DNA of 64,000 nucleotides, from the NCBI RefSeq assembly GCF_964340395.1, contig NC_135555.1, positions 21,302,447 to 21,366,446 on the forward strand, given 5' to 3'. Source of the DNA: Glandiceps talaboti. Taxonomy: Eukaryota > Hemichordata > Enteropneusta > Spengelidae. Made by a program: the position numbers and the translations under genes. Below, in pieces: positions 1 through 64,000 of the stretch; positions within the stretch are counted from its first letter, which is position 1; the number at the start of each line of letters is the position of its first letter. The notes below the pieces were generated by a model. It was not told the origin of the DNA. It worked only from the letters and a program-made list of their open reading frames with translations, and did no database searches.

Positions 1-1059
1 CACCACCCCCCACCCCCGGCTGGAGAAATTGACCGGCCCCTAAGCTGTGGCAGAATTAGGTGAAATAGTGAACAATTCAGTTTAATTAATTACTGTGATA
101 TAAAATGAACTTGCACAATAAATTGAGTGTGTATATATATCTTTAATATACTTTGCAGGCAATGTTACATTTCTAGTAAGAAATCGATATCAGTACCCCG
201 GTATATCGTCAGCTATATCGATCCAAGTAAATCAAAGTAAATTACCAGAAACAGATTTTGTTGTTGCCATAGCAAACAGAAAACATACACTGGTATTTTA
301 CAAACTGAATGTAAACTTTTTGACCGATGTGTGAGGGCGCCCCATCACAATGTACCTTACAGACTACTAAACTCTAAGATGACAGCCACTGACTCTTGAG
401 AAATTCAGATGGTAGAGCTCTGACCATTATCGTGGTCTGAGAGTAGAGTGTAACACCAGATTCATCTTTCAGAAAATGCTTTTCAAACACTGATTTTGGG
501 GCTTCACTTGTGTGCTGCATTAATGAGGTTCTTGAATAATTGATTAATAGTAGATATGACGACCAAAATACACTACACCAAAAGTTCAATTTACCCACCT
601 TTACCAAACCTTTACCTTATATGTGACCCACTTAACCACCATCTCTGTCCAGGGGTAGTACGAGACACAGTACCACTTTTGACTGTCTACAACCCCCAGG
701 TGAGAGATCACCAGGGGTAAATTAAGTCAAAGGCGGACTTCATCTCATACTCGCCACATTTACACATCCTCTGCTCAAGATTTACCCCGGTGGAAAGACA
801 TGGTCAAATGTGACTTTTCGTATAGGGATAGGTCAATTAATTCTCAAAATAGCATGCATATATAAATCACATATAACCATAGTGTTTTATGAGGGATGAA
901 TCCAATGACATCCCAAGACATGTCTTGTATAGCTATCATTTACTTTCAATTTTAACTTTTTTATTATTAAGCTTGTTAATTTTCAATATATAATTAACAC
1001 CTGGTTTCTGGGTTACCTGATTTAATTAATCTTACATCACTTACGTATACTAAGGATGT
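1..1059. other. AT-rich flank with no recognised gene
   Basis: No coding exon is supported. A short stretch at about 333-376, containing gtgtgagggcgcccc and taccttacagactac, resembles in inverted orientation the small palindromic repeat at 39888-40000, so part of this flank is dispersed-repeat debris. The rest is AT-rich and probably lies at or beyond the 3' end of the minus-strand kringle gene. Confidence 0.5.
960..965 (-). promoter_or_regulatory. Candidate polyadenylation signal of the kringle/V-domain gene
   Basis: TTTATT on the plus strand reads AATAAA on the minus strand, about 330 bases after the stop codon at 1294-1296. If used, the 3' UTR would contain the whole MITE at 1067-1281. 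The hexamer is frequent by chance in AT-rich DNA. Confidence 0.3.
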
Positions 1060-1066
1060 TTTTTGC

Positions 1067-1281
1067 TCATAGGGATGTGTAGTATTTCTTAGATTGTTGT
1101 TTGCCTTATCTACAGTCACAATATGACAAAGTTTTGACTTGAGTACATTTCCCTAACACCCTTACGCAAAGAACACTTATCTTACTGTATAGAGTGTAAA
1201 TTAATACATTTGTAGTAGCAGGATTCGTGTGACGTTATCCTTAGGAAAGCAGCAATCTGAGCAATAATATCTGTCCCTTTG
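1067..1281. mobile_element. 215 bp MITE, family 1 copy 1
   Basis: A second copy lies at 40112-40325 and matches along its length, sharing blocks such as tttcttagattgttgttt and gtagcaggattcgt. The ends are inverted repeats of the form CAnAGGGnnnGTnnTATT...AGATTG. It is flanked by TTTTTGC at 1060-1066 and 1282-1288, a likely target duplication of 7-8 bp as in hAT-type elements. There is no coding capacity. It begins only a few bases past the stop codon of the kringle gene, so it probably forms most of that gene's 3' UTR. Confidence 0.7.
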
Positions 1282-1293
1282 TTTTTGCAGTGA

Positions 1294-1376
1294 TCACGTG
1301 ATATTTTCCTTACAGCAGACAGCTTCAGCATACACGTAATGTCCATTACCACCATTCACAGCTTTACATTTGTTCT
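1294..1376 (-). CDS. Exon 9: end of V-domain M3 and stop
   Basis: 83 bases, acceptor TTATTTCAG. It encodes ENKCKAVNGGNGHYVYAEAV then CCKENIT and a TGA stop (1296-1294). It supplies M3 cysteine 4 and the last CC pair. The last three residues, NIT, form a sequon at the very C-terminus. Confidence 0.8.
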
Positions 1377-4300
1377 CTGAAATAAAAAGGACATTTCGTA
1401 TCTGAACAATTATAAAAATGCAGACTTTATATCTTTCACAGTGCTATGGATTACCTATAGAAATCATATCATGGAAGAATCACCAGTCAATCCAAAATAT
1501 TTTCTAGATGTCTGTAAAAAAAAAAGAAGAATATCTATTCTCACCTTCAATATAAGCACCATCAGTTACTTTGTACGGAGTATAAACATTACAACCAGTC
1601 ATAGTCCAGCCACGATCACAGGAAACCACTGCCATGGCCCCTGTCTGACCCCCACTTCTTGGACTCTGCTTGACTGTACATTCAAGGTTTGGGGAAGCAC
1701 AGCAAGCAGCATATGCCTGTACACCTGGATGGAGGTAATATTCCAAAATGTTTTGTAGTTGAAGAGAGCAAACTGTGATTATCGATCAATCAGTCAGTCA
1801 CTCAATCAACCAAAGGTAATATATGAAGCATGTCATCTCCAAAACCATATATAGTTATGTTCAATGGGCCAGAAAGGGTCAAACCACACAGAAGGCCAGT
1901 CTTAATAAATGTGTCTTCAGTTTGTTCGTGAATGTGTTCAGGTTTGATGCTTGCCTACAATATGTCCAATGGTGAAGAATTCAAGTTTAGAAGAGCTACA
2001 CATATACACATACATAGTAGCTATAAATTGTATGTATTTTCCATCAAGTTTGTCCTTTAAATTTCTATTCACTTATTACTGGCATAGGACTTATTGTACT
2101 TGTTATAACGACTTTACTTGTACTTGTTATATTAAAGGACTTTGTCATAGGACTACTTGTACTTGTTATAAGGACTTTGTTATAGGACTTGTACTTGTTA
2201 TAAGGACTTTGTCATAGGACTACTTGTACTTGTTATAAGGACTTTGTCATAGGACTTGTACTTGTTATAAGGACTTTGTCATTGGACTTGTACTTGTTAT
2301 AAGGACTTTGTCATAGGACTACTTGTACTTGTTATAAGGACTTTGTCATAGGACTTGTACTTGTTATAAGGACTTTGTCATAGGACTTGTACTTGTTATA
2401 AGGACTTTGTCATAGGACTACTTGTACTTGTTATAAGGACTTTGTCATTGGACTTGTACTTGTTATAAGGACTTTGTCATAGGACTACTTGTACTTGTTA
2501 TAAGGACTTTGTCATTGGACTTGTACTTGTTATAAGGACTTTGTCATAGGACTACTTGTACTTGTTATAAGGACTTTGTCATAGGACTTGTACTTGTTAT
2601 AAGGACTTTGTCATAGGACTTGTACTTGTTATAAGGACTTTGTCATAGGACTACTTGTACTTGTTATAAGGACTTTGTCATTGGACTTGTACTTGTTATA
2701 AGGACTTTGTCATAGGACTTGTACTTGTTATAAGGACTTTGTCATTGGACTTGCTGTACTTGTTATAAGGACTTTGTCATTGGACTTGCTGTACTTGTTA
2801 TAAGGACTTTGTTATAGGACTTGTACTTGTTATAAGGACTTTGTCATAGGACTACTTGTACTTGTTATAAGGACTTTGTCATAGGACTACTTGTACTTGT
2901 TATAAGGACTTTGTCATAGGACTTGTACTTGTTATAAGGACTTTGTCATAGGACTACTTGTACTTGTTATAAGGACTTTGTCATAGGACTTGCTGTACTT
3001 GTTATAAGGACTTTGTCATTGGACTTGTACTTGTTATAAGGACTTTGTCATTGGACTTGTACTTGTTATAAGGACTTTGTCATTGGACTTGTACTTGCTA
3101 TAAGGACTTTGTCATTGGACTTGTACTTGTTATAAGGACTTTGTTATAGGACTTGTACTTGTTATAAGGACTTTGTTATAGGACTTGTACTTGTTATAAG
3201 GACTTTGTCATTGGACTTGTACTTGTTATAAGGACTTTGTTATAGGACTTGTACTTGTTATAAGGACTTTGTCATTGGACTTGTACTTGTTATAAGGACT
3301 TTGTTATAGGACTTGTACTTGTTATAAGGACTTTGTTATAGGACTTGTACTTGTTATAAGGACTTTGTCATTGGACTTGTACTTGTTATAAGGACTTTGT
3401 CATTGGACTTGTACTTGTTATAAGGACTTTGTCATTGGACTTGTACTTGTTATAAGGACTTTGTCATTGGACTTGTACTTGCTATAAGGACTTTGTCATT
3501 GGACTTGTACTTGTTATAAGGACTTTGTCATAGGACTTGTACTTGTTATAAGGACTTTGTCATTGGACTTGTACTTGTTATAAGGACTTTGTCATTGGAC
3601 TTGTACTTGTTATAAGGACTTTGTCATTGGACTTGTACTTGTTATAAGGACTTTGTCATAGGACTTGTACTTGTTATAAGGACTTTGTCATTGGACTTGT
3701 ACTTGTTATAAGGACTTTGTCATTGGACTTGTACTTGTTATAAGGACTTTGTCATAGGACTTGTACTTGTTATAAGGACTTTGTCATTGGACTTGTACTT
3801 GTTATAAGGACTTTGTCATTGGACTTGTACTTGTTATAAGGACTTTGTCATTGGACTTGTACTTGTTATAAGGACTTTGTCATAGGACTTGTACTTGTTA
3901 TAAGGACTTTGTCATTGGACTTGTACTTGTTATAAGGACTTTGTCATAGGACTTGTACTTGTTATGAGGACTTTGTCATTGGACCTGTACTTGTTATAAG
4001 GACTTTGTCATTGGACTTGTACTTGTTATAAGGACTTTGTCATTGGACTTGTACTTGTTATAAGGACTTTGTTATAGGACTTGTACTTGTTATAAGGACT
4101 TTGTCATTGGACTTGTACTTGTTATAAGGACTTTGTCATTGGACTTGTACTTGTTATAAGGACTTTGTCATAGGACTTGTACTTGTTATAAGGACTTTGT
4201 CATAGGACTACTTGTACTTGTTATAGGGATTATGTACTAATTGTACTTGTATTGGGGACTTTGTCATATAGGACTTGTACTTGTTATAAGGACTTTGTCA

Positions 4301-4742
4301 TTAGACTTGTACTTGTTATAAACACTTAGGACTGTGATAGCTAGGACTTAGACTTGTTATATTAAAGGACTTTGTCATAGGACTTGTTGTACTTGTTATA
4401 AGGACTTTGTCCTTGGACTTGCTGTACTTGTGGACTTTGTCCTTGGACTTGTTGAACAGGCTCGTTTACCAACGAGTTCTTTTTTTTAATCTCAATGGAA
4501 ATGCACTCTTTAAAGGAAACTCTAACAATTAACACTTTCTGATTTCATTTAACAAGCCAGCCTTGATTATGCAGCGTTCTAGAACGAAGTTAGACTGACA
4601 CGCTTTGTGTGAAATGTCATATTCTTCACATGTTTTGAGTTTGTTATTCATTTTTAGTTTCGTGAAGGAAAATCTCCTCAACTTTCTTTTCCCTAGTTAC
4701 TTGTAGTCTCACAGAGGCTCTACGCATTCAATTGACTGTTTC

Positions 4743-4777
<35 letters not shown>

Positions 4778-7700
4778 GGTTATCATTTCCAACATAGAGA
4801 ACACATTTTAAAAATATCAAATAAAAAAGTCAAATAAAGAATTAAAAAGCCCGGGGACGTGAGCAAGTCTAGAAAGAAGCCTCTATTGTCAAATAATCAA
4901 ATAACAACTTCAAATGCAAAATAAACAAGTTTGGTTTCGCCGAATATCCCTTGATTATTACGATACACAGTCCTGTTCATGTATTCAAAGTCTAGTGGAT
5001 AACTAGTCTAAGTATACATACCTTTGCCGCCATTTCCATTTACTGCTTGACATTGTTGGGATATTGCGGTCGGCTTAGCACCATTCAATTCCCCCAAAGT
5101 GGTAAGAGCCATGCAACCTGTAAGTGCACACAATTAAACTAACATACATGTATATTTGTTCAGTGACTGAAACATGGCCATAACTGTCATGGTTATACCT
5201 GCTAGCCCTCAGATATGAACATGTTGGTATGAGGGCTAGCAGGTATTCACCATAGATCTTGGAGGGGGACTCCAAGATCTATAGTATGAACAACTGACGA
5301 ACAGTGTAGTGAGCAGGCTACACATGACCATATAGCACACATCAGGAGATACAATACTAGTATATACAAATAAACACACTGGGTACAAGATACTGTACTG
5401 TTACAGGAGAAATGTAGATGCCTTGGTGTTTCACTCACGAGACATGATGTTTTCTATACACACTCAGACAACTTCAAATGCAAAATAAAACAATTATGGA
5501 TGTGCCGCGCACAGTGGGGATGTAGACAAGTTACCATGTTGGTTATCAGTTGGAAAGTAAACAATGAAGTAAACAATCGTCTATTTCGAAACTTTTCAGC
5601 AGAAATCTGTTTCTACTACACTGTAAACAAATAGTATTAGTTATCACTTTTCAAACTGATGAGGTACAGCATCCCGCTGTGTGTTTTGTCTCTGTTGTTA
5701 TTAGTCATGAGTTGAATTATGTCTATCTTTGTGTTAAAAATACCATGTCTCATGAGTGAAACACCAAGGCAACTTCATTTCTCCTGTAAACAGCTGGCTT
5801 GAAGTGAATTGCATCCAGTGTATAAGTAAAAGAATATAATTTTATATGTGATAAGGAGAAGATTGTCCAGCACCTTCAAAACCCAGTTCTAGTCAACAAT
5901 TGATAAAACGACAATCATCTCTAATGAATGGTGCAAATGGTAATATTTCTGCTTCAATGCTGAAGTTACCATAACAGCAAGTTAAATGCACTTTATACTT
6001 TTGCAAAGGGCAGGGGTGTCGCAACTTTTAACTAGCCTAATGAAGCTATAAATCTCAACATTTGCAAAGTAGTGATTTAGCTAAGTTAAGTTAGCTTTTA
6101 GCTACTAGTGCGCATTATAGTAGTCTTGTGGCAAATGATGTTATGCAACATATTCTTATATTGTGGTTACCCTTTGCTTACCATAGTCATGTATCATCAA
6201 GGTAATACATGTACATGATCAAGTTAATGACATACCTGTTAAGTATGCATCCATTCCAGCGATTTTATCCATACAAGCCTTGTTAGATTCAGCACCACTG
6301 GATGTTCCTGATAGTGTTTCTGCATGGACATAGGTACAGTTCATCTGTGGCCAATTACAACATCTTGCAATAGCTTGAACACCTGACGAGAAAAGTCAAA
6401 TAGGTTCTAGCTGATTTACAAACCTTAACAAATCTATGGTGTGTGTGTGTGTATGTGTGTGTGTGTGTGTGTGTGTTTGCTTGCTTGAATGTTTTGATTG
6501 TTCCTCGGTTCCCTCTAATGCATAATACTCACTACAGAGACGTACCTCCCATTTAATTAGAAAATTAAAAATAACCCCTGGACAATGCACTGTTGATGTG
6601 CTGCTGAGATGAATAATGCAAGCAATATGGCAATATCATCAGGTATGCTTCAACAAATTTCTCATTACTCAAACTTGTGATTGCATGGAAAACAGGCAGC
6701 AAAGCATCTCCCACAAGCTAAGCATAAGGAAATTACAAAAAGCATTGTTATCTCAAAACTACTGAGCATATCTGCATATACTTTTTATACAGACCATAAT
6801 TCTACATTGAGCATTACATGGAAACATTTTATTATTTGTTGCTTGGTTACTATGGTAACCAAATTTATGAAATTCCCTCATTTAGCTAAGGTATAAGCAA
6901 TTTTCAAGAAAACAGAATGTATATGTTACTCCAAGTGGCCAATCGAAGTGCATAATCAGAAAAGAATGTAATTTTTGCCATGGTAATGAAAATGCAAAAA
7001 ATTATGAACATTCGGTTTTTGGTCGAACTACATTATCTATTAGTTACACAACACTTCAACATATTTCTAGATATCTAATGGTGTCTGATCAATGGCACTA
7101 TGAAAATCAATTTCATGGTTGCCATGGTAATCAAAGTGAGTGAGAATGGATAATCCAGACATTTTAGAAAAACAGTGTCAAATTACTCATACGTTCCATA
7201 TATACTCAGGTTTCTCTTTAGATATAGACGTCAGATGAAAATCTGTCATCAAAAGTGGCCAATGCATGCATTTATCAGAAACAAATTTTGTCATTGCCAC
7301 GGTGATGAAAAATGGCAAATATATGAAAATAAATCTGAACTTACCACAGCCTTGACCCGGTGCAGATACGTCACAGTTTTCCCATCGTGAATTGTCATCA
7401 GTAGTGTAACACCAAGTTCTATCATGATCTCTGCCTGGATTACGGCAGTAGTTGTGGTTACCAACACCATCTCCAGCATACACAACAGGTGTATAGTTGT
7501 GTTCATGTGGTGATTGTGAATCCCATCGTTGACAAGTTTTACCAGTAACAGTTCGGTGCACTCTACCTCTATAGTCGTATTGATCATCATCATTATAGCA
7601 TTCCATGTAATCTGTCAAATACATCGAATGTGAGTGTTATGCCATTTATGATTATTTGTACAGACACATAGTCAAAACATTTCAGTCTATTTTAATTTGG

Positions 7701-8409
7701 GGATAATGATTTCCGATTCTAATATTACCAATCAGGGCTAGTGAATCTATCAGGAGGTTGGATACTCCGAATGTCTGCAGGGTATATACTTGGCTCATAC
7801 GAATCGTCAATTATTTAAGATTTTAAACATATGCATATGCATTACTGAGAGCAAAACTCACATCACTATTAGAACATGGACATTTTCAAAGTGAAACGTA
7901 TTGATTGTGACTGTAAATTGAAATGGTTTAATTAATAACGAGTCTTTTTAATACTTTACTTCTATATAACAATGGTATTGAAAGATATTGTTTTTAACAA
8001 ATTACTACAACGTGTCTGTGATATGCAAGAAATGGTTTGATGTTGGTCATTAGATCCTGAAGGTCAAGGTCAAATGTCAAAGAAAGCTTACACCTGATGA
8101 TATAGGAGTAGACACTTGAGTGATGTCGATTCCCTACTGTATTAAAGTTTTTAAGTTATGCAATAGATCATGATTGTTCACTACAAATATGGCAGCCATA
8201 GAGTGAAAAGTGATATCAGCACCACAACTATTAGCAAGCATGTCTATATTTCTTTTTTTCGGTATTACCTTTACACATGATTTAAAAGAAATTGGATATA
8301 CGTAAATGCTACAAACTGTCTGCAATGTGCAAGTAATTGCTTAATTTTGATGGATAGTTGTTCCTGATTTCAACAACTAAATTAGTGTGTGCTGTTTTTC
8401 GTTATGAAC

Positions 8410-8502
<93 letters not shown>

Positions 8503-11500
8503 CGAAAAGATTCAGTAATTCGATAGACAGTAAGAGTGGCGAATTATTCAAATTACACTGATCTTCGAATACAAAGTGTTAGAAAGGAAAATAACAGCAT
8601 GAACTTACCACAGCCACGACTCGGTGCAGTTATCTCACAGTTTTCCCATCGTGTATTGGCATTAGTAGTGTAACACCAAGTTCTATCATGATCTCTGCCT
8701 GGATTACGGCAGTAGTTGTGGTTACCAATACCATCTGCAGCATATGCTGCTGGTGTGTATTCGTGTTCATGTGGTGATTGTGAATCCCATCGTTGACAAG
8801 TTTTACCTGTCACAGTTCGGTGCACTCTACCTCTATAGTCGTATTGATCATCATCATTGTAGCATTCCATGTAATCTGTCAAATACATCGAATGTGAGTG
8901 TTATGCCATTTATGATTATTTGTACAGACACATAGTCAAAACATATCAGTCTATTTTAATCTGAGGATAATGATTTCCGATAGTATTTTTCTAATGTCAC
9001 CAATCAATCAGGGCTACACTAGTGAATCTATCACGAGGTTGGATACTCCGAATGTCAGCAGATATATACTCAGCTCAAGATTTAATTAGAATCATCATAG
9101 GAATCATCAGTTATTTAGGATTTTAAATTTATGTATGGAAGGCACTTTACTGAGAAGAAAAATCACATCAATATTAGAACGTGGACATTAATTTTCAAAG
9201 TGAAACTTATTGATTGTAACTATATTGAAATAGTTTACAACATAAACTATAAGCCTGAAACAAAACGTCCTTTGGATAGACAAAAATCTCATTAACATCG
9301 CTACATTTTATCGTCTGGCTAGACAAAAATCTTACCAACATCGTTTCGTCAATCGTCTGGCGTGACAAACATCTTTACCAATATTGTGACACTTTCTTTG
9401 CGTGAGCTAAATCATCTTAGGAGATAATCGCCGAATTTATACGTCCCTTGTAAACCTATAAGGTTGGCGCATTCTTTGATATTTTTGAGACAGTCAAATG
9501 ACTAAAATGTATTAATTGTAGTTCAGTTCTTGTCGTGCCAGACGATAACATGTGAAATATTAATTAGATTTTTGTCGAGCCAGACGAGAAGATTTACAAT
9601 ATCAAAGAGATGTCAGAGAGATATTTTGTCTAGCCAGACAAAAAACTGTAGCAATGTTAGTGAGATTTGTGTCAAGCCAGACGACGTTTTGTTTCAGGGT
9701 TTATGATTTTCGTTGTTAATAATAGCAAGTCTTTGTATAGGAGACGGTCCACTTTAAATACTTTACTTCTATATAGCAATGGTTTTAAAAGAAAATAGTT
9801 TTAAACAAATTAAATAAATACTACAACGTGTATGTGATATGCAAGAAATGGTTTGATTATATGCATTAGATCCTGAAGGTCAAGGTCAAATGTCAAAGAA
9901 AGCTTACACCTGATGATATAGGAGTAGACACTTGAGTGATGTCGACTCCCTACTGTATTAAAGTTTTTAAGTTATGCAGTAAATCACGATTGTTCACTAC
10001 AAATATGGCAGCCATTGAGTGAAAAGTGATATCAGCACCACAACTATATTAGCAAACATGTCTATATTTCTTTTGTTCGGTATTACCTTTACACATGATA
10101 TAAAAGAAATTGGATATACGTAAATGCTACAAAATGTCTGCAATGTGCAAGTAATTGCTTAATTTTGATGGATAGTTGTTAGTGATTTCAACAACTAAAT
10201 TAGTGTGTGCTGTTTTTCGTTATGAACATGAGAGAGAGAGAGAGAGAGAGAGATTCTATCGTGTGTGACTAAATCCTCAATTATCCAAGCTCGAAAAGAT
10301 TCAGTAACTCGATCGATAGACAGTAAAGAGTGTAGAATTATTCAAATTACACCGATCTACGAATATCAGAACACACTATATCATGCAAAAAAACTTGGAA
10401 AGGTGTCAGAAAGGGAAACAAACAGTACGAACTCACCACAGCCTTGCCTTGGTACAGATATCTCACAGTTTTCCCATCGTGTATTGGCATTAGTAGTGTA
10501 ACACCAAGTTCTATCATGATCTCCGCCTGGATTACGGCAGTAGTTGTGGTTACCAATACCATCTCCAGCATACGCTGCTGGTGTATATTCGTGTTCATGA
10601 GGTGATTGTGAATCCCATCGTTGACAAGTTTTACCAGTAACAGTTCGGTGCACTGTACCTCTATAGTCGTATTGATCATCATCATTGTAGCATTCCACGT
10701 AATCTGTCAAATACATCGAATGTGAATGTTATGCCATTTATTATCATATGTACAGACACTTACTTTATGTGTTGGGGTCATTTTGAAAAATAAAACACCA
10801 CTTGAAGTGGGGGGGGGGTCATTTTGTTTGGAGAACACCACTTGAAGAGAGGGGGCAACAAGATAAGTGTATTTGTCACCTTGGTGCCGTGAAAATGACT
10901 CCTAGACAACTATAATTTGTCAAAATGTTCTATTGCAGAAGAGGGATACCACTACCTTACCCTCCCCATCCATATATTGCATATATGAATACGCTTTGTG
11001 TACTGTTTCTAAAAAAATAAAAAAGTCAACAATTTACCATTAAACTATAACATCGAAAAATGCAAAACCACAGCCAATTGGCTGAACTTAAACTTGGTCT
11101 TGAGATACAAAGTTACTTTTGGAATTCCGATGATGTCAAGAGAGATGAAATCAGCTGTTCTAACTGCCACATGCATCAACAGTAGCATTGTACATGAATG
11201 TACTAGTATTTAATGGTCTAAAAGTATTTACTTGAGATATAAAACTAGCCGAAAATCCATCAACAACACCCCCCCCACCACCACCACCACACACACACAC
11301 ACACTCCTCTGCTGGTAAATTTGTCATGCATCAGTCCATAATTTCGAACATTTTCCCTGTCGACTGGGGTAGAACAAGACAAATAGTAGATTGAATGAAC
11401 TTTCATCGCATCACATGTACACCCTCGCTATGGATGTATACGCTTATGGGGTTTCGACACATCTTCTCCCCTCCTTGCCGAAATACAGAAGCGTATTACA

Positions 11501-12812
11501 TCCAGAGCTACTGTTACGATCCAGAAATACCATATTCGGAATTTTGGCATATTTTACTTAAATTAACGTTAAATTCACATTTATACTAATTACTCACAAA
11601 CAGGAGCTAAGAACAGCATGATCAAATAATATGGTGATTTATCTACTAATCCTATACTAATTACATTTATCTCTAGATAACAAATGTCAAGTGTTTTGAT
11701 CAAACGACATAGATTAGTTCTAGTAAACAAGATAACTTGTTGATTATTGAATTCAGATTAATACTCAATTTTCCAATGGCGTGATCAACATTTGTCTTAC
11801 ACGTGAACAATTTACATATGGCATGATCTCGAATCCCAATCTTAAATATTCTGGTGGAAAGTTCACCGTGTCTTCTAAAACAATGAATCTAGGTGAGAGA
11901 TTATTTAATTATAACCCGTTGTGTTTACAAAAGATGACATCACCTTATTTTCAAGGTGACAACTAGAACTTATATGTTAGGGACTTGAGGAAATAAAGTT
12001 CACTCTTAGATTTTGATTGCAACTCAATTGTTGGTGTGCGGTGTCTCTCTCTCTCTCTCTCTCTGCCTGAGTGTAAGAGCATACGTGTATGTGACGATAC
12101 CTGTGTAGCTAATTCCTGACTTAGACAAGCTCGTAGATCTTGGTACCCGAGAAAGACAGTTAGAGTAGAGAATCGTTTACGTTCTGCCGATCTGCCAACT
12201 ACCATACTTAGACATTGAAACATTATATTAAGCCACCTCAGAACGTAACACTACATACACCCCTGTATGAAAAGCCCCTTAGTATCATTTACAAAAGCAG
12301 AAAATAAAAACATCTCGTGCACTGGAGATATTATGTCGTGCGCATGACTTATGGTCTGGAGCGCAGCACATGTCTCGAGCGCACGAGATGTTATCTCGAG
12401 CGCAAACACAAGATATTTCTCAAGTGCCAGACTTATTATCTCGAGCGCACGAGATGTAATGTGTTGAGCGCTCGAGAATATAAGTCGTGCGCTCGAGATA
12501 TATCTCATGCGCTTGAGATAAAAAGCGCACAAGATATGTTCTTGTTATCTCGAGAAACTCTCGAGATGTCGATATGATTTAAAGCAAAAACAAAAGTTAT
12601 GTCCTTATCTCCAGAAACCTTCTCGTTATCTCGAGATACTTTCTCGTTATACAAAAAAAATGTATGAACTGCCATATGAGGCATTCACGTTCATCGCAGG
12701 CCAGTTAATAATTTGCACTACCGTTTTTACCGACTTTCATTGACTTTGTGGTGTATTGTTTTATAGAGTTTTGAACTTCAGGGTTTTTGGATTTTTTTTC
12801 AGATTCATTAAA

Positions 12813-12843
<31 letters not shown>

Positions 12844-15544
12844 TGTATGTATGTACATAACTTTTCGTTTTCGGAAGCAAAAATATCATATGGAGATCTC
12901 GAGATAGATTTTTAAGATAAGGAGAAAATATCTCGGGCACTCGACAATATATGTTGTGCGCTCGAGATATTATCTCGAGCGCGCGACTTATTATCTCAAG
13001 ATATTTTTATTTTTTTGCTTTTGTAAATGGCACTAGCGGACTTTCATATCCCTGCTTAGGAATGGTAAAATGGCCTTGCCATAAACAAGATTTCCTACCT
13101 CTCCCTGTAACACCATTTTGAGCAATACATGTAGCTTTACCATCATCTCCAATTTCTATAAACTCTCCATTACGAGTTCCGTGGGCCTTGCCTGGCATGT
13201 AGCTACTACATCCCGTCATCACTTCCTTATGTTCACACCGTACTCTACTATAGGCATTGTCAGTTCCAGAAGAGAGTTTTGCCCACCGTGTCACACAGGT
13301 TGGAGCAGGCAATTCTAATGTGAAAGAAGACGGTGAAAACTATGTCATAAATTTAGAATACTAAATTAAAGAGCGAGATATAACAGGCTCTCTCCCCGTC
13401 CTGTTTATCAAAAATAAAGATACCCATATAAAGATGCCCAAAATATATTGGCAGAACACCAAAGTGGTAATAGTCATGCTTGGACGCCGTTCAGGGACCG
13501 TCCCGTACACCGTCTGTAAGCAGGACTATAGTACCAAGTGAGAAACTAATCAACAAACTGATACGGGGGAACACTTCTATCCTGATTTAGCCATTTTGAG
13601 CACTCCCCAAAACTGCATCAGTGATATCAAAATAGCCAAATTATGCTGTAAACTGCCGAGTCTAGCTCACTTTCACTTTTACTTGTATGTTGAAATAAAA
13701 CTTTTAAGATCTCGGTTTCTAAATTTACAAGGATATTGAACAAATTAGGCTGAGAAAGTATAAAATGCAGTTAGGAAAGACATTATCTTGGACTGTCGTG
13801 CGAAAATTGTCAATATCAACCTTAGTCCAACCTATAACCAATTCATATTGCTATACAGCTATTACAAATAACAAAAAATGTACTAAAACTATTGTATTGT
13901 CAATTGCTCTGTACAATTACATGCAATACTGTTTCCATGGCTGTTTCTTTACGTAGCTATATCTGGCCTATTCATCGTTAAACGATTGGAATGACGGGAC
14001 GGTTCTATCACTGCAACATAGGAACCTGTTATAATATTGTATTCGAATAAAAGGCTTAAGTGTAACATTTACTTCACTGTTTGGATAAAAATCTAATTAT
14101 CAACATAAAGCACACACAGTCGTAACAATATCTGCCTAACACCTCTAACCTGTACACGTGACATCAACAAAACACTGATAAAATGTGTACAAGGGAAGCA
14201 GCTTGTGTCCCATCCTGTTCAACTAAACAACTCTCGGTTTTATTTCATATTAAATAGACTGTGTGTAACACAATATTCTTTGGGCTTTGTTATCTTCTGT
14301 CACACTGATTTGAAAGTTCCTGTTTTTTTCTAATGTACACATTGCCACTGAAAACTGATCACCACCTAAGTGCATGATGTAAAAACGTACTTGTTAAAGA
14401 ATATATGTATATAAACGATCAAACTGATTCAGCCGCAGTCAACGAAGCTATTCTTGCAATAAGCTGTTCTTGTGCTATTTTTCAGAGAGTGGGCAATGCC
14501 ATTTTTTTCAATTGTAGCGAGAGGGGAACAAAATGAACGAAATGTGGCAGGGGAGTCCTGATTTTGATTTAGTGGGAGGGGAGAACATGATGATTGTCTG
14601 TCTGTAAGGTAACGGTCATTGTGTACGCCAAAATGAATTGTTGATATAGTGGAAAGTACAAACGTTTTCCTGCGTAAATCATGGCATTTACAATATTGGA
14701 TGGGAATTAGGCTGGCGGGCAAGTTGAAACACATTGGGAGGGAGGGAGGGCAGATATCCTACACCACCCGTGGGAGGACACATAAGAACAACTGAACACC
14801 CTCCCTCACAATGTTTTGGGGGTGATTCTTTTAAAAACATAATTTTTGGTCTGAAACAACATATAATGAAAGTACAAATCTGCCCGTTGACAGCACCTGA
14901 TGATTGAGAGTGTAACCATGATTAACAGGTGTTCTTACTTCATTCCATTCATCTAATTGAGTAGAAAAAAGGTTCACCAATAGCTAGCTATCTTTGGTTC
15001 ACATTTCTTTTCACAATTCAAATACTTTCATAAAATGAAATACACGACATTTAATCATACCCATGTTCATGAGCTGCTCAAACTTCATGTCCAGTACTGC
15101 AATGGTTTGCTGTTGCTTAGTTATAACTTCTTCCATAGTGTCAGTTTCGTTGCGAAAATCTTTCAAACTATGATAAACGTTCTCTTTGTGGGCTTCTACG
15201 TTCCCCTGTAAACTAGATATTTCCCGCTCTTGACGCTGATACTGCTCACCTATGAGATTACGCCAATTGTCAAATTCACGTCTTTGGTTATCAATGTTTT
15301 TACCCAAGGTATCTATTCGATCATCAATAAGTTCAAAGTTATCATCCATGTCTTCCAAATCTGTGATAGTTTCCTGAATGGTTTGGCATGTTTCGTCAGC
15401 ATTGGATGGGAGGGTGAACACATAGGCACATACGTCTGACTGATAACAGTAATTCTGATCATCTCCGCACCTGGCGTACTCTGAGGACGGTTGTTGATGG
15501 GAAAACGCAACGACTTGCAAGGTGACAATTATAACAGCCCACAT
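1294..15544 (-). CDS. Secreted kringle protein with a PCSK9-like V domain (9 exons, 668 aa)
   Basis: Nine coding exons join into 2007 bases with no internal stop: 15544-15061, 13314-13099, 10703-10437, 8875-8609, 7611-7345, 6382-6236, 5117-5022, 1724-1545, 1376-1294. Every internal junction is phase 1 and uses GT-AG. Order in the protein: signal peptide (1-17), four-cysteine cluster and coiled coil (about 26-160), V-domain M1 cysteines 1-4 (162-233), three kringles of 89 aa each (234-500), M1 final CC plus M2 and M3 (501-668). The V part matches the C-terminal domain of PCSK9 closely: VQAIARCC, WTMTGC and ASPNLEC correspond to YAIARCC, WTLTGC and APGLEC, and all 18 cysteines align. No subtilisin catalytic domain was seen. 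It is probably an oligomeric extracellular binding protein. The partner is unknown. The domain calls are firm; the transcript is inferred from splice logic. Confidence 0.88.
1545..1724 (-). CDS. Exon 8: end of M2 and start of M3
   Basis: 180 bases, phase 1-1, acceptor CATCCAG, donor GTGAGA. It encodes GVQAYAACCASPNLEC and SCDRGWTMTGCNVYTPYK, the closest stretch to PCSK9 in the gene (compare ASCCHAPGLEC and ACEEGWTLTGCSAL). Confidence 0.88.
2083..4447. repeat. ~32 bp minisatellite, about 70 copies
   Basis: The unit is about 32 bases, containing tacttgttataaggacttt and gtcatAggac or gtcatTggac. Variants carry an extra TAC or CTG and are 35 bases long. It fills intron 8 of the kringle gene. A/T variants occur in runs, which suggests unit-by-unit expansion. 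Degraded copies lie at both ends (2083-2110 and 4220-4447). Confidence 0.95.
4448..5021. other. Rest of intron 8, AT-rich
   Basis: No exon seen. It includes a short (TCAA)n run near 4744-4772 and, near 4936, a fragment tttcgccgaatat matching the end of the GAAAC foldback at 15838-16241. The string acttcaaatgcaaaataaa recurs at about 5470. Confidence 0.5.
5022..5117 (-). CDS. Exon 7: middle of V-domain M2
   Basis: 96 bases, phase 1-1, too short to stand out as an ORF. It encodes GCMALTTLGELNG... and CQAVNGNGGKG, supplying M2 cysteines 3 and 4. The acceptor is CACTTACAG and the donor GTATGT. Confidence 0.8.
5195..5282. repeat. Two adjacent perfect hairpins
   Basis: Arms ATACCTGCTAGCCCTCA (5195-5211) and its exact complement (5230-5246) are followed at once by ATAGATCTTGGAG (5252-5264) and its exact complement (5270-5282). 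They lie in the intron between exons 6 and 7. They could be the remnant of a palindromic element; no function is claimed. Confidence 0.75.
5403..5787. mobile_element. Foldback/MITE-like element with 44 bp inverted ends
   Basis: The arms at 5403-5446 and 5744-5787 are inverted copies with about three mismatches and carry gagtgaaacaccaaggc. The ~300 bp interior has no ORF. No clear target duplication was found, so the exact ends are uncertain. Confidence 0.55.
6236..6382 (-). CDS. Exon 6: end of V-domain M1 and start of M2
   Basis: 147 bases, phase 1-1, acceptor CTCGTCAG, donor GTATGT. It encodes GVQAIARCCNWPQMNCTYV and continues to MDAYLT. The CC is the closing pair of M1, and the next cysteines (MNC, KAC) open M2. 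The sequon NCT overlaps a cysteine exactly as the NCS glycosylation site (Asn533) does in PCSK9. Confidence 0.85.
6437..6476. repeat. (TG)n microsatellite
   Basis: About 20 TG dinucleotides with one interruption, in the intron between exons 5 and 6 of the kringle gene. Confidence 0.95.
7345..7611 (-). CDS. Exon 5: kringle 3
   Basis: 267 bases, phase 1-1. Six cysteines complete the kringle. It differs from kringle 2 at only a few positions, for example HEHNYTPVVYAGDGVG against HEHEYTPAAYAADGIG. The C-terminal side reads RWENCDVSAPGQGC. The donor is GTAAGT. Confidence 0.93.
8411..8500. repeat. (GA)n microsatellite in kringle intron
   Basis: About 45 GA units. The paralogous position at 10231-10253 has only about 11, so the tract changed length after the duplication. 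It is read as poly Glu-Arg in one frame, which is not a gene. Confidence 0.95.
8609..8875 (-). CDS. Exon 4: kringle 2
   Basis: 267 bases, phase 1-1, donor GTAAGT. It is nearly identical to kringles 1 and 3, with the same six cysteines. The lysine-site motif reads NPGRD. The surrounding introns also match those of the neighbouring copies, showing tandem duplication of exon plus intron. Confidence 0.93.
9241..9705. mobile_element. 465 bp inverted-repeat MITE within the second kringle intron copy
   Basis: The ends CATAAACtataaGCCTGAAA and, on the other strand, CATAAACCCTGAAACAAAAC form imperfect inverted repeats of about 60-90 bases. The internal motif GTCTGGCtAGACAAAa recurs. It is absent at the matching site of the other intron copy (about 7925-7940), so it inserted after the duplication or was lost there. 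No coding capacity. Confidence 0.75.
10437..10703 (-). CDS. Exon 3: kringle 1
   Basis: 267 bases, phase 1-1, acceptor ...TTTGACAG, donor GTGAGT. It encodes one full kringle with six cysteines: ECYNDD, GKTCQRW, NYCRNP, TWCYTT, RWENCE and QGCG. Family hallmarks are YRG, CQRWDSQSPH, NYCRNP and WCYTT. The anionic NPDxD motif of lysine-binding kringles reads NPGGD here. Confidence 0.93.
10740..12285. other. Intron 2, part without genes
   Basis: No exon with V-domain or kringle features was found. It holds G and C homopolymer runs (10810, 11270), a short (CA)n at about 11288-11304 and a (TC)n tract at about 12044-12064. Short ORFs here show no recognisable family features. Confidence 0.5.
12286..13029. 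mobile_element. 744 bp foldback element built of CTCGAG/GCGC palindromes
   Basis: The ends CATTTACAAAAGCA (12286) and TGCTTTTGTAAATG (13016-13029) are inverted repeats and extend inward through AAAATAAAAA. The interior repeats variants of TATCTCGAGCGCACGAGAT in both orientations. A (GTAT)n run lies at 12815-12854. It sits about 70 bases from exon 2 of the kringle gene. No ORF of note. Confidence 0.7.
13099..13314 (-). CDS. Exon 2: V-domain M1, cysteines 1-4
   Basis: 216 bases, phase 1-1. The acceptor is TTCACATTAG and the donor GTAGGA. It encodes residues 162-233 with Cys in PTC, RVRC, VMTGCSSY and ATCIAQNG. This is the order seen in PCSK9 M1 (Cys 457, 477, 486, 509), where the next two cysteines are the CC of AIARCC. 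Here that CC comes only after three kringle exons. Confidence 0.85.
13320..15055. other. Intron 1 of the kringle gene
   Basis: No coding or repeat structure was recognised beyond short G-rich runs. Small ORFs at 13765 and 14429 lack any family feature and are best read as chance. Confidence 0.5.
15061..15544 (-). CDS. Exon 1: signal peptide, Cys cluster and coiled coil
   Basis: The start ATG is at 15544-15542, followed by a hydrophobic signal sequence (MWAVIIVTLQVVAFS). Cysteines lie in CGDDQNYC and CAYVFTLPSNADETC. The CxYxFxLP...C pattern resembles the N-terminal superclustering region of angiopoietins. Residues about 55-160 are rich in E, Q, K, D and L in heptad-like spacing, predicting a coiled coil. 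A sequon NET lies near residue 133. The exon ends ...ATGG before donor GTATGA in phase 1. The open frame that continues past the donor is intronic. Confidence 0.85.
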
Positions 15545-15621
15545 TTTTTATGTTTGCCGTAAACGATGTGTGGTGATTTGTGTGTGTACTGATATGAGAA
15601 GTTGATATCAAACATAATATG

Positions 15622-15640
15622 TTATTTAAATAATTTGCAT
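15622..15640 (-). promoter_or_regulatory. Candidate core promoter of the kringle gene
   Basis: On the minus strand ATGCAAAT (15640-15633, octamer motif) abuts TTATTTAAATAA (15633-15622, TATA-like), about 80 bases upstream of the start codon. That spacing would give a 5' UTR of roughly 50 bases. Both motifs are common in AT-rich DNA. Confidence 0.35.
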
Positions 15641-15837
15641 ACAATGACTACAGGCTTTCCATAAAAGGCGATGTTGGATTATGTTTCAAATTGAACATCG
15701 CATTATTTGGAAATAGGTGAACATGAAAGAGGAATAAAGACTCACAAAAAAAGTTACTAGAATAAGCTAGTGACAATTCTTTGTTATTTTAATGTCAGGG
15801 TATGTGTTGCAGTATCAATAAAACACATTCATTACTC

Positions 15838-16241
15838 GGCTTATGGTATTCGGCGAAGCGAAACGAAGTGAGGCTTATGGTATTCAGCAAAACGAAATGA
15901 AACGAAAGGAAACGAAATGAGGCTTATGGTATTCAGCGAAACGAAACGAAACGAAATGAAATGAAACAAGTCAACTATTAAAATGTTATGTATCAACTAT
16001 GGCTTTCAATTTTTATTACCTCAGTTTTTGTATTTTGTAATTTGTCATTATCCCTTTCATTTTTAAGAGTCTTGTAACATATGGTATAGCAGCATCCTCC
16101 ATGACAGCTAGTGGGGAGGGTGTGGGATTCGTTTCATTTCATTTCATTTCGTTTCGTTTCGTTTCGTTTTCCTGAATACCATAAGCCTTGTTTTGTTTCA
16201 TTTCGTTTCGTTTCGTTTTGTTTCGCCGAATATCATAAGCC
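15838..16241. mobile_element. GAAAC-repeat foldback element
   Basis: The left arm has GGCTTATGGTATTCGGCGAA followed by (GAAAC)n runs and internal copies of gcttatggtattcagc. The right arm is the mirror image: (GTTTC)n runs and gccgaatatcataagcc. The unique centre is about 150 bases (15975-16130). No coding capacity. A single end-like fragment lies near 4936. Confidence 0.75.
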
Positions 16242-16249
16242 TATTTTTG

Positions 16250-17370
16250 CTTGTTTTACTTTGACTGATATATAAGTTTAACTTCTATTTCCAGTATTAG
16301 GTGATTTCGCAAACACAAATCAAACTGTAGATGACTTCCAACCCCATGCCAACATAAAAAAAGCTGTATGCTTCAAACAATTACATGATGAAATTGCTGT
16401 ATCTCGGTTTGCAGAGAAATAGATTGTCAGCATATTATTTAATTAAAGTGTTGTCAAAAACTACATTGAACATCTGAAAAATCTGGAGAGAGTGAAAAAA
16501 AAAACATTTCTGTGACATCCCTATTTTATCCCTCTCCCCCCCCCCTCTCCACGCACCCTCCTGAATTTTTTTCATTCAAAACAGTATTATTATTATTAAA
16601 GATGACACTCAGTTTAATATGACTGTGTCAGTCACTTATGAAAAGATTCACCTATCATCTCCTATATATACAGTTACAAATCATATACTACAGCGTATAC
16701 ATGAAAACAACGTGACTGTATATACAATTACAATCAGGTATCAATTCTGTCTATTTCTGATTATGTACACAGTATTCATATAGGAGGCTAAAGTGAAGAA
16801 AGATTTCTAAAAGTTTGAAAACATTAACATGTACACAGACACAGGTCTGTGTATATACATGTACAGCGTGATACAGGTTAGTGTTCACTGTCTCTGTTTT
16901 ATATAATCACGCAGAAACCTATAAGAAACTACAATATACATGCTGCACTTCAAGATAGCAAGATTGAATGAATACTGTGTGTAGCTTCTTGCTACATTTT
17001 GTCTCAGACCATAGTGCACTGAGATTTCGTCTAAGTTAATAAACTAACTAATGTACACAGTATTCATATCCGAGGCTAAAGGGAAGAAAGATTTCTAAAA
17101 GTTTGAAAACATTAACGTTTCTTGCTACATTTTGTCTCAGACCATACTGGTCTGAGATTTCGTCGAAACGTGATTGAAATAAATTAACCCTTTACACTGT
17201 ACATGAAATGTCGACATCAAAGTATTGACGTCCGTGTGTGTCCATCTAGTTTCCGTAAGTTTAACCAGGTTATTTTCATTCAGACTAAATAATAGTAAGA
17301 ATTGCTAATTTTGAGTGTAGAATGTAAATTGTTTCTTAATATTGCTTTCTATATGATTCTATCAAACAGA
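16250..17370. repeat. AT-rich spacer with a local ~290 bp duplication
   Basis: The block gtacacagtattcatat...gtttgaaaacattaac occurs at about 16764-16830 and 17053-17116. The block cttgctacattttgtctcag occurs at about 16987 and 17120, in the second copy ending in a perfect short palindrome (CAGACCATACTGGTCTG region). No gene was seen. Confidence 0.65.
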
Positions 17371-17399
17371 GACTATGGCGTTGAATGCCTGCCAATATT

Positions 17400-17745
17400 C
17401 GAAAATTAAATACTGCAATGACTATATGCAATACTGCAATGACTATATGCAATACTGCAATGACTATATGCGATATGACTACATGAGATGATTACATGCG
17501 ATATGACTACATGCGATGTGACTACATGAGATGACTACATGCGATATGACTACATGAGGTGACTACATGCGATGCGACTACATTAGATGACTACATGAGA
17601 TGACTACATGCGATATGACTACATGAGATGACTACATGCGATATGACTACATGAGGTGACTACATGCGATGTGACTACATGAGATGACTACATGCGATAT
17701 GACTACATGAGATGACTACATGCTATACTGCGATGCGAGATGATG
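17400..17745. repeat. Left-arm minisatellite of the TIR element
   Basis: Units alternate gactacatgcgatat and gactacatgagat (about 13-15 bases). They match, inverted, the right-arm array at 19960-20390. Confidence 0.9.
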
Positions 17746-19959
17746 ACATGATATGCGGCGATTTTGTAATGACGTTATGCCATTCGTAGATTATTCAATA
17801 TGCATAAGGGGTAGACCATTCGATATCCTGGGGGGCTTTGAAGATTGGTGGAGAGTCATTATTTTTTTCCCACCTGCTTGCCTGAGAATTATTTTTTTCT
17901 CCTTCGCCTATGCTGGCAACTTTTTTTTTCTTTGCTTTTCTGAGATATCCGTATTTTTTTTTACGTCAATGTTGAACACCTACATTTGTTGCCACAATTT
18001 TCTGTTTGGTTTTGGCACACGGTAATAGAGAGAGTAAAAAGATGTTCTATGACACACATATTATATTTAGAAAACTACATATTTCATACATGTTTGATTT
18101 TCAATTAAATAAACATCGTTGACAGTTTTTATGCCATGGTATGGTGACACACTGAAAATACAAATCGGAAACTTGATTGGTGAGCTCAAACATTCAGATA
18201 GACCAGTCAGTTTCTCAAGCTTGGGGGATGGGGGGTGTCAGTGTTTTTTTTTCCATTGGGCCGACAAAAAGTCACTGACCCCCTGAATAAAGTTTCATAG
18301 CATTTGACAGTAAGTTGTAGAGGGAAGAGCTTTGAGACTGGGATATGTCCACCTCTTGTGTGTTATTGTGTGTGTGAATGGGGGGGGGGTTTCTAGGGTT
18401 CTACAAAACGGCCTGGAGGATTTTTACTTCTAAAGGCAATGTTTAGGCTATTCACAGACACTTTCAGACAATAATTTACAAATTTTACAAGACAGCTCTA
18501 ACATGTAAAAAGCAACTCTGTGAGGTTGAAACATTTTTGAAATAAAGTTTCATAGCATCTTGACAGTAAGAGTTGGAGGAAAGAACTTTGATTTGAGACT
18601 GGAACATGTCTACCTCTTACGGGGGGTTCTTGGGGGCTTCCCCCCTAGAAGCCATGGAGGTTTTTTACTTCTAAAGGCAATGTTTAGGCTATTCACAGAC
18701 ACTTTCAGACAATAATTTACAAGCTTTACAAGGCAGCTCTAACATGTAAAAAGCAACTACATAAGGTTGAAACACGTTTGAAATAAAGTTCCATAGCATC
18801 TTCACAGTAAGAGGTGGAGGGAAGAACTTTGATTTGAGGCTTGGACATGTCTACGTTTTTTTTTACCAATTTTGGTGAATCTTATTGTTGGTTTAACGAA
18901 TGAGTGGCCTCTGGGGTGATGGAGTGCAAGGGGTCCCCCCCCCGCCAGATCTGCAGTTTTTTGTTTCTATTTAGGCAATTTTTAGGTTATGCATAGCCTC
19001 TGAGATATATATTGCCAAGCATCGAAAAGCTAAAGTAAATATAACTTTTTACCTAAGTTTTCCATGTTATAAAAGTGGGCCTGTAACATTGGTATAGGGG
19101 CATTGATATTGCATGTATAGTAAAGTTACTGATGTGTTAGAGCACTTTAGGAGGTCATACCTAGTGTACAATAGAAACTTGAATTTGAGTTGTGGTGTCG
19201 ATACATGTAGTGTCTGAAATAGGAAGTATATCATCCCTTCTGACAAATTCATACTGAAGAGACTAGAACAATTTAGATTAAGTTCTTTTATAAACTATCC
19301 AATAGTATGAAGGTTACCATTACAAAACCTTCAAGTTCACTTTTGCCCCAAAGTGTAAGATAAGTGAAGCACTGATTGTGAAACAGCCAAACACTTACAT
19401 GGCATGTTCTGTAACTAGTGTGGTAGCTAGGTAATCCATGTATTATATGTATAATGTTATGTATAGTTATTTATGAACCCTTACATGAAGTAATATTTAA
19501 ACCATTTACGAAAGAAACAGAGAAAAGAACAAATATATATATATATGTACCACATGCTAACGAAACTGACTGGTACCTGACATGTGTTTGAAACTGTTTG
19601 TCATGATTTGACAAGTGTCCTGGTTGGAGAGGTACGAGCAAGTTGAACAGTATACTCGAACCTGTGTATCATTTCCCTGCCAAGACATTTTTTTTTCTAG
19701 CAGTAGTGGTCCGTCTTTTTTTTTCATCTCCCTCTCCTATCCGGATTTTTTTTCAAGCAAATCCCTTTGGCATCTTTTTTTCCCCGAAATCTTCCAAGCC
19801 CCCCCCCCCCCCGGATATCAAATGGTCCACCTCTTACCACGTGCAACGGTGCAACATGCTGAGGAGTACTCCCTAGCCTGTTTCATATCAATACTCGTGT
19901 TATGCGTATTGAATAATCTACGAATGGCATAACGTCATTACAAAATCGCCGCATATCAT

Positions 19960-20390
19960 GTCATCATCTCGCATCGCAGTATTGCATATAGTCATGTCAT
20001 GTAGTCATGTCGCATGTAGTCATCTCATGTAGTCATATCGCATGTAGTCATCTCATGTAGTCACATCGCATGTAGTCATATCGCATGTACTTACCTCATG
20101 TAGTCATATCGCATGTAGTCATCTCATGTAGTCATATCGCATGTAGTCATCTCATGTAGTCATATCACATGTAGTCACCTCATGTAGTCATATCGCATGT
20201 AGTCATCTCATGTAGTCATATCACATGTAGTCATCTCATGTAGTCACATCGCATGTAGTCATATCGCATGTAGTCACCTCATGTAGTCATATCGCATATA
20301 GTCATCTCATGTAGTCATATCGCATATAGTCATTGCAGTATTGCATATAGTCATTGCAGTATTGCATATAGTCATTGCCGTATTGTATTT
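19960..20390. repeat. Right-arm minisatellite of the TIR element
   Basis: Units catgtagtcatctcatgta and catgtagtcatatcg are inverted copies of the left-arm array. With the left arm they form a very long inverted repeat of variable length. Confidence 0.9.
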
Positions 20391-20419
20391 TCGAATATTG
20401 GCAGGCATTCTACGCTATA

Positions 20420-22010
20420 GTACGTGTACGTTACAGAATGACTGGTACAGTGATGTCAATGAATGTCTTCAACATTTGTGCAGAAGTCACCAAAGTATTA
20501 ATGTAAGAATCTCTAGTTAATCGATTCATTTTTCTTGTTCAGCACATATTCAAGTCTTTATTCAGACGTGAGGTATATTTGTTTACTTGATAAATGTAGT
20601 AAGAACAGTTTGAATTCTAAAGGTACTAGCATTAATATTCCATTTTATGTTAGCTCAGAAGAAAAAACAATTATACATTTGCATGTACCAAAATAAAATG
20701 ACACTGCCAAACATGGTTTGTACTTTTGACTTCCTTTATCAGGACGTATCTGGACTTTATATGCGTATAAAGATACTTCTGTGTGTCCCACTTGGATGTA
20801 GCACAGGGGCGGGTCAGTGTCTCAATGAAATTATATTTTCATTTACCAAAGCAATCAGTTCACGTGACACGTTTGATTGACAGTTGTCATTGGTATATAT
20901 TGTTGGATTGATAGTTATATGTTTACTCGGGTGTGCTATCTTCATAAAAATCGTCTTAAACACTTCTAAATTAAATCCTCCTCACATAAAGAAAGAAGCG
21001 ACCAAAAATTTGACTGCTCATATCGTAATTGAATCCCGAGAAATCAACTGTCTTATGAAGCTTTCAACAGTTAATAAACTAGTTGTCTTGCCATTTCTTG
21101 CCCTGATATGTGGATAATGTTGTTCCACCTATTTTAGACAGAGAGTATATCTGGCCTGAATTACATTTCCGCGCAAATGCAAACCGAGGGAACGAACAGC
21201 ACTTAGGGAAGGGGTGGGGGCTGATGAGAAAATAGTTTGTACAAATTGTTTCCCAGTTCCCTCTTCCCTTCAAGCTCACAAAAAAACGTTGTCGCTGATT
21301 TTCATTTGTGCAGCTATATGGCATACTTCCCGTATTCTGGAGATGTGCAAATGTATGATACACTAGTATAAAATAACAGTGGTAATCGACTTCAGTGTTC
21401 ATACATAATAAGAGATTTCTTTATAAGTGTGGGATTTGCAAGGAGAGGTTGGATCGTAATCTATATTTGGAGATACTTAGCCAACCCCATTCAATTGTGG
21501 TTTGGCGCAGGAACAGCATACCTTGATCACCCATGGGGAGTATTCTGGAATAGGGCTCAATCATTTGGTAACCTTGCCAAAATAAACCACAGGCTAGCAT
21601 TGAAAGGGTTCTGGAAAATTCATTAAACGGAATAATTTTTAACCGACACAATATGCACATTATGCAAGTTTTTCGATTTGCCAATCCCCTCTCAGCGCAA
21701 CGGAGGATGTTTTTTAGACATGGTATTTTTTACAAGTGTGTAAGTAATGTTTATGATAGTCCATATATGCTTTTCAAGTTACATTTTAAAGTTCCACAGA
21801 TGCCGGATCGGAGAACTAGAAAGTTTACAAACCTGATGCCAGTAAATTTAATGTTTTTAAACACTGTGCCGTTCACAGATGTACATGTATAACAACGTAT
21901 AGTGGTCTTTGTTGTAGTATTTTGAATATTGACTTTAATTTATCAAATTTAATTTTCCAGATTGTCCACCTGACAATATTGATTTTATATATTTGCCTCA
22001 TAATGTATTT
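20420..22010. other. Spacer without a recognised gene
   Basis: Several ORFs of 65-105 codons occur (for example 20647-20880 and 21429-21892, plus strand). None shows a domain, a signal peptide with supporting context, or flanking splice signals that join into a longer frame. Their status is open. Confidence 0.4.
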
Positions 22011-22303
22011 TAGATATAGTATTTTATTTGCCACAAACTCAAAATCATATCAACATAACAAGAGAGAAAGTACAAAAGACAGTGGAATAAATATTACAAT
22101 TAAACTGATGGATGGATACAGAGTTTATGGCTGGACCACAGAAATAGTTTGAAACAAACTAGTCAAGTTTGTGGCCCATACTACAATTGATTAAACAAAT
22201 AAAATAATCAAAGCAAAAACAAAAACAAATTTGAAATTAAAACAAAAACAAACAAACAAAAAACAAACAAAACAAAATGCAATGTAAGGTAGAAAAAGCT
22301 GAA

Positions 22304-22729
22304 TTAATTTTGTAACAAATACTGTTTTAACTGAGATTTAAAAGTAGTCCTGGATTGTATTTTTTTCAATTCTTCAGGTACGGAGTTCCAATGTTTTGCA
22401 GCTGCATACTGAAAATTGTGTTGCGTCAAAGTAAGATTTACTTTTGGAATGTAAAAGTTATCTCTCGTTGTATTCCGAGTGTGATACGTATTTGGTGGTG
22501 TGTTGAAATAGTCGTTAACTGTTTGCGGGAAGTGACCGGCCCTCAAATCAAAAATAAATAAAGAAGTATGAAATTTGCATTGCTGGTGGACACTTTTCCT
22601 AGTTGCTGAAAAAGAGGGGAGGAGGGAGCACCAATATTTGAAAAAGTTATAAAGCGAATAACTTTCTTTTGAAGGTTTAAGATAGGCTTGAGAAATGTAT
22701 TGTATGTATTGCCCCATATCTCTATACAA
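22304..22729 (-). pseudogene. LINE C-terminal segment
   Basis: It continues the element after the frameshift, with FDLRAGHFPQTVNDYF and HWNSVPEELKKIQSRTTFKS. The WN.LP..L....S...FK..L ending is typical of CR1/L2-group ORF2. The first ~45 codons overlap the RT frame and are out of frame. Confidence 0.8.
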
Positions 22730-23967
22730 TATGAGATATGGGGCAAGATCATAGAGTTATACAGCAGAAGAAGAGTAGATTTAGGTACGTAATAGCGAAT
22801 TTTGGAAATTATGCCATTAATTGGAGAAATTGCTTTCCTAACTTTTTCAATGTGTGATGTCCAAAGCATATTTTGATCTAAACACACGCCAAGATAATTG
22901 GTTGACGTTACTTGTGAAATTTGTGAGCGATTGATGCCCAGACTTCCCTCCGTTTTCACCAATCTTTGCGAAGTCTTAATAATCATGAAATTAGTTTTTT
23001 CTACATTGATAGTGAGCCTATTGGCGTCGCACCAGTCACAGACTTTCCTGAAGTCGAAATGGAGTTGATCAAGCTGAATTATATTTGAGGGATTGTTGAT
23101 GAATTGAAACAAGTTTGTGTCGTCGGCAAATAATCGAAATTCAAATGCATCAGTAGCGTTCACAATATCATTGATGTAAATCAGAAAGAGAAGGGGGCCT
23201 AAAATTGAGCCTTGTGGTACTCCACATTGTATTTCGCTATATGGCGAGGTAACATTATTTATACAGACACACTGCTTACGCTGGGAGAGATAACTTTTAA
23301 ACCAAAGTAACGGCAAGCCTCTGACACCATAGTGACTCAGTTTCTGTAGAAGAATACTATGGTCTATTGTGTCAAAGGCTTTCCGCAAATCAATGAATAT
23401 ACCACATGTCAGATATCCATTGTCCAGCTTATTAGCAATACCAGTGATCAGGTCAACCAGGGCAAGCTTAGTACTGTGTTTTTTCCTGAAACCAAACTGA
23501 GTTTTGATGAGGATGTTGTATTTTTCAAAATATATAACAAGTTGATGATTGACAATAGATTCAAACACTTTACTGATTACGGGCAAAATTGTAATGGGGC
23601 GATAATTGCCAACATCGCATGGCGAACCTTTTTTATAAATAGGTATTACCTTGGCAATCTTAAGTAGACTTGGAAAAATACCATTGTTGAGAGAACAGTT
23701 AATTATATGTGTGAGAGGGCATGCAATAATGTGAGCAGCGTGTATAACTAAGAGGGTATTAATTGTGTCCTGACCGGTAGCTTTGCGGGGATCAAGCTTG
23801 AATATTTCTCCAAGGACGTCTTCTTCAGACACGGGGTGAAAGAAAAAGGAGTTGAGGTAGTTCCCATCCAGGTATTGTCTAAAGTCTTTGTTGCTTGTAA
23901 TCTTTTGAGCAAGATTGGGCCCAATACCAGTGAAATAATTATTGAATTCTTGAGCAATATTAAGCAT
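22543..23967 (-). pseudogene. LINE reverse transcriptase segment
   Basis: 474 codons. Residues 1-20 have EFNNYFTGIGPNLA. The RT core follows: KVIPIYKKG (about 106-114), NYRPITILP (121-129), GFRKKHST (159-166), FIDLRKAFDT (191-200), GVPQGSILGP (249-258) and the catalytic FADD (280-283). The RT core is intact in this frame. The frame is lost near its end (about 22570). Confidence 0.92.
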
Positions 23968-24365
23968 GTGTTTCCAGGGTTGTTTGTAGTTAATTTATCG
24001 GGAGAACATTTGGTATGTGTTTTGTTCAACATCTCTTTAATAATAAGCCAAGTTTTGTTGGTGTTGCCAGATGCATTTGAAATTTTATTGGTGTAGTAGT
24101 TTTTCTTAGCCAACCTAAGGAGCTTCGTCAATGTATTCCTGTACCTAGTATACTTATTTTTAATTTGGTTATTCCTTGGGTGATTTTTCATTTTCGAGAA
24201 AAGTTTATGTTTTGTATGTATGGATGTAAATAAGCCCTTTGTGATCCAGGGTCTTTTAATTGACGTTTGTGTTCTTGTAAATGTTTTTATTCGAAGATGT
24301 CTTCTGATAACAGTATGAAATAAATCATTAAAAATATTGTATGCTTCAGACGGATCTTCGCACAT
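23748..24365 (-). pseudogene. LINE segment linking endonuclease and reverse transcriptase
   Basis: It includes RPWITKGL and a basic stretch (KKNYYTNKIS), typical of the region between endonuclease and RT in CR1/Jockey-group elements. The useful frame ends near 23970, where the RT frame takes over. The tail beyond is out of frame. Confidence 0.7.
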
Positions 24366-24400
24366 GTGGACTGGTTGCCAGGATACATTGCTTAGGTCGG

Positions 24401-25393
24401 CTAAGAAGGCCTCTTTGTTGTAATTCCTGAAATCGTAGGTGTGTGTTTTGGTACTGTTTTCAAAAACGTGATGCAGACTTTTAATAATGCCGAAAATTGG
24501 ATAGTGGTCTGAAATGTCTGTTTCAATTGTACCGGACTCAATAAAGTGGTCAGTAATATTTGTGAGGTGTTAGTAACTCTGGTAGGGGTGTTAATTAATT
24601 GTGTCATATTGTATGTATTCAGGAGAGTATTGTAATGAGTAATGGGTGGGCTATCTAAAGATGTGTCAATATTCATATCGCCAAGGAGAATACAATCACG
24701 CCCGTTCACTGACACCTGACCAAGGCATGCTTCTAAACTGTCAATGAATTCATTAAAAGGTGTGTTGGGTCTTCTGTAGATAACGCCTATAACAATCTTT
24801 TTGTTGTTGATCATAGTTTCCCCAAAGATGGATTCGCAGTGATTAATTTTACATGTGTTAATGCGAGAGAAGGACAACGAGTTGTGAAAATACAGAGCGA
24901 CTCCACCACCTTGTGAGGCTTCACGATTACAAGTAACGAAAGTATAGGAAGGCAAATCATAAAGACAGCAATTTGAATCGGGATGTAACCATGTTTCCGT
25001 TAGAGCTATAAAAAGAAAATTTTGATCTAACATGCTTAGAAAGTTAACAAAGCTATCAAAGTTTTTTGTAAGGGATCTGACATTGCAATGTAGGAAAGAA
25101 CATGAACTGTTTAAAAGATTTCTATCAGAATTGAACTGGTTGACTGTGCAAGACTTACAGCTGTATTTGACTATGACTTCTTCGTTCATCATGAAATGAC
25201 TGACATACTTAGAGAATAAGTGATCGAAAAATGTGTTTTTAATGTGCATTAAGTTAGTTTTGTTTGTTTGATATGCTTGTGTGTTTTGTATTCTTGAATT
25301 TTTCATTTTTAGGAGCCTGTAAATGGGACTTGCCGGCCTTCCGTGAAATAAATAAATAAACTGTATGTCAACGAGTTGAGTAATTGGTAACAA
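24401..25393 (-). pseudogene. LINE endonuclease segment (APE type)
   Basis: The open frame carries the conserved endonuclease blocks: LHCNVRSL, an acidic ETWL block, GVALYFHNSLSF, GVIYRRPN and LGDMNID. Near 24575 the meaningful frame shifts: ITDHFIES and TDISDHYPIF, typical of the endonuclease end, read in the neighbouring frame. The first ~90 residues are not recognisable, so the start is uncertain. Confidence 0.85.
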
Positions 25394-25662
25394 AATACAA
25401 CACCTTATTATTCCAAGACAATAGCCCCCGTCACCACGTCCTGGTTTTCACATAATTTTATACATTACACTTTCCTTCAAATGGGGGTCGACACATACAT
25501 TCATAATTCATCAACAATACCGGTGCTTATCCGTCATTGTACGCATTTAGCGAGGAACGCTAGTCTATACCTTCATTACACAGTGTTCACCCCTGTGCAC
25601 GTTACATAAGTTTGTATTCCTGTAAAATAAAAGAATGTGGAGAAATCAACTCCGGACTTTTG

Positions 25663-25876
25663 ATTGGTTGTTTGTCAAATGTAACACGTGTACTCCCTGT
25701 CAAGTGATTGACCAATTTGAAACAAACAACACCTAACTAGTCTTACAAACACAATAGTTTTCCCTGCCACCACCTTTAAAGTGCACCTGGAGGGGTAGAG
25801 GAAAATTTTGATCCTCTAGGTCTGATTGGTTCATGGTTCTCGACAGGAATCTAACATCTTGGGTTGGGTATATAAA
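25663..25876 (+). promoter_or_regulatory. TATA and CCAAT promoter
   Basis: TATATAAA at 25869-25876 is preceded by ATTGG at 25825-25829 (about 45 bases upstream of the TATA box), CCAAT at 25712-25716 and ATTGG at 25663-25667. An expected start site near 25900 would leave a short leader before ATG 25933. The spacing is that of a strong polymerase II promoter. Confidence 0.55.
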
Positions 25877-25932
25877 TGACGCGTGATACATTTACAAACT
25901 GTCTTTGCGACTCCAGCAAACGATAAACAAAG

Positions 25933-26574
25933 ATGGATACTGGTATTGTGCTGCTCACCCTGGTCTATGTCGTCATAGTATATGTCCGAAGCCTTGTACT
26001 GCTGAGAGTGGATGATAGAAGAATATTCCGATGTTTGGTATGGGTCCTGGATGCTGTATGCTGTCTACTTCGCTCACTGGTCGAAAAGAGGAAGTTGGAA
26101 GGAAAAATTGCAATGTGTATCACCGTATGGATGCTGTGTTTGCTTCAGATGTTTGTTCGCCGTACAATAGAGACTGTTCGAGAGTGGAAGTCAATGGTTT
26201 GCGTATTGGTTCGTCAATTTATCATGGTTTGGTCCCTGCGAGAACGTCGAAGGATGGTATATGAGATAAGTCGGTTTGCAATGTTTGTTCTTTCTGCTGC
26301 ATTTGGGCCCGTTGTATGGGAATGGGGGCCATGGTGGCAATTTCGGCGCGGTACCTTTTTTGGCGGGAAGGTGGCGGCCCGGGTTGACAGGTTAGGATTT
26401 AGACGGTTTTGTCAGGAGGAAAGTTTGTCATTGGTTGTTCAAGTGGCACAGACTGTAATATTCCCCATTTTCGAAAACATTAAGAACGCAAAATACAAAT
26501 ACAAAATACATATCACAATTTATCTACGAATAAAAAATACAAATCAAAATTTATCGACAAACAAATTTGAATAG
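25933..26574 (+). CDS. Intronless orphan ORF, predicted membrane protein (213 aa)
   Basis: The ATG sits in a good context (acaaagATGG) downstream of a TATA box and three CCAAT boxes. Hydrophobic segments are visible at residues about 4-25 (IVLLTLVYVVIVYV), 61-76 (IAMCITVWMLCLLQMF) and 118-135 (FAMFVLSAAFGPVVW), separated by arginine-rich loops. This suggests a small multi-pass membrane protein. No family was recognised. The last ~30 residues are AT-driven (K, Y, I, N) and include an AATAAA, so the true end may be earlier. A 77-codon ORF in another frame (26031-26264) overlaps, so the coding frame is not certain. It could also be a non-coding transcript. Confidence 0.4.
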   Translation: MDTGIVLLTLVYVVIVYVRSLVLLRVDDRRIFRCLVWVLDAVCCLLRSLVEKRKLEGKIAMCITVWMLCLLQMFVRRTIETVREWKSMVCVLVRQFIMVWSLRERRRMVYEISRFAMFVLSAAFGPVVWEWGPWWQFRRGTFFGGKVAARVDRLGFRRFCQEESLSLVVQVAQTVIFPIFENIKNAKYKYKIHITIYLRIKNTNQNLSTNKFE

Positions 26575-26769
26575 ATACGTCATACATAGTCATGTACACA
26601 AAGTTGTTCTCGGGTACCCAGATTCCTATAAATTCAGCCACCTCCGGTATACACATTTCTTTCACAACCGAAACAATTGTATTTTGCCATGTTCAAATGA
26701 AAAATCATTGATGTTTATATTAGACTATTTACGAAACACAAACTTGAAAACCATAATTGCCTATAACCA

Positions 26770-27050
26770 CAGAAAACCACTTCTATTTAGGGTCCCATAC
26801 TAAAGTTACCCCAAAACTAGTAAACCAAATGTAAACTTAAAATAGGTTGTTCCTAGAAATACAGACTGTGCCACTTCTAATTAGGGTTCCCATTCTAAAA
26901 TTAACAACTTTCGCAAAAACTAGTTAACTAAATGTAAACTTAAAATAGATTGTTTCTAGAAATACTGACTGTGCCACTTCTAATTAGGGTTAAAGTTTTC
27001 GCAAAATCTAGTTAGTTAGTTTTTTTTCAAGAAATACAAAGTTGAATCGA
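26770..27050. repeat. Short tandem repeat, ~115 bp, about 2.5 copies
   Basis: The blocks gtgccacttctaattagggt, ctagttaactaaatgtaaac and gaaatactgactgtgcc recur two to three times. No gene overlaps it. Confidence 0.75.
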
Positions 27051-27111
27051 AATATTTCTTTCATTAAATTGCTAATCATACAAAATTAAAACCCGTGTAT
27101 TTTGCTCTGCA

Positions 27112-27420
27112 GTGCATATTTTTTTCATACATGTTACAAATTTAAGAGTTATTTCCGTAAAGACATTCTTCTTTGAAGATGATGAAAAAGATAAGTTTGT
27201 TTACAATATTACAAATATAGCTAATAGCCACATAACAACCAACAATGTGTACCAAATTTATTATTCGTTTTGTGATGGTCAGAACATTCATAAATTACAA
27301 TACAAAATAATGTCACCGCTTCAGTTATACTCATGGTATAGTGATCAAATATATGTGTCTCAAAACCAAATTAAGGCTTATGATCTCATCTTTTTGGTCA
27401 AAGATCTATCATTAGATTAA
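27112..27420 (+). other. AT-rich open frame of unknown status (102 codons)
   Basis: The translated sequence (for example KTFFFEDDEKDKFVYNI) is not low in complexity, but no domain, splice partner or promoter was found, and its end runs into the satellite. Coding function is possible but unsupported. Confidence 0.15.
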
Positions 27421-30290
27421 GATGTATTCTGGATGTGTTTATCTCATCAGTGATATTCAAATTAGGGCTTAAAAGACTAAAAATAAAGGAAAGTCTATAA
27501 CAAGATGATCCAATCAGTAATATGCAAATTTGTGCCTAATAATATGTCTTTTTGGTCAAAAATCTATCATTAGATTAAGATGTACTCTTGATGTGTTTAT
27601 CTCATCAGTGATATGCAAATTAGGGCTAAAAACACTAAAACTAAATGTCGATATTTATAAAAAGTCTATAACAAGATGATCCAATCAGTAATATGCAAAT
27701 TAGTGCCTAATAATGTGTCGTTTTGGTCAAAAATCTATCATTAGATTTAGATGTACTCTTGATGTGTTTAATTATCAGTGATATGCAAATTAGAGCTAAA
27801 AAGACTAAGACTAAAAGTCTATATTTACAAAATGTCTAAGATAATCCAATCAGTAATATGCAAATTAGTGCCTAATAATGTGTCTTTTTGGTCAAAAATC
27901 TATCATTAGATTAATATGCATTCTTGATGTGTTTATCTCATCAGTGATATTCAAATTAGGGCTAAGAAGGCTAAAAATAAAAGAAAGCCTATAACAAGAT
28001 GATCCAATCAGTAATATGCAAATTAGTGCCTAATAATATGTCTTTTTGGTCAAAAATCTATCATTAGATTCAGATGTATTCTTGATGTGTTTATCTCTTC
28101 ACTTATATGCAAATTAGGGCTAAAAAGACTAAAACTAAGTCTATATTTACAAAAAGTCTATAACAAGATGATCCAATCAGTAATATGCAAATTAGTGCCT
28201 AATAATGAGTCTTTTTGATCAAAAGTCTATCATTAGATTAAGATGTATTCTTGATGTGTTTATCTCATCAGTGATATGCAAATTAGGGCTAAAAAGACTA
28301 ACAATAAAATAGTCTATAACAAGATGATCCAATCAGTAATATGCAAATTAGTGCCTAATAATGAGTCTTTTTGATCAAAAATCTATCATTAAATTAAGAT
28401 GTATTCTTGATGTGTTTATCTCATCAGTGATATGCAAATTAGCGCTAAAAAGACTAACAATAAAATAAACTATAACAAGATGATCCAATCAGTAATATGC
28501 AAATTAGTGCCTAATAATGTGTCTTTTTGGTCAAAAGTCTATCATTAGATTAAGATGTATTCTTGATGTGTTTATCTCATCACTGATATGCAAATTAGGG
28601 CTAAAAAGACTAAAAATAAAATAGTCTATAACAAGATGATCCAATCAGTAATATGCAAATTAGTGCCTAATAACGTGTCTTTTTGGTCAAAAGTCTATCA
28701 TTAGATTAAGATGTACTCTTGATGTGTTTATCTCATCACTGATATGCAAATTAGGGCTAAAAAGACTCAAACTAAAAGAAAGTCTATAACAAGATGATCC
28801 AATCAGTAATATGCAAATTAGTGCCTAATAATGTCTTTTTGGTCAAAATTCTATCATTAAATTAAGATGTATTCTTGATGTGTTTATCTCATCAGTGATA
28901 TGCAAATTAGGGCTACAAAGACTAAAACTAAAAGTCTATATTTATAAAGTCTATAACAAGATGATCCAATCAGTAATATGCAAATTAGTGCCTAATAACG
29001 TGTCTTTTTGGTCAAAAGTCTATCATTAGATTAAGATGTATTCTTGATGTGTTTATCTCATCACTGATATGCAAATTAGGGCTAAAAAGACTAAAACTAA
29101 AAGAAAGTCTATAACAAGATGATCCAATCAGTAATATGCAAATTAGTGTCTAATAATGTGTCTTTTTGGTCAAGTCTATCATTAGATTAAGATGTACTCT
29201 TGATGTGTTTATCTCATCACTGATATGCAAATTAGGGCTAAAAAGACTCAAACTAAAAGAAAGTCTATAACAAGATGATCCAATCAGTAATATGCAAATT
29301 AGTGCCTAATAATATGTCTTTTTGGTCAAAATTCTATCATTAGATTAAGATGTAATTTTGATGTGTTTATCTCATTAGTTATATGCAAATTAGGGCTAAA
29401 AAGACTAAAACTAAAAGTCTATATTTATAAAGTCTATAACAAGATGATCCAATCAGTAATATGCAAATTAGTGCCTAATAACGTGTCTTTTTGGTCAAAA
29501 ATCTATCAAGAGGTTAAGATGTACTCTTGATGTGTTTATCTCATCAGTGATATGCAAATTAGGGCTAAAAAGACTAAAACTAAAAGTCTATACTTACAAA
29601 AATGCTATAAGAAGATGATCCAATCAGTAATATGCAAATTAGTGTCTGAAAATGTGTCTTTTTGGTCAAAAATCTATCATTAGATTTAGATGTATTCTTA
29701 ATACCATGATCTCATCGGTGATATGCAAATTAGGGCTAAAAAGCCTCAAACTAAAAGTCTATATTTACAAAACGTCTATAACAAGATGATCTCTTCAGTG
29801 ATATGCAAATTAGGGGCTAATAATGTGGCTTTTTGGTCAAAAGTCTATCATTAGTTTAAGATGTATTCTTAATACTATCTCATTGATGATATGCAAATTA
29901 GGGCTAAAAAGCCTAAAACTAACGGTCTTTATTTAAAAAAGTCTATAATAAGATGATCCAATCAGTAATATGCAAATTAGTGCCTAAAAATGTGTCTTTA
30001 TGGTAAAAAATCTATCATTAGTTTAAGATGTATTCTTGATGTGTTTATCTCATCAGTGATATGCAAATTAGGGCTATAAAGACTAAAACTAAGTCTATAT
30101 TTACAAAAGGTCTATAACACGATCCAATCAGTGATATGTAAATTATGATCTAAAAATGTCTTTTTGGTTGTCTATAATTAGATTAAGATGTATTCTTGAT
30201 ATGATAATTTCATCAGTGATATGCAAATTAGGGCTAAAAAGACTACAACTAAAAATCTGTAATTACAAAAAGTCTATAACATGATGATCC
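27370..30290. repeat. Satellite of ~164 bp, about 17 units, with octamer and CCAAT motifs
   Basis: Each unit has two related halves. One has ccaatcagtaATATGCAAAT followed by tagtgcctaataatg; the other has atcagtgATATGCAAAT followed by tagggctaaaaagac. The marker gatgatccaatcag recurs at about 27505, 27676, 27998, 28162, 28322, 28482 and so on to 30122, a mean period near 164 bases. Almost every half-unit keeps the ATGCAAAT octamer. The array ends near 30290. Confidence 0.93.
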
Positions 30291-30294
30291 CCGA

Positions 30295-32555
30295 GCACTG
30301 AGCAAGGACCATTAGTTTTTCACCATTAGAGTAGTTTTTGTTACATGGGAGGAGTTTTAAAAAAAAGTTTTTATAAGAGAACTACCATCTCCCTCATTAA
30401 CCTCTGTAAAAAATAAATAAAATAAAAGCTGTAAAAATATAACTGGTGTAAACCAAAATGCTCCTGTAGGTTGCAATTGGTTTTGCTAAATTAAAACTGA
30501 ATCATAAAAGTTTGATTCAATATTTATCAATTGAAATTTTGAACAAAAATATTATGGTTTACCACACTTGTGTTTCTCTCTCAATCAGAGATCACAATGT
30601 TTAGAAAAGGGAATAGAATTCATCCAGCAAAAGCACTTTTAGTCCCCCAAAGTGAGTGACTATTACAATGGGCTCAGACTTCCAATATCTGATTTCTTTC
30701 AAAACTGGCACAAAGGTGACATGTCATTCGGAAAATATGCCATATTTGTCATCAAAAATCTATATTTTCTGCATAATTAATCATAAAACAAGCTTTATTT
30801 TGAAACCTGGCCTTGAGCTCCCATGGACTATACGGGGAAGGTCTGCTGTAAAGTCTGTATGCATATGTCATAAGGTACATGTACATGTATGATATAGGGT
30901 ATATACTTTTCTAGGCGAGAAGATTTTGGATAACCCTGCCCATCTAGACTGGTTGATTTTATTTTAATTGTAGTTCAAAATATTGATATATTTTTCAAAA
31001 TAATTCTTACAATTGCTAAAAGTAAGATTTCATTTCTCAAAAAATTAATTATTTTTGATCAGTTTTTAGGTATTACATCATATGAACTACCGTCTGCATG
31101 TATTATAGACCTGTATAGTATGTATTTTGAGTGATACAGTTAGTATAAGAAAGAGTCAGACCATTTTTAGGGTGTGTAGTATGACAACAGTTTGGTTTTT
31201 GGGGGTTTCAACATAGCCTCCCTATGTCATTTCACAAAGAGTTGCCCACCTCATCCTGGGATATATGGTCATGTGAACAAAATTAATGAAAGTGGTTTAT
31301 TTTGCCAATACTAGTTCAAAGAAGCACACTTTAGATAAATTTTCTTTGCCGGCCCTACTATTAAATTCTATCTTAATAACAATAATGATAATAATAATAA
31401 TAATAACTTTAGGGTAATAATAATAACATATAATAAATAATCACTAATAAGTAATAAGTACTAATATAATAAATACTAATGTATGATAAATACTAATATA
31501 TAATAAATACTAATATATAGTAAATAAGCACATAATTAGGCACCAATGACTGTTAATTTCTAATTCTCCTTTCATAATTAATTGCACTTAAAGTTGAAAT
31601 AGTATTGGCATTATGGATTACTCTCATTAAACATGTTCATATGACAGGACAACTCTGTGTGAAATGATACTAGGAGGCTTTGCTAAGATTACCAAGCCCT
31701 TACTGTTGTCATACTCCATACCCAAAAATGGAGACACTTTCTAATACCAACTTTATAGCACAAAATAGATACTCTACAGATCTATGATAGATACAGGCGG
31801 CAGTTTGTACGATGAAATAGCTTAAAACTGACCAAATTAACTGTCTTTTGGAAAATGAAATCTCACTTTTAAGAATTGTAATAATGTTTTGAAATTTATA
31901 GATTTATTCTAAGCTGCAACTGAAGCAAAATCTATCAGTCCAGCTGAGCAGGGTTTTCCAAAGTTTTCCAGCCCAGAAAAGTATACAAAAAAACACTGCT
32001 TTCCAGCAGACCTTTCCCACCTATGGGAGTTGTGCACCCCCCCCCCCCCTCCCATATTACTTCTGCAAAAAAAATTTAATTCTCTGAGATAGGACAAAAA
32101 TACACATTTTGATAACACATACAAATTCTACCCACTTTATGCAACTTTAGTCAGTTATTATTTCATAATCAATTTAATAGTATAAAAATGTTTTTGCTTG
32201 ACTTATTCTCATTGGCTTTTCTAACCATTGGGGTCGATTTTTCAGGGAGAAACAGTAGAACAATAAAAAATCAATTAATTATACTGTATTTGCAAATTTA
32301 TACACACAGTTCTTTCATGATAGTGGTTTCCCAAACCTGGGCAAGTTTACCTTCGTCAAGATTTGATTTCTTCCTTTCACCCCATTTCATAAAAAAATAT
32401 TGTCTACAAATTATAACCTTGAAAATTTAATATCAACCATATGGGAGCACTTTGGTAAATGTAATTTATATTGAATGTATTTTTTCATTATTTTATTAAA
32501 TAAAACACAATATATTGACCAAACTGTATTAATACAATTTCCATGCAAGTTTATT
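30295..32555. other. AT-rich stretch without a clear gene
   Basis: It contains a low-complexity ATAATA/TACTAA region at 31380-31530 and a C run at 32037-32049. Upstream exons of the candidate plus-strand gene at 32561 might lie here, but none could be supported. Confidence 0.5.
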
Positions 32556-32560
32556 TTCAG

Positions 32561-32970
32561 GAAGCCAGGCTCGACAAAGATGGACAAATGATGGAAAATG
32601 TGAGTCAAAAAACTTTCTTTTTAATATTTAATATGTGTATACATTGAAAGTTAGATTTAGAAACTTTATTTCTATTTGATTGTCATGTCTGCAATATAAA
32701 ATAAATTTAGAAAATAATATAATTGCATTGTGAGTGAATACTTCAATTCTTATACTATTTCTTAAATTTCTTTCTTTTAGCCTGTGGTGATAAGAAGACC
32801 CAAGACTGATCGATGTATTTGATTATTACGATACTGATGTGTATTTTGCATTTATGTATATCTATTAAAATGTCATTTATGTATTGAAATGTATTTTTAA
32901 GTTATTTTATTAGTAGAACTTTTGGAGGAGTTTAGAAGAACAGAAAAACAGTTTCAGACATCAGCACCAA
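32561..32970 (+). CDS. Three small candidate exons of an unidentified gene
   Basis: Three stretches join in one frame with GT-AG borders: 32561-32599 (acceptor TTATTTTCAG, donor GTGAGT), 32781-32814 (acceptor TTTCTTTTAG, donor GTATTT) and 32914-32970 (acceptor TTTTATTAG, donor GTAAGT). They would encode EARLDKDGQMMEN, PVVIRRPKTDR and LELLEEFRRTEKQFQTSAP. The middle donor is weak. If unused, the frame stops at TGA 32820-32822 and this would be a 3' end. No family was recognised, and neither upstream nor downstream exons were found. Confidence 0.35.
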
Positions 32971-32989
32971 GTAAGTTTTTTGAGGTTTT

Positions 32990-34180
32990 TTTAGTTTGTA
33001 TGGCTGCATGAGTGATTGCTCTTTTAACTATCCCACCTCACCCCTTCCAACATACGTACATCAAATGCACTATCATTTTTGCGTCTCCGGCACCAATTGT
33101 CATATCTGCGCCATCATCTACCTCGCGTTTCGGTCCGTTGTCTTCGCTGCACATGATCATATATTACATATTGACATACACAAACAGCACTCCTCGATTT
33201 TTGTTATCCCTTTCCGTACGTCTGGTTTCTTGTGGATTTTGGTTTTCTCTGACTAGGTGGGTCTCTAGGGTTGATTACTTTGTTGTTTGGTTGGTTGGCG
33301 TTGGTTGGTTGGTTGGTCGGTTGGTCGGTTGGCAATGGTTCGTTGGTTAGTCCTTTGTAGGTTTTACATATTTTTCACTTGCTGTCTATGGCCTTAATCT
33401 CTCATACCAACACACATAAACCTCACAAACCTCCGCCGTGTCGCCGCCATCTCTATTACTGCCGTGTCGCCATCTTTATTTGCCATCACCGTTGTGCGTC
33501 ATATTCATTACAACAATACAATAAAGTCCCCCATTCATTTTAACTTTCTGTATGTATGTTTGTATGGTTTAGAGTTATAATGGCACATTCCATTATAACT
33601 CTTCATACTCGCAGTCAAGCATGTGCATGTATGTTAACCCTCTCCCCCCCCCCCAAAAAAAAAAAGTATGTGTCCTTGTATGGTGATTCAAATTGGCAAC
33701 AAAGAATTGCTTGGCAGCGATGACACCCCTAGCATTGACTAGATAATATGGATTTTAGAGTAATCAATTTTCAATGCGGCCTAAATTCAACTGCATACAG
33801 AGCTCAGTAGAAAGCTATCAAACATTTAATCCTCTTTTTATCAGGGGGGTGGGTTGGTCAATTTCACTACAAACATTCAAATTAAACTCTCAAATCCAGG
33901 GGACCATATAGCCAGAATTACCATACGAGTATGACTACATTCTCAGTCTAAATAATTGTTGGCATAAAAATGCTACTAATGACTGAGTGAATTTAAGGTA
34001 CTATCGTCTTTAGTGTATCCATGGCAGTGTATTTCAAGGCAATATCTATTATATGGTACGTCTACAGAATATCAAGTATACATCACTTACACCTAAAAGC
34101 TATGAATGGTAAGCGTCATCTAGAAGTTCTTTACTTATCTTTGCTGTTCATCTACAATTGATCTGTGCTGTCATGAACAC
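32990..34180. repeat. Dispersed repeat, copy A (uninterrupted)
   Basis: It matches copy B at 35575-36471 plus 39639-39900 in the same order. Shared blocks include acaaagaattgcttggcagc, cccctagcattgactagata and ctatcgtctt/ctatcgtctg. It contains T(C)n(A)n tracts near 33642-33665. Coding function was not recognised. Confidence 0.75.
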
Positions 34181-34660
34181 AGATGAAAAGTGATGTAGCC
34201 TCAAATATTCATCTGAAAGTTGTTCATAAACTGATAAATTTTCATCAAGTCTTCATCAAAGACAGTCTTGAATATTTCAACTTACTAGCCAAGTCAAATT
34301 CAGAATTTTTTATGATAAATATGGCCAATATTTTGTCATCATTGCAAAGGTCACAAAACAAAGCAATGACAAGGTCTCAAAGCTCATTATAAATAAAATG
34401 GGTATTAAGTCATTTAATTTAGGTTTCTATGTATTAAGCTACCAGACTGAGCTTGTGCACAAAATGTGAAGTTTGACATTTGTGCCAGGCTTGGTTGAAA
34501 TTGGTCTATGGATCCCTGCTGTATACTGTGCACTATGATTAATGTTTGGCTATTTGACCTTGAAGATACAGGTCGAGGTCAAAGGTCGAGGTCTCAGAAA
34601 GACCATTATCAATAATATGGATATGGATAATATAACACTCAAACTGGGTCACTATTACAC
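34180..34660. other. Spacer with a short AT-rich ORF
   Basis: A 69-codon plus-strand frame (34183-34392) follows a CACAG but lacks any family feature. A motif gacctt/aggtcgaggtcaaagg lies at 34558-34590. Confidence 0.3.
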
Positions 34661-35290
34661 TTCAATAATAGCATCCATTATTAAATAGCACTATTGCAAG
34701 AAATGTGGGAATTGAATACTAGCACCCGATATTAAATAGCACTATTGCAAGAAATGTGGGAATTGAATACTAGCACCCGGTATTAAATAGCACTATTGCA
34801 AGAAATGTGGGAATTGAATACTAGCACCCGGTATTAAATAGCACTATTGCAAGAAATGTGGGAATTGAATAATAGCACCCGGTATTAAATAGCACTATTG
34901 CAAGAAATGTGGGAATTGAATACTAGCAACCGGTATTAAATAGCACTATTGCAAGAAATGTGGGAATTGAATACTAGCAACCGGTATTAAATAGCACTAT
35001 TGCAAGAAATGTGGGAATTGAATAATAGCACCTGGTATTAAATAGCACTATTGCAAGAAATGTGGGAATTGAATACTAGCAACCGGTATTAAATAGCACT
35101 ATTGCAAGAAATGTGGGAATTGAATACTAGCAACCGGTATTAAATAGCACTATTGCAAGAAATGTGGGAATTGAATACTAGCACCCAGTATTAAATAGCA
35201 CTATTGCAAGAAATGTGGGAATTGAATACTAGCACCCGGTATTAAATAGCACTATTGCAAGAAATGTGGGAATTGAATACGAGCAACCGT
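34661..35290. repeat. 51 bp minisatellite, about 12 copies
   Basis: The unit contains tattaaatagcactattgca, agaaatgtgggaattgaata and ctagcacccgg. Copies are nearly identical; variable sites are cac/caa and tac/taa in the last third. This indicates recent expansion. Confidence 0.95.
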
Positions 35291-35574
35291 TCATGTTGTA
35301 CTTAAAAATAGTGACCCCCCCCTGCAATTCATCCACAAAACAATCCCCCCCCCCTGACAAATATAAAAACACAATGTCCTGCCCATCTGTTGACAGGAAA
35401 CACTCTTTTTGTTCACGCACACTGCATATATAGTTAATTTTACATGTTACATTTTCAGTAATTTTAATTTTTATACTATTTTTTTATAACATTAGCATGG
35501 AACTATAACAAAACAATAGATGGTTACAAAGGCCAAAGAAAATGATTATCAAAATCTTGTGAAATTAAAATGCT

Positions 35575-36471
35575 TTTACTTTTCTAAGTATGAATGAATG
35601 AATGAGTGACTGTTGTTCTTATAACCCCCTCTCCAACCTACACATTTCAAATACTACCCGTATTTTCATCATCATCGCCATCAACTACCTCACGCCTCGG
35701 TCCTTTTTTGCCATCACTACGCATGACCACATATTACATATACACAAACGGTTCATCTTTGTCCTCAGGTTAGGTTAGGTCAGAGGGTCGGTAGTTTGGA
35801 TTATTTTCACTTGCCTGGCTATGGACTTTCTCTCATACTTAACATCCACATGTACAGACACAAATTTCGCACTTCCACCACTGTCCCCAATTTCACCACG
35901 TCTCCGTTTGCATTCATCATCTTCGCTGCGTCTTCATCTGCATTCGCCATCCTTCCCGCGTCTCCACCTGCATTCGTCATGTTCGCCCTGTGTCATATTC
36001 AAGTTATTTTTACTCCAACACCAACACAAACTATAGGTTTTCATGTTTGAGAGTTATAATGGCACCATACCCTCATAACTCCTCACTATTGGCTGTCAAG
36101 CATTGTGAGTGTGTGTATTAAACTTGCCCCCCCCCCAAAAAAAAAAAATAAATAAATAAATAAATAAAAGTAATAAATAAAAATAAAGGAAAAACTGTGG
36201 CCTATTGTATAAAAACGGTATGTATGGCAACTCAAAGGAAGCGACAAAGAATTGCTTGGCAGCAATGATACCCCTAGCATTGACTAGATAATATGGACGT
36301 TAGATTCAATATTTCATGCGCCACATTTCAACAGAGCTTAGTGAAGTTCTACCAACCCTGTACATCATATCATTGGGATTAGGAATGGACAATAAAAATA
36401 TCAAGGATCTAACGTTCAGGGGACTTTTTTGCCTGACTTGCCATATCATAACGGTACTCGGTATATACCAG
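35575..36471. repeat. Dispersed repeat, copy B, left part
   Basis: Homologous to 33020-33990. It contains C(n)A(n) and (AAAT)n tracts near 36127-36180. It is cut at 36472 by a TTAA-flanked element and resumes at 39639. Confidence 0.75.
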
Positions 36472-36931
36472 TTAAGGTTATAGACCACGATAAAGCTAGA
36501 AAAAATTACAAAATTAACTTTTTGGGGGGAAATGACTACCAACCATTTGAGCTATCATTGTATGCAACCCAAATAAATGTAGCACTTCTCAATCTTGAGA
36601 TATGGGAAGGAATAAAAAACCAAAACAAATGCACATGGCTTTACAACCATTTGCACACTTTATTATAATATAACGGAAAGTGTCAAGTACTAGGCAGCTC
36701 ATTAGCATACATTTGACGAAATGTGTCAAGTACTTGGCTACTCATTTACATAAACTTGCTGATACAGTACAGTCTCAGACCAGTAAAAGAATTGCTATGG
36801 TCATGGGGTCTGGGGTACAGTGTACCACAAGTATGAATAACAAGAGGACGTCCTTCCAGTGTCAAAAAAGAGTTGCCCAATAATGTAATGAGCGAGCTAA
36901 AAAAATGAATAAAGAGAATGAATTAGAGTTG

Positions 36932-37058
<127 letters not shown>

Positions 37059-39198
37059 TCAGTCTTTTCAATATATTGCTTATAACCGATTGTCTACTCA
37101 AAACTATTTAAATGGTGAAAACATTTCTCAATTTTAATGAAATTTTACTGTGCATAAAGGAATGTATTACAATAGGTGTCAAAATGCAAGTGAAAGTCAG
37201 CTTTGTTACAGTTTAGCACAGATGGTCTTTGCGAAGTCTTCCAAAACCCAAAGGCATCATACAACAAAGAATGGTGGAAAGGTGTAAATAGTACCACATC
37301 ATCACAATTTTAAACAAAAAAGGGAAAAAAGTATTTATCAGCTGATTTATCAGCAACGCATCGATCCTCTAGGGAATCCATTTTCGCTATCTAGGCGAAG
37401 TAATGATTCATAGCCTAGGTTTACAAAACATACTCGCCCTTGTGGTACAGTAGTGGTGATTATGTTTCAGCGAGTGAAGTCAAAACCCACGATTTGGAAG
37501 TTATCTTTTCGTGAACCACATGCATAGCTATTTTGTAATAAAAAAATCAACTCACCACTCGTATCTCTCCCGTTATCTAGTAATCTATCTGTTAGACCTC
37601 GGATGTTCTTCCGTTACAATTACGACACACGACCTAACATCGCTATCAAGGATGTTCGGGCAAGCCCTCACTGCAAACTTCGTTCGCTTATATGTTATAG
37701 TAACTTATACGAAAGAAAGCCCGAACGTCTAGCAGCAAGACTAGTTATCTAGTACAGGTCAACAGATCGTTTCCATGTAAACATATACCGTTCCGTGTTG
37801 TTCATCGACACTACTTCACTTAGGTGACACTAAATAAAATGTCACAGAAACGAACAACGTGGTACATTATCATTCCCAGTTATTGAATTTTTGGGTACAT
37901 GTCCTAAAAAATCTACGATATTCAATGTACAGATTTTCCATCGGTATACGCGGTACGTCAGTATCGAACGCTAAGTCCGCCCCCCCCCCCCCCTTCCCTT
38001 CGTAGCACGTAGTACGTGTCATCACGCTACAGTCTTCGACCTTCCAAATGCGAAGTCGTCGTATACGCGTAGTAGAGCGAAGCTGTCGGATAACTATCCC
38101 TCTTGAAAACTATGTACTCGCTTATTTCATTTTCTTTTGATTGAGTTCATTACCAACCACAAATTGACACGAGGTGGTTTCGTCTTCTTTCTAAACACGG
38201 CCCGTGCTCACTGAAGCCCTCGCGTGGTGCCGTGTCATCTCCGACTATTTTTGCTTTTGTAAAAAAAAATTAACATGCCGAAGAGCTAGAGACATGAGAG
38301 AGCTATATTGCTAGACATGTCTAACAGTTTTCGTTTTGCATTGACGTTGAAGCGATGTGTTGAATCATAGACCCTCCACCCATGGTTGAATGTACTGTGT
38401 ATGCTGTATCCAGATGAACCGGCGCTGGTAGACACAACAAATTCAACAATGGCAACATATCAAATTACAACAATAGTGGTGCGTCTTTTGACGTTGATTT
38501 CGACACAGATACATGTTATGTATCAAAATAAAAACAATCGACTCTGAGTAAGATGCTTCAAAGCAAAACATAGTACATCTACAATCGCGACCGGACTATA
38601 CATTGTTACTCCAAGAAAATACCATCATACTAAAGATGTTTTATGAAGCTAACTAGATTCTTTATTAGTTAAAACACCACTTTCAAAGCATTTGGTATAT
38701 TTTCCGTCGTTTCATGTTGAACGGGAACCCAGGGAACATTTACTCTCTCACCGGAAACCACTACGTTTATTTTACATAAAACCTGAGACCGCTAAAAGTT
38801 AAACGTAGCTTGACACTCTGCTTTCCATAAAAGGAAGTAGGCTCCGCCCTCAATTTGTTCGCAAACATATGCAAATGAGGAAGTTAATTTTTAACCCGAA
38901 TAGCCAAAATCGCATGTCGAATAGTGGGCGTTGGCTACCTTTGAACTGACAGATTTCATATTTTTTGGCCAATAGAATGGTCATAACATGGAAAAAAACA
39001 AATTTTCGAAGGTGATAAAGGATGTGACACTTACAACTTTTCTGTAAGGAATGTGTTAAACGTTTTTTGTTTGTTTTAACTCAAACACATGTTTTTGTCA
39101 TTTTCTCAAGTTTACATTTTGTAAAGAATTGCGTTACTTTGTGGAAATTAGCAACCTCAAAGAGTACCCGACAATAACAAACACAGTAGGATCTTATT

Positions 39199-39383
39199 CA
39201 CCACGTCAGTGGCTCCAAAACCGTGTCTCAGATTTTTGATTGCGTCTTTTGTTCGAAAGTAAGACGGATTTAGATGAGACATACATGGTTTATTTGGACA
39301 CTATTTATTATTATTTATATATCTTCGTTACAAAAACAGATAGGAAAAATCTGAGACACGGTTTTGTAGCCACTGATGTGGTG
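39199..39383. mobile_element. 185 bp palindromic MITE nested in the TTAA element
   Basis: The 38-base arms contain CCACGTCAGTGGCTCCAAAA and its near-exact complement (two or so mismatches), with an AT-rich centre. No coding capacity. Confidence 0.75.
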
Positions 39384-39638
39384 ATAAACACTGTGCGTCG
39401 TTTTCTATTGTTGGTCGAAATTTGAAGGAGCTAATTTTTGTTGAACCAAACATGCAAATTATCACGTATGTAGAGGTCACGTGATCTGAAGTACATAAAA
39501 CCAAATTTTACTAATTTCATTGTAAAGAGTGGATCAAGAGCTTTCAGAAAATGTATAGTTATGGATGTGTATAATCATTACTTTCTTAACTGCAAACCAA
39601 TATCAGCAAGGGACATTGAACGTGGTCTATAACCTTAA

Positions 39639-39886
39639 TCTTGATGAATGAAATAAATGAAATAAAATATACCATAAGTTCTATAAATAGTCTATACATA
39701 TAATGACCAACTGAAAGTACTATCGTCTGGCTTTTGTGGCTGTCATTCAAGGCAATTTCTATTACATCTACAAGATATCAAGTGTACATCACGTACATCT
39801 GACGGCTTAGTGTGTTAAGTGTCTTCTCTAGGGTACTTACTTTTTATTATTCGTCTACATTTGATCATGATGTGTGATGATGATGA
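39639..39886. repeat. Dispersed repeat, copy B, right part
   Basis: It contains agtactatcgtctggc, atttctattacatctac and aagatatcaagtgtacatca, which align with 33990-34130 of copy A. It resumes directly after the TTAA element. Confidence 0.75.
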
Positions 39887-39887
39887 A

Positions 39888-40000
39888 CGTAAGTGTAGTC
39901 TGTAAGGTACGCCGTGATGGGGCACCCTCACACTTCAGCCAACCCCTCCCACGCCGGTGAGGGCGGAACGTCAGGACGTATCTTACAGTCTAACGTAAGT
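39888..40000. mobile_element. ~113 bp palindromic repeat
   Basis: Arms with gtagtctgtaaggtacg and, inverted, tagactgtaagatacg. One half resembles 333-376. It is probably a small MITE. Confidence 0.5.
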
Positions 40001-40111
40001 GACACACAAAATTAATTATGTATGCGTAAGAGCAAATGACACACATCTTATGGCAAATGACTAGCGTATGGAAATAAATGACACACATAAGGCAAGTAAT
40101 GCACGTATGAC

Positions 40112-40325
40112 CACAGGGGCGTGTAATATTTCTTAGATTGTTGTTTTCCTGGTCTACAGACTACATATAACAACCTTTTGACTATATATTCCTACCTGTA
40201 AGTAAGGAAAAAACATTTCCGCTACTTTAGAGATTGACACATTTGTAGCAGCAGGATTCGTACGATATTTTCCTAAGAAAACGGCGATCCAGGGCGGCAA
40301 TCTAAGCAATAATACGTGCCCTGTG
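40112..40325. mobile_element. 214 bp MITE, family 1 copy 2
   Basis: Ends CACAGGGGCGTGTAATATTT and, inverted, CACAGGGCACGTATTATTGC. It aligns throughout with the copy at 1067-1281. No ORF. No convincing target duplication at this copy. Confidence 0.75.
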
Positions 40326-40392
40326 CTCGTGACTATAAATGACGCACACACAAGGCGAATGATGCACACATGACAATAAATCTAAATGACAC

Positions 40393-43303
40393 ACATGACT
40401 ACATGAGATGACTACATGCGATGTGACTACATGAGGTGACTACATGCGATATGACTACATGAGGTGACTACATGCGATGTGACTACATGAGATGACTACA
40501 TGCGATATGACTACATGAGGTGACTACATGCGATGTGACTACATGAGATGACTACATGCGATATGACTACATGAGATGACTACATACGATATGACTACAT
40601 GAGGTGACTACATGCGATGTGACTACATGAGATGACTACATGCGATATGACTACATTAGATGACTACATGCAATACTGCGATGCGAGATGATGACATGAT
40701 ATGCGGCGATTTTGTAATGACGTTATGCCATTCGTAGATTATTCAATATGCATAAGGGGTAGACCATTCGATATCCTGGGGGGCTTGGAAGATTGGTGGA
40801 GAGTCATTATTTTTTTTCCCACCTGCTTGCCTGAGAATTATTTTTTTCTCCTTTTCCGGATTTTTTTTACGTCAATGTTGAACACCTACATTTGTTGCCA
40901 CAATTTTCTGTTTGGTTTTGGCACACGGTAATAGAGAGAGTAAAAAGATGCTGTTCTATCACACACATATTATATTTAAAAAACTACATATTTCATACAT
41001 GTTTGATTTTCAATTAAATAAGCATGCCATGGTATGGTGACACACTGAAAATACAAATCGGAAACTTGATTGGTGAGCTCAAACATTCAGATAGACCGGT
41101 CAGTTTCTCCAGATTGGGGGATGGGGGGTGTCAGTGTTTTTTTTCCATTGGGCCGACAAAAAGTCACTGACCCCCCCCCCCCCTGAATAAAGTTTCATAG
41201 CATCTGACAGTAAGTTGTAGAGGGAAGAGCTTTGAGACTGGGATATGTCCACCTCTTGTGCGAGTGTCTGTGAATGGGGGGGGGGGGTTCTAGCCGGTCT
41301 CCCCCTAGAAAACGGCCTGGATGATTTTTACTTCTAAAGGCAATGTTTAGGCTATTCACAGACACTTTCAGACAATAATTTACAAATTTTACAAGACAGC
41401 TCTAACATGTAAAAAGCAACTCTGTGAGGTTGAAACATTTTTGAAATAAAGTTTCATAGCATCTTGACAGTAAGAGTTGAAGGAGAGAACTTTGATTTGA
41501 GACTGGAACATGTCTACCTCTTACGGGGGGTTCTCGGGGGTCCCCCTAGAAGCCCTCGAGGTTTTTTACTTCTCAAGCAATGTTTAGGCTATTCACAGAC
41601 ACTTTCAGACAATAATTTGCAAGCTTTACAAGACAGCTCTAACATGTAAAAAGCAACTACACATGGTTGAAACATTTTTGAAATAAAATTTCATAGCATC
41701 TTGACAGTAAGAGGTGGAGGGAAGAACTTTGATTTGAGGCTTGGACATGTCTACCTCTTATGGGGGGTCCTAGGGGATCTCCCCTAGAAGCTTTTCAAGT
41801 TTTTTTTTACCAATTTTGGTGAATCTTATTGTTGGTTTAACGAATGAGTGGCCTCTGGGGTGATGGAGCCCAAGGCCCCCCCCCCCCGCCAGATCTGCAG
41901 TTTTTTGTTTCTATTTAGGCGATTTTTAGGTTATTCATAGCCTCTGAGATATATATTGCCAAACATCGAAAAGCTAAAGTAAATATAACTTTTTACATAA
42001 GTTTTCCATGTTATAAAAGTGGGCCTGTAACATTGGTATAGGGTCATTGATATTGCATTTATAGTAAAGTTACTGATGTGTTAGAGCACTTTAGTAGGTC
42101 ATACCTAGTGTACAATATAAACTTGAATTTGAGTTGTGGTGTCGATACATGTAGTGTCTGAAATAAGAAGTATATCATCCCTTCTGACAAATTCATACTG
42201 AAGAGACTAGAACAATTTAGATTAAGTTCTTTTATAAACTATCCAATAGTATGAAGGTTACCATTACAAAACCTTCAAGTTCACTTTAGCCCCAAAGTGT
42301 AAGATAAGTGAAGCACTGATTGTGAAACAGCCAAACACTTACATGGCATGTTCTGTAACTACATTGATAAAAGTCGACATTGTAAAAAAGAAAGGTCTGG
42401 GCGCTTGCCCGTGTGAGGGCGCAAACCCGAGGAATTACGGTAGTGTTGTAGCTAGGTAATACATGTATTATATGTATATTTTTTATGTATAGTTATGTTT
42501 GAACCCTTACATGAAGTAATATTTAAACCATTTATGAAAGAAACAGAGACAAGAACAAATATTATATGTACCACAGGCTAACGAAACTGACTGGTCCCTG
42601 ACATGTGTTTGAAACTGTTTGTCATGATTTGACAAGTGTCCTGGTTGGAGAGGTACGAGCAATTTGAACAGTATACTCGAACCTGTGCATCATTTCCCTG
42701 CCAAGACATTATTTTTCTAGCAGCAGTGGTCCATCTTTTTTTCCATAACCCTCTCATATCCGGATTTTTTTTCAAGCAAATCCATTTGGCATCTTTTTTC
42801 CCCCAAAATCTTCCAAGCCCTCCCCCCCCCCCCAGGATATCAAATGGTCCACCTCTTACCACGTGCAACATGCTGAGGAGTACTCCCTAGCCTGTTTCAT
42901 ATTAATACTCGTATTATGCGTATTGAATAATCTACGAATGGCATAACGTCATTACAAAATCGCCGCATATCATGTCATCATCGCAGTATTGCATATAGTC
43001 ATCTCATGTACATGTAGTCATGTCGCATGTAGTCATCTCATGTAGTCATATCGCATGTAGTCACATCGCATGTAGTCACCTCATGTAGTCATATCGCATG
43101 TAGTCATCTCATGTAGTCACATCGCATGTAGTCATATCGCATGTAGTCACCTCATGTAGTCATATCGCATATGGTCATCTCATGTAGTCATATCGCATAT
43201 AGTCATTGCAGTATTGCATATAGTCATTGTAGTATTGCATATAGTCATTGCAGTATTGCATATAGTCATTGTATTTTCGAATATTGGCAGGCATTCTACG
43301 CCA
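40393..43303. mobile_element. Large non-coding TIR element, copy 2 (~2.9 kb)
   Basis: It aligns closely with 17376-20417 through the arms, the ~240 bp internal units and the homopolymer-rich blocks. The right end has TTGGCAGGCATTCTACGCCA followed by TA. The matching outer left end is missing: the element starts within the left minisatellite. Copy 2 holds about 80 extra bases near 42362-42441, bounded by TA, that copy 1 lacks, and lacks a short block of copy 1 near 17905-17945. Confidence 0.8.
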
Positions 43304-43455
43304 TACAGAGACAGTGAATAATAATCTGCAACGCACTGTAATATAAATGAAGTAAGTTTATAACTAAAATCTTGTCGCGACTTTTCCTCACGCTCTTATA
43401 AAAATACACTTTTGTGAGCATAAAATGTATCCATTTTTTGCATTTGTTACTGTTG

Positions 43456-43713
43456 TCACGTAAGCTTATGGTGTTTAACGTTTCTCTCCGTTTCGACGAT
43501 TGATTTCGTGACCATTTGAGTTTCGTAATTCCCGAGATCTGTGTGATAACTGCTGTTGATGCGCGCACACAAGTCAGAGAACTTAGTTGCCAGGGGCAAC
43601 AAAAATACCGTACGGTCACGTGTAGCATACATTGTTCGTTCGATGACGATTCCATAATTCGGTTGTGAGCGAAGACGATGAAAGCGGCGGCACAGTCCTC
43701 TCTGAAATACCAC
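43456..43713 (-). other. Minus-strand frame conserved between duplication copies
   Basis: The translation shares GLCRRFHRLRSQPNYGIVIE and TDLG.YETQMV with the frame at 52258-52512, with both frames staying open over about 65 codons. This might be a small exon or a chance effect of nucleotide similarity. No family was recognised. Confidence 0.2.
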
Positions 43714-44754
43714 AGAAATTCATCAATTTGTAAGTACATGGATTCAAAATACTCAAAGTTCACTTTCTCTTTATGTTATGGAGGTCATGAAAGGTGTATA
43801 TATCCAGGGCAGACTCGCAGTCACCATTACTTACGACTAAAAAACAAAGTGGTGAGAGGATTTTACACATCGTCTCGAAAACAAGCGTTACGCCCATTCT
43901 CAACACAGAGGGCGCAATCAACTACGTATACTAGTATCTTTCATGCAAACTGCGATTTTCCTCATTTTCGTTTTAATTTCCTAGTGGAAAAAATTCTTAA
44001 TCACAAGTTTGTGCCGCAACATTTCATAAATTTAGGGTTTTTTCAACATTCCCGTCGAATATTCGTCTACCGCAGAAGGCAAGGGGCGGCAGCTTTATTA
44101 TTTTCGCTATATGGATGCTGCACTATCAATAGTATCATTACAGAAAGATGTACGTATGACCCTTTTTTATACCCTTTAAGCGCATAAAGGCTATTTGGTC
44201 ATCTCCTGAAGATTAAAATTCCATTAACTATTATAAATACATAATATCCGCGACGGATGTATCAGGCGACGGAAAAACATAAAAGACAAGATTTGACCAC
44301 TAAAGTTTTTGCTGTGCAAACGACTTTATGTGAAAATAGTTATCATTCTGACAGACATTTCATTTTTATTTAGTCCATTTTTTCTTTGTTTTTCCTATTT
44401 TTCCCTATTTCCCGCTTATTTCTCATGACGTCATAACAATAAGATCGAGATACAAGACGACCACGCAACAACAGGAGTTCTTGATTCCAATGTGTGATAT
44501 GATGATCTACATCGTTATTGACACGGTGCAAAAAGGGAACGGGTTCATAAAAAAGCTACCAAAACCCGAAAATTCTGTAATTCCAACCAACTCTGCCTTG
44601 ACGTAACTTTAAGCTGCTATTTTCATCGTCTAAGCAATGTAAACACCGTAGAGAATGTAAATATAAGAAAACGTACAGCCCCCTAGCAGATGTATCAAGA
44701 AATAAACTAAGTAAAGTTCCTCCCCATCCCCACCCTCTCTAACGAACTTCGATC

Positions 44755-46735
44755 ATTGAAGTAATTATTCGAAGCTCTTCAAATCTGGATAGATGGTAAA
44801 GATCTATCCCAACGTTGGGTTAAGTGCTGGTAACCCCTGACCCCATATTATTCATGAAATCTTGGAATATTCAAATTTGTCTAGTCAAAAGAAGGTAAAA
44901 TCTAGATAGATGATCTAGGTGTTTCCCAACGGTGGGTAAATTGCTAGACCTTTAACTTCTGACCCCATATTACTTATGAAATCTTAGAAAATCCACATTT
45001 TGCCATCAAAAGAAGATGAAATCTGGATAGATGGTAAAGATCTATCCCAACGGTGGGTTAAATGCTGGTAACCTCTGACCCTATATTATGTAAGAAATCT
45101 TGGAATATATAAATTTGTGCCATCAATAGAAGATGAAATCTGGATAGATGGTAAAGATCTATCCCAACGGTGGGTCAAGTGCTAGTAACCTCTGACCCCA
45201 TGTTATTTACGAAATCCTAGAATATTCAAATTTATCCCGTCAAAAGAAGATGAAATTTGGATAGATGGTAAATATTTATCCCAACGGTGGGTTAAGTGCT
45301 AGTAACCTCTGACCCCCATATTATTTATGAAATCCTGGAAAATTCAAATTTATCCTGTCAAAAGAAGATGAAACGTGGATAGATGGTAAAGATCTATCCC
45401 AACGGTGGGTTAAGTGCTGGTAACCTCTGACCCCCATATTATTTATGAAATCTTGGAATATTCAAATTTATCCTGCCAAAAGAAGATGAAATCTGGATAG
45501 GTGGTAAAGATCTATCCCAACGGTGGGTTAAGTGCTGGTAACCTCTGACCCCATACTATTCATGAAATCTTAGAATATTCAAATTTATCCTGTCAAAAGA
45601 AGATGAAATCTGGATAGATGGTAAAGATCTATCCCAACGGTGGGTTAAATGCTGGTAACCTCTGACCCCATACTTTCTACGAAATCTTGGAATATTCAAA
45701 TTTATCCTGTCAAAAGAAGATGAAATCTGGATAGATGGTAAAGATCTATCCCAACGGTGGGTTAAGTGCTGGTAACCTCTGACCCCATATTATTTATGAA
45801 ATCTTGGAATATTCAAATTTATCCTGTCAAAAGAATATGAAATCTGGATAGGTGGTAAAGATCTATCCCAACGGTGGGTTAAGTGCTGGTAACCTCTGAC
45901 CCCATACTATTCATGAAATCTTAGAATATTCAAATTTATCCTGTCAAAAGAAGATGAAATCTTGATAGGTGGTAAAGATCTATCCCAACGATGGGTTCGC
46001 TGCTCGTAACCTCTGACCACATACTTTCTACGAAATCTTGGAATATTCAAATTTATCCTGTCAAAAGAAGATGAAATCTGGATAGATGGTAAAGATCTAT
46101 CCCAACGGTGGGTTAAGTGCTGGTAACCTCTGACCCCATATTATTTATGAAATCTTGGAATATTCAAATTTATCCTGTCAAAAGAAGATGAAACGTGGAT
46201 AGATGGTAAAGATCTATCCCAACGGTGGGTCAAGTGCTGGTAACCTCTGACCCCATATTATTTATGAAATCTTGGAATATTCAAATTTATCCTGTCAAAA
46301 GAAGATGAAACGTGGATAGATGGTAAAGATCTATCCCAACGGTGGGTTAAGTGCTGGTAACCTCTGACCCCATATTATTTATGAAATCTTGGAATATTCA
46401 AATTTATCCTGTCAAAAGAATATGAAATCTGGATAGGTGGTAAAGATCTATCCCAACGGTGGGTTAAGTGCTGGTAACCTCTGACCCCATACTATTCATG
46501 AAATCTTAGAATATTCAAATTTATCCTGTCAAAAGAAGATGAAATCTGGATAGGTGGTAAAGATCTATCCCAACGATGGGTTCGGTGCTCGTAACCTCTG
46601 ACCCCTTATTATTCATGAAATCTTAGAATAATCAAATTTGTTCTGTAAAAAGAAGATGAAATCTGGATAGATGGTAAAGATCTATCCCAACGGTGGGTTA
46701 AGTGCTGGTAACCTCTGACCCCATGTTATTCATAA
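44755..46735. repeat. 117 bp tandem repeat, about 17 units (copy A)
   Basis: The unit contains gatggtaaagatctatccca, acggtgggttaagtgctggt, aacctctgaccccatatta and gaaatcttggaatattcaaa. Marker variants (catactattcatg, aaagaatatg, catactttctacg) recur at multiples of the unit, for example about 585 bases apart, which indicates higher-order repeats. Confidence 0.95.
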
Positions 46736-47059
46736 TACCTGTTTTATCATACCTCGTTTCTGCTATGTAAGTTTTGGTTTAGGTGAGAAAACACCCCATA
46801 GCTGGACAGAGCATTGGTAAAATCCTACCTCCCTACCTTCAACTGTTTGGCTTGTAAATGTTTGGCATGAAGGAAGGGTTGGGTAGCTGGCTCAGAGTAC
46901 TTGTATCTCAAGATTTAAAGAATACATTTGTACTTCTGATCAGTAAACAATCGTTCATTTCAGTAATTTCATGTATTTTTCAACATTAAATCAACAATAA
47001 AGACAACTCTATGAAAAAGTTGAGGTACATTAATTGTGATGTGTTTTATTTTATGAGTT

Positions 47060-47700
47060 GATTATATGCACTCCTCATCACAAAAGAATAACATAAAAAA
47101 ATGATAAGAATGTGTTTGCATTGTATAATTTTACAAGAAAGAGAGACTGAAATTTGTGCCGTTGCGGGCGCCCTTCTCACTTGTAAGGATGCCACTGCCG
47201 ACGTAGATCTAGAGTTTACAGTCTAGGAATTTGACAGTCTAGTATGGGGGCCCGTTCTGGTTACAATTATGTAAAGTGTGCTAGAATTAATTTAATGTAG
47301 TCTAGAATTAATTTTTATAATGACTGCAATTAATATTATGCACTCCTTGAATTAATTAAATGTGTTTTAAATTAATTTCATGTCGAATAGAATAAATTTA
47401 ATCAATGTGGCCTTATCACTTGTGTCTTTTTGTCAATAGTGGAATTATAGAATAATCACAATTGTTTATTGTGTGTGACTCGTAACAATATCACTTTTTG
47501 TGGTCCTATTGACACTCAACACATTCCTTCGTATTTCGACTTGATTTGGTAGCACACTAATTATATACCTCTATCAAGTGTCAAGGTAAAGTCTAGTGAA
47601 AAATGTAACAAGTCGTCATACATTGCCAGTGTTCGATTATGTCATTCTAATTATAGTAAATACTGTCAATAATAACCGTTCTATATCTGTATTGTCGGTA
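47060..47700. other. AT-rich spacer upstream of the methyltransferase gene
   Basis: Several copies of tagaattaattt lie at 47280-47400. No gene was seen. Confidence 0.5.
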
Positions 47701-47708
47701 TGTCTTTG

Positions 47709-47716
47709 TGACGTCA
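47709..47716 (+). promoter_or_regulatory. CRE-like site TGACGTCA
   Basis: A perfect palindromic cAMP-response element about 150 bases upstream of the methyltransferase start codon. This is a single-motif call only. Confidence 0.25.
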
Positions 47717-47867
47717 ATAAGTAGGTCATGAACACATACAGTCTCGTACAATGTCCTGAGAGTCACGCGATATTGAGCATTACCAAACTGCACACTCGGG
47801 TCGTTAACCCAACGAAATCTCACAACGCTTTATTTCAGATTTATAATTATTTCAACAAAATTTAGTG

Positions 47868-50433
<2,566 letters not shown>

Positions 50434-50590
50434 ACTTTTAGTAGGTTGGAAAATGTTGATGGTCGAATGTTTGTAGCCCTCTATAGGCAGCTATTATAGA
50501 ATGCTGATAGATAGATCCTTTCTTATAAAAGTCTTTGGATTCATATGCATGTAAATGATATCAATCAATCAATCAATCAATCAATATATA

Positions 50591-50596
50591 AATAAA
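50591..50596 (+). promoter_or_regulatory. Candidate polyadenylation signal of the HNMT-like gene
   Basis: AATAAA about 158 bases past the stop, inside a short AAAT repeat. Confidence 0.35.
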
Positions 50597-50599
50597 TAA

Positions 50600-52203
50600 A
50601 TACACATAACGATGGGTGGAAAGAAGGGGTGGGTGGGTGGGTGGGTGGGTTGATTTTGAATTTTGAAGAATTGTATCGTACTTAAGACTCCAAGAGATTT
50701 AGACTGAAAAGTTCAGCTGTTGGTCCATTTGTGTAACCACTCTCTACCCCAGAGAGGGCGCAGTATATAAGTGGAAGTAACGCCTGGATCTTTCAGTTTT
50801 TAGGCATAGCTAGATTATAAAATGCAACCGTTGGTGGCGCTTAACGGCTGTATTTTCCTGTCCCAGTATTTTGTCTGCCTTCTTTTCATAAACAGGTGAC
50901 AGTTTGGGTCAGTCAACAACTTGTATTGATTAATCGAGATATAAATAAAGATGGAATGTTAGACCTCTCAAATCACAATTCACCCAGAAGTAAGGGCATG
51001 GTCAGAATTTATGGTGGGGGGGGGCGAAAATGGGTGGCTACGAAAAAAATTGGGTGAGCATGAAAATGTTGATGGGCTGAAAGGGGTCCACGAAATATTT
51101 TCTTCGTGGTTTGAACCAAATTAAACCTCAGAAGCAGTCATTTACTGCGTACATTTGAAAATTTCTTGTCACTTCGCTGTAATATTAATACGTTCTAAGG
51201 AATATATTCAGTGATGAGGTGGGTGACTGCCATGCAAATGTGTTTGTGTATGTGACTTAATCTCTCTTCCACCTATGTGTGTGTTTGCGTGTGCGCTTGC
51301 ACGTGCGTATCAATGTGTGTGTATCAATGTCCACTTCATTTACCTACCATATATAAAGAAATTTGGAATCTGAAGGAAAGGAATCAGCCATACAATATTG
51401 AGTGGGATATCATAACCCAAGCAGCTGCTTAAACGAATGAGACGAAACATAATGTTGTAATCTGTGTTTAACTGAGAAACTACGGTATAACCATGCTGGA
51501 GCACGTCTGAAAATGCCATCACGAAAAAAAATATTATCTCATCACCGTGAAAAGTAAGTACATCGGATTACTCTAATATAATTTACGGTTTAAAGTTCTG
51601 TCATAAATACCAGTGTAGGCAGTGATATGTCGACTGTATGATATGCCGTATCGCACCGCCATAACCGACCAGCTCCTACGCGTTGACTGAAGTACGAGGG
51701 CGCCCCTACATGGCGTTACGTAGATAACATATATGAAAAAATATCATAACTTCATAGATTAAGAGTAAATGAGTGTGGCTGGAAAATATTCCTGATTTTT
51801 CCTGTAAAACGTTGTAACTTGTATACATAACATTTCGTTAAAATTCTGCTTACTTGAGTAGGAGCGCCACTAGCGGCCAAAGTCCATTAGCCTTTTCTCT
51901 CTAGCTAGCTGTGCAGAAAACTGGACTATGGCATATTCAGCACGTGCATGAGGCCTCGAGGACAAGATGAAATTCGCAACCAGTGAATCTTCATCATTCC
52001 GTTCTGTGAACCTACAAATCATGGTATGAAGAATATAGGAAAATGTTTTGTTGTTTTGTTTTTAACTCCTTTACATTCAATGGATTATCCGTACGTACCC
52101 TCTGCTCTGCATTAGTTCGGGGTGGTCCTGCTTTGCCGAATAATCGTAGTCAATATACAGATATTGTATCTGGTTGACAAGTCAGAATATTATCAATTTT
52201 CTA
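50600..52203. other. Spacer without a recognised gene
   Basis: It holds (GGGT)n at 50628-50650, a G run near 51016, and a CTCF-like ccactagcggcc at about 51866. No coding feature was supported. Confidence 0.5.
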
Positions 52204-53554
52204 TGCATTTGTTACTGTAGTGTTGTATATATGAAGTTTTCCCTCCGTTTGGTTGGTTTATTTCTTGACCATTTGAGTCTCGTGATACCCGAGATCTGTC
52301 TGATAGCTATTGTTAATACACATAAGTAAAAAGAACATAGTTGCCAATGGCAACAAATGTACGGTTCTATCACGTGTATCACCTATTATTCGTTCGATGA
52401 CGATTCCATAATTCGGTTGTGAGCGAAGACGATGAAAGCGGCGGCATAGTCCCTCCCTCCAAATGTCACTGAAATTCATCAATTTGTAAGTACATGTATT
52501 CAAAATACTCAAAATTCATTTTCTCTTTATGTTACGGAGGTCATGAAAGGTGCATATATCCAGGGCAGACTCGCAGTCATCATTATTTACGACTAAAAAA
52601 CAAAACTAGAAGCGGGGATTTTACACATTGTCCCGAAAACAAGCGTTAGTGCCATTCTCAACAGAGAGGGCACAATCCACTACGCATATTATACTTTTCA
52701 CCGTGTACTTTCCACAATTGTTTCCGAGGACGGAGTTGGTATCATCTGAAAACTCTAACGACAACTGCGGTTTTCCTAATTTTCCATCATTTTCGTTTAT
52801 CTTCCCAGTGCAAAAAATTCTTAACCGCACGTTCGTGCAACAACTATTGATAAATTTAGGTTTCTTTCAGTATTTCCGTCGAATTTTAGTCTTGGAGCGG
52901 TAGCTTTAACTCTTTCCGCTATGTTGGTGTTGTTCTATCAATACAGAAAGATGTATGTGAACTTTTTATGTCCCGTTTAACGTATAAAGTCTATTTGGTT
53001 AGCTGTTGAAAATAAAAACACCTTAAATGTAGGATATCCGCTGTGCACAACATGTCATGCCGAGAAGATAAGATTTGACCAGGATCGTGTTCGTTGATAA
53101 AAACGACTTCACGTGAAAATAGTTATCATTCTGACAGACACTTCATGTCTTTTTTTCTTTCTTTTTTCTATTTTTTTCAATTCATCTTACTTTATTTTTT
53201 AATCTTTATTAATTCATCAAACTCATTCTATTTATCACTATTTCGTTCCCATCTTTAGTTATTCTTTAAACTTCTTTTGATACGTGCATACTTACTATGA
53301 CAAAATGTATGGAGAAAAAATGATATAAAAATTTGGATTTAACGCATAACCCCTAATATCCCATACCACGATCCTATATATCCGCCTTAACGTAACCTTA
53401 AAAGCAATTTAAACACCGTAGAGAATGTAAAAAAAAAAAGACAATGTACAGCCCCCCCCCCCCCCGGAGATGTATCAAGAAATAAACTAAGTAAAGTTCC
53501 TCCCCATCCCTACCCTCCCTAACGAACTTCGATCATTGAAGTAATTATTCGAAG

Positions 53555-55575
53555 CTGATCAAATCTGGATAGATGATAAAGATATATGCCAACGGTGGGT
53601 TAAGTGCTGGTAACCTCTGACCCCATATCATTCATGAAATCTTGGATTATTATTCAAATTTGTCATGTCAAAAGAAGATGAAATCTGGATAGATGGTAAA
53701 GATCTATCCCAACGGTGGGTCGAGTGCTGGTAACCTCTGACCCCATATTATTCATAAAATCTTGGAATATTCAAATTTGTCATGTCAAAAGAAGATGAAA
53801 TCTGGAGAGATGGTAAAGATCTATCCCAACGGTGGGTTAAGTGCTGGTAACCTCTGACCCCATATTATTCATGAAATCTTGGAATATTCAAATTTGTCCT
53901 ATAAAAAGAACATGAAATCTGGATAGATGGTAAAGATCTATCCCAACGGTGGGTTAAGTGCTGGTAACCTCTGACCCCATATTATTTACAAAATCTTGGA
54001 ATATTCAAATTTGTCATGTCAAAAGAAGATGAAATCTGGATAGATGGTAAAGACCTATCCCAACGGTGGGTTAAGTGCTGGTAACCTCTGACCCCATATT
54101 ATTCATGAAATCTTGGAATATTCAAATTTGTCATGTCAAAAGAAGATGAAATCTGGATAGATGGTAAAGATCTCTCCCAACGGTACGTCAAGTGCTAGTA
54201 CCTCAGACCCCATATTATTCATGAAACTTGGAATATTCAAATTTGTCATGTCAAAAGAAGATGAAATCTGGAGAGATGGTAAAGATCTATCCCAAGGGTG
54301 GGTCAAGTGCTGGTAACCTCTGACCCCATATTATTCATGAAATCTTGGAATATTCAAATTTGTCCTATAAAAAGAAGATGAAATCTGGATAGATGGTAAA
54401 GATCTATCCCAACGGTGGGTCAAGTGCTGGTAACCTCAGACCCCATGTATTTACACAATCTTGGAATATATAAATTTGTGCCATCAAAAGAAGATGAAAT
54501 CTGGATAGATGGTAAAGATCTATCCCAACGTTGCGTTAAGTGCTGGTAACCTCTGACCCCATATTATTCATGAAATCTTGGAATATTCAAATTTGTCCTA
54601 TAAAAAGAAGATGAAATCTGGATAGATGGTAAAGATCTATCCCAACGGTGGGTTAAGTGCTGGTAACCTCTGACCCCATATTATCTATGAAATCTTGGAA
54701 TATTCAAATTTGTCATGTCAAAAGAAGATGAAATCTGGACAGATGGTAAAGATCTATCCCAACGGTTGGTCAAGTGCTGGTAACCTCTGACCCCATATTA
54801 TTCATGAAATCTTGGAATATTCAAATTTGTCCTATAAAAAGAAGATGAAATCTGGATAGATGGTAAAGATCTATCCCAACGGTGGGTTAAGTGCTGGTAA
54901 CCTCTGACCCCATATTATCTATGAAATCTTGGAATATTCAAATTTGTCATGTCAAAAGAAGATGAAATCTGGATAGATGGTAAAGATCTATCCCAACGGT
55001 GGGTTAAGTGCTGGTAACCTCTGACCCCATTTTATTCATGAAATCTTGGAATATTCAAATTTGTCCTAAAAAAAGAAGATGAAATCTGGATAGATGGTAA
55101 AGATCTATCCCAACGGTGGGTCAAGTGCTGGTAACCTCTGACCCCATATTATTCATGAAATCTTGGAATATTCAAATTTGTCATGTCAAAAGAAGATGAA
55201 ATCTGGACAGATGGTAAAGATCTATCCCAACGGTTGGTCAAGTGCTGGTAACCTCTGACCCCATATTATTCATGAAATCTTGGAATATTCAAATTTGTCA
55301 TGCCAAAAGAAGATGAAATCTGGATAGATGGTAAAGATCTATCCCAACAGTGGGTCAAGTGCTGGTAACCTCTGACCCCATATTATTCATGAAATCTTGG
55401 AATATTCAAATTTATCCTATGAAAAGAAGATGGAATCTGGATAGATGGTAAAGATCAATCCCAACGGTGGGTTAAGTGCTGGTAACCTCTGACCCCATAC
55501 TATTAATGAAACTTTGAATATTCAAATTTGTCATGTCAATGGAAGATTAAATATATCTAGATGATCTAGGTCTAT
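53555..55575. repeat. 117 bp tandem repeat, about 17 units (copy B)
   Basis: Same unit as in copy A, but most units read tttgtcatgtcaaaagaag or tttgtcctataaaaagaag where copy A has tttatcctgtc. Units are more alike within an array than between arrays, so each array has homogenised on its own. Confidence 0.95.
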
Positions 55576-55578
55576 CCT

Positions 55579-55840
55579 AGACTGTCGACAGTCGCTCGCG
55601 CCTTTTTTTTCATACGTCTTATCTAAACTCTGGCGCAACACTACTATAATCGCATACTGATATCGAGGACCGAAGGCCCGAATGATCGAGGGCCGAAGGC
55701 TCGGGCCTTCGGTCCTCGATCACTCGGGCCTTCGGCCCTCGATATCAGTTTGCGATTAGACTAGTGTAATGTTGCGCCTGATCGGAGTTTATTAGATAAA
55801 ACGTAGGGGAAAAAATGGCGCGAGCGACTGTCGACAGTCT
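55579..55840. mobile_element. 262 bp palindromic MITE with self-palindromic ends
   Basis: Perfect 24 bp inverted ends (55579-55602 and 55817-55840) begin AGACTGTCGACAGTCGCTCG. The outer 14 bases GACTGTCGACAGTC are themselves a palindrome. The centre repeats ATCGAGGGCCGAAGGC in both orientations, four times. It interrupts copy B of the duplication, and copy A lacks it. No coding capacity. Confidence 0.85.
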
Positions 55841-56183
55841 CGGTCTATCCCAACAGTGGGTAATTTGCTGGTATCTTCTGACCTCATATTATTTATGGAA
55901 TCTTAGAAAAGCCACATTTTGCCATCAAAAGGATAGCTGGACAGAGCATTGGTAAAATCCAACCTCCCTGCCTTCAACTGTTTGGCTTGTAAATGTTTGG
56001 CATGAAGGAAGGGTTGGGTAGCTGGCTCAGAGTACTCGTATCTCAAGATTTAAAGAATACATTTGTACTTCTGATCAGTAAACAATCGTGCATTTCAGTA
56101 ATTTCATGTATTTTTCAACATTAAATCAACAATAAAGACACCTCTATAAAAAGTTGAGGTACATTAATTGTGATATGTTTTAT

Positions 56184-56460
56184 TAGTCCCTGCCGGACGA
56201 AGTCTGGAACGAGGACTTATGGATTGGATTCCGTCTGTCCGTGCGTCCGTCTGTCCATGCGTCCGTGCGTCCAGAGCCGTTTCTTGGAGATGCATGGACC
56301 AATTTTTTTCAAACTTGGTACAGGGGCAACATACAATGGCATACATATGCACGTCAATTTGTTTCATGATACGATCCAATATGGCCACCTAGCAGCCATT
56401 TTGTTTGCAAATTTTCCCTGTCAAAAGCCATAACTCAGACATGCTTGAACAGGTCCCCCC
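56184..56460. mobile_element. Dispersed repeat starting GTCCCTGCCGGACGAAGTC
   Basis: A run of GTCCGT/GTCCAT repeats is followed by agatgcatggaccaattttt, caaacttggtacaggggcaa and ccaatatggccacctagcag. The pattern resembles a repeat family common in marine invertebrate genomes (recalled, not checked). The right end is uncertain. Confidence 0.45.
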
Positions 56461-56469
56461 ATACCCGAC

Positions 56470-57000
56470 CCATCCTTTATTGTTGAATGTATTATTCCAT
56501 CACGTCATCTTGAATAGTAGGGATGTCCCATGTCCAACGAGGAGATACAACATGAGTAGGCATGCTCCATGTCCAACAAGCAGACACAACATATCTAAGT
56601 CTGTTTGATTTAGGTTCACAAGTGTTGTTGTACAATGGTTCACAATTATATCTCTAAAATTTATAGAACAGTTCCAAAATCAACTTTGATCAGTACTAAA
56701 CCTGCTTTTCTTTGAATCAGTCAATTCCTCTAAGTTCTCAGGGAAGATATTATTTTTTGTATTTCGTTATATTTATTGTTCCTCAATTTTCATTGTCAAC
56801 TTGAGAAAGATTTATTTGTACATCTTTATAAGAGATTTATATTGAAAGAAAAATATATTGATTTTAATACTGGTTTATTGACTCCTGTCTTGTTTTTTAA
56901 ATTGTCTTAATTTACAGAAGCCAAATAGTCCCCTTCAGATATTGACTGTGTCATTGAGATATTGCAACAAAAAATACATGAGAATAAGGTTTCCAAATTT
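56470..57000. other. AT-rich spacer
   Basis: A short duplicated phrase (catgtccaacgaggagatac and catgtccaacaagcagacac) lies near 56530-56590. No gene was seen. Confidence 0.45.
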
Positions 57001-57009
57001 GCTCATTTC

Positions 57010-57185
57010 TGGTGCATTGTCACAAATTTTTTTTTCACTTCTGTCTGTTATGACAATTTTTTTTCTCAAGCCATTACAGGATCAAATTTTTTTTTCTGGT
57101 TCACCTGGAAACAATTTTTTATCTTCTCAAAATCCTCCGTTACCCCCCCCCCCCAGAAATCAAATGGTTCTCCCCTTACTCCGTA
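57010..57185. repeat. Homopolymer-rich motif shared with the large TIR elements
   Basis: Four T runs preceded by A, a C run (57145-57156) and then atcaaatggttctcccctta match the layout at 19688-19840 and 42710-42860. There C runs are followed by atcaaatggtccacctctta. It lies outside any recognised TIR element. Confidence 0.6.
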
Positions 57186-57531
57186 TGTATTTATTTAACG
57201 TACCTGACGTTTCGGCTGTATACTGACAGCCTTTTTTTCGGGGGCTAAGAGTACAAATACTGTAATGAACTAAAATTAAAAAGTGAAAAAAATTCTAGGA
57301 TGGTCATAATACAACTTTCAATTTAATGGCCTTTTACATAATATTAGCTCATCACAAGAGGCTCTGACATGGAATAATGCATAGATGTCGTTTTTTCATT
57401 ACACGTGTAATCACTTAGAAATAGTATCACTAAAATGGTAAAATGCGACATCTGAGCCACGAACAACTTGCGCATTCGATGTGTATTCAGTCGAATGCTG
57501 TCGTATCCGGGCAAAGTAATGTGTCGTCATC

Positions 57532-57543
57532 AACCCGGAAGTA
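57532..57543 (+). promoter_or_regulatory. ETS-like site ACCCGGAAGTAG upstream of the I9 gene
   Basis: It lies in a CpG-richer stretch (57460-57790) about 480 bases upstream of the I9 start codon. A TCTCTTTTCTAG just before the ATG could be a 5' UTR splice acceptor. Weak evidence. Confidence 0.25.
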
Positions 57544-57868
57544 GAAGATAACGGGCCATACAGTTAGTGCAATCAACGCCATCGGTGCTTCCTAATGTTT
57601 ACATCGACGTTTTCTGTTTTATTCACTGAAAGGTATCGTTCAATTTAACACGAATGTTTTGTTTCTCGATCTGCTGAATGTGCCACGTTGTTGTAGTAAT
57701 GTTATTTTCAGGCAAAATTTCATATTTTAGCGGTTATCGTCGACGGTCGTACACGTACGCGTGTCCTGGGGGTCTTACCAATGGAACGACCGCAGATTGC
57801 AGATTTTCAACATAGGGAAATGTTCGCGTAGCTCAGCGAAAAGTTAACAGTGCGGGTACATTAGTAAA

Positions 57869-57905
57869 CGATGACGATGATGATGATGATGACGACGACG
57901 ACGAC

Positions 57906-57986
<81 letters not shown>
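57869..57986. repeat. (GAT)n/(GAC)n microsatellite
   Basis: About 39 triplets ending 25 bases before the I9 gene start. On the minus strand it reads poly-Ser, which is not a gene. Confidence 0.95.
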
Positions 57987-58011
57987 CTCTCTTTTCTAGG
58001 AAGAAAACGTA

Positions 58012-58152
58012 ATGATGAAAGTTGCAATGTACAGCATCATCTTTGTGCTAGTGGCATTTTCGACTGTACACAGTGAACGAGATAGGTTGGCACCTCTATA
58101 TACACACAGTCCAAGTGAACGTGTAGATGGTGAATACATTGTCAAAATAGAG
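58012..58152 (+). CDS. I9 gene exon 1
   Basis: 141 bases, phase 0 donor GTATGG. It encodes the signal peptide and the first I9 strand (EYIVKIE). Confidence 0.85.
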
Positions 58153-59943
58153 GTATGGTTGGAAGATAATTATCACCATTATTAAAGTTGTTGATTCTTG
58201 GATGGACGGATGGATGGATGGATGAACGGGAGGGTGGGTGGATGGATGGAGGTGTGGGTGGGTGGGGGGGGGGGGTAGGTTGGTTGGCGAATGTATGAAT
58301 AGAATAGAATAGAATCTTTATTGCATCTGTTAAGAAAAACTACATTTCTTCACTGGATTTTCTGCAATGTGTTTGTTAAAAAAACTTATAAGTAAATATA
58401 TAAACTAGAGTAATAATAGTTAACAAAGATAACAAAATAAGGTTTATACGATTGTGTAGACTTTAGGTTAGAGAAATGTAATGTGTATCTTTTAACTCTA
58501 TATAATGCCGGATACTGGATATATGGATAGATGTATGTATGAATGGATCTGATGGATGGACCCGGTGGATGGATAGATATATGATGGATTCACTAATGGA
58601 TGGATCTGATGAACGTGTGTTTGTTTGTTTGTTTGTTTGTTTGTTTGTTTGTTTGTTTGTTTGTTTGTTGTATTTTGTGTGTGGGTTTTTTTTGGTAGGA
58701 TCTATCTGGAATAGTAGTACATGTACATAATTTAATATAATGCAATGCATGATGGGTGAAATCCAAAACTGATTGTCTATTTCCTCAGCCCAACAAGATA
58801 AGTATTCCACATTATGAGGTACATGTTTTGTTAAAACAAGGGGACCATAAAATATTTTGGGAAAAAACATGCCATTCTAAGCCAAACATTTTGAGAGAAC
58901 AATATTGTACCCTTTCACCTAAATAATCAATACCTAATTTTACACCAATAGACTCAAAAACTTACCCAAAAGACGGTCAAATGTGGGAGATACCACCAAC
59001 CCCAGGCATGTTCCTCCTAGTTCTACATATCCAAGATATATTGTTTATTTCCATGATAGCCTGGGGTTCTAGTTTTACATGTAAAAACAGCACCTTTAGG
59101 TAAAATTTACCTTCTTACCTCCATCTGACCTACACACATACCAGGAATCATTACATGTTTTATTTGCTTTCAATTGACCATCAGAATTCGTGTTCAGATG
59201 ATTGCTTTGATAACGTCATAGATGAGTTTCTAGACAAGACAGAGAATGATGGCTATGATGACGTGTTGATCATAAACAGAATGAAGACGCTCAACATGTT
59301 TGTTGCTAGGATACCAAGAAAGGCTGTTGAAATTGTAAGTGTATTGCTACCTGTCTCACTGAATTGTTACAACCCATCTCTCTGAACTGTTATAACCCTT
59401 CTCACTGACTTGTTACAACCCATATCACTAAACTGTTACAATCCATCTCTCTGAACTCTTACAATCCACCTCACTGAATTGCTAAAACCCTTCTCACAGA
59501 ACTCAGTTACAACCCATCTCACTGAACTGTTACAACCCTTCTCTCTGAACTGTTACAACCCTTTTCACTCAACTGTTACAATCCATCTCATTCAACTGCT
59601 GTAACCCTTCACCCTATACTGTTACAACATGGGGAATGTGCACCTACAGAATTTCATCTGTTATCATAAAATTGTAACGACTTCAGGTATCAATTTAACT
59701 ATCTCCCAGCATCCTATGTATAAATGGGCTGATACCTGCACCAATGAAACTAAATCAAGAGATAACTGTTTCTGAGTTTTCTATGTTTAATGTTTGTATC
59801 TATTTCAGTTGCAACGAATGGACAATATCAAATTCATTGAAGAAGACTCTATTGTCACAATAAATAATGAGGAAGTCAGAGAAGTTGCTGCTGAGGAAGT
59901 CAGAGAGGTTGATGTAGAAGTAGATGACTTTGGGGTTGAATAA
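58012..59943 (+). CDS. Secreted stand-alone I9 (subtilisin propeptide-like) inhibitor, 3 exons, 141 aa
   Basis: Exons 58012-58152, 59185-59334 and 59809-59943 join to 426 bases, all junctions phase 0 and GT-AG. Residues 1-21 are a signal peptide (MMKVAMYSIIFVLVAFSTVHS). The I9 fold follows: DGEYIVKIE (first strand), an insert with two cysteines (CSDDC), FDNVIDEFL (helix), INRMKTLNMFVARIP (central strands), KAVEILQRMDNIKFIEED (second helix and last strand). The FVARIP and IKFIEED blocks are the I9 hallmarks. No S8 protease domain follows: the protein ends with an acidic tail of EVREV repeats. It is probably a secreted inhibitor or chaperone of a subtilisin-like protease. Two start ATGs are adjacent; the first was taken. 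Confidence 0.85.
58195..58280. repeat. (GGAT)n/(GGGT)n and G-run microsatellite
   Basis: In intron 1 of the I9 gene. A (TTTG)n tract lies further on at 58618-58668. Confidence 0.9.
59185..59334 (+). CDS. I9 gene exon 2
   Basis: 150 bases, phase 0, acceptor GACCATCAG, donor GTAAGT. It encodes CSDDCFDNVIDEFL to IPRKAVEI. A second AG 13 bases downstream would break the frame. Confidence 0.87.
59353..59630. repeat. ~25 bp degenerate minisatellite, about 11 copies
   Basis: Units of the form ctcactgaactgttacaacc with catct or cttct, in intron 2 of the I9 gene, starting 20 bases after the exon 2 donor. Confidence 0.85.
59809..59943 (+). CDS. I9 gene exon 3
   Basis: 135 bases, acceptor TCTATTTCAG, stop TAA 59941-59943. 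It encodes LQRMDNIKFIEEDSIVTI and the acidic tail. Confidence 0.87.
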   Translation: MQRMDNIKFIEEDSIVTINNEEVREVAAEEVREVDVEVDDFGVE

Positions 59944-60133
59944 GATACTTAAAGTGGCACAAGCTGAGTTTGTAAGCGAAATACTTGAGTGAAAATACTT
60001 AAACAAAACCTCATTCTAGTAAAACGCTGTTAATGTTAATGCATGTCTTCTATAACATTACAATTGTCTGCTGACATTGTTAGAACAGCTGATTGTGTAG
60101 TAGGGGTTTCCTTGACATTTTTATTGTATGCCT

Positions 60134-60139
60134 AATAAA
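60134..60139 (+). promoter_or_regulatory. Polyadenylation signal of the I9 gene
   Basis: AATAAA about 190 bases past the stop, in an ordinary 3' UTR context. Confidence 0.45.
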
Positions 60140-60346
60140 TTACGTCATTTATAACTTATATCCTAATACTAGTATGAGTTCAGTCCATTGCAAGTGATGG
60201 TAAAGAATGCTGCTGCAGTATTAAGTAGAATACTCAAAGTATTGTATTCAAGAACTACTCCCTAAATGTATAAACTCAGCTTGTGCCCCTTTAAAAACAA
60301 TTGTTTGTTGATTAATTACACAGTAATGAGAGACAATATACAAATA

Positions 60347-60350
<4 letters not shown>

Positions 60351-60390
<40 letters not shown>

Positions 60391-60513
60391 ACACACACAG
60401 CCACACACACACACACACACAACACACACAGCCACACAACACAACACATACACACAACACATACACACAACACACACACACACACAACACAACATAACAC
60501 ACACACACACACA
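60351..60513. repeat. (CA)n microsatellite
   Basis: Interrupted CA repeat with CAACA and CATA variants. The Cys-Val and Thr-His frames it opens are not genes. Confidence 0.97.
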
Positions 60514-60750
60514 CAGTCAGTCACATCTTTCCAAGTAACATTGGTTTAACTGATAGTGGAAACCAAGGTTTCAGCTAAGATAATTTGGGTGTTGACCCAA
60601 AAATCAATTTGATTGAATTTATTGTACCATAATATGTATATAGTTTTTACAGATTACATTTATCCACAGGTGATTCACTGCATTTCAGGGTGCGTGATAT
60701 CATGATTACGTCATCAATTTTTAAAAAAATGTTCTAGTTGCAGCTTTAAT

Positions 60751-61150
60751 GAATCAGCAATATACCGGTATAGACCATTAATACAATCAGCAATATACCG
60801 GTATAGACCATTAATACAATCAGCAATATACCGGTATAGACCATTAATACAATCAGCAATATACCGGTATAGACCATTAATACAATCAGCAATATACCGG
60901 TATAGACCATTAATACAATCAGCAATATACCGGTATAGACCATTAATACAATCAGCAATATACCGGTATAGACCATTAATACAATCAGCAATATACCGGT
61001 ATAGACCATTAATACAATCAGCAATATACCGGTATAGACCATTAATACAATCAGCAATATACCGGTATAGACCATTAATACAATCAGCAATATACCGGTA
61101 TAGACCATTAATACAATCAGCAATATACCGGTATAGACCATTAATACAAT
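60751..61150. repeat. 33 bp tandem array, 12 nearly perfect copies
   Basis: The unit contains aatcagcaatataccggtat and agaccattaatac. Copies look identical. Because 33 is divisible by three, the minus strand stays open as a repeated MVYTGILLIVL peptide; this follows from the repeat and is not evidence of a gene. Each unit has the palindrome ATACCGGTAT. Confidence 0.97.
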
Positions 61151-61469
61151 CTTTGGTGGTATTCCTATGTTTTGTGTGAAAGTATTTGTGATGTTAATAT
61201 TTTAGTATTGCCAACATCAGTTTTATTTTATGGTCAATGCAATATTGAAATAAATCATTTTTAGTACAGAATTTATATGATATATGAAATTTAATAAATA
61301 TCTTTATATCTATGTTTTGTATGGTGGTCCTTCCATTTGGGATACAATTAATTACTGCATTGGTATTTTACATTTCTCCTATCCTCACATATCCATCAAT
61401 TTACTTACAGGTCCTCTTCTGATAAGCAACCTTTCTCAGCCTCTAACACCTGATCTGATCAAATATACT

Positions 61470-61615
61470 TGATTTGTTGGTTGGTTGGTTCCTTTGTTGG
61501 TTCACTGGCTGGCTGGCTGGCTGGTTGGTTGGTTGGTTGGTGGGTGGGTGGGTGGGTGAGTTGATGGGTTGGTTAGTTGCTTTGTTGGTTCTCTGGCTGG
61601 CTGGCTGGTTGGTTG
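61470..61615. repeat. (TTGG)n/(GGCT)n low-complexity tract
   Basis: Two short clusters of ggttggtt, ggctggct and gggtgggt. Confidence 0.9.
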
Positions 61616-61619
61616 ATTG

Positions 61620-64000
61620 ATTTTGTCTATTATTTGCAGTGACCTTTCAGAGTTCAATTCCAATGATTCCTCAGCCTACAATTTATCCAGGCATCGTTCA
61701 AAGGTTGAGATTTTTGGTGCATTCACAACTGTTGTTTGGTAGATTGTTCAAATAGTTGACACTTCTAGGTACAAATGTGTGACAAATTCGTGGTACATAT
61801 GTGGTACAAATTTGTACCTCCTAGTCCTCATATCCACCAACTGCAAGGAGGTCTGACAGCTAACAATGTAATATGATGGCGGTAAAGTGTATCGGCCCGT
61901 GTCTTTCCCTCTCCTGAGTGTCATGGAGGGCTCCCTACTGTCAACGCCAAGTGAATCGAGCTTAGACTCTAAATTAGTGAGTGATGTACGAAACTACCTC
62001 TTGTCATTTATTGTTCCATTTGATTAGAGTTTGTAAAACTGAAAGGCGAGATTAATTTACAATTTCCACTTTTTAGAAGGAAAAGAAGTAACAGCTACAG
62101 AACGGTGACTGTATTGCATTCCTACATCGTAAGGTACAGTCTGGCTATGATTGAATTTACACAAATATAAACGAAAATTTGTCCCAAAAGTTTGCCTGTT
62201 TCAATAGTAGAAAAACAACTGCATACTTTTGGACCCCAAAGTTTATACACTAAACGCACACCCATGTCATCCTGGCAAAATAGCTGTGCTGTTAAATGGA
62301 CCTGCTTAAATGTTTCCTGTCTACTACTTAGCAATTCTGAATATCCAAACAGCATTGACAAAATTGTTTTCAAAGAGCGCCCTCACCAATTATGCTATTC
62401 AACACTTATGTTTTTATTTATTTGGATTGTAATACCAGTCACACCACAAACATACACACACACAAGTATTTGTTATGTTGTGATTCTGTACATATTTTAA
62501 TTTCAAGTTACTGTTATCCAAGTGAACATCAATATTGTAATTATTATACAAAAAACAAGATCAGCATTTACATAAAATTTGACACAGTGACTTCATTTTC
62601 CACAATAATAATACAGTACAAAGCAATTCATACATTATATATTCAGATACTTCACTGTGAAATAGATTCAAAATTTACATATTCTCTCATTACCATGAGC
62701 TGATTTGTCAATAACATTTCCCGTAAAATCACCCTTGCCACTAGAAGGATACAGTTCAAAGGTCAACAGAAGAGTTGAAAGTTCAACTTCCTGTCTTTAC
62801 AACACTTGGTTCCTGTCTACTTGAAATGTATATCCTGTGTTTCTATAAGTTATCAAATTTGTGTTAACCAAATTCTTTGATTAAAATACTATCTCCAATA
62901 TTGTGCTAATGCTTCACTCTTACACATATATCTAAATCCTATTTTAAAAGTGTTAATAGAACCCGACTCTGAAGGATATGGTTCTACATACATGGCAAGC
63001 AATTTTAAGACCACTAACGCCAAGGAATATTTCAGCTCACCAGGTAATTACTTATTCTGTCCGGTTGTCTGATGCCCAGAACTGTCTTACCCAGACGACA
63101 AAATTTGATGACTATAAATATATTTATCTGTCATGATGTTTCTAACTCGGCTGTGCACAAAATTTTTGAAGAACTCATCTCTAGTGAATCCTATTTTACT
63201 GACCAGCAATGCTATCATCTGCATGGTTGGATCAGTGATCATGCTTTTTTTGAAAAGCTGCACACGAGACTGAAATTACAGTGTATCAGCATAAGAAGCA
63301 CACATTCAACAGTGCTCAGTGAGAGAGAGAAAGATTGTGAGTGTGTGCCTGATGTGATAATGATGCAAGGATTATGCCACTAGAGGGCACTGTTCTACAT
63401 CAATAAATGGTATCACTAGAGGTCTGCATCACTTATTATATTGTTAGAGGGCGCTAGTCTACATCACTGAAGTCAGTCAGTATTGGGATTTTGTTTATTG
63501 TATCACTGTATTGCTTGAGTATCCTTTCTCAAACACTTTCATTTTTTGAGAATTTATAGCAGTTTTAATATAAGTACAATTCTTCAAAAACTTGTTTGTC
63601 TCTTTTTCAAATCTTAATCGTGTAACAGCTATCTACTCTAACTCCACACGGCCACAATGACACTTACAAAACATTGCACATACAAAAAATGGTAGTCAAT
63701 AAAAAAAATGCTAAAACTTGATTTGGTAGTGTCTCAACAGGCAAAAAAAGTATTGCTTCAAATACAAAAATAAGAATGGACAATAATCAGACTTGTATTG
63801 GTAGACTACATTAGTTACTTTAAATAAAGACTCATCTAGCAATATACACAATTCATTTGACGACATGAAGTCCAAAGTCTAGAAACAAATTTTCACTGAC
63901 TACGGCAGCACCATAAGTTTCCTGCAGAATTTTCTTTTTTTTCACATTTCAAGTAAATTTTACATCAGTTTCACCTAAAATAACTTTACTCTTCCTTACA
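61620..64000. other. AT-rich end of the window without a supported gene
   Basis: ORFs of about 100 codons at 62192-62500, 62392-62703 and 63072-63383 have no domain or splice support. The region could be 3' UTR or intron of a gene that lies to the right. Confidence 0.4.
63376..63391 (+). promoter_or_regulatory. CTCF-like motif
   Basis: gCCACTAGAGGGCACT fits the vertebrate CTCF core CCASYAGRKGGC. A similar agagggcgctag lies about 65 bases further. Motif match only. Confidence 0.3.

Follow-up and report, generated by a model that had tools for sequence, protein, structure and literature searches.

Three kringles within a PCSK9-type V-domain repeat of a predicted acorn-worm protein

Introduction

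Much module shuffling yields domains arranged like beads on a string. In the acorn worm Glandiceps talaboti, a minus-strand gene in the 64-kb stretch of DNA analyzed here (the window) raises a different question, namely, whether three disulfide-rich modules can interrupt a small disulfide-rich domain that still closes around them, and by what route they entered it. We consider it probable (roughly 0.78) that the gene encodes a secreted protein in which a signal-like leader and a long helix precede a protease-less PCSK9-type V domain, with three kringles interrupting its first repeat, M1; this estimate applies to the whole proposal, including entry route, disulfide bonding, and function.

Results

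Gene structure. Between 15544 and 1294 on the minus strand, we placed nine exons with AG/GT borders, and all eight exon junctions are in phase 1.

Exon 1, 15061..15544, minus strand: start codon, signal-like hydrophobic leader, four cysteines, and long helix (residues 1 to 161)
Exon 2, 13099..13314, minus strand: first part of M1 with Cys 168, 188, 197, and 224, ending in CIAQNGVTGR; phase 1-1
Exon 3, 10437..10703, minus strand: kringle 1 (Pfam Kringle), six cysteines; phase 1-1
Exon 4, 8609..8875, minus strand: kringle 2, six cysteines; phase 1-1
Exon 5, 7345..7611, minus strand: kringle 3, six cysteines; phase 1-1
Exon 6, 6236..6382, minus strand: GVQAIARCC (Cys 508 and 509), which completes M1; M2 begins
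Exon 7, 5022..5117, minus strand: middle of M2, ending in NGNGGK in phase 1, at the codon equivalent to the end of exon 2
Exon 8, 1545..1724, minus strand: GVQAYAACC, which completes M2, and then most of M3
Exon 9, 1294..1376, minus strand: end of M3 and stop codon

The joined exons encode 668 amino acids that are identical, letter for letter, to the NCBI protein P0001 of G. talaboti, although P0001 is an annotation of the same genome and its agreement with the spliced exons is not independent of the DNA. The exon order, phase-1 junctions, and cysteines described in an earlier, sequence-only reading of the window thus stand. That reading also placed the first four M1 cysteines in exon 2 and found VQAIARCC only at the start of exon 6, where, as we now see, the remainder of a glycine codon precedes it. 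The end of exon 2, which the same reading had put after CIAQNG, has to be moved four codons and a base further, to 13099; this donor (GAG/gtagga), also used in P0001, takes the exon through CIAQNGVTGR plus one base. An alternative donor at 13114 (CIAQN plus one base) was rejected, scoring −2.27 versus 3.41 for 13099 on a hand-entered donor matrix.

A hidden exon closing M1 ahead of the kringles would undo the nesting, as the sequence-only reading had pointed out. The three minus-strand frames of introns 2 to 5 contain eight CC dipeptides (4, 1, 1, and 2, respectively), none of which, by eye, lies in a GVxAxAxCC-like context, and we rejected this candidate.

Several other features of the window were noted. 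By eye, a large share of intron 7, which separates two V-domain exons, is occupied by a long minisatellite (about 2100 to 4470; unit near AAGTCCTATGACAAAGTCCTTATAACAAGTAC). Retroelement-like frames lie at 22543 to 25447 on the minus strand, with a reverse transcriptase (RVT_1; E = 2.2e-32) and, upstream of it in a different open reading frame (ORF), an endonuclease-type match (Exo_endo_phos; E = 4.6e-9); a third ORF overlaps both. An ORF at 48670 to 49281 on the plus strand, with a weak Methyltransf_11 match (E = 1.3e-4), is perhaps an exon of another gene. At 60706 to 61193, a tandem repeat leaves several frames open and on the plus strand encodes the protein repeat IYRYRPLIQSA.

Domain content. 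The domain search proposed in the sequence-only reading matched Kringle, PCSK9_C1, and PCSK9_C3 on the translated gene model. Pfam Kringle (PF00051) recognized three stretches (E = 4.1e-58; whole-protein score of 194.1 bits against a curated cutoff of 34.3), and PCSK9_C3 matched at an E value of 1.8e-15. On the full protein, PCSK9_C1 matched at an E value of 9.8e-22, with profile positions 9 to 70 as the best stretch; with the kringle exons removed, it matched in one piece to the profile end (9 to 83 of 83; E = 4.2e-27). The 40 cysteines are divided into six per kringle, six each in M1 (4 + 2), M2, and M3, and four in the leader. The sixth kringle cysteine is displaced and falls outside the best profile match, and all six are present in 3/3 kringles. 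With three six-cysteine repeats and a predicted PCSK9 fold (see below), the region has the makeup of a PCSK9-type V domain. No Pfam match up to an E value of 1 was found for the subtilisin catalytic domain or prodomain (Peptidase_S8 and Inhibitor_I9), both of which the same tool detected in PCSK9 of Amia (P0006).

NCBI names P0001 "plasminogen-like isoform X1 [Glandiceps talaboti]." Kringle 3 does have plasminogen as its best PDB match (E = 2.1e-85, summed over five kringles). However, neither a trypsin-like protease domain nor a PAN domain had a Pfam match up to an E value of 1, so that the protein lacks the domain content of plasminogen, and the public name is misleading for a kringle/V-domain gene. 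The lysine-binding kringle of plasminogen carries an anionic pair, Asp54/Asp56 (plasminogen numbering). In place of NPDND of plasminogen kringle 1, the present kringles have NPGGD or NPGRD, with the first Asp replaced by Gly in 3/3 kringles and the second kept. Plasminogen-like lysine binding therefore appears doubtful, as the first Asp of the pair is missing.

The leader encoded by exon 1 is 54% identical over 147 amino acids to a fibroleukin-like protein of the same species (P0004), which shares this leader but continues into a fibrinogen C domain, its only Pfam match at an E value of 0.01. AlphaFold2 predicted helices at residues 49 to 131 and 137 to 159 (pLDDT of 43 to 73 in ten-residue blocks). 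The presence of this leader in a fibrinogen-domain protein likely reflects a second shuffling event and perhaps points to oligomerization. A heptad test of the leader gave no backing for oligomerization, as 80/500 and 39/300 shuffles reached the observed value.

V-domain relatives and the direction of change. We compared the V domain with its relatives at the site where the kringles sit. Protein searches returned 5/1,149, 2/275, and 4/4,971 candidates, amounting to six distinct proteins; five of the six have a V domain, and only one of these five, the present protein, carries kringles. The searches were word based (exact shared words), with candidates limited to 0.55 to 1.75 times the query length, and may miss relatives; the search yielding 4/4,971 did not recover Amia PCSK9, though the 2/275 search had. 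The four relatives are P0002 (G. talaboti), P0003 (Saccoglossus), P0005 (Ptychodera), and Amia PCSK9. Without its kringles, the V-domain part matched human PCSK9 in the PDB at an E value of 1.4e-23. This alignment bears out the earlier statement that M1 of PCSK9 runs on directly to YAIARCC (at the kringle site, marked by a slash, NAFGGE/GVYAIARCC in PCSK9 and NGVTGR/GVQAIARCC here). Because the insert is absent from all four relatives and from human PCSK9, which are uninterrupted at this site, the kringles look gained, in the lineage of this gene, on present sampling.

The best local alignment to P0002, the paralog without kringles, has 63% identity. By region, identity to P0002 is 45/64 and 11/15 in the two M1 pieces, 46/80 in M2, and 49/67 in M3, and derived sites in the M1 pieces number 6 versus 5 and 1 versus 1. 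Judged from these alignments, M1 is not relaxed, and both of its pieces show the same degree of conservation as their counterparts in the kringle-less paralog.

Folding across the interruption. The sequence-only reading held that M1 still folds, with the kringles as a large loop, and the uninterrupted relatives, cysteine counts, M1 conservation, and structure prediction all support this. In the AlphaFold2 model, which was guided by kringle-less homologs, the two M1 halves fold together, and both M1 pieces, M2, and M3 form the PCSK9 C-terminal fold. The insertion could instead have broken M1, leaving the halves unpaired in a protein made of a helix, half a repeat, three kringles, and M2 plus M3. 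The kringle part of the model has low confidence, and the V-domain prediction depends on the kringle-less homologs, as such a reading would allow; it would, however, leave the M1 cysteines of exons 2 and 6 without their usual partners, when all of them are kept in both pieces and conservation equals that in the kringle-less paralog. We regard a broken M1 as quite improbable.

Cysteines pair 1-6, 2-5, and 3-4 in PCSK9 V-domain repeats and 1-6, 2-4, and 3-5 in kringles. In a closed M1, we take the bonds to be 168-509, 188-508, and 197-224, as in PCSK9, and the kringles would dangle as pendants. The Cys1-Cys6 bond of each kringle, if paired as above, would short-circuit that kringle, bridging the chain from Cys224 to Cys508 at 238-322, 327-411, and 416-500. 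Assuming these pairings, the residual disulfide path from Cys4 to Cys5 of M1 is 14 + 5 + 5 + 8 = 32 residues, versus 17 in human PCSK9. The host fold would tolerate the 267-residue insert because of this short path of about 32 residues. Three internal disulfides per repeat are reported for the PCSK9 V domain (PMC3820617).

Duplication of the kringle cassettes. Self-blastn and flank identities delimit the repeated unit.

Kringle cassettes, 7325..10762, minus strand: tandemly duplicated kringle exons with flanking intron DNA

Exon-plus-flank blocks of 1,039 and 654 bp are about 85% identical, and the kringle exons themselves are 92 to 94% identical in DNA. The nearest 59 bases upstream are similar across all three (54, 54, and 59 of 59). 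Beyond them, the 5′ flank of kringle 2 resembles that of kringle 3 (238/295 identical) and is about at background against kringle 1 (60/146), whereas its 3′ flank at 201 to 700 resembles that of kringle 1 (443/479) rather than kringle 3 (153/325). Such mosaic flanks are as would be expected from unequal exchange or successive duplication. Between kringle exons, NG86 estimates from small counts gave dS of 0.11 to 0.16, dN of 0.04 to 0.08, and dN/dS of 0.32 to 0.72. By eye, exons 4 and 3 are each followed at a similar place by a CT microsatellite (8400 to 8500 and about 10230 to 10250, respectively), the two differing greatly in length.

These exons could be optional. Since all internal exons are phase 1-1, 0, 1, 2, or 3 kringles would keep the frame, and most transcripts might pass in frame from exon 2 to exon 6 and yield a seamless V domain, with the nested form reduced to a minor isoform; this reading is partly compatible with nesting. 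The label "isoform X1" suggests at least one more predicted isoform, and the P0001 cluster has two member sequences. However, a search with the skipped 401-amino-acid form found no full-length identical protein (the identical match was P0001, with a best local alignment covering 58%), and the kringle exons retain open frames, splice sites, six cysteines each, and dN/dS below 1. We therefore think it unlikely that the nested form is the minor product. The nesting is read here from gene models, and the introns around the cassettes are long and repetitive, as might be the case if the kringles were a separate gene within intron 2 and exon 2 truly joined exon 6. This seems very improbable, as the kringle exons lie on the same strand, both of their phase-1 borders fit exons 2 and 6, and the NCBI model makes the same join.

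Discussion

We propose that the M1 loop, between Cys4 and Cys5, contained a phase-1 intron, that a kringle exon of class 1-1 inserted there, and that it then multiplied in tandem. The kringles are symmetrical 1-1 modules in a phase-1 host intron, the arrangement that defines a domain insertion of this kind. The sequence-only reading had suggested that the intron may have predated the kringles. This idea gains from M2, which has a phase-1 intron (exon 7/8) at the same codon as the M1 interruption; there, exon 8 opens with the remainder of a glycine codon, followed by VQAYAACC. M3 has no intron at the equivalent codon; its own lies earlier, before ENKC. Class 1-1 modules usually insert into phase 1 introns that already exist, and fibronectin type II (FN2, class 1-1) in MMP2 and the kringle in thrombin are published cases of internal insertion (PMC3927616). 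In a 2026 survey, inserted domains typically span 50 to 200 residues with close termini (about 10 to 15 Å), and 20% of multidomain proteins have domain insertions (PMC13114784). A single kringle, given its 1-6 bond, would match this profile; the whole array would do so only via disulfide shortcuts.

Function is the least certain part of the proposal. The product may be a secreted binding or scaffold protein, perhaps oligomeric, in which the kringles would serve as ligand-binding arms on a V-domain head and act like the FN2 repeats of MMP-2 and MMP-9. More tentatively still, and at rather long odds, the M1 loop could be a module docking site with copy-number-variable, splice-optional kringles, so that one gene would supply V-domain heads bearing anywhere from 0 to 3 or more binding arms, with new binding functions evolving in the family as this loop takes up modules.

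The likely entry route is still readable at this locus (a phase-1 intron, with the same codon used in the sister repeat), and the copies are young, with intron homology visible. The gene also points to a position where the PCSK9 V domain may accept a large insert, and it is further evidence that acorn worms have this domain in protease-less form. The mechanism and class of architecture are already known. Among the matches listed from open-licence papers, no description turned up of this gene or of kringles set inside a PCSK9-type V domain, and the protein, though already in NCBI, seems from these matches to have gone unremarked.

Compared with PCSK9, whose V domain, the Cys/His-rich C-terminal domain, likewise consists of the resistin-like repeats M1 to M3, the present protein has no subtilisin or prodomain match, a helical leader instead, and three kringles within M1. 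Acorn-worm V-domain proteins that stand alone (P0002, P0003, and P0005) are likewise protease-less but lack kringles and have shorter leaders. Plasminogen, HGF, and apolipoprotein(a) also have tandem kringles, set as beads between domains; here, there is no trypsin match, and the kringles are nested in another domain. The likeness to MMP-2 and MMP-9 lies in three small modules inside a host domain; there, three FN2 motifs are reported to lie inside the metalloproteinase domain (PMC10418771), so that the modules are FN2 rather than kringles and the host is a protease domain rather than a V-domain repeat.
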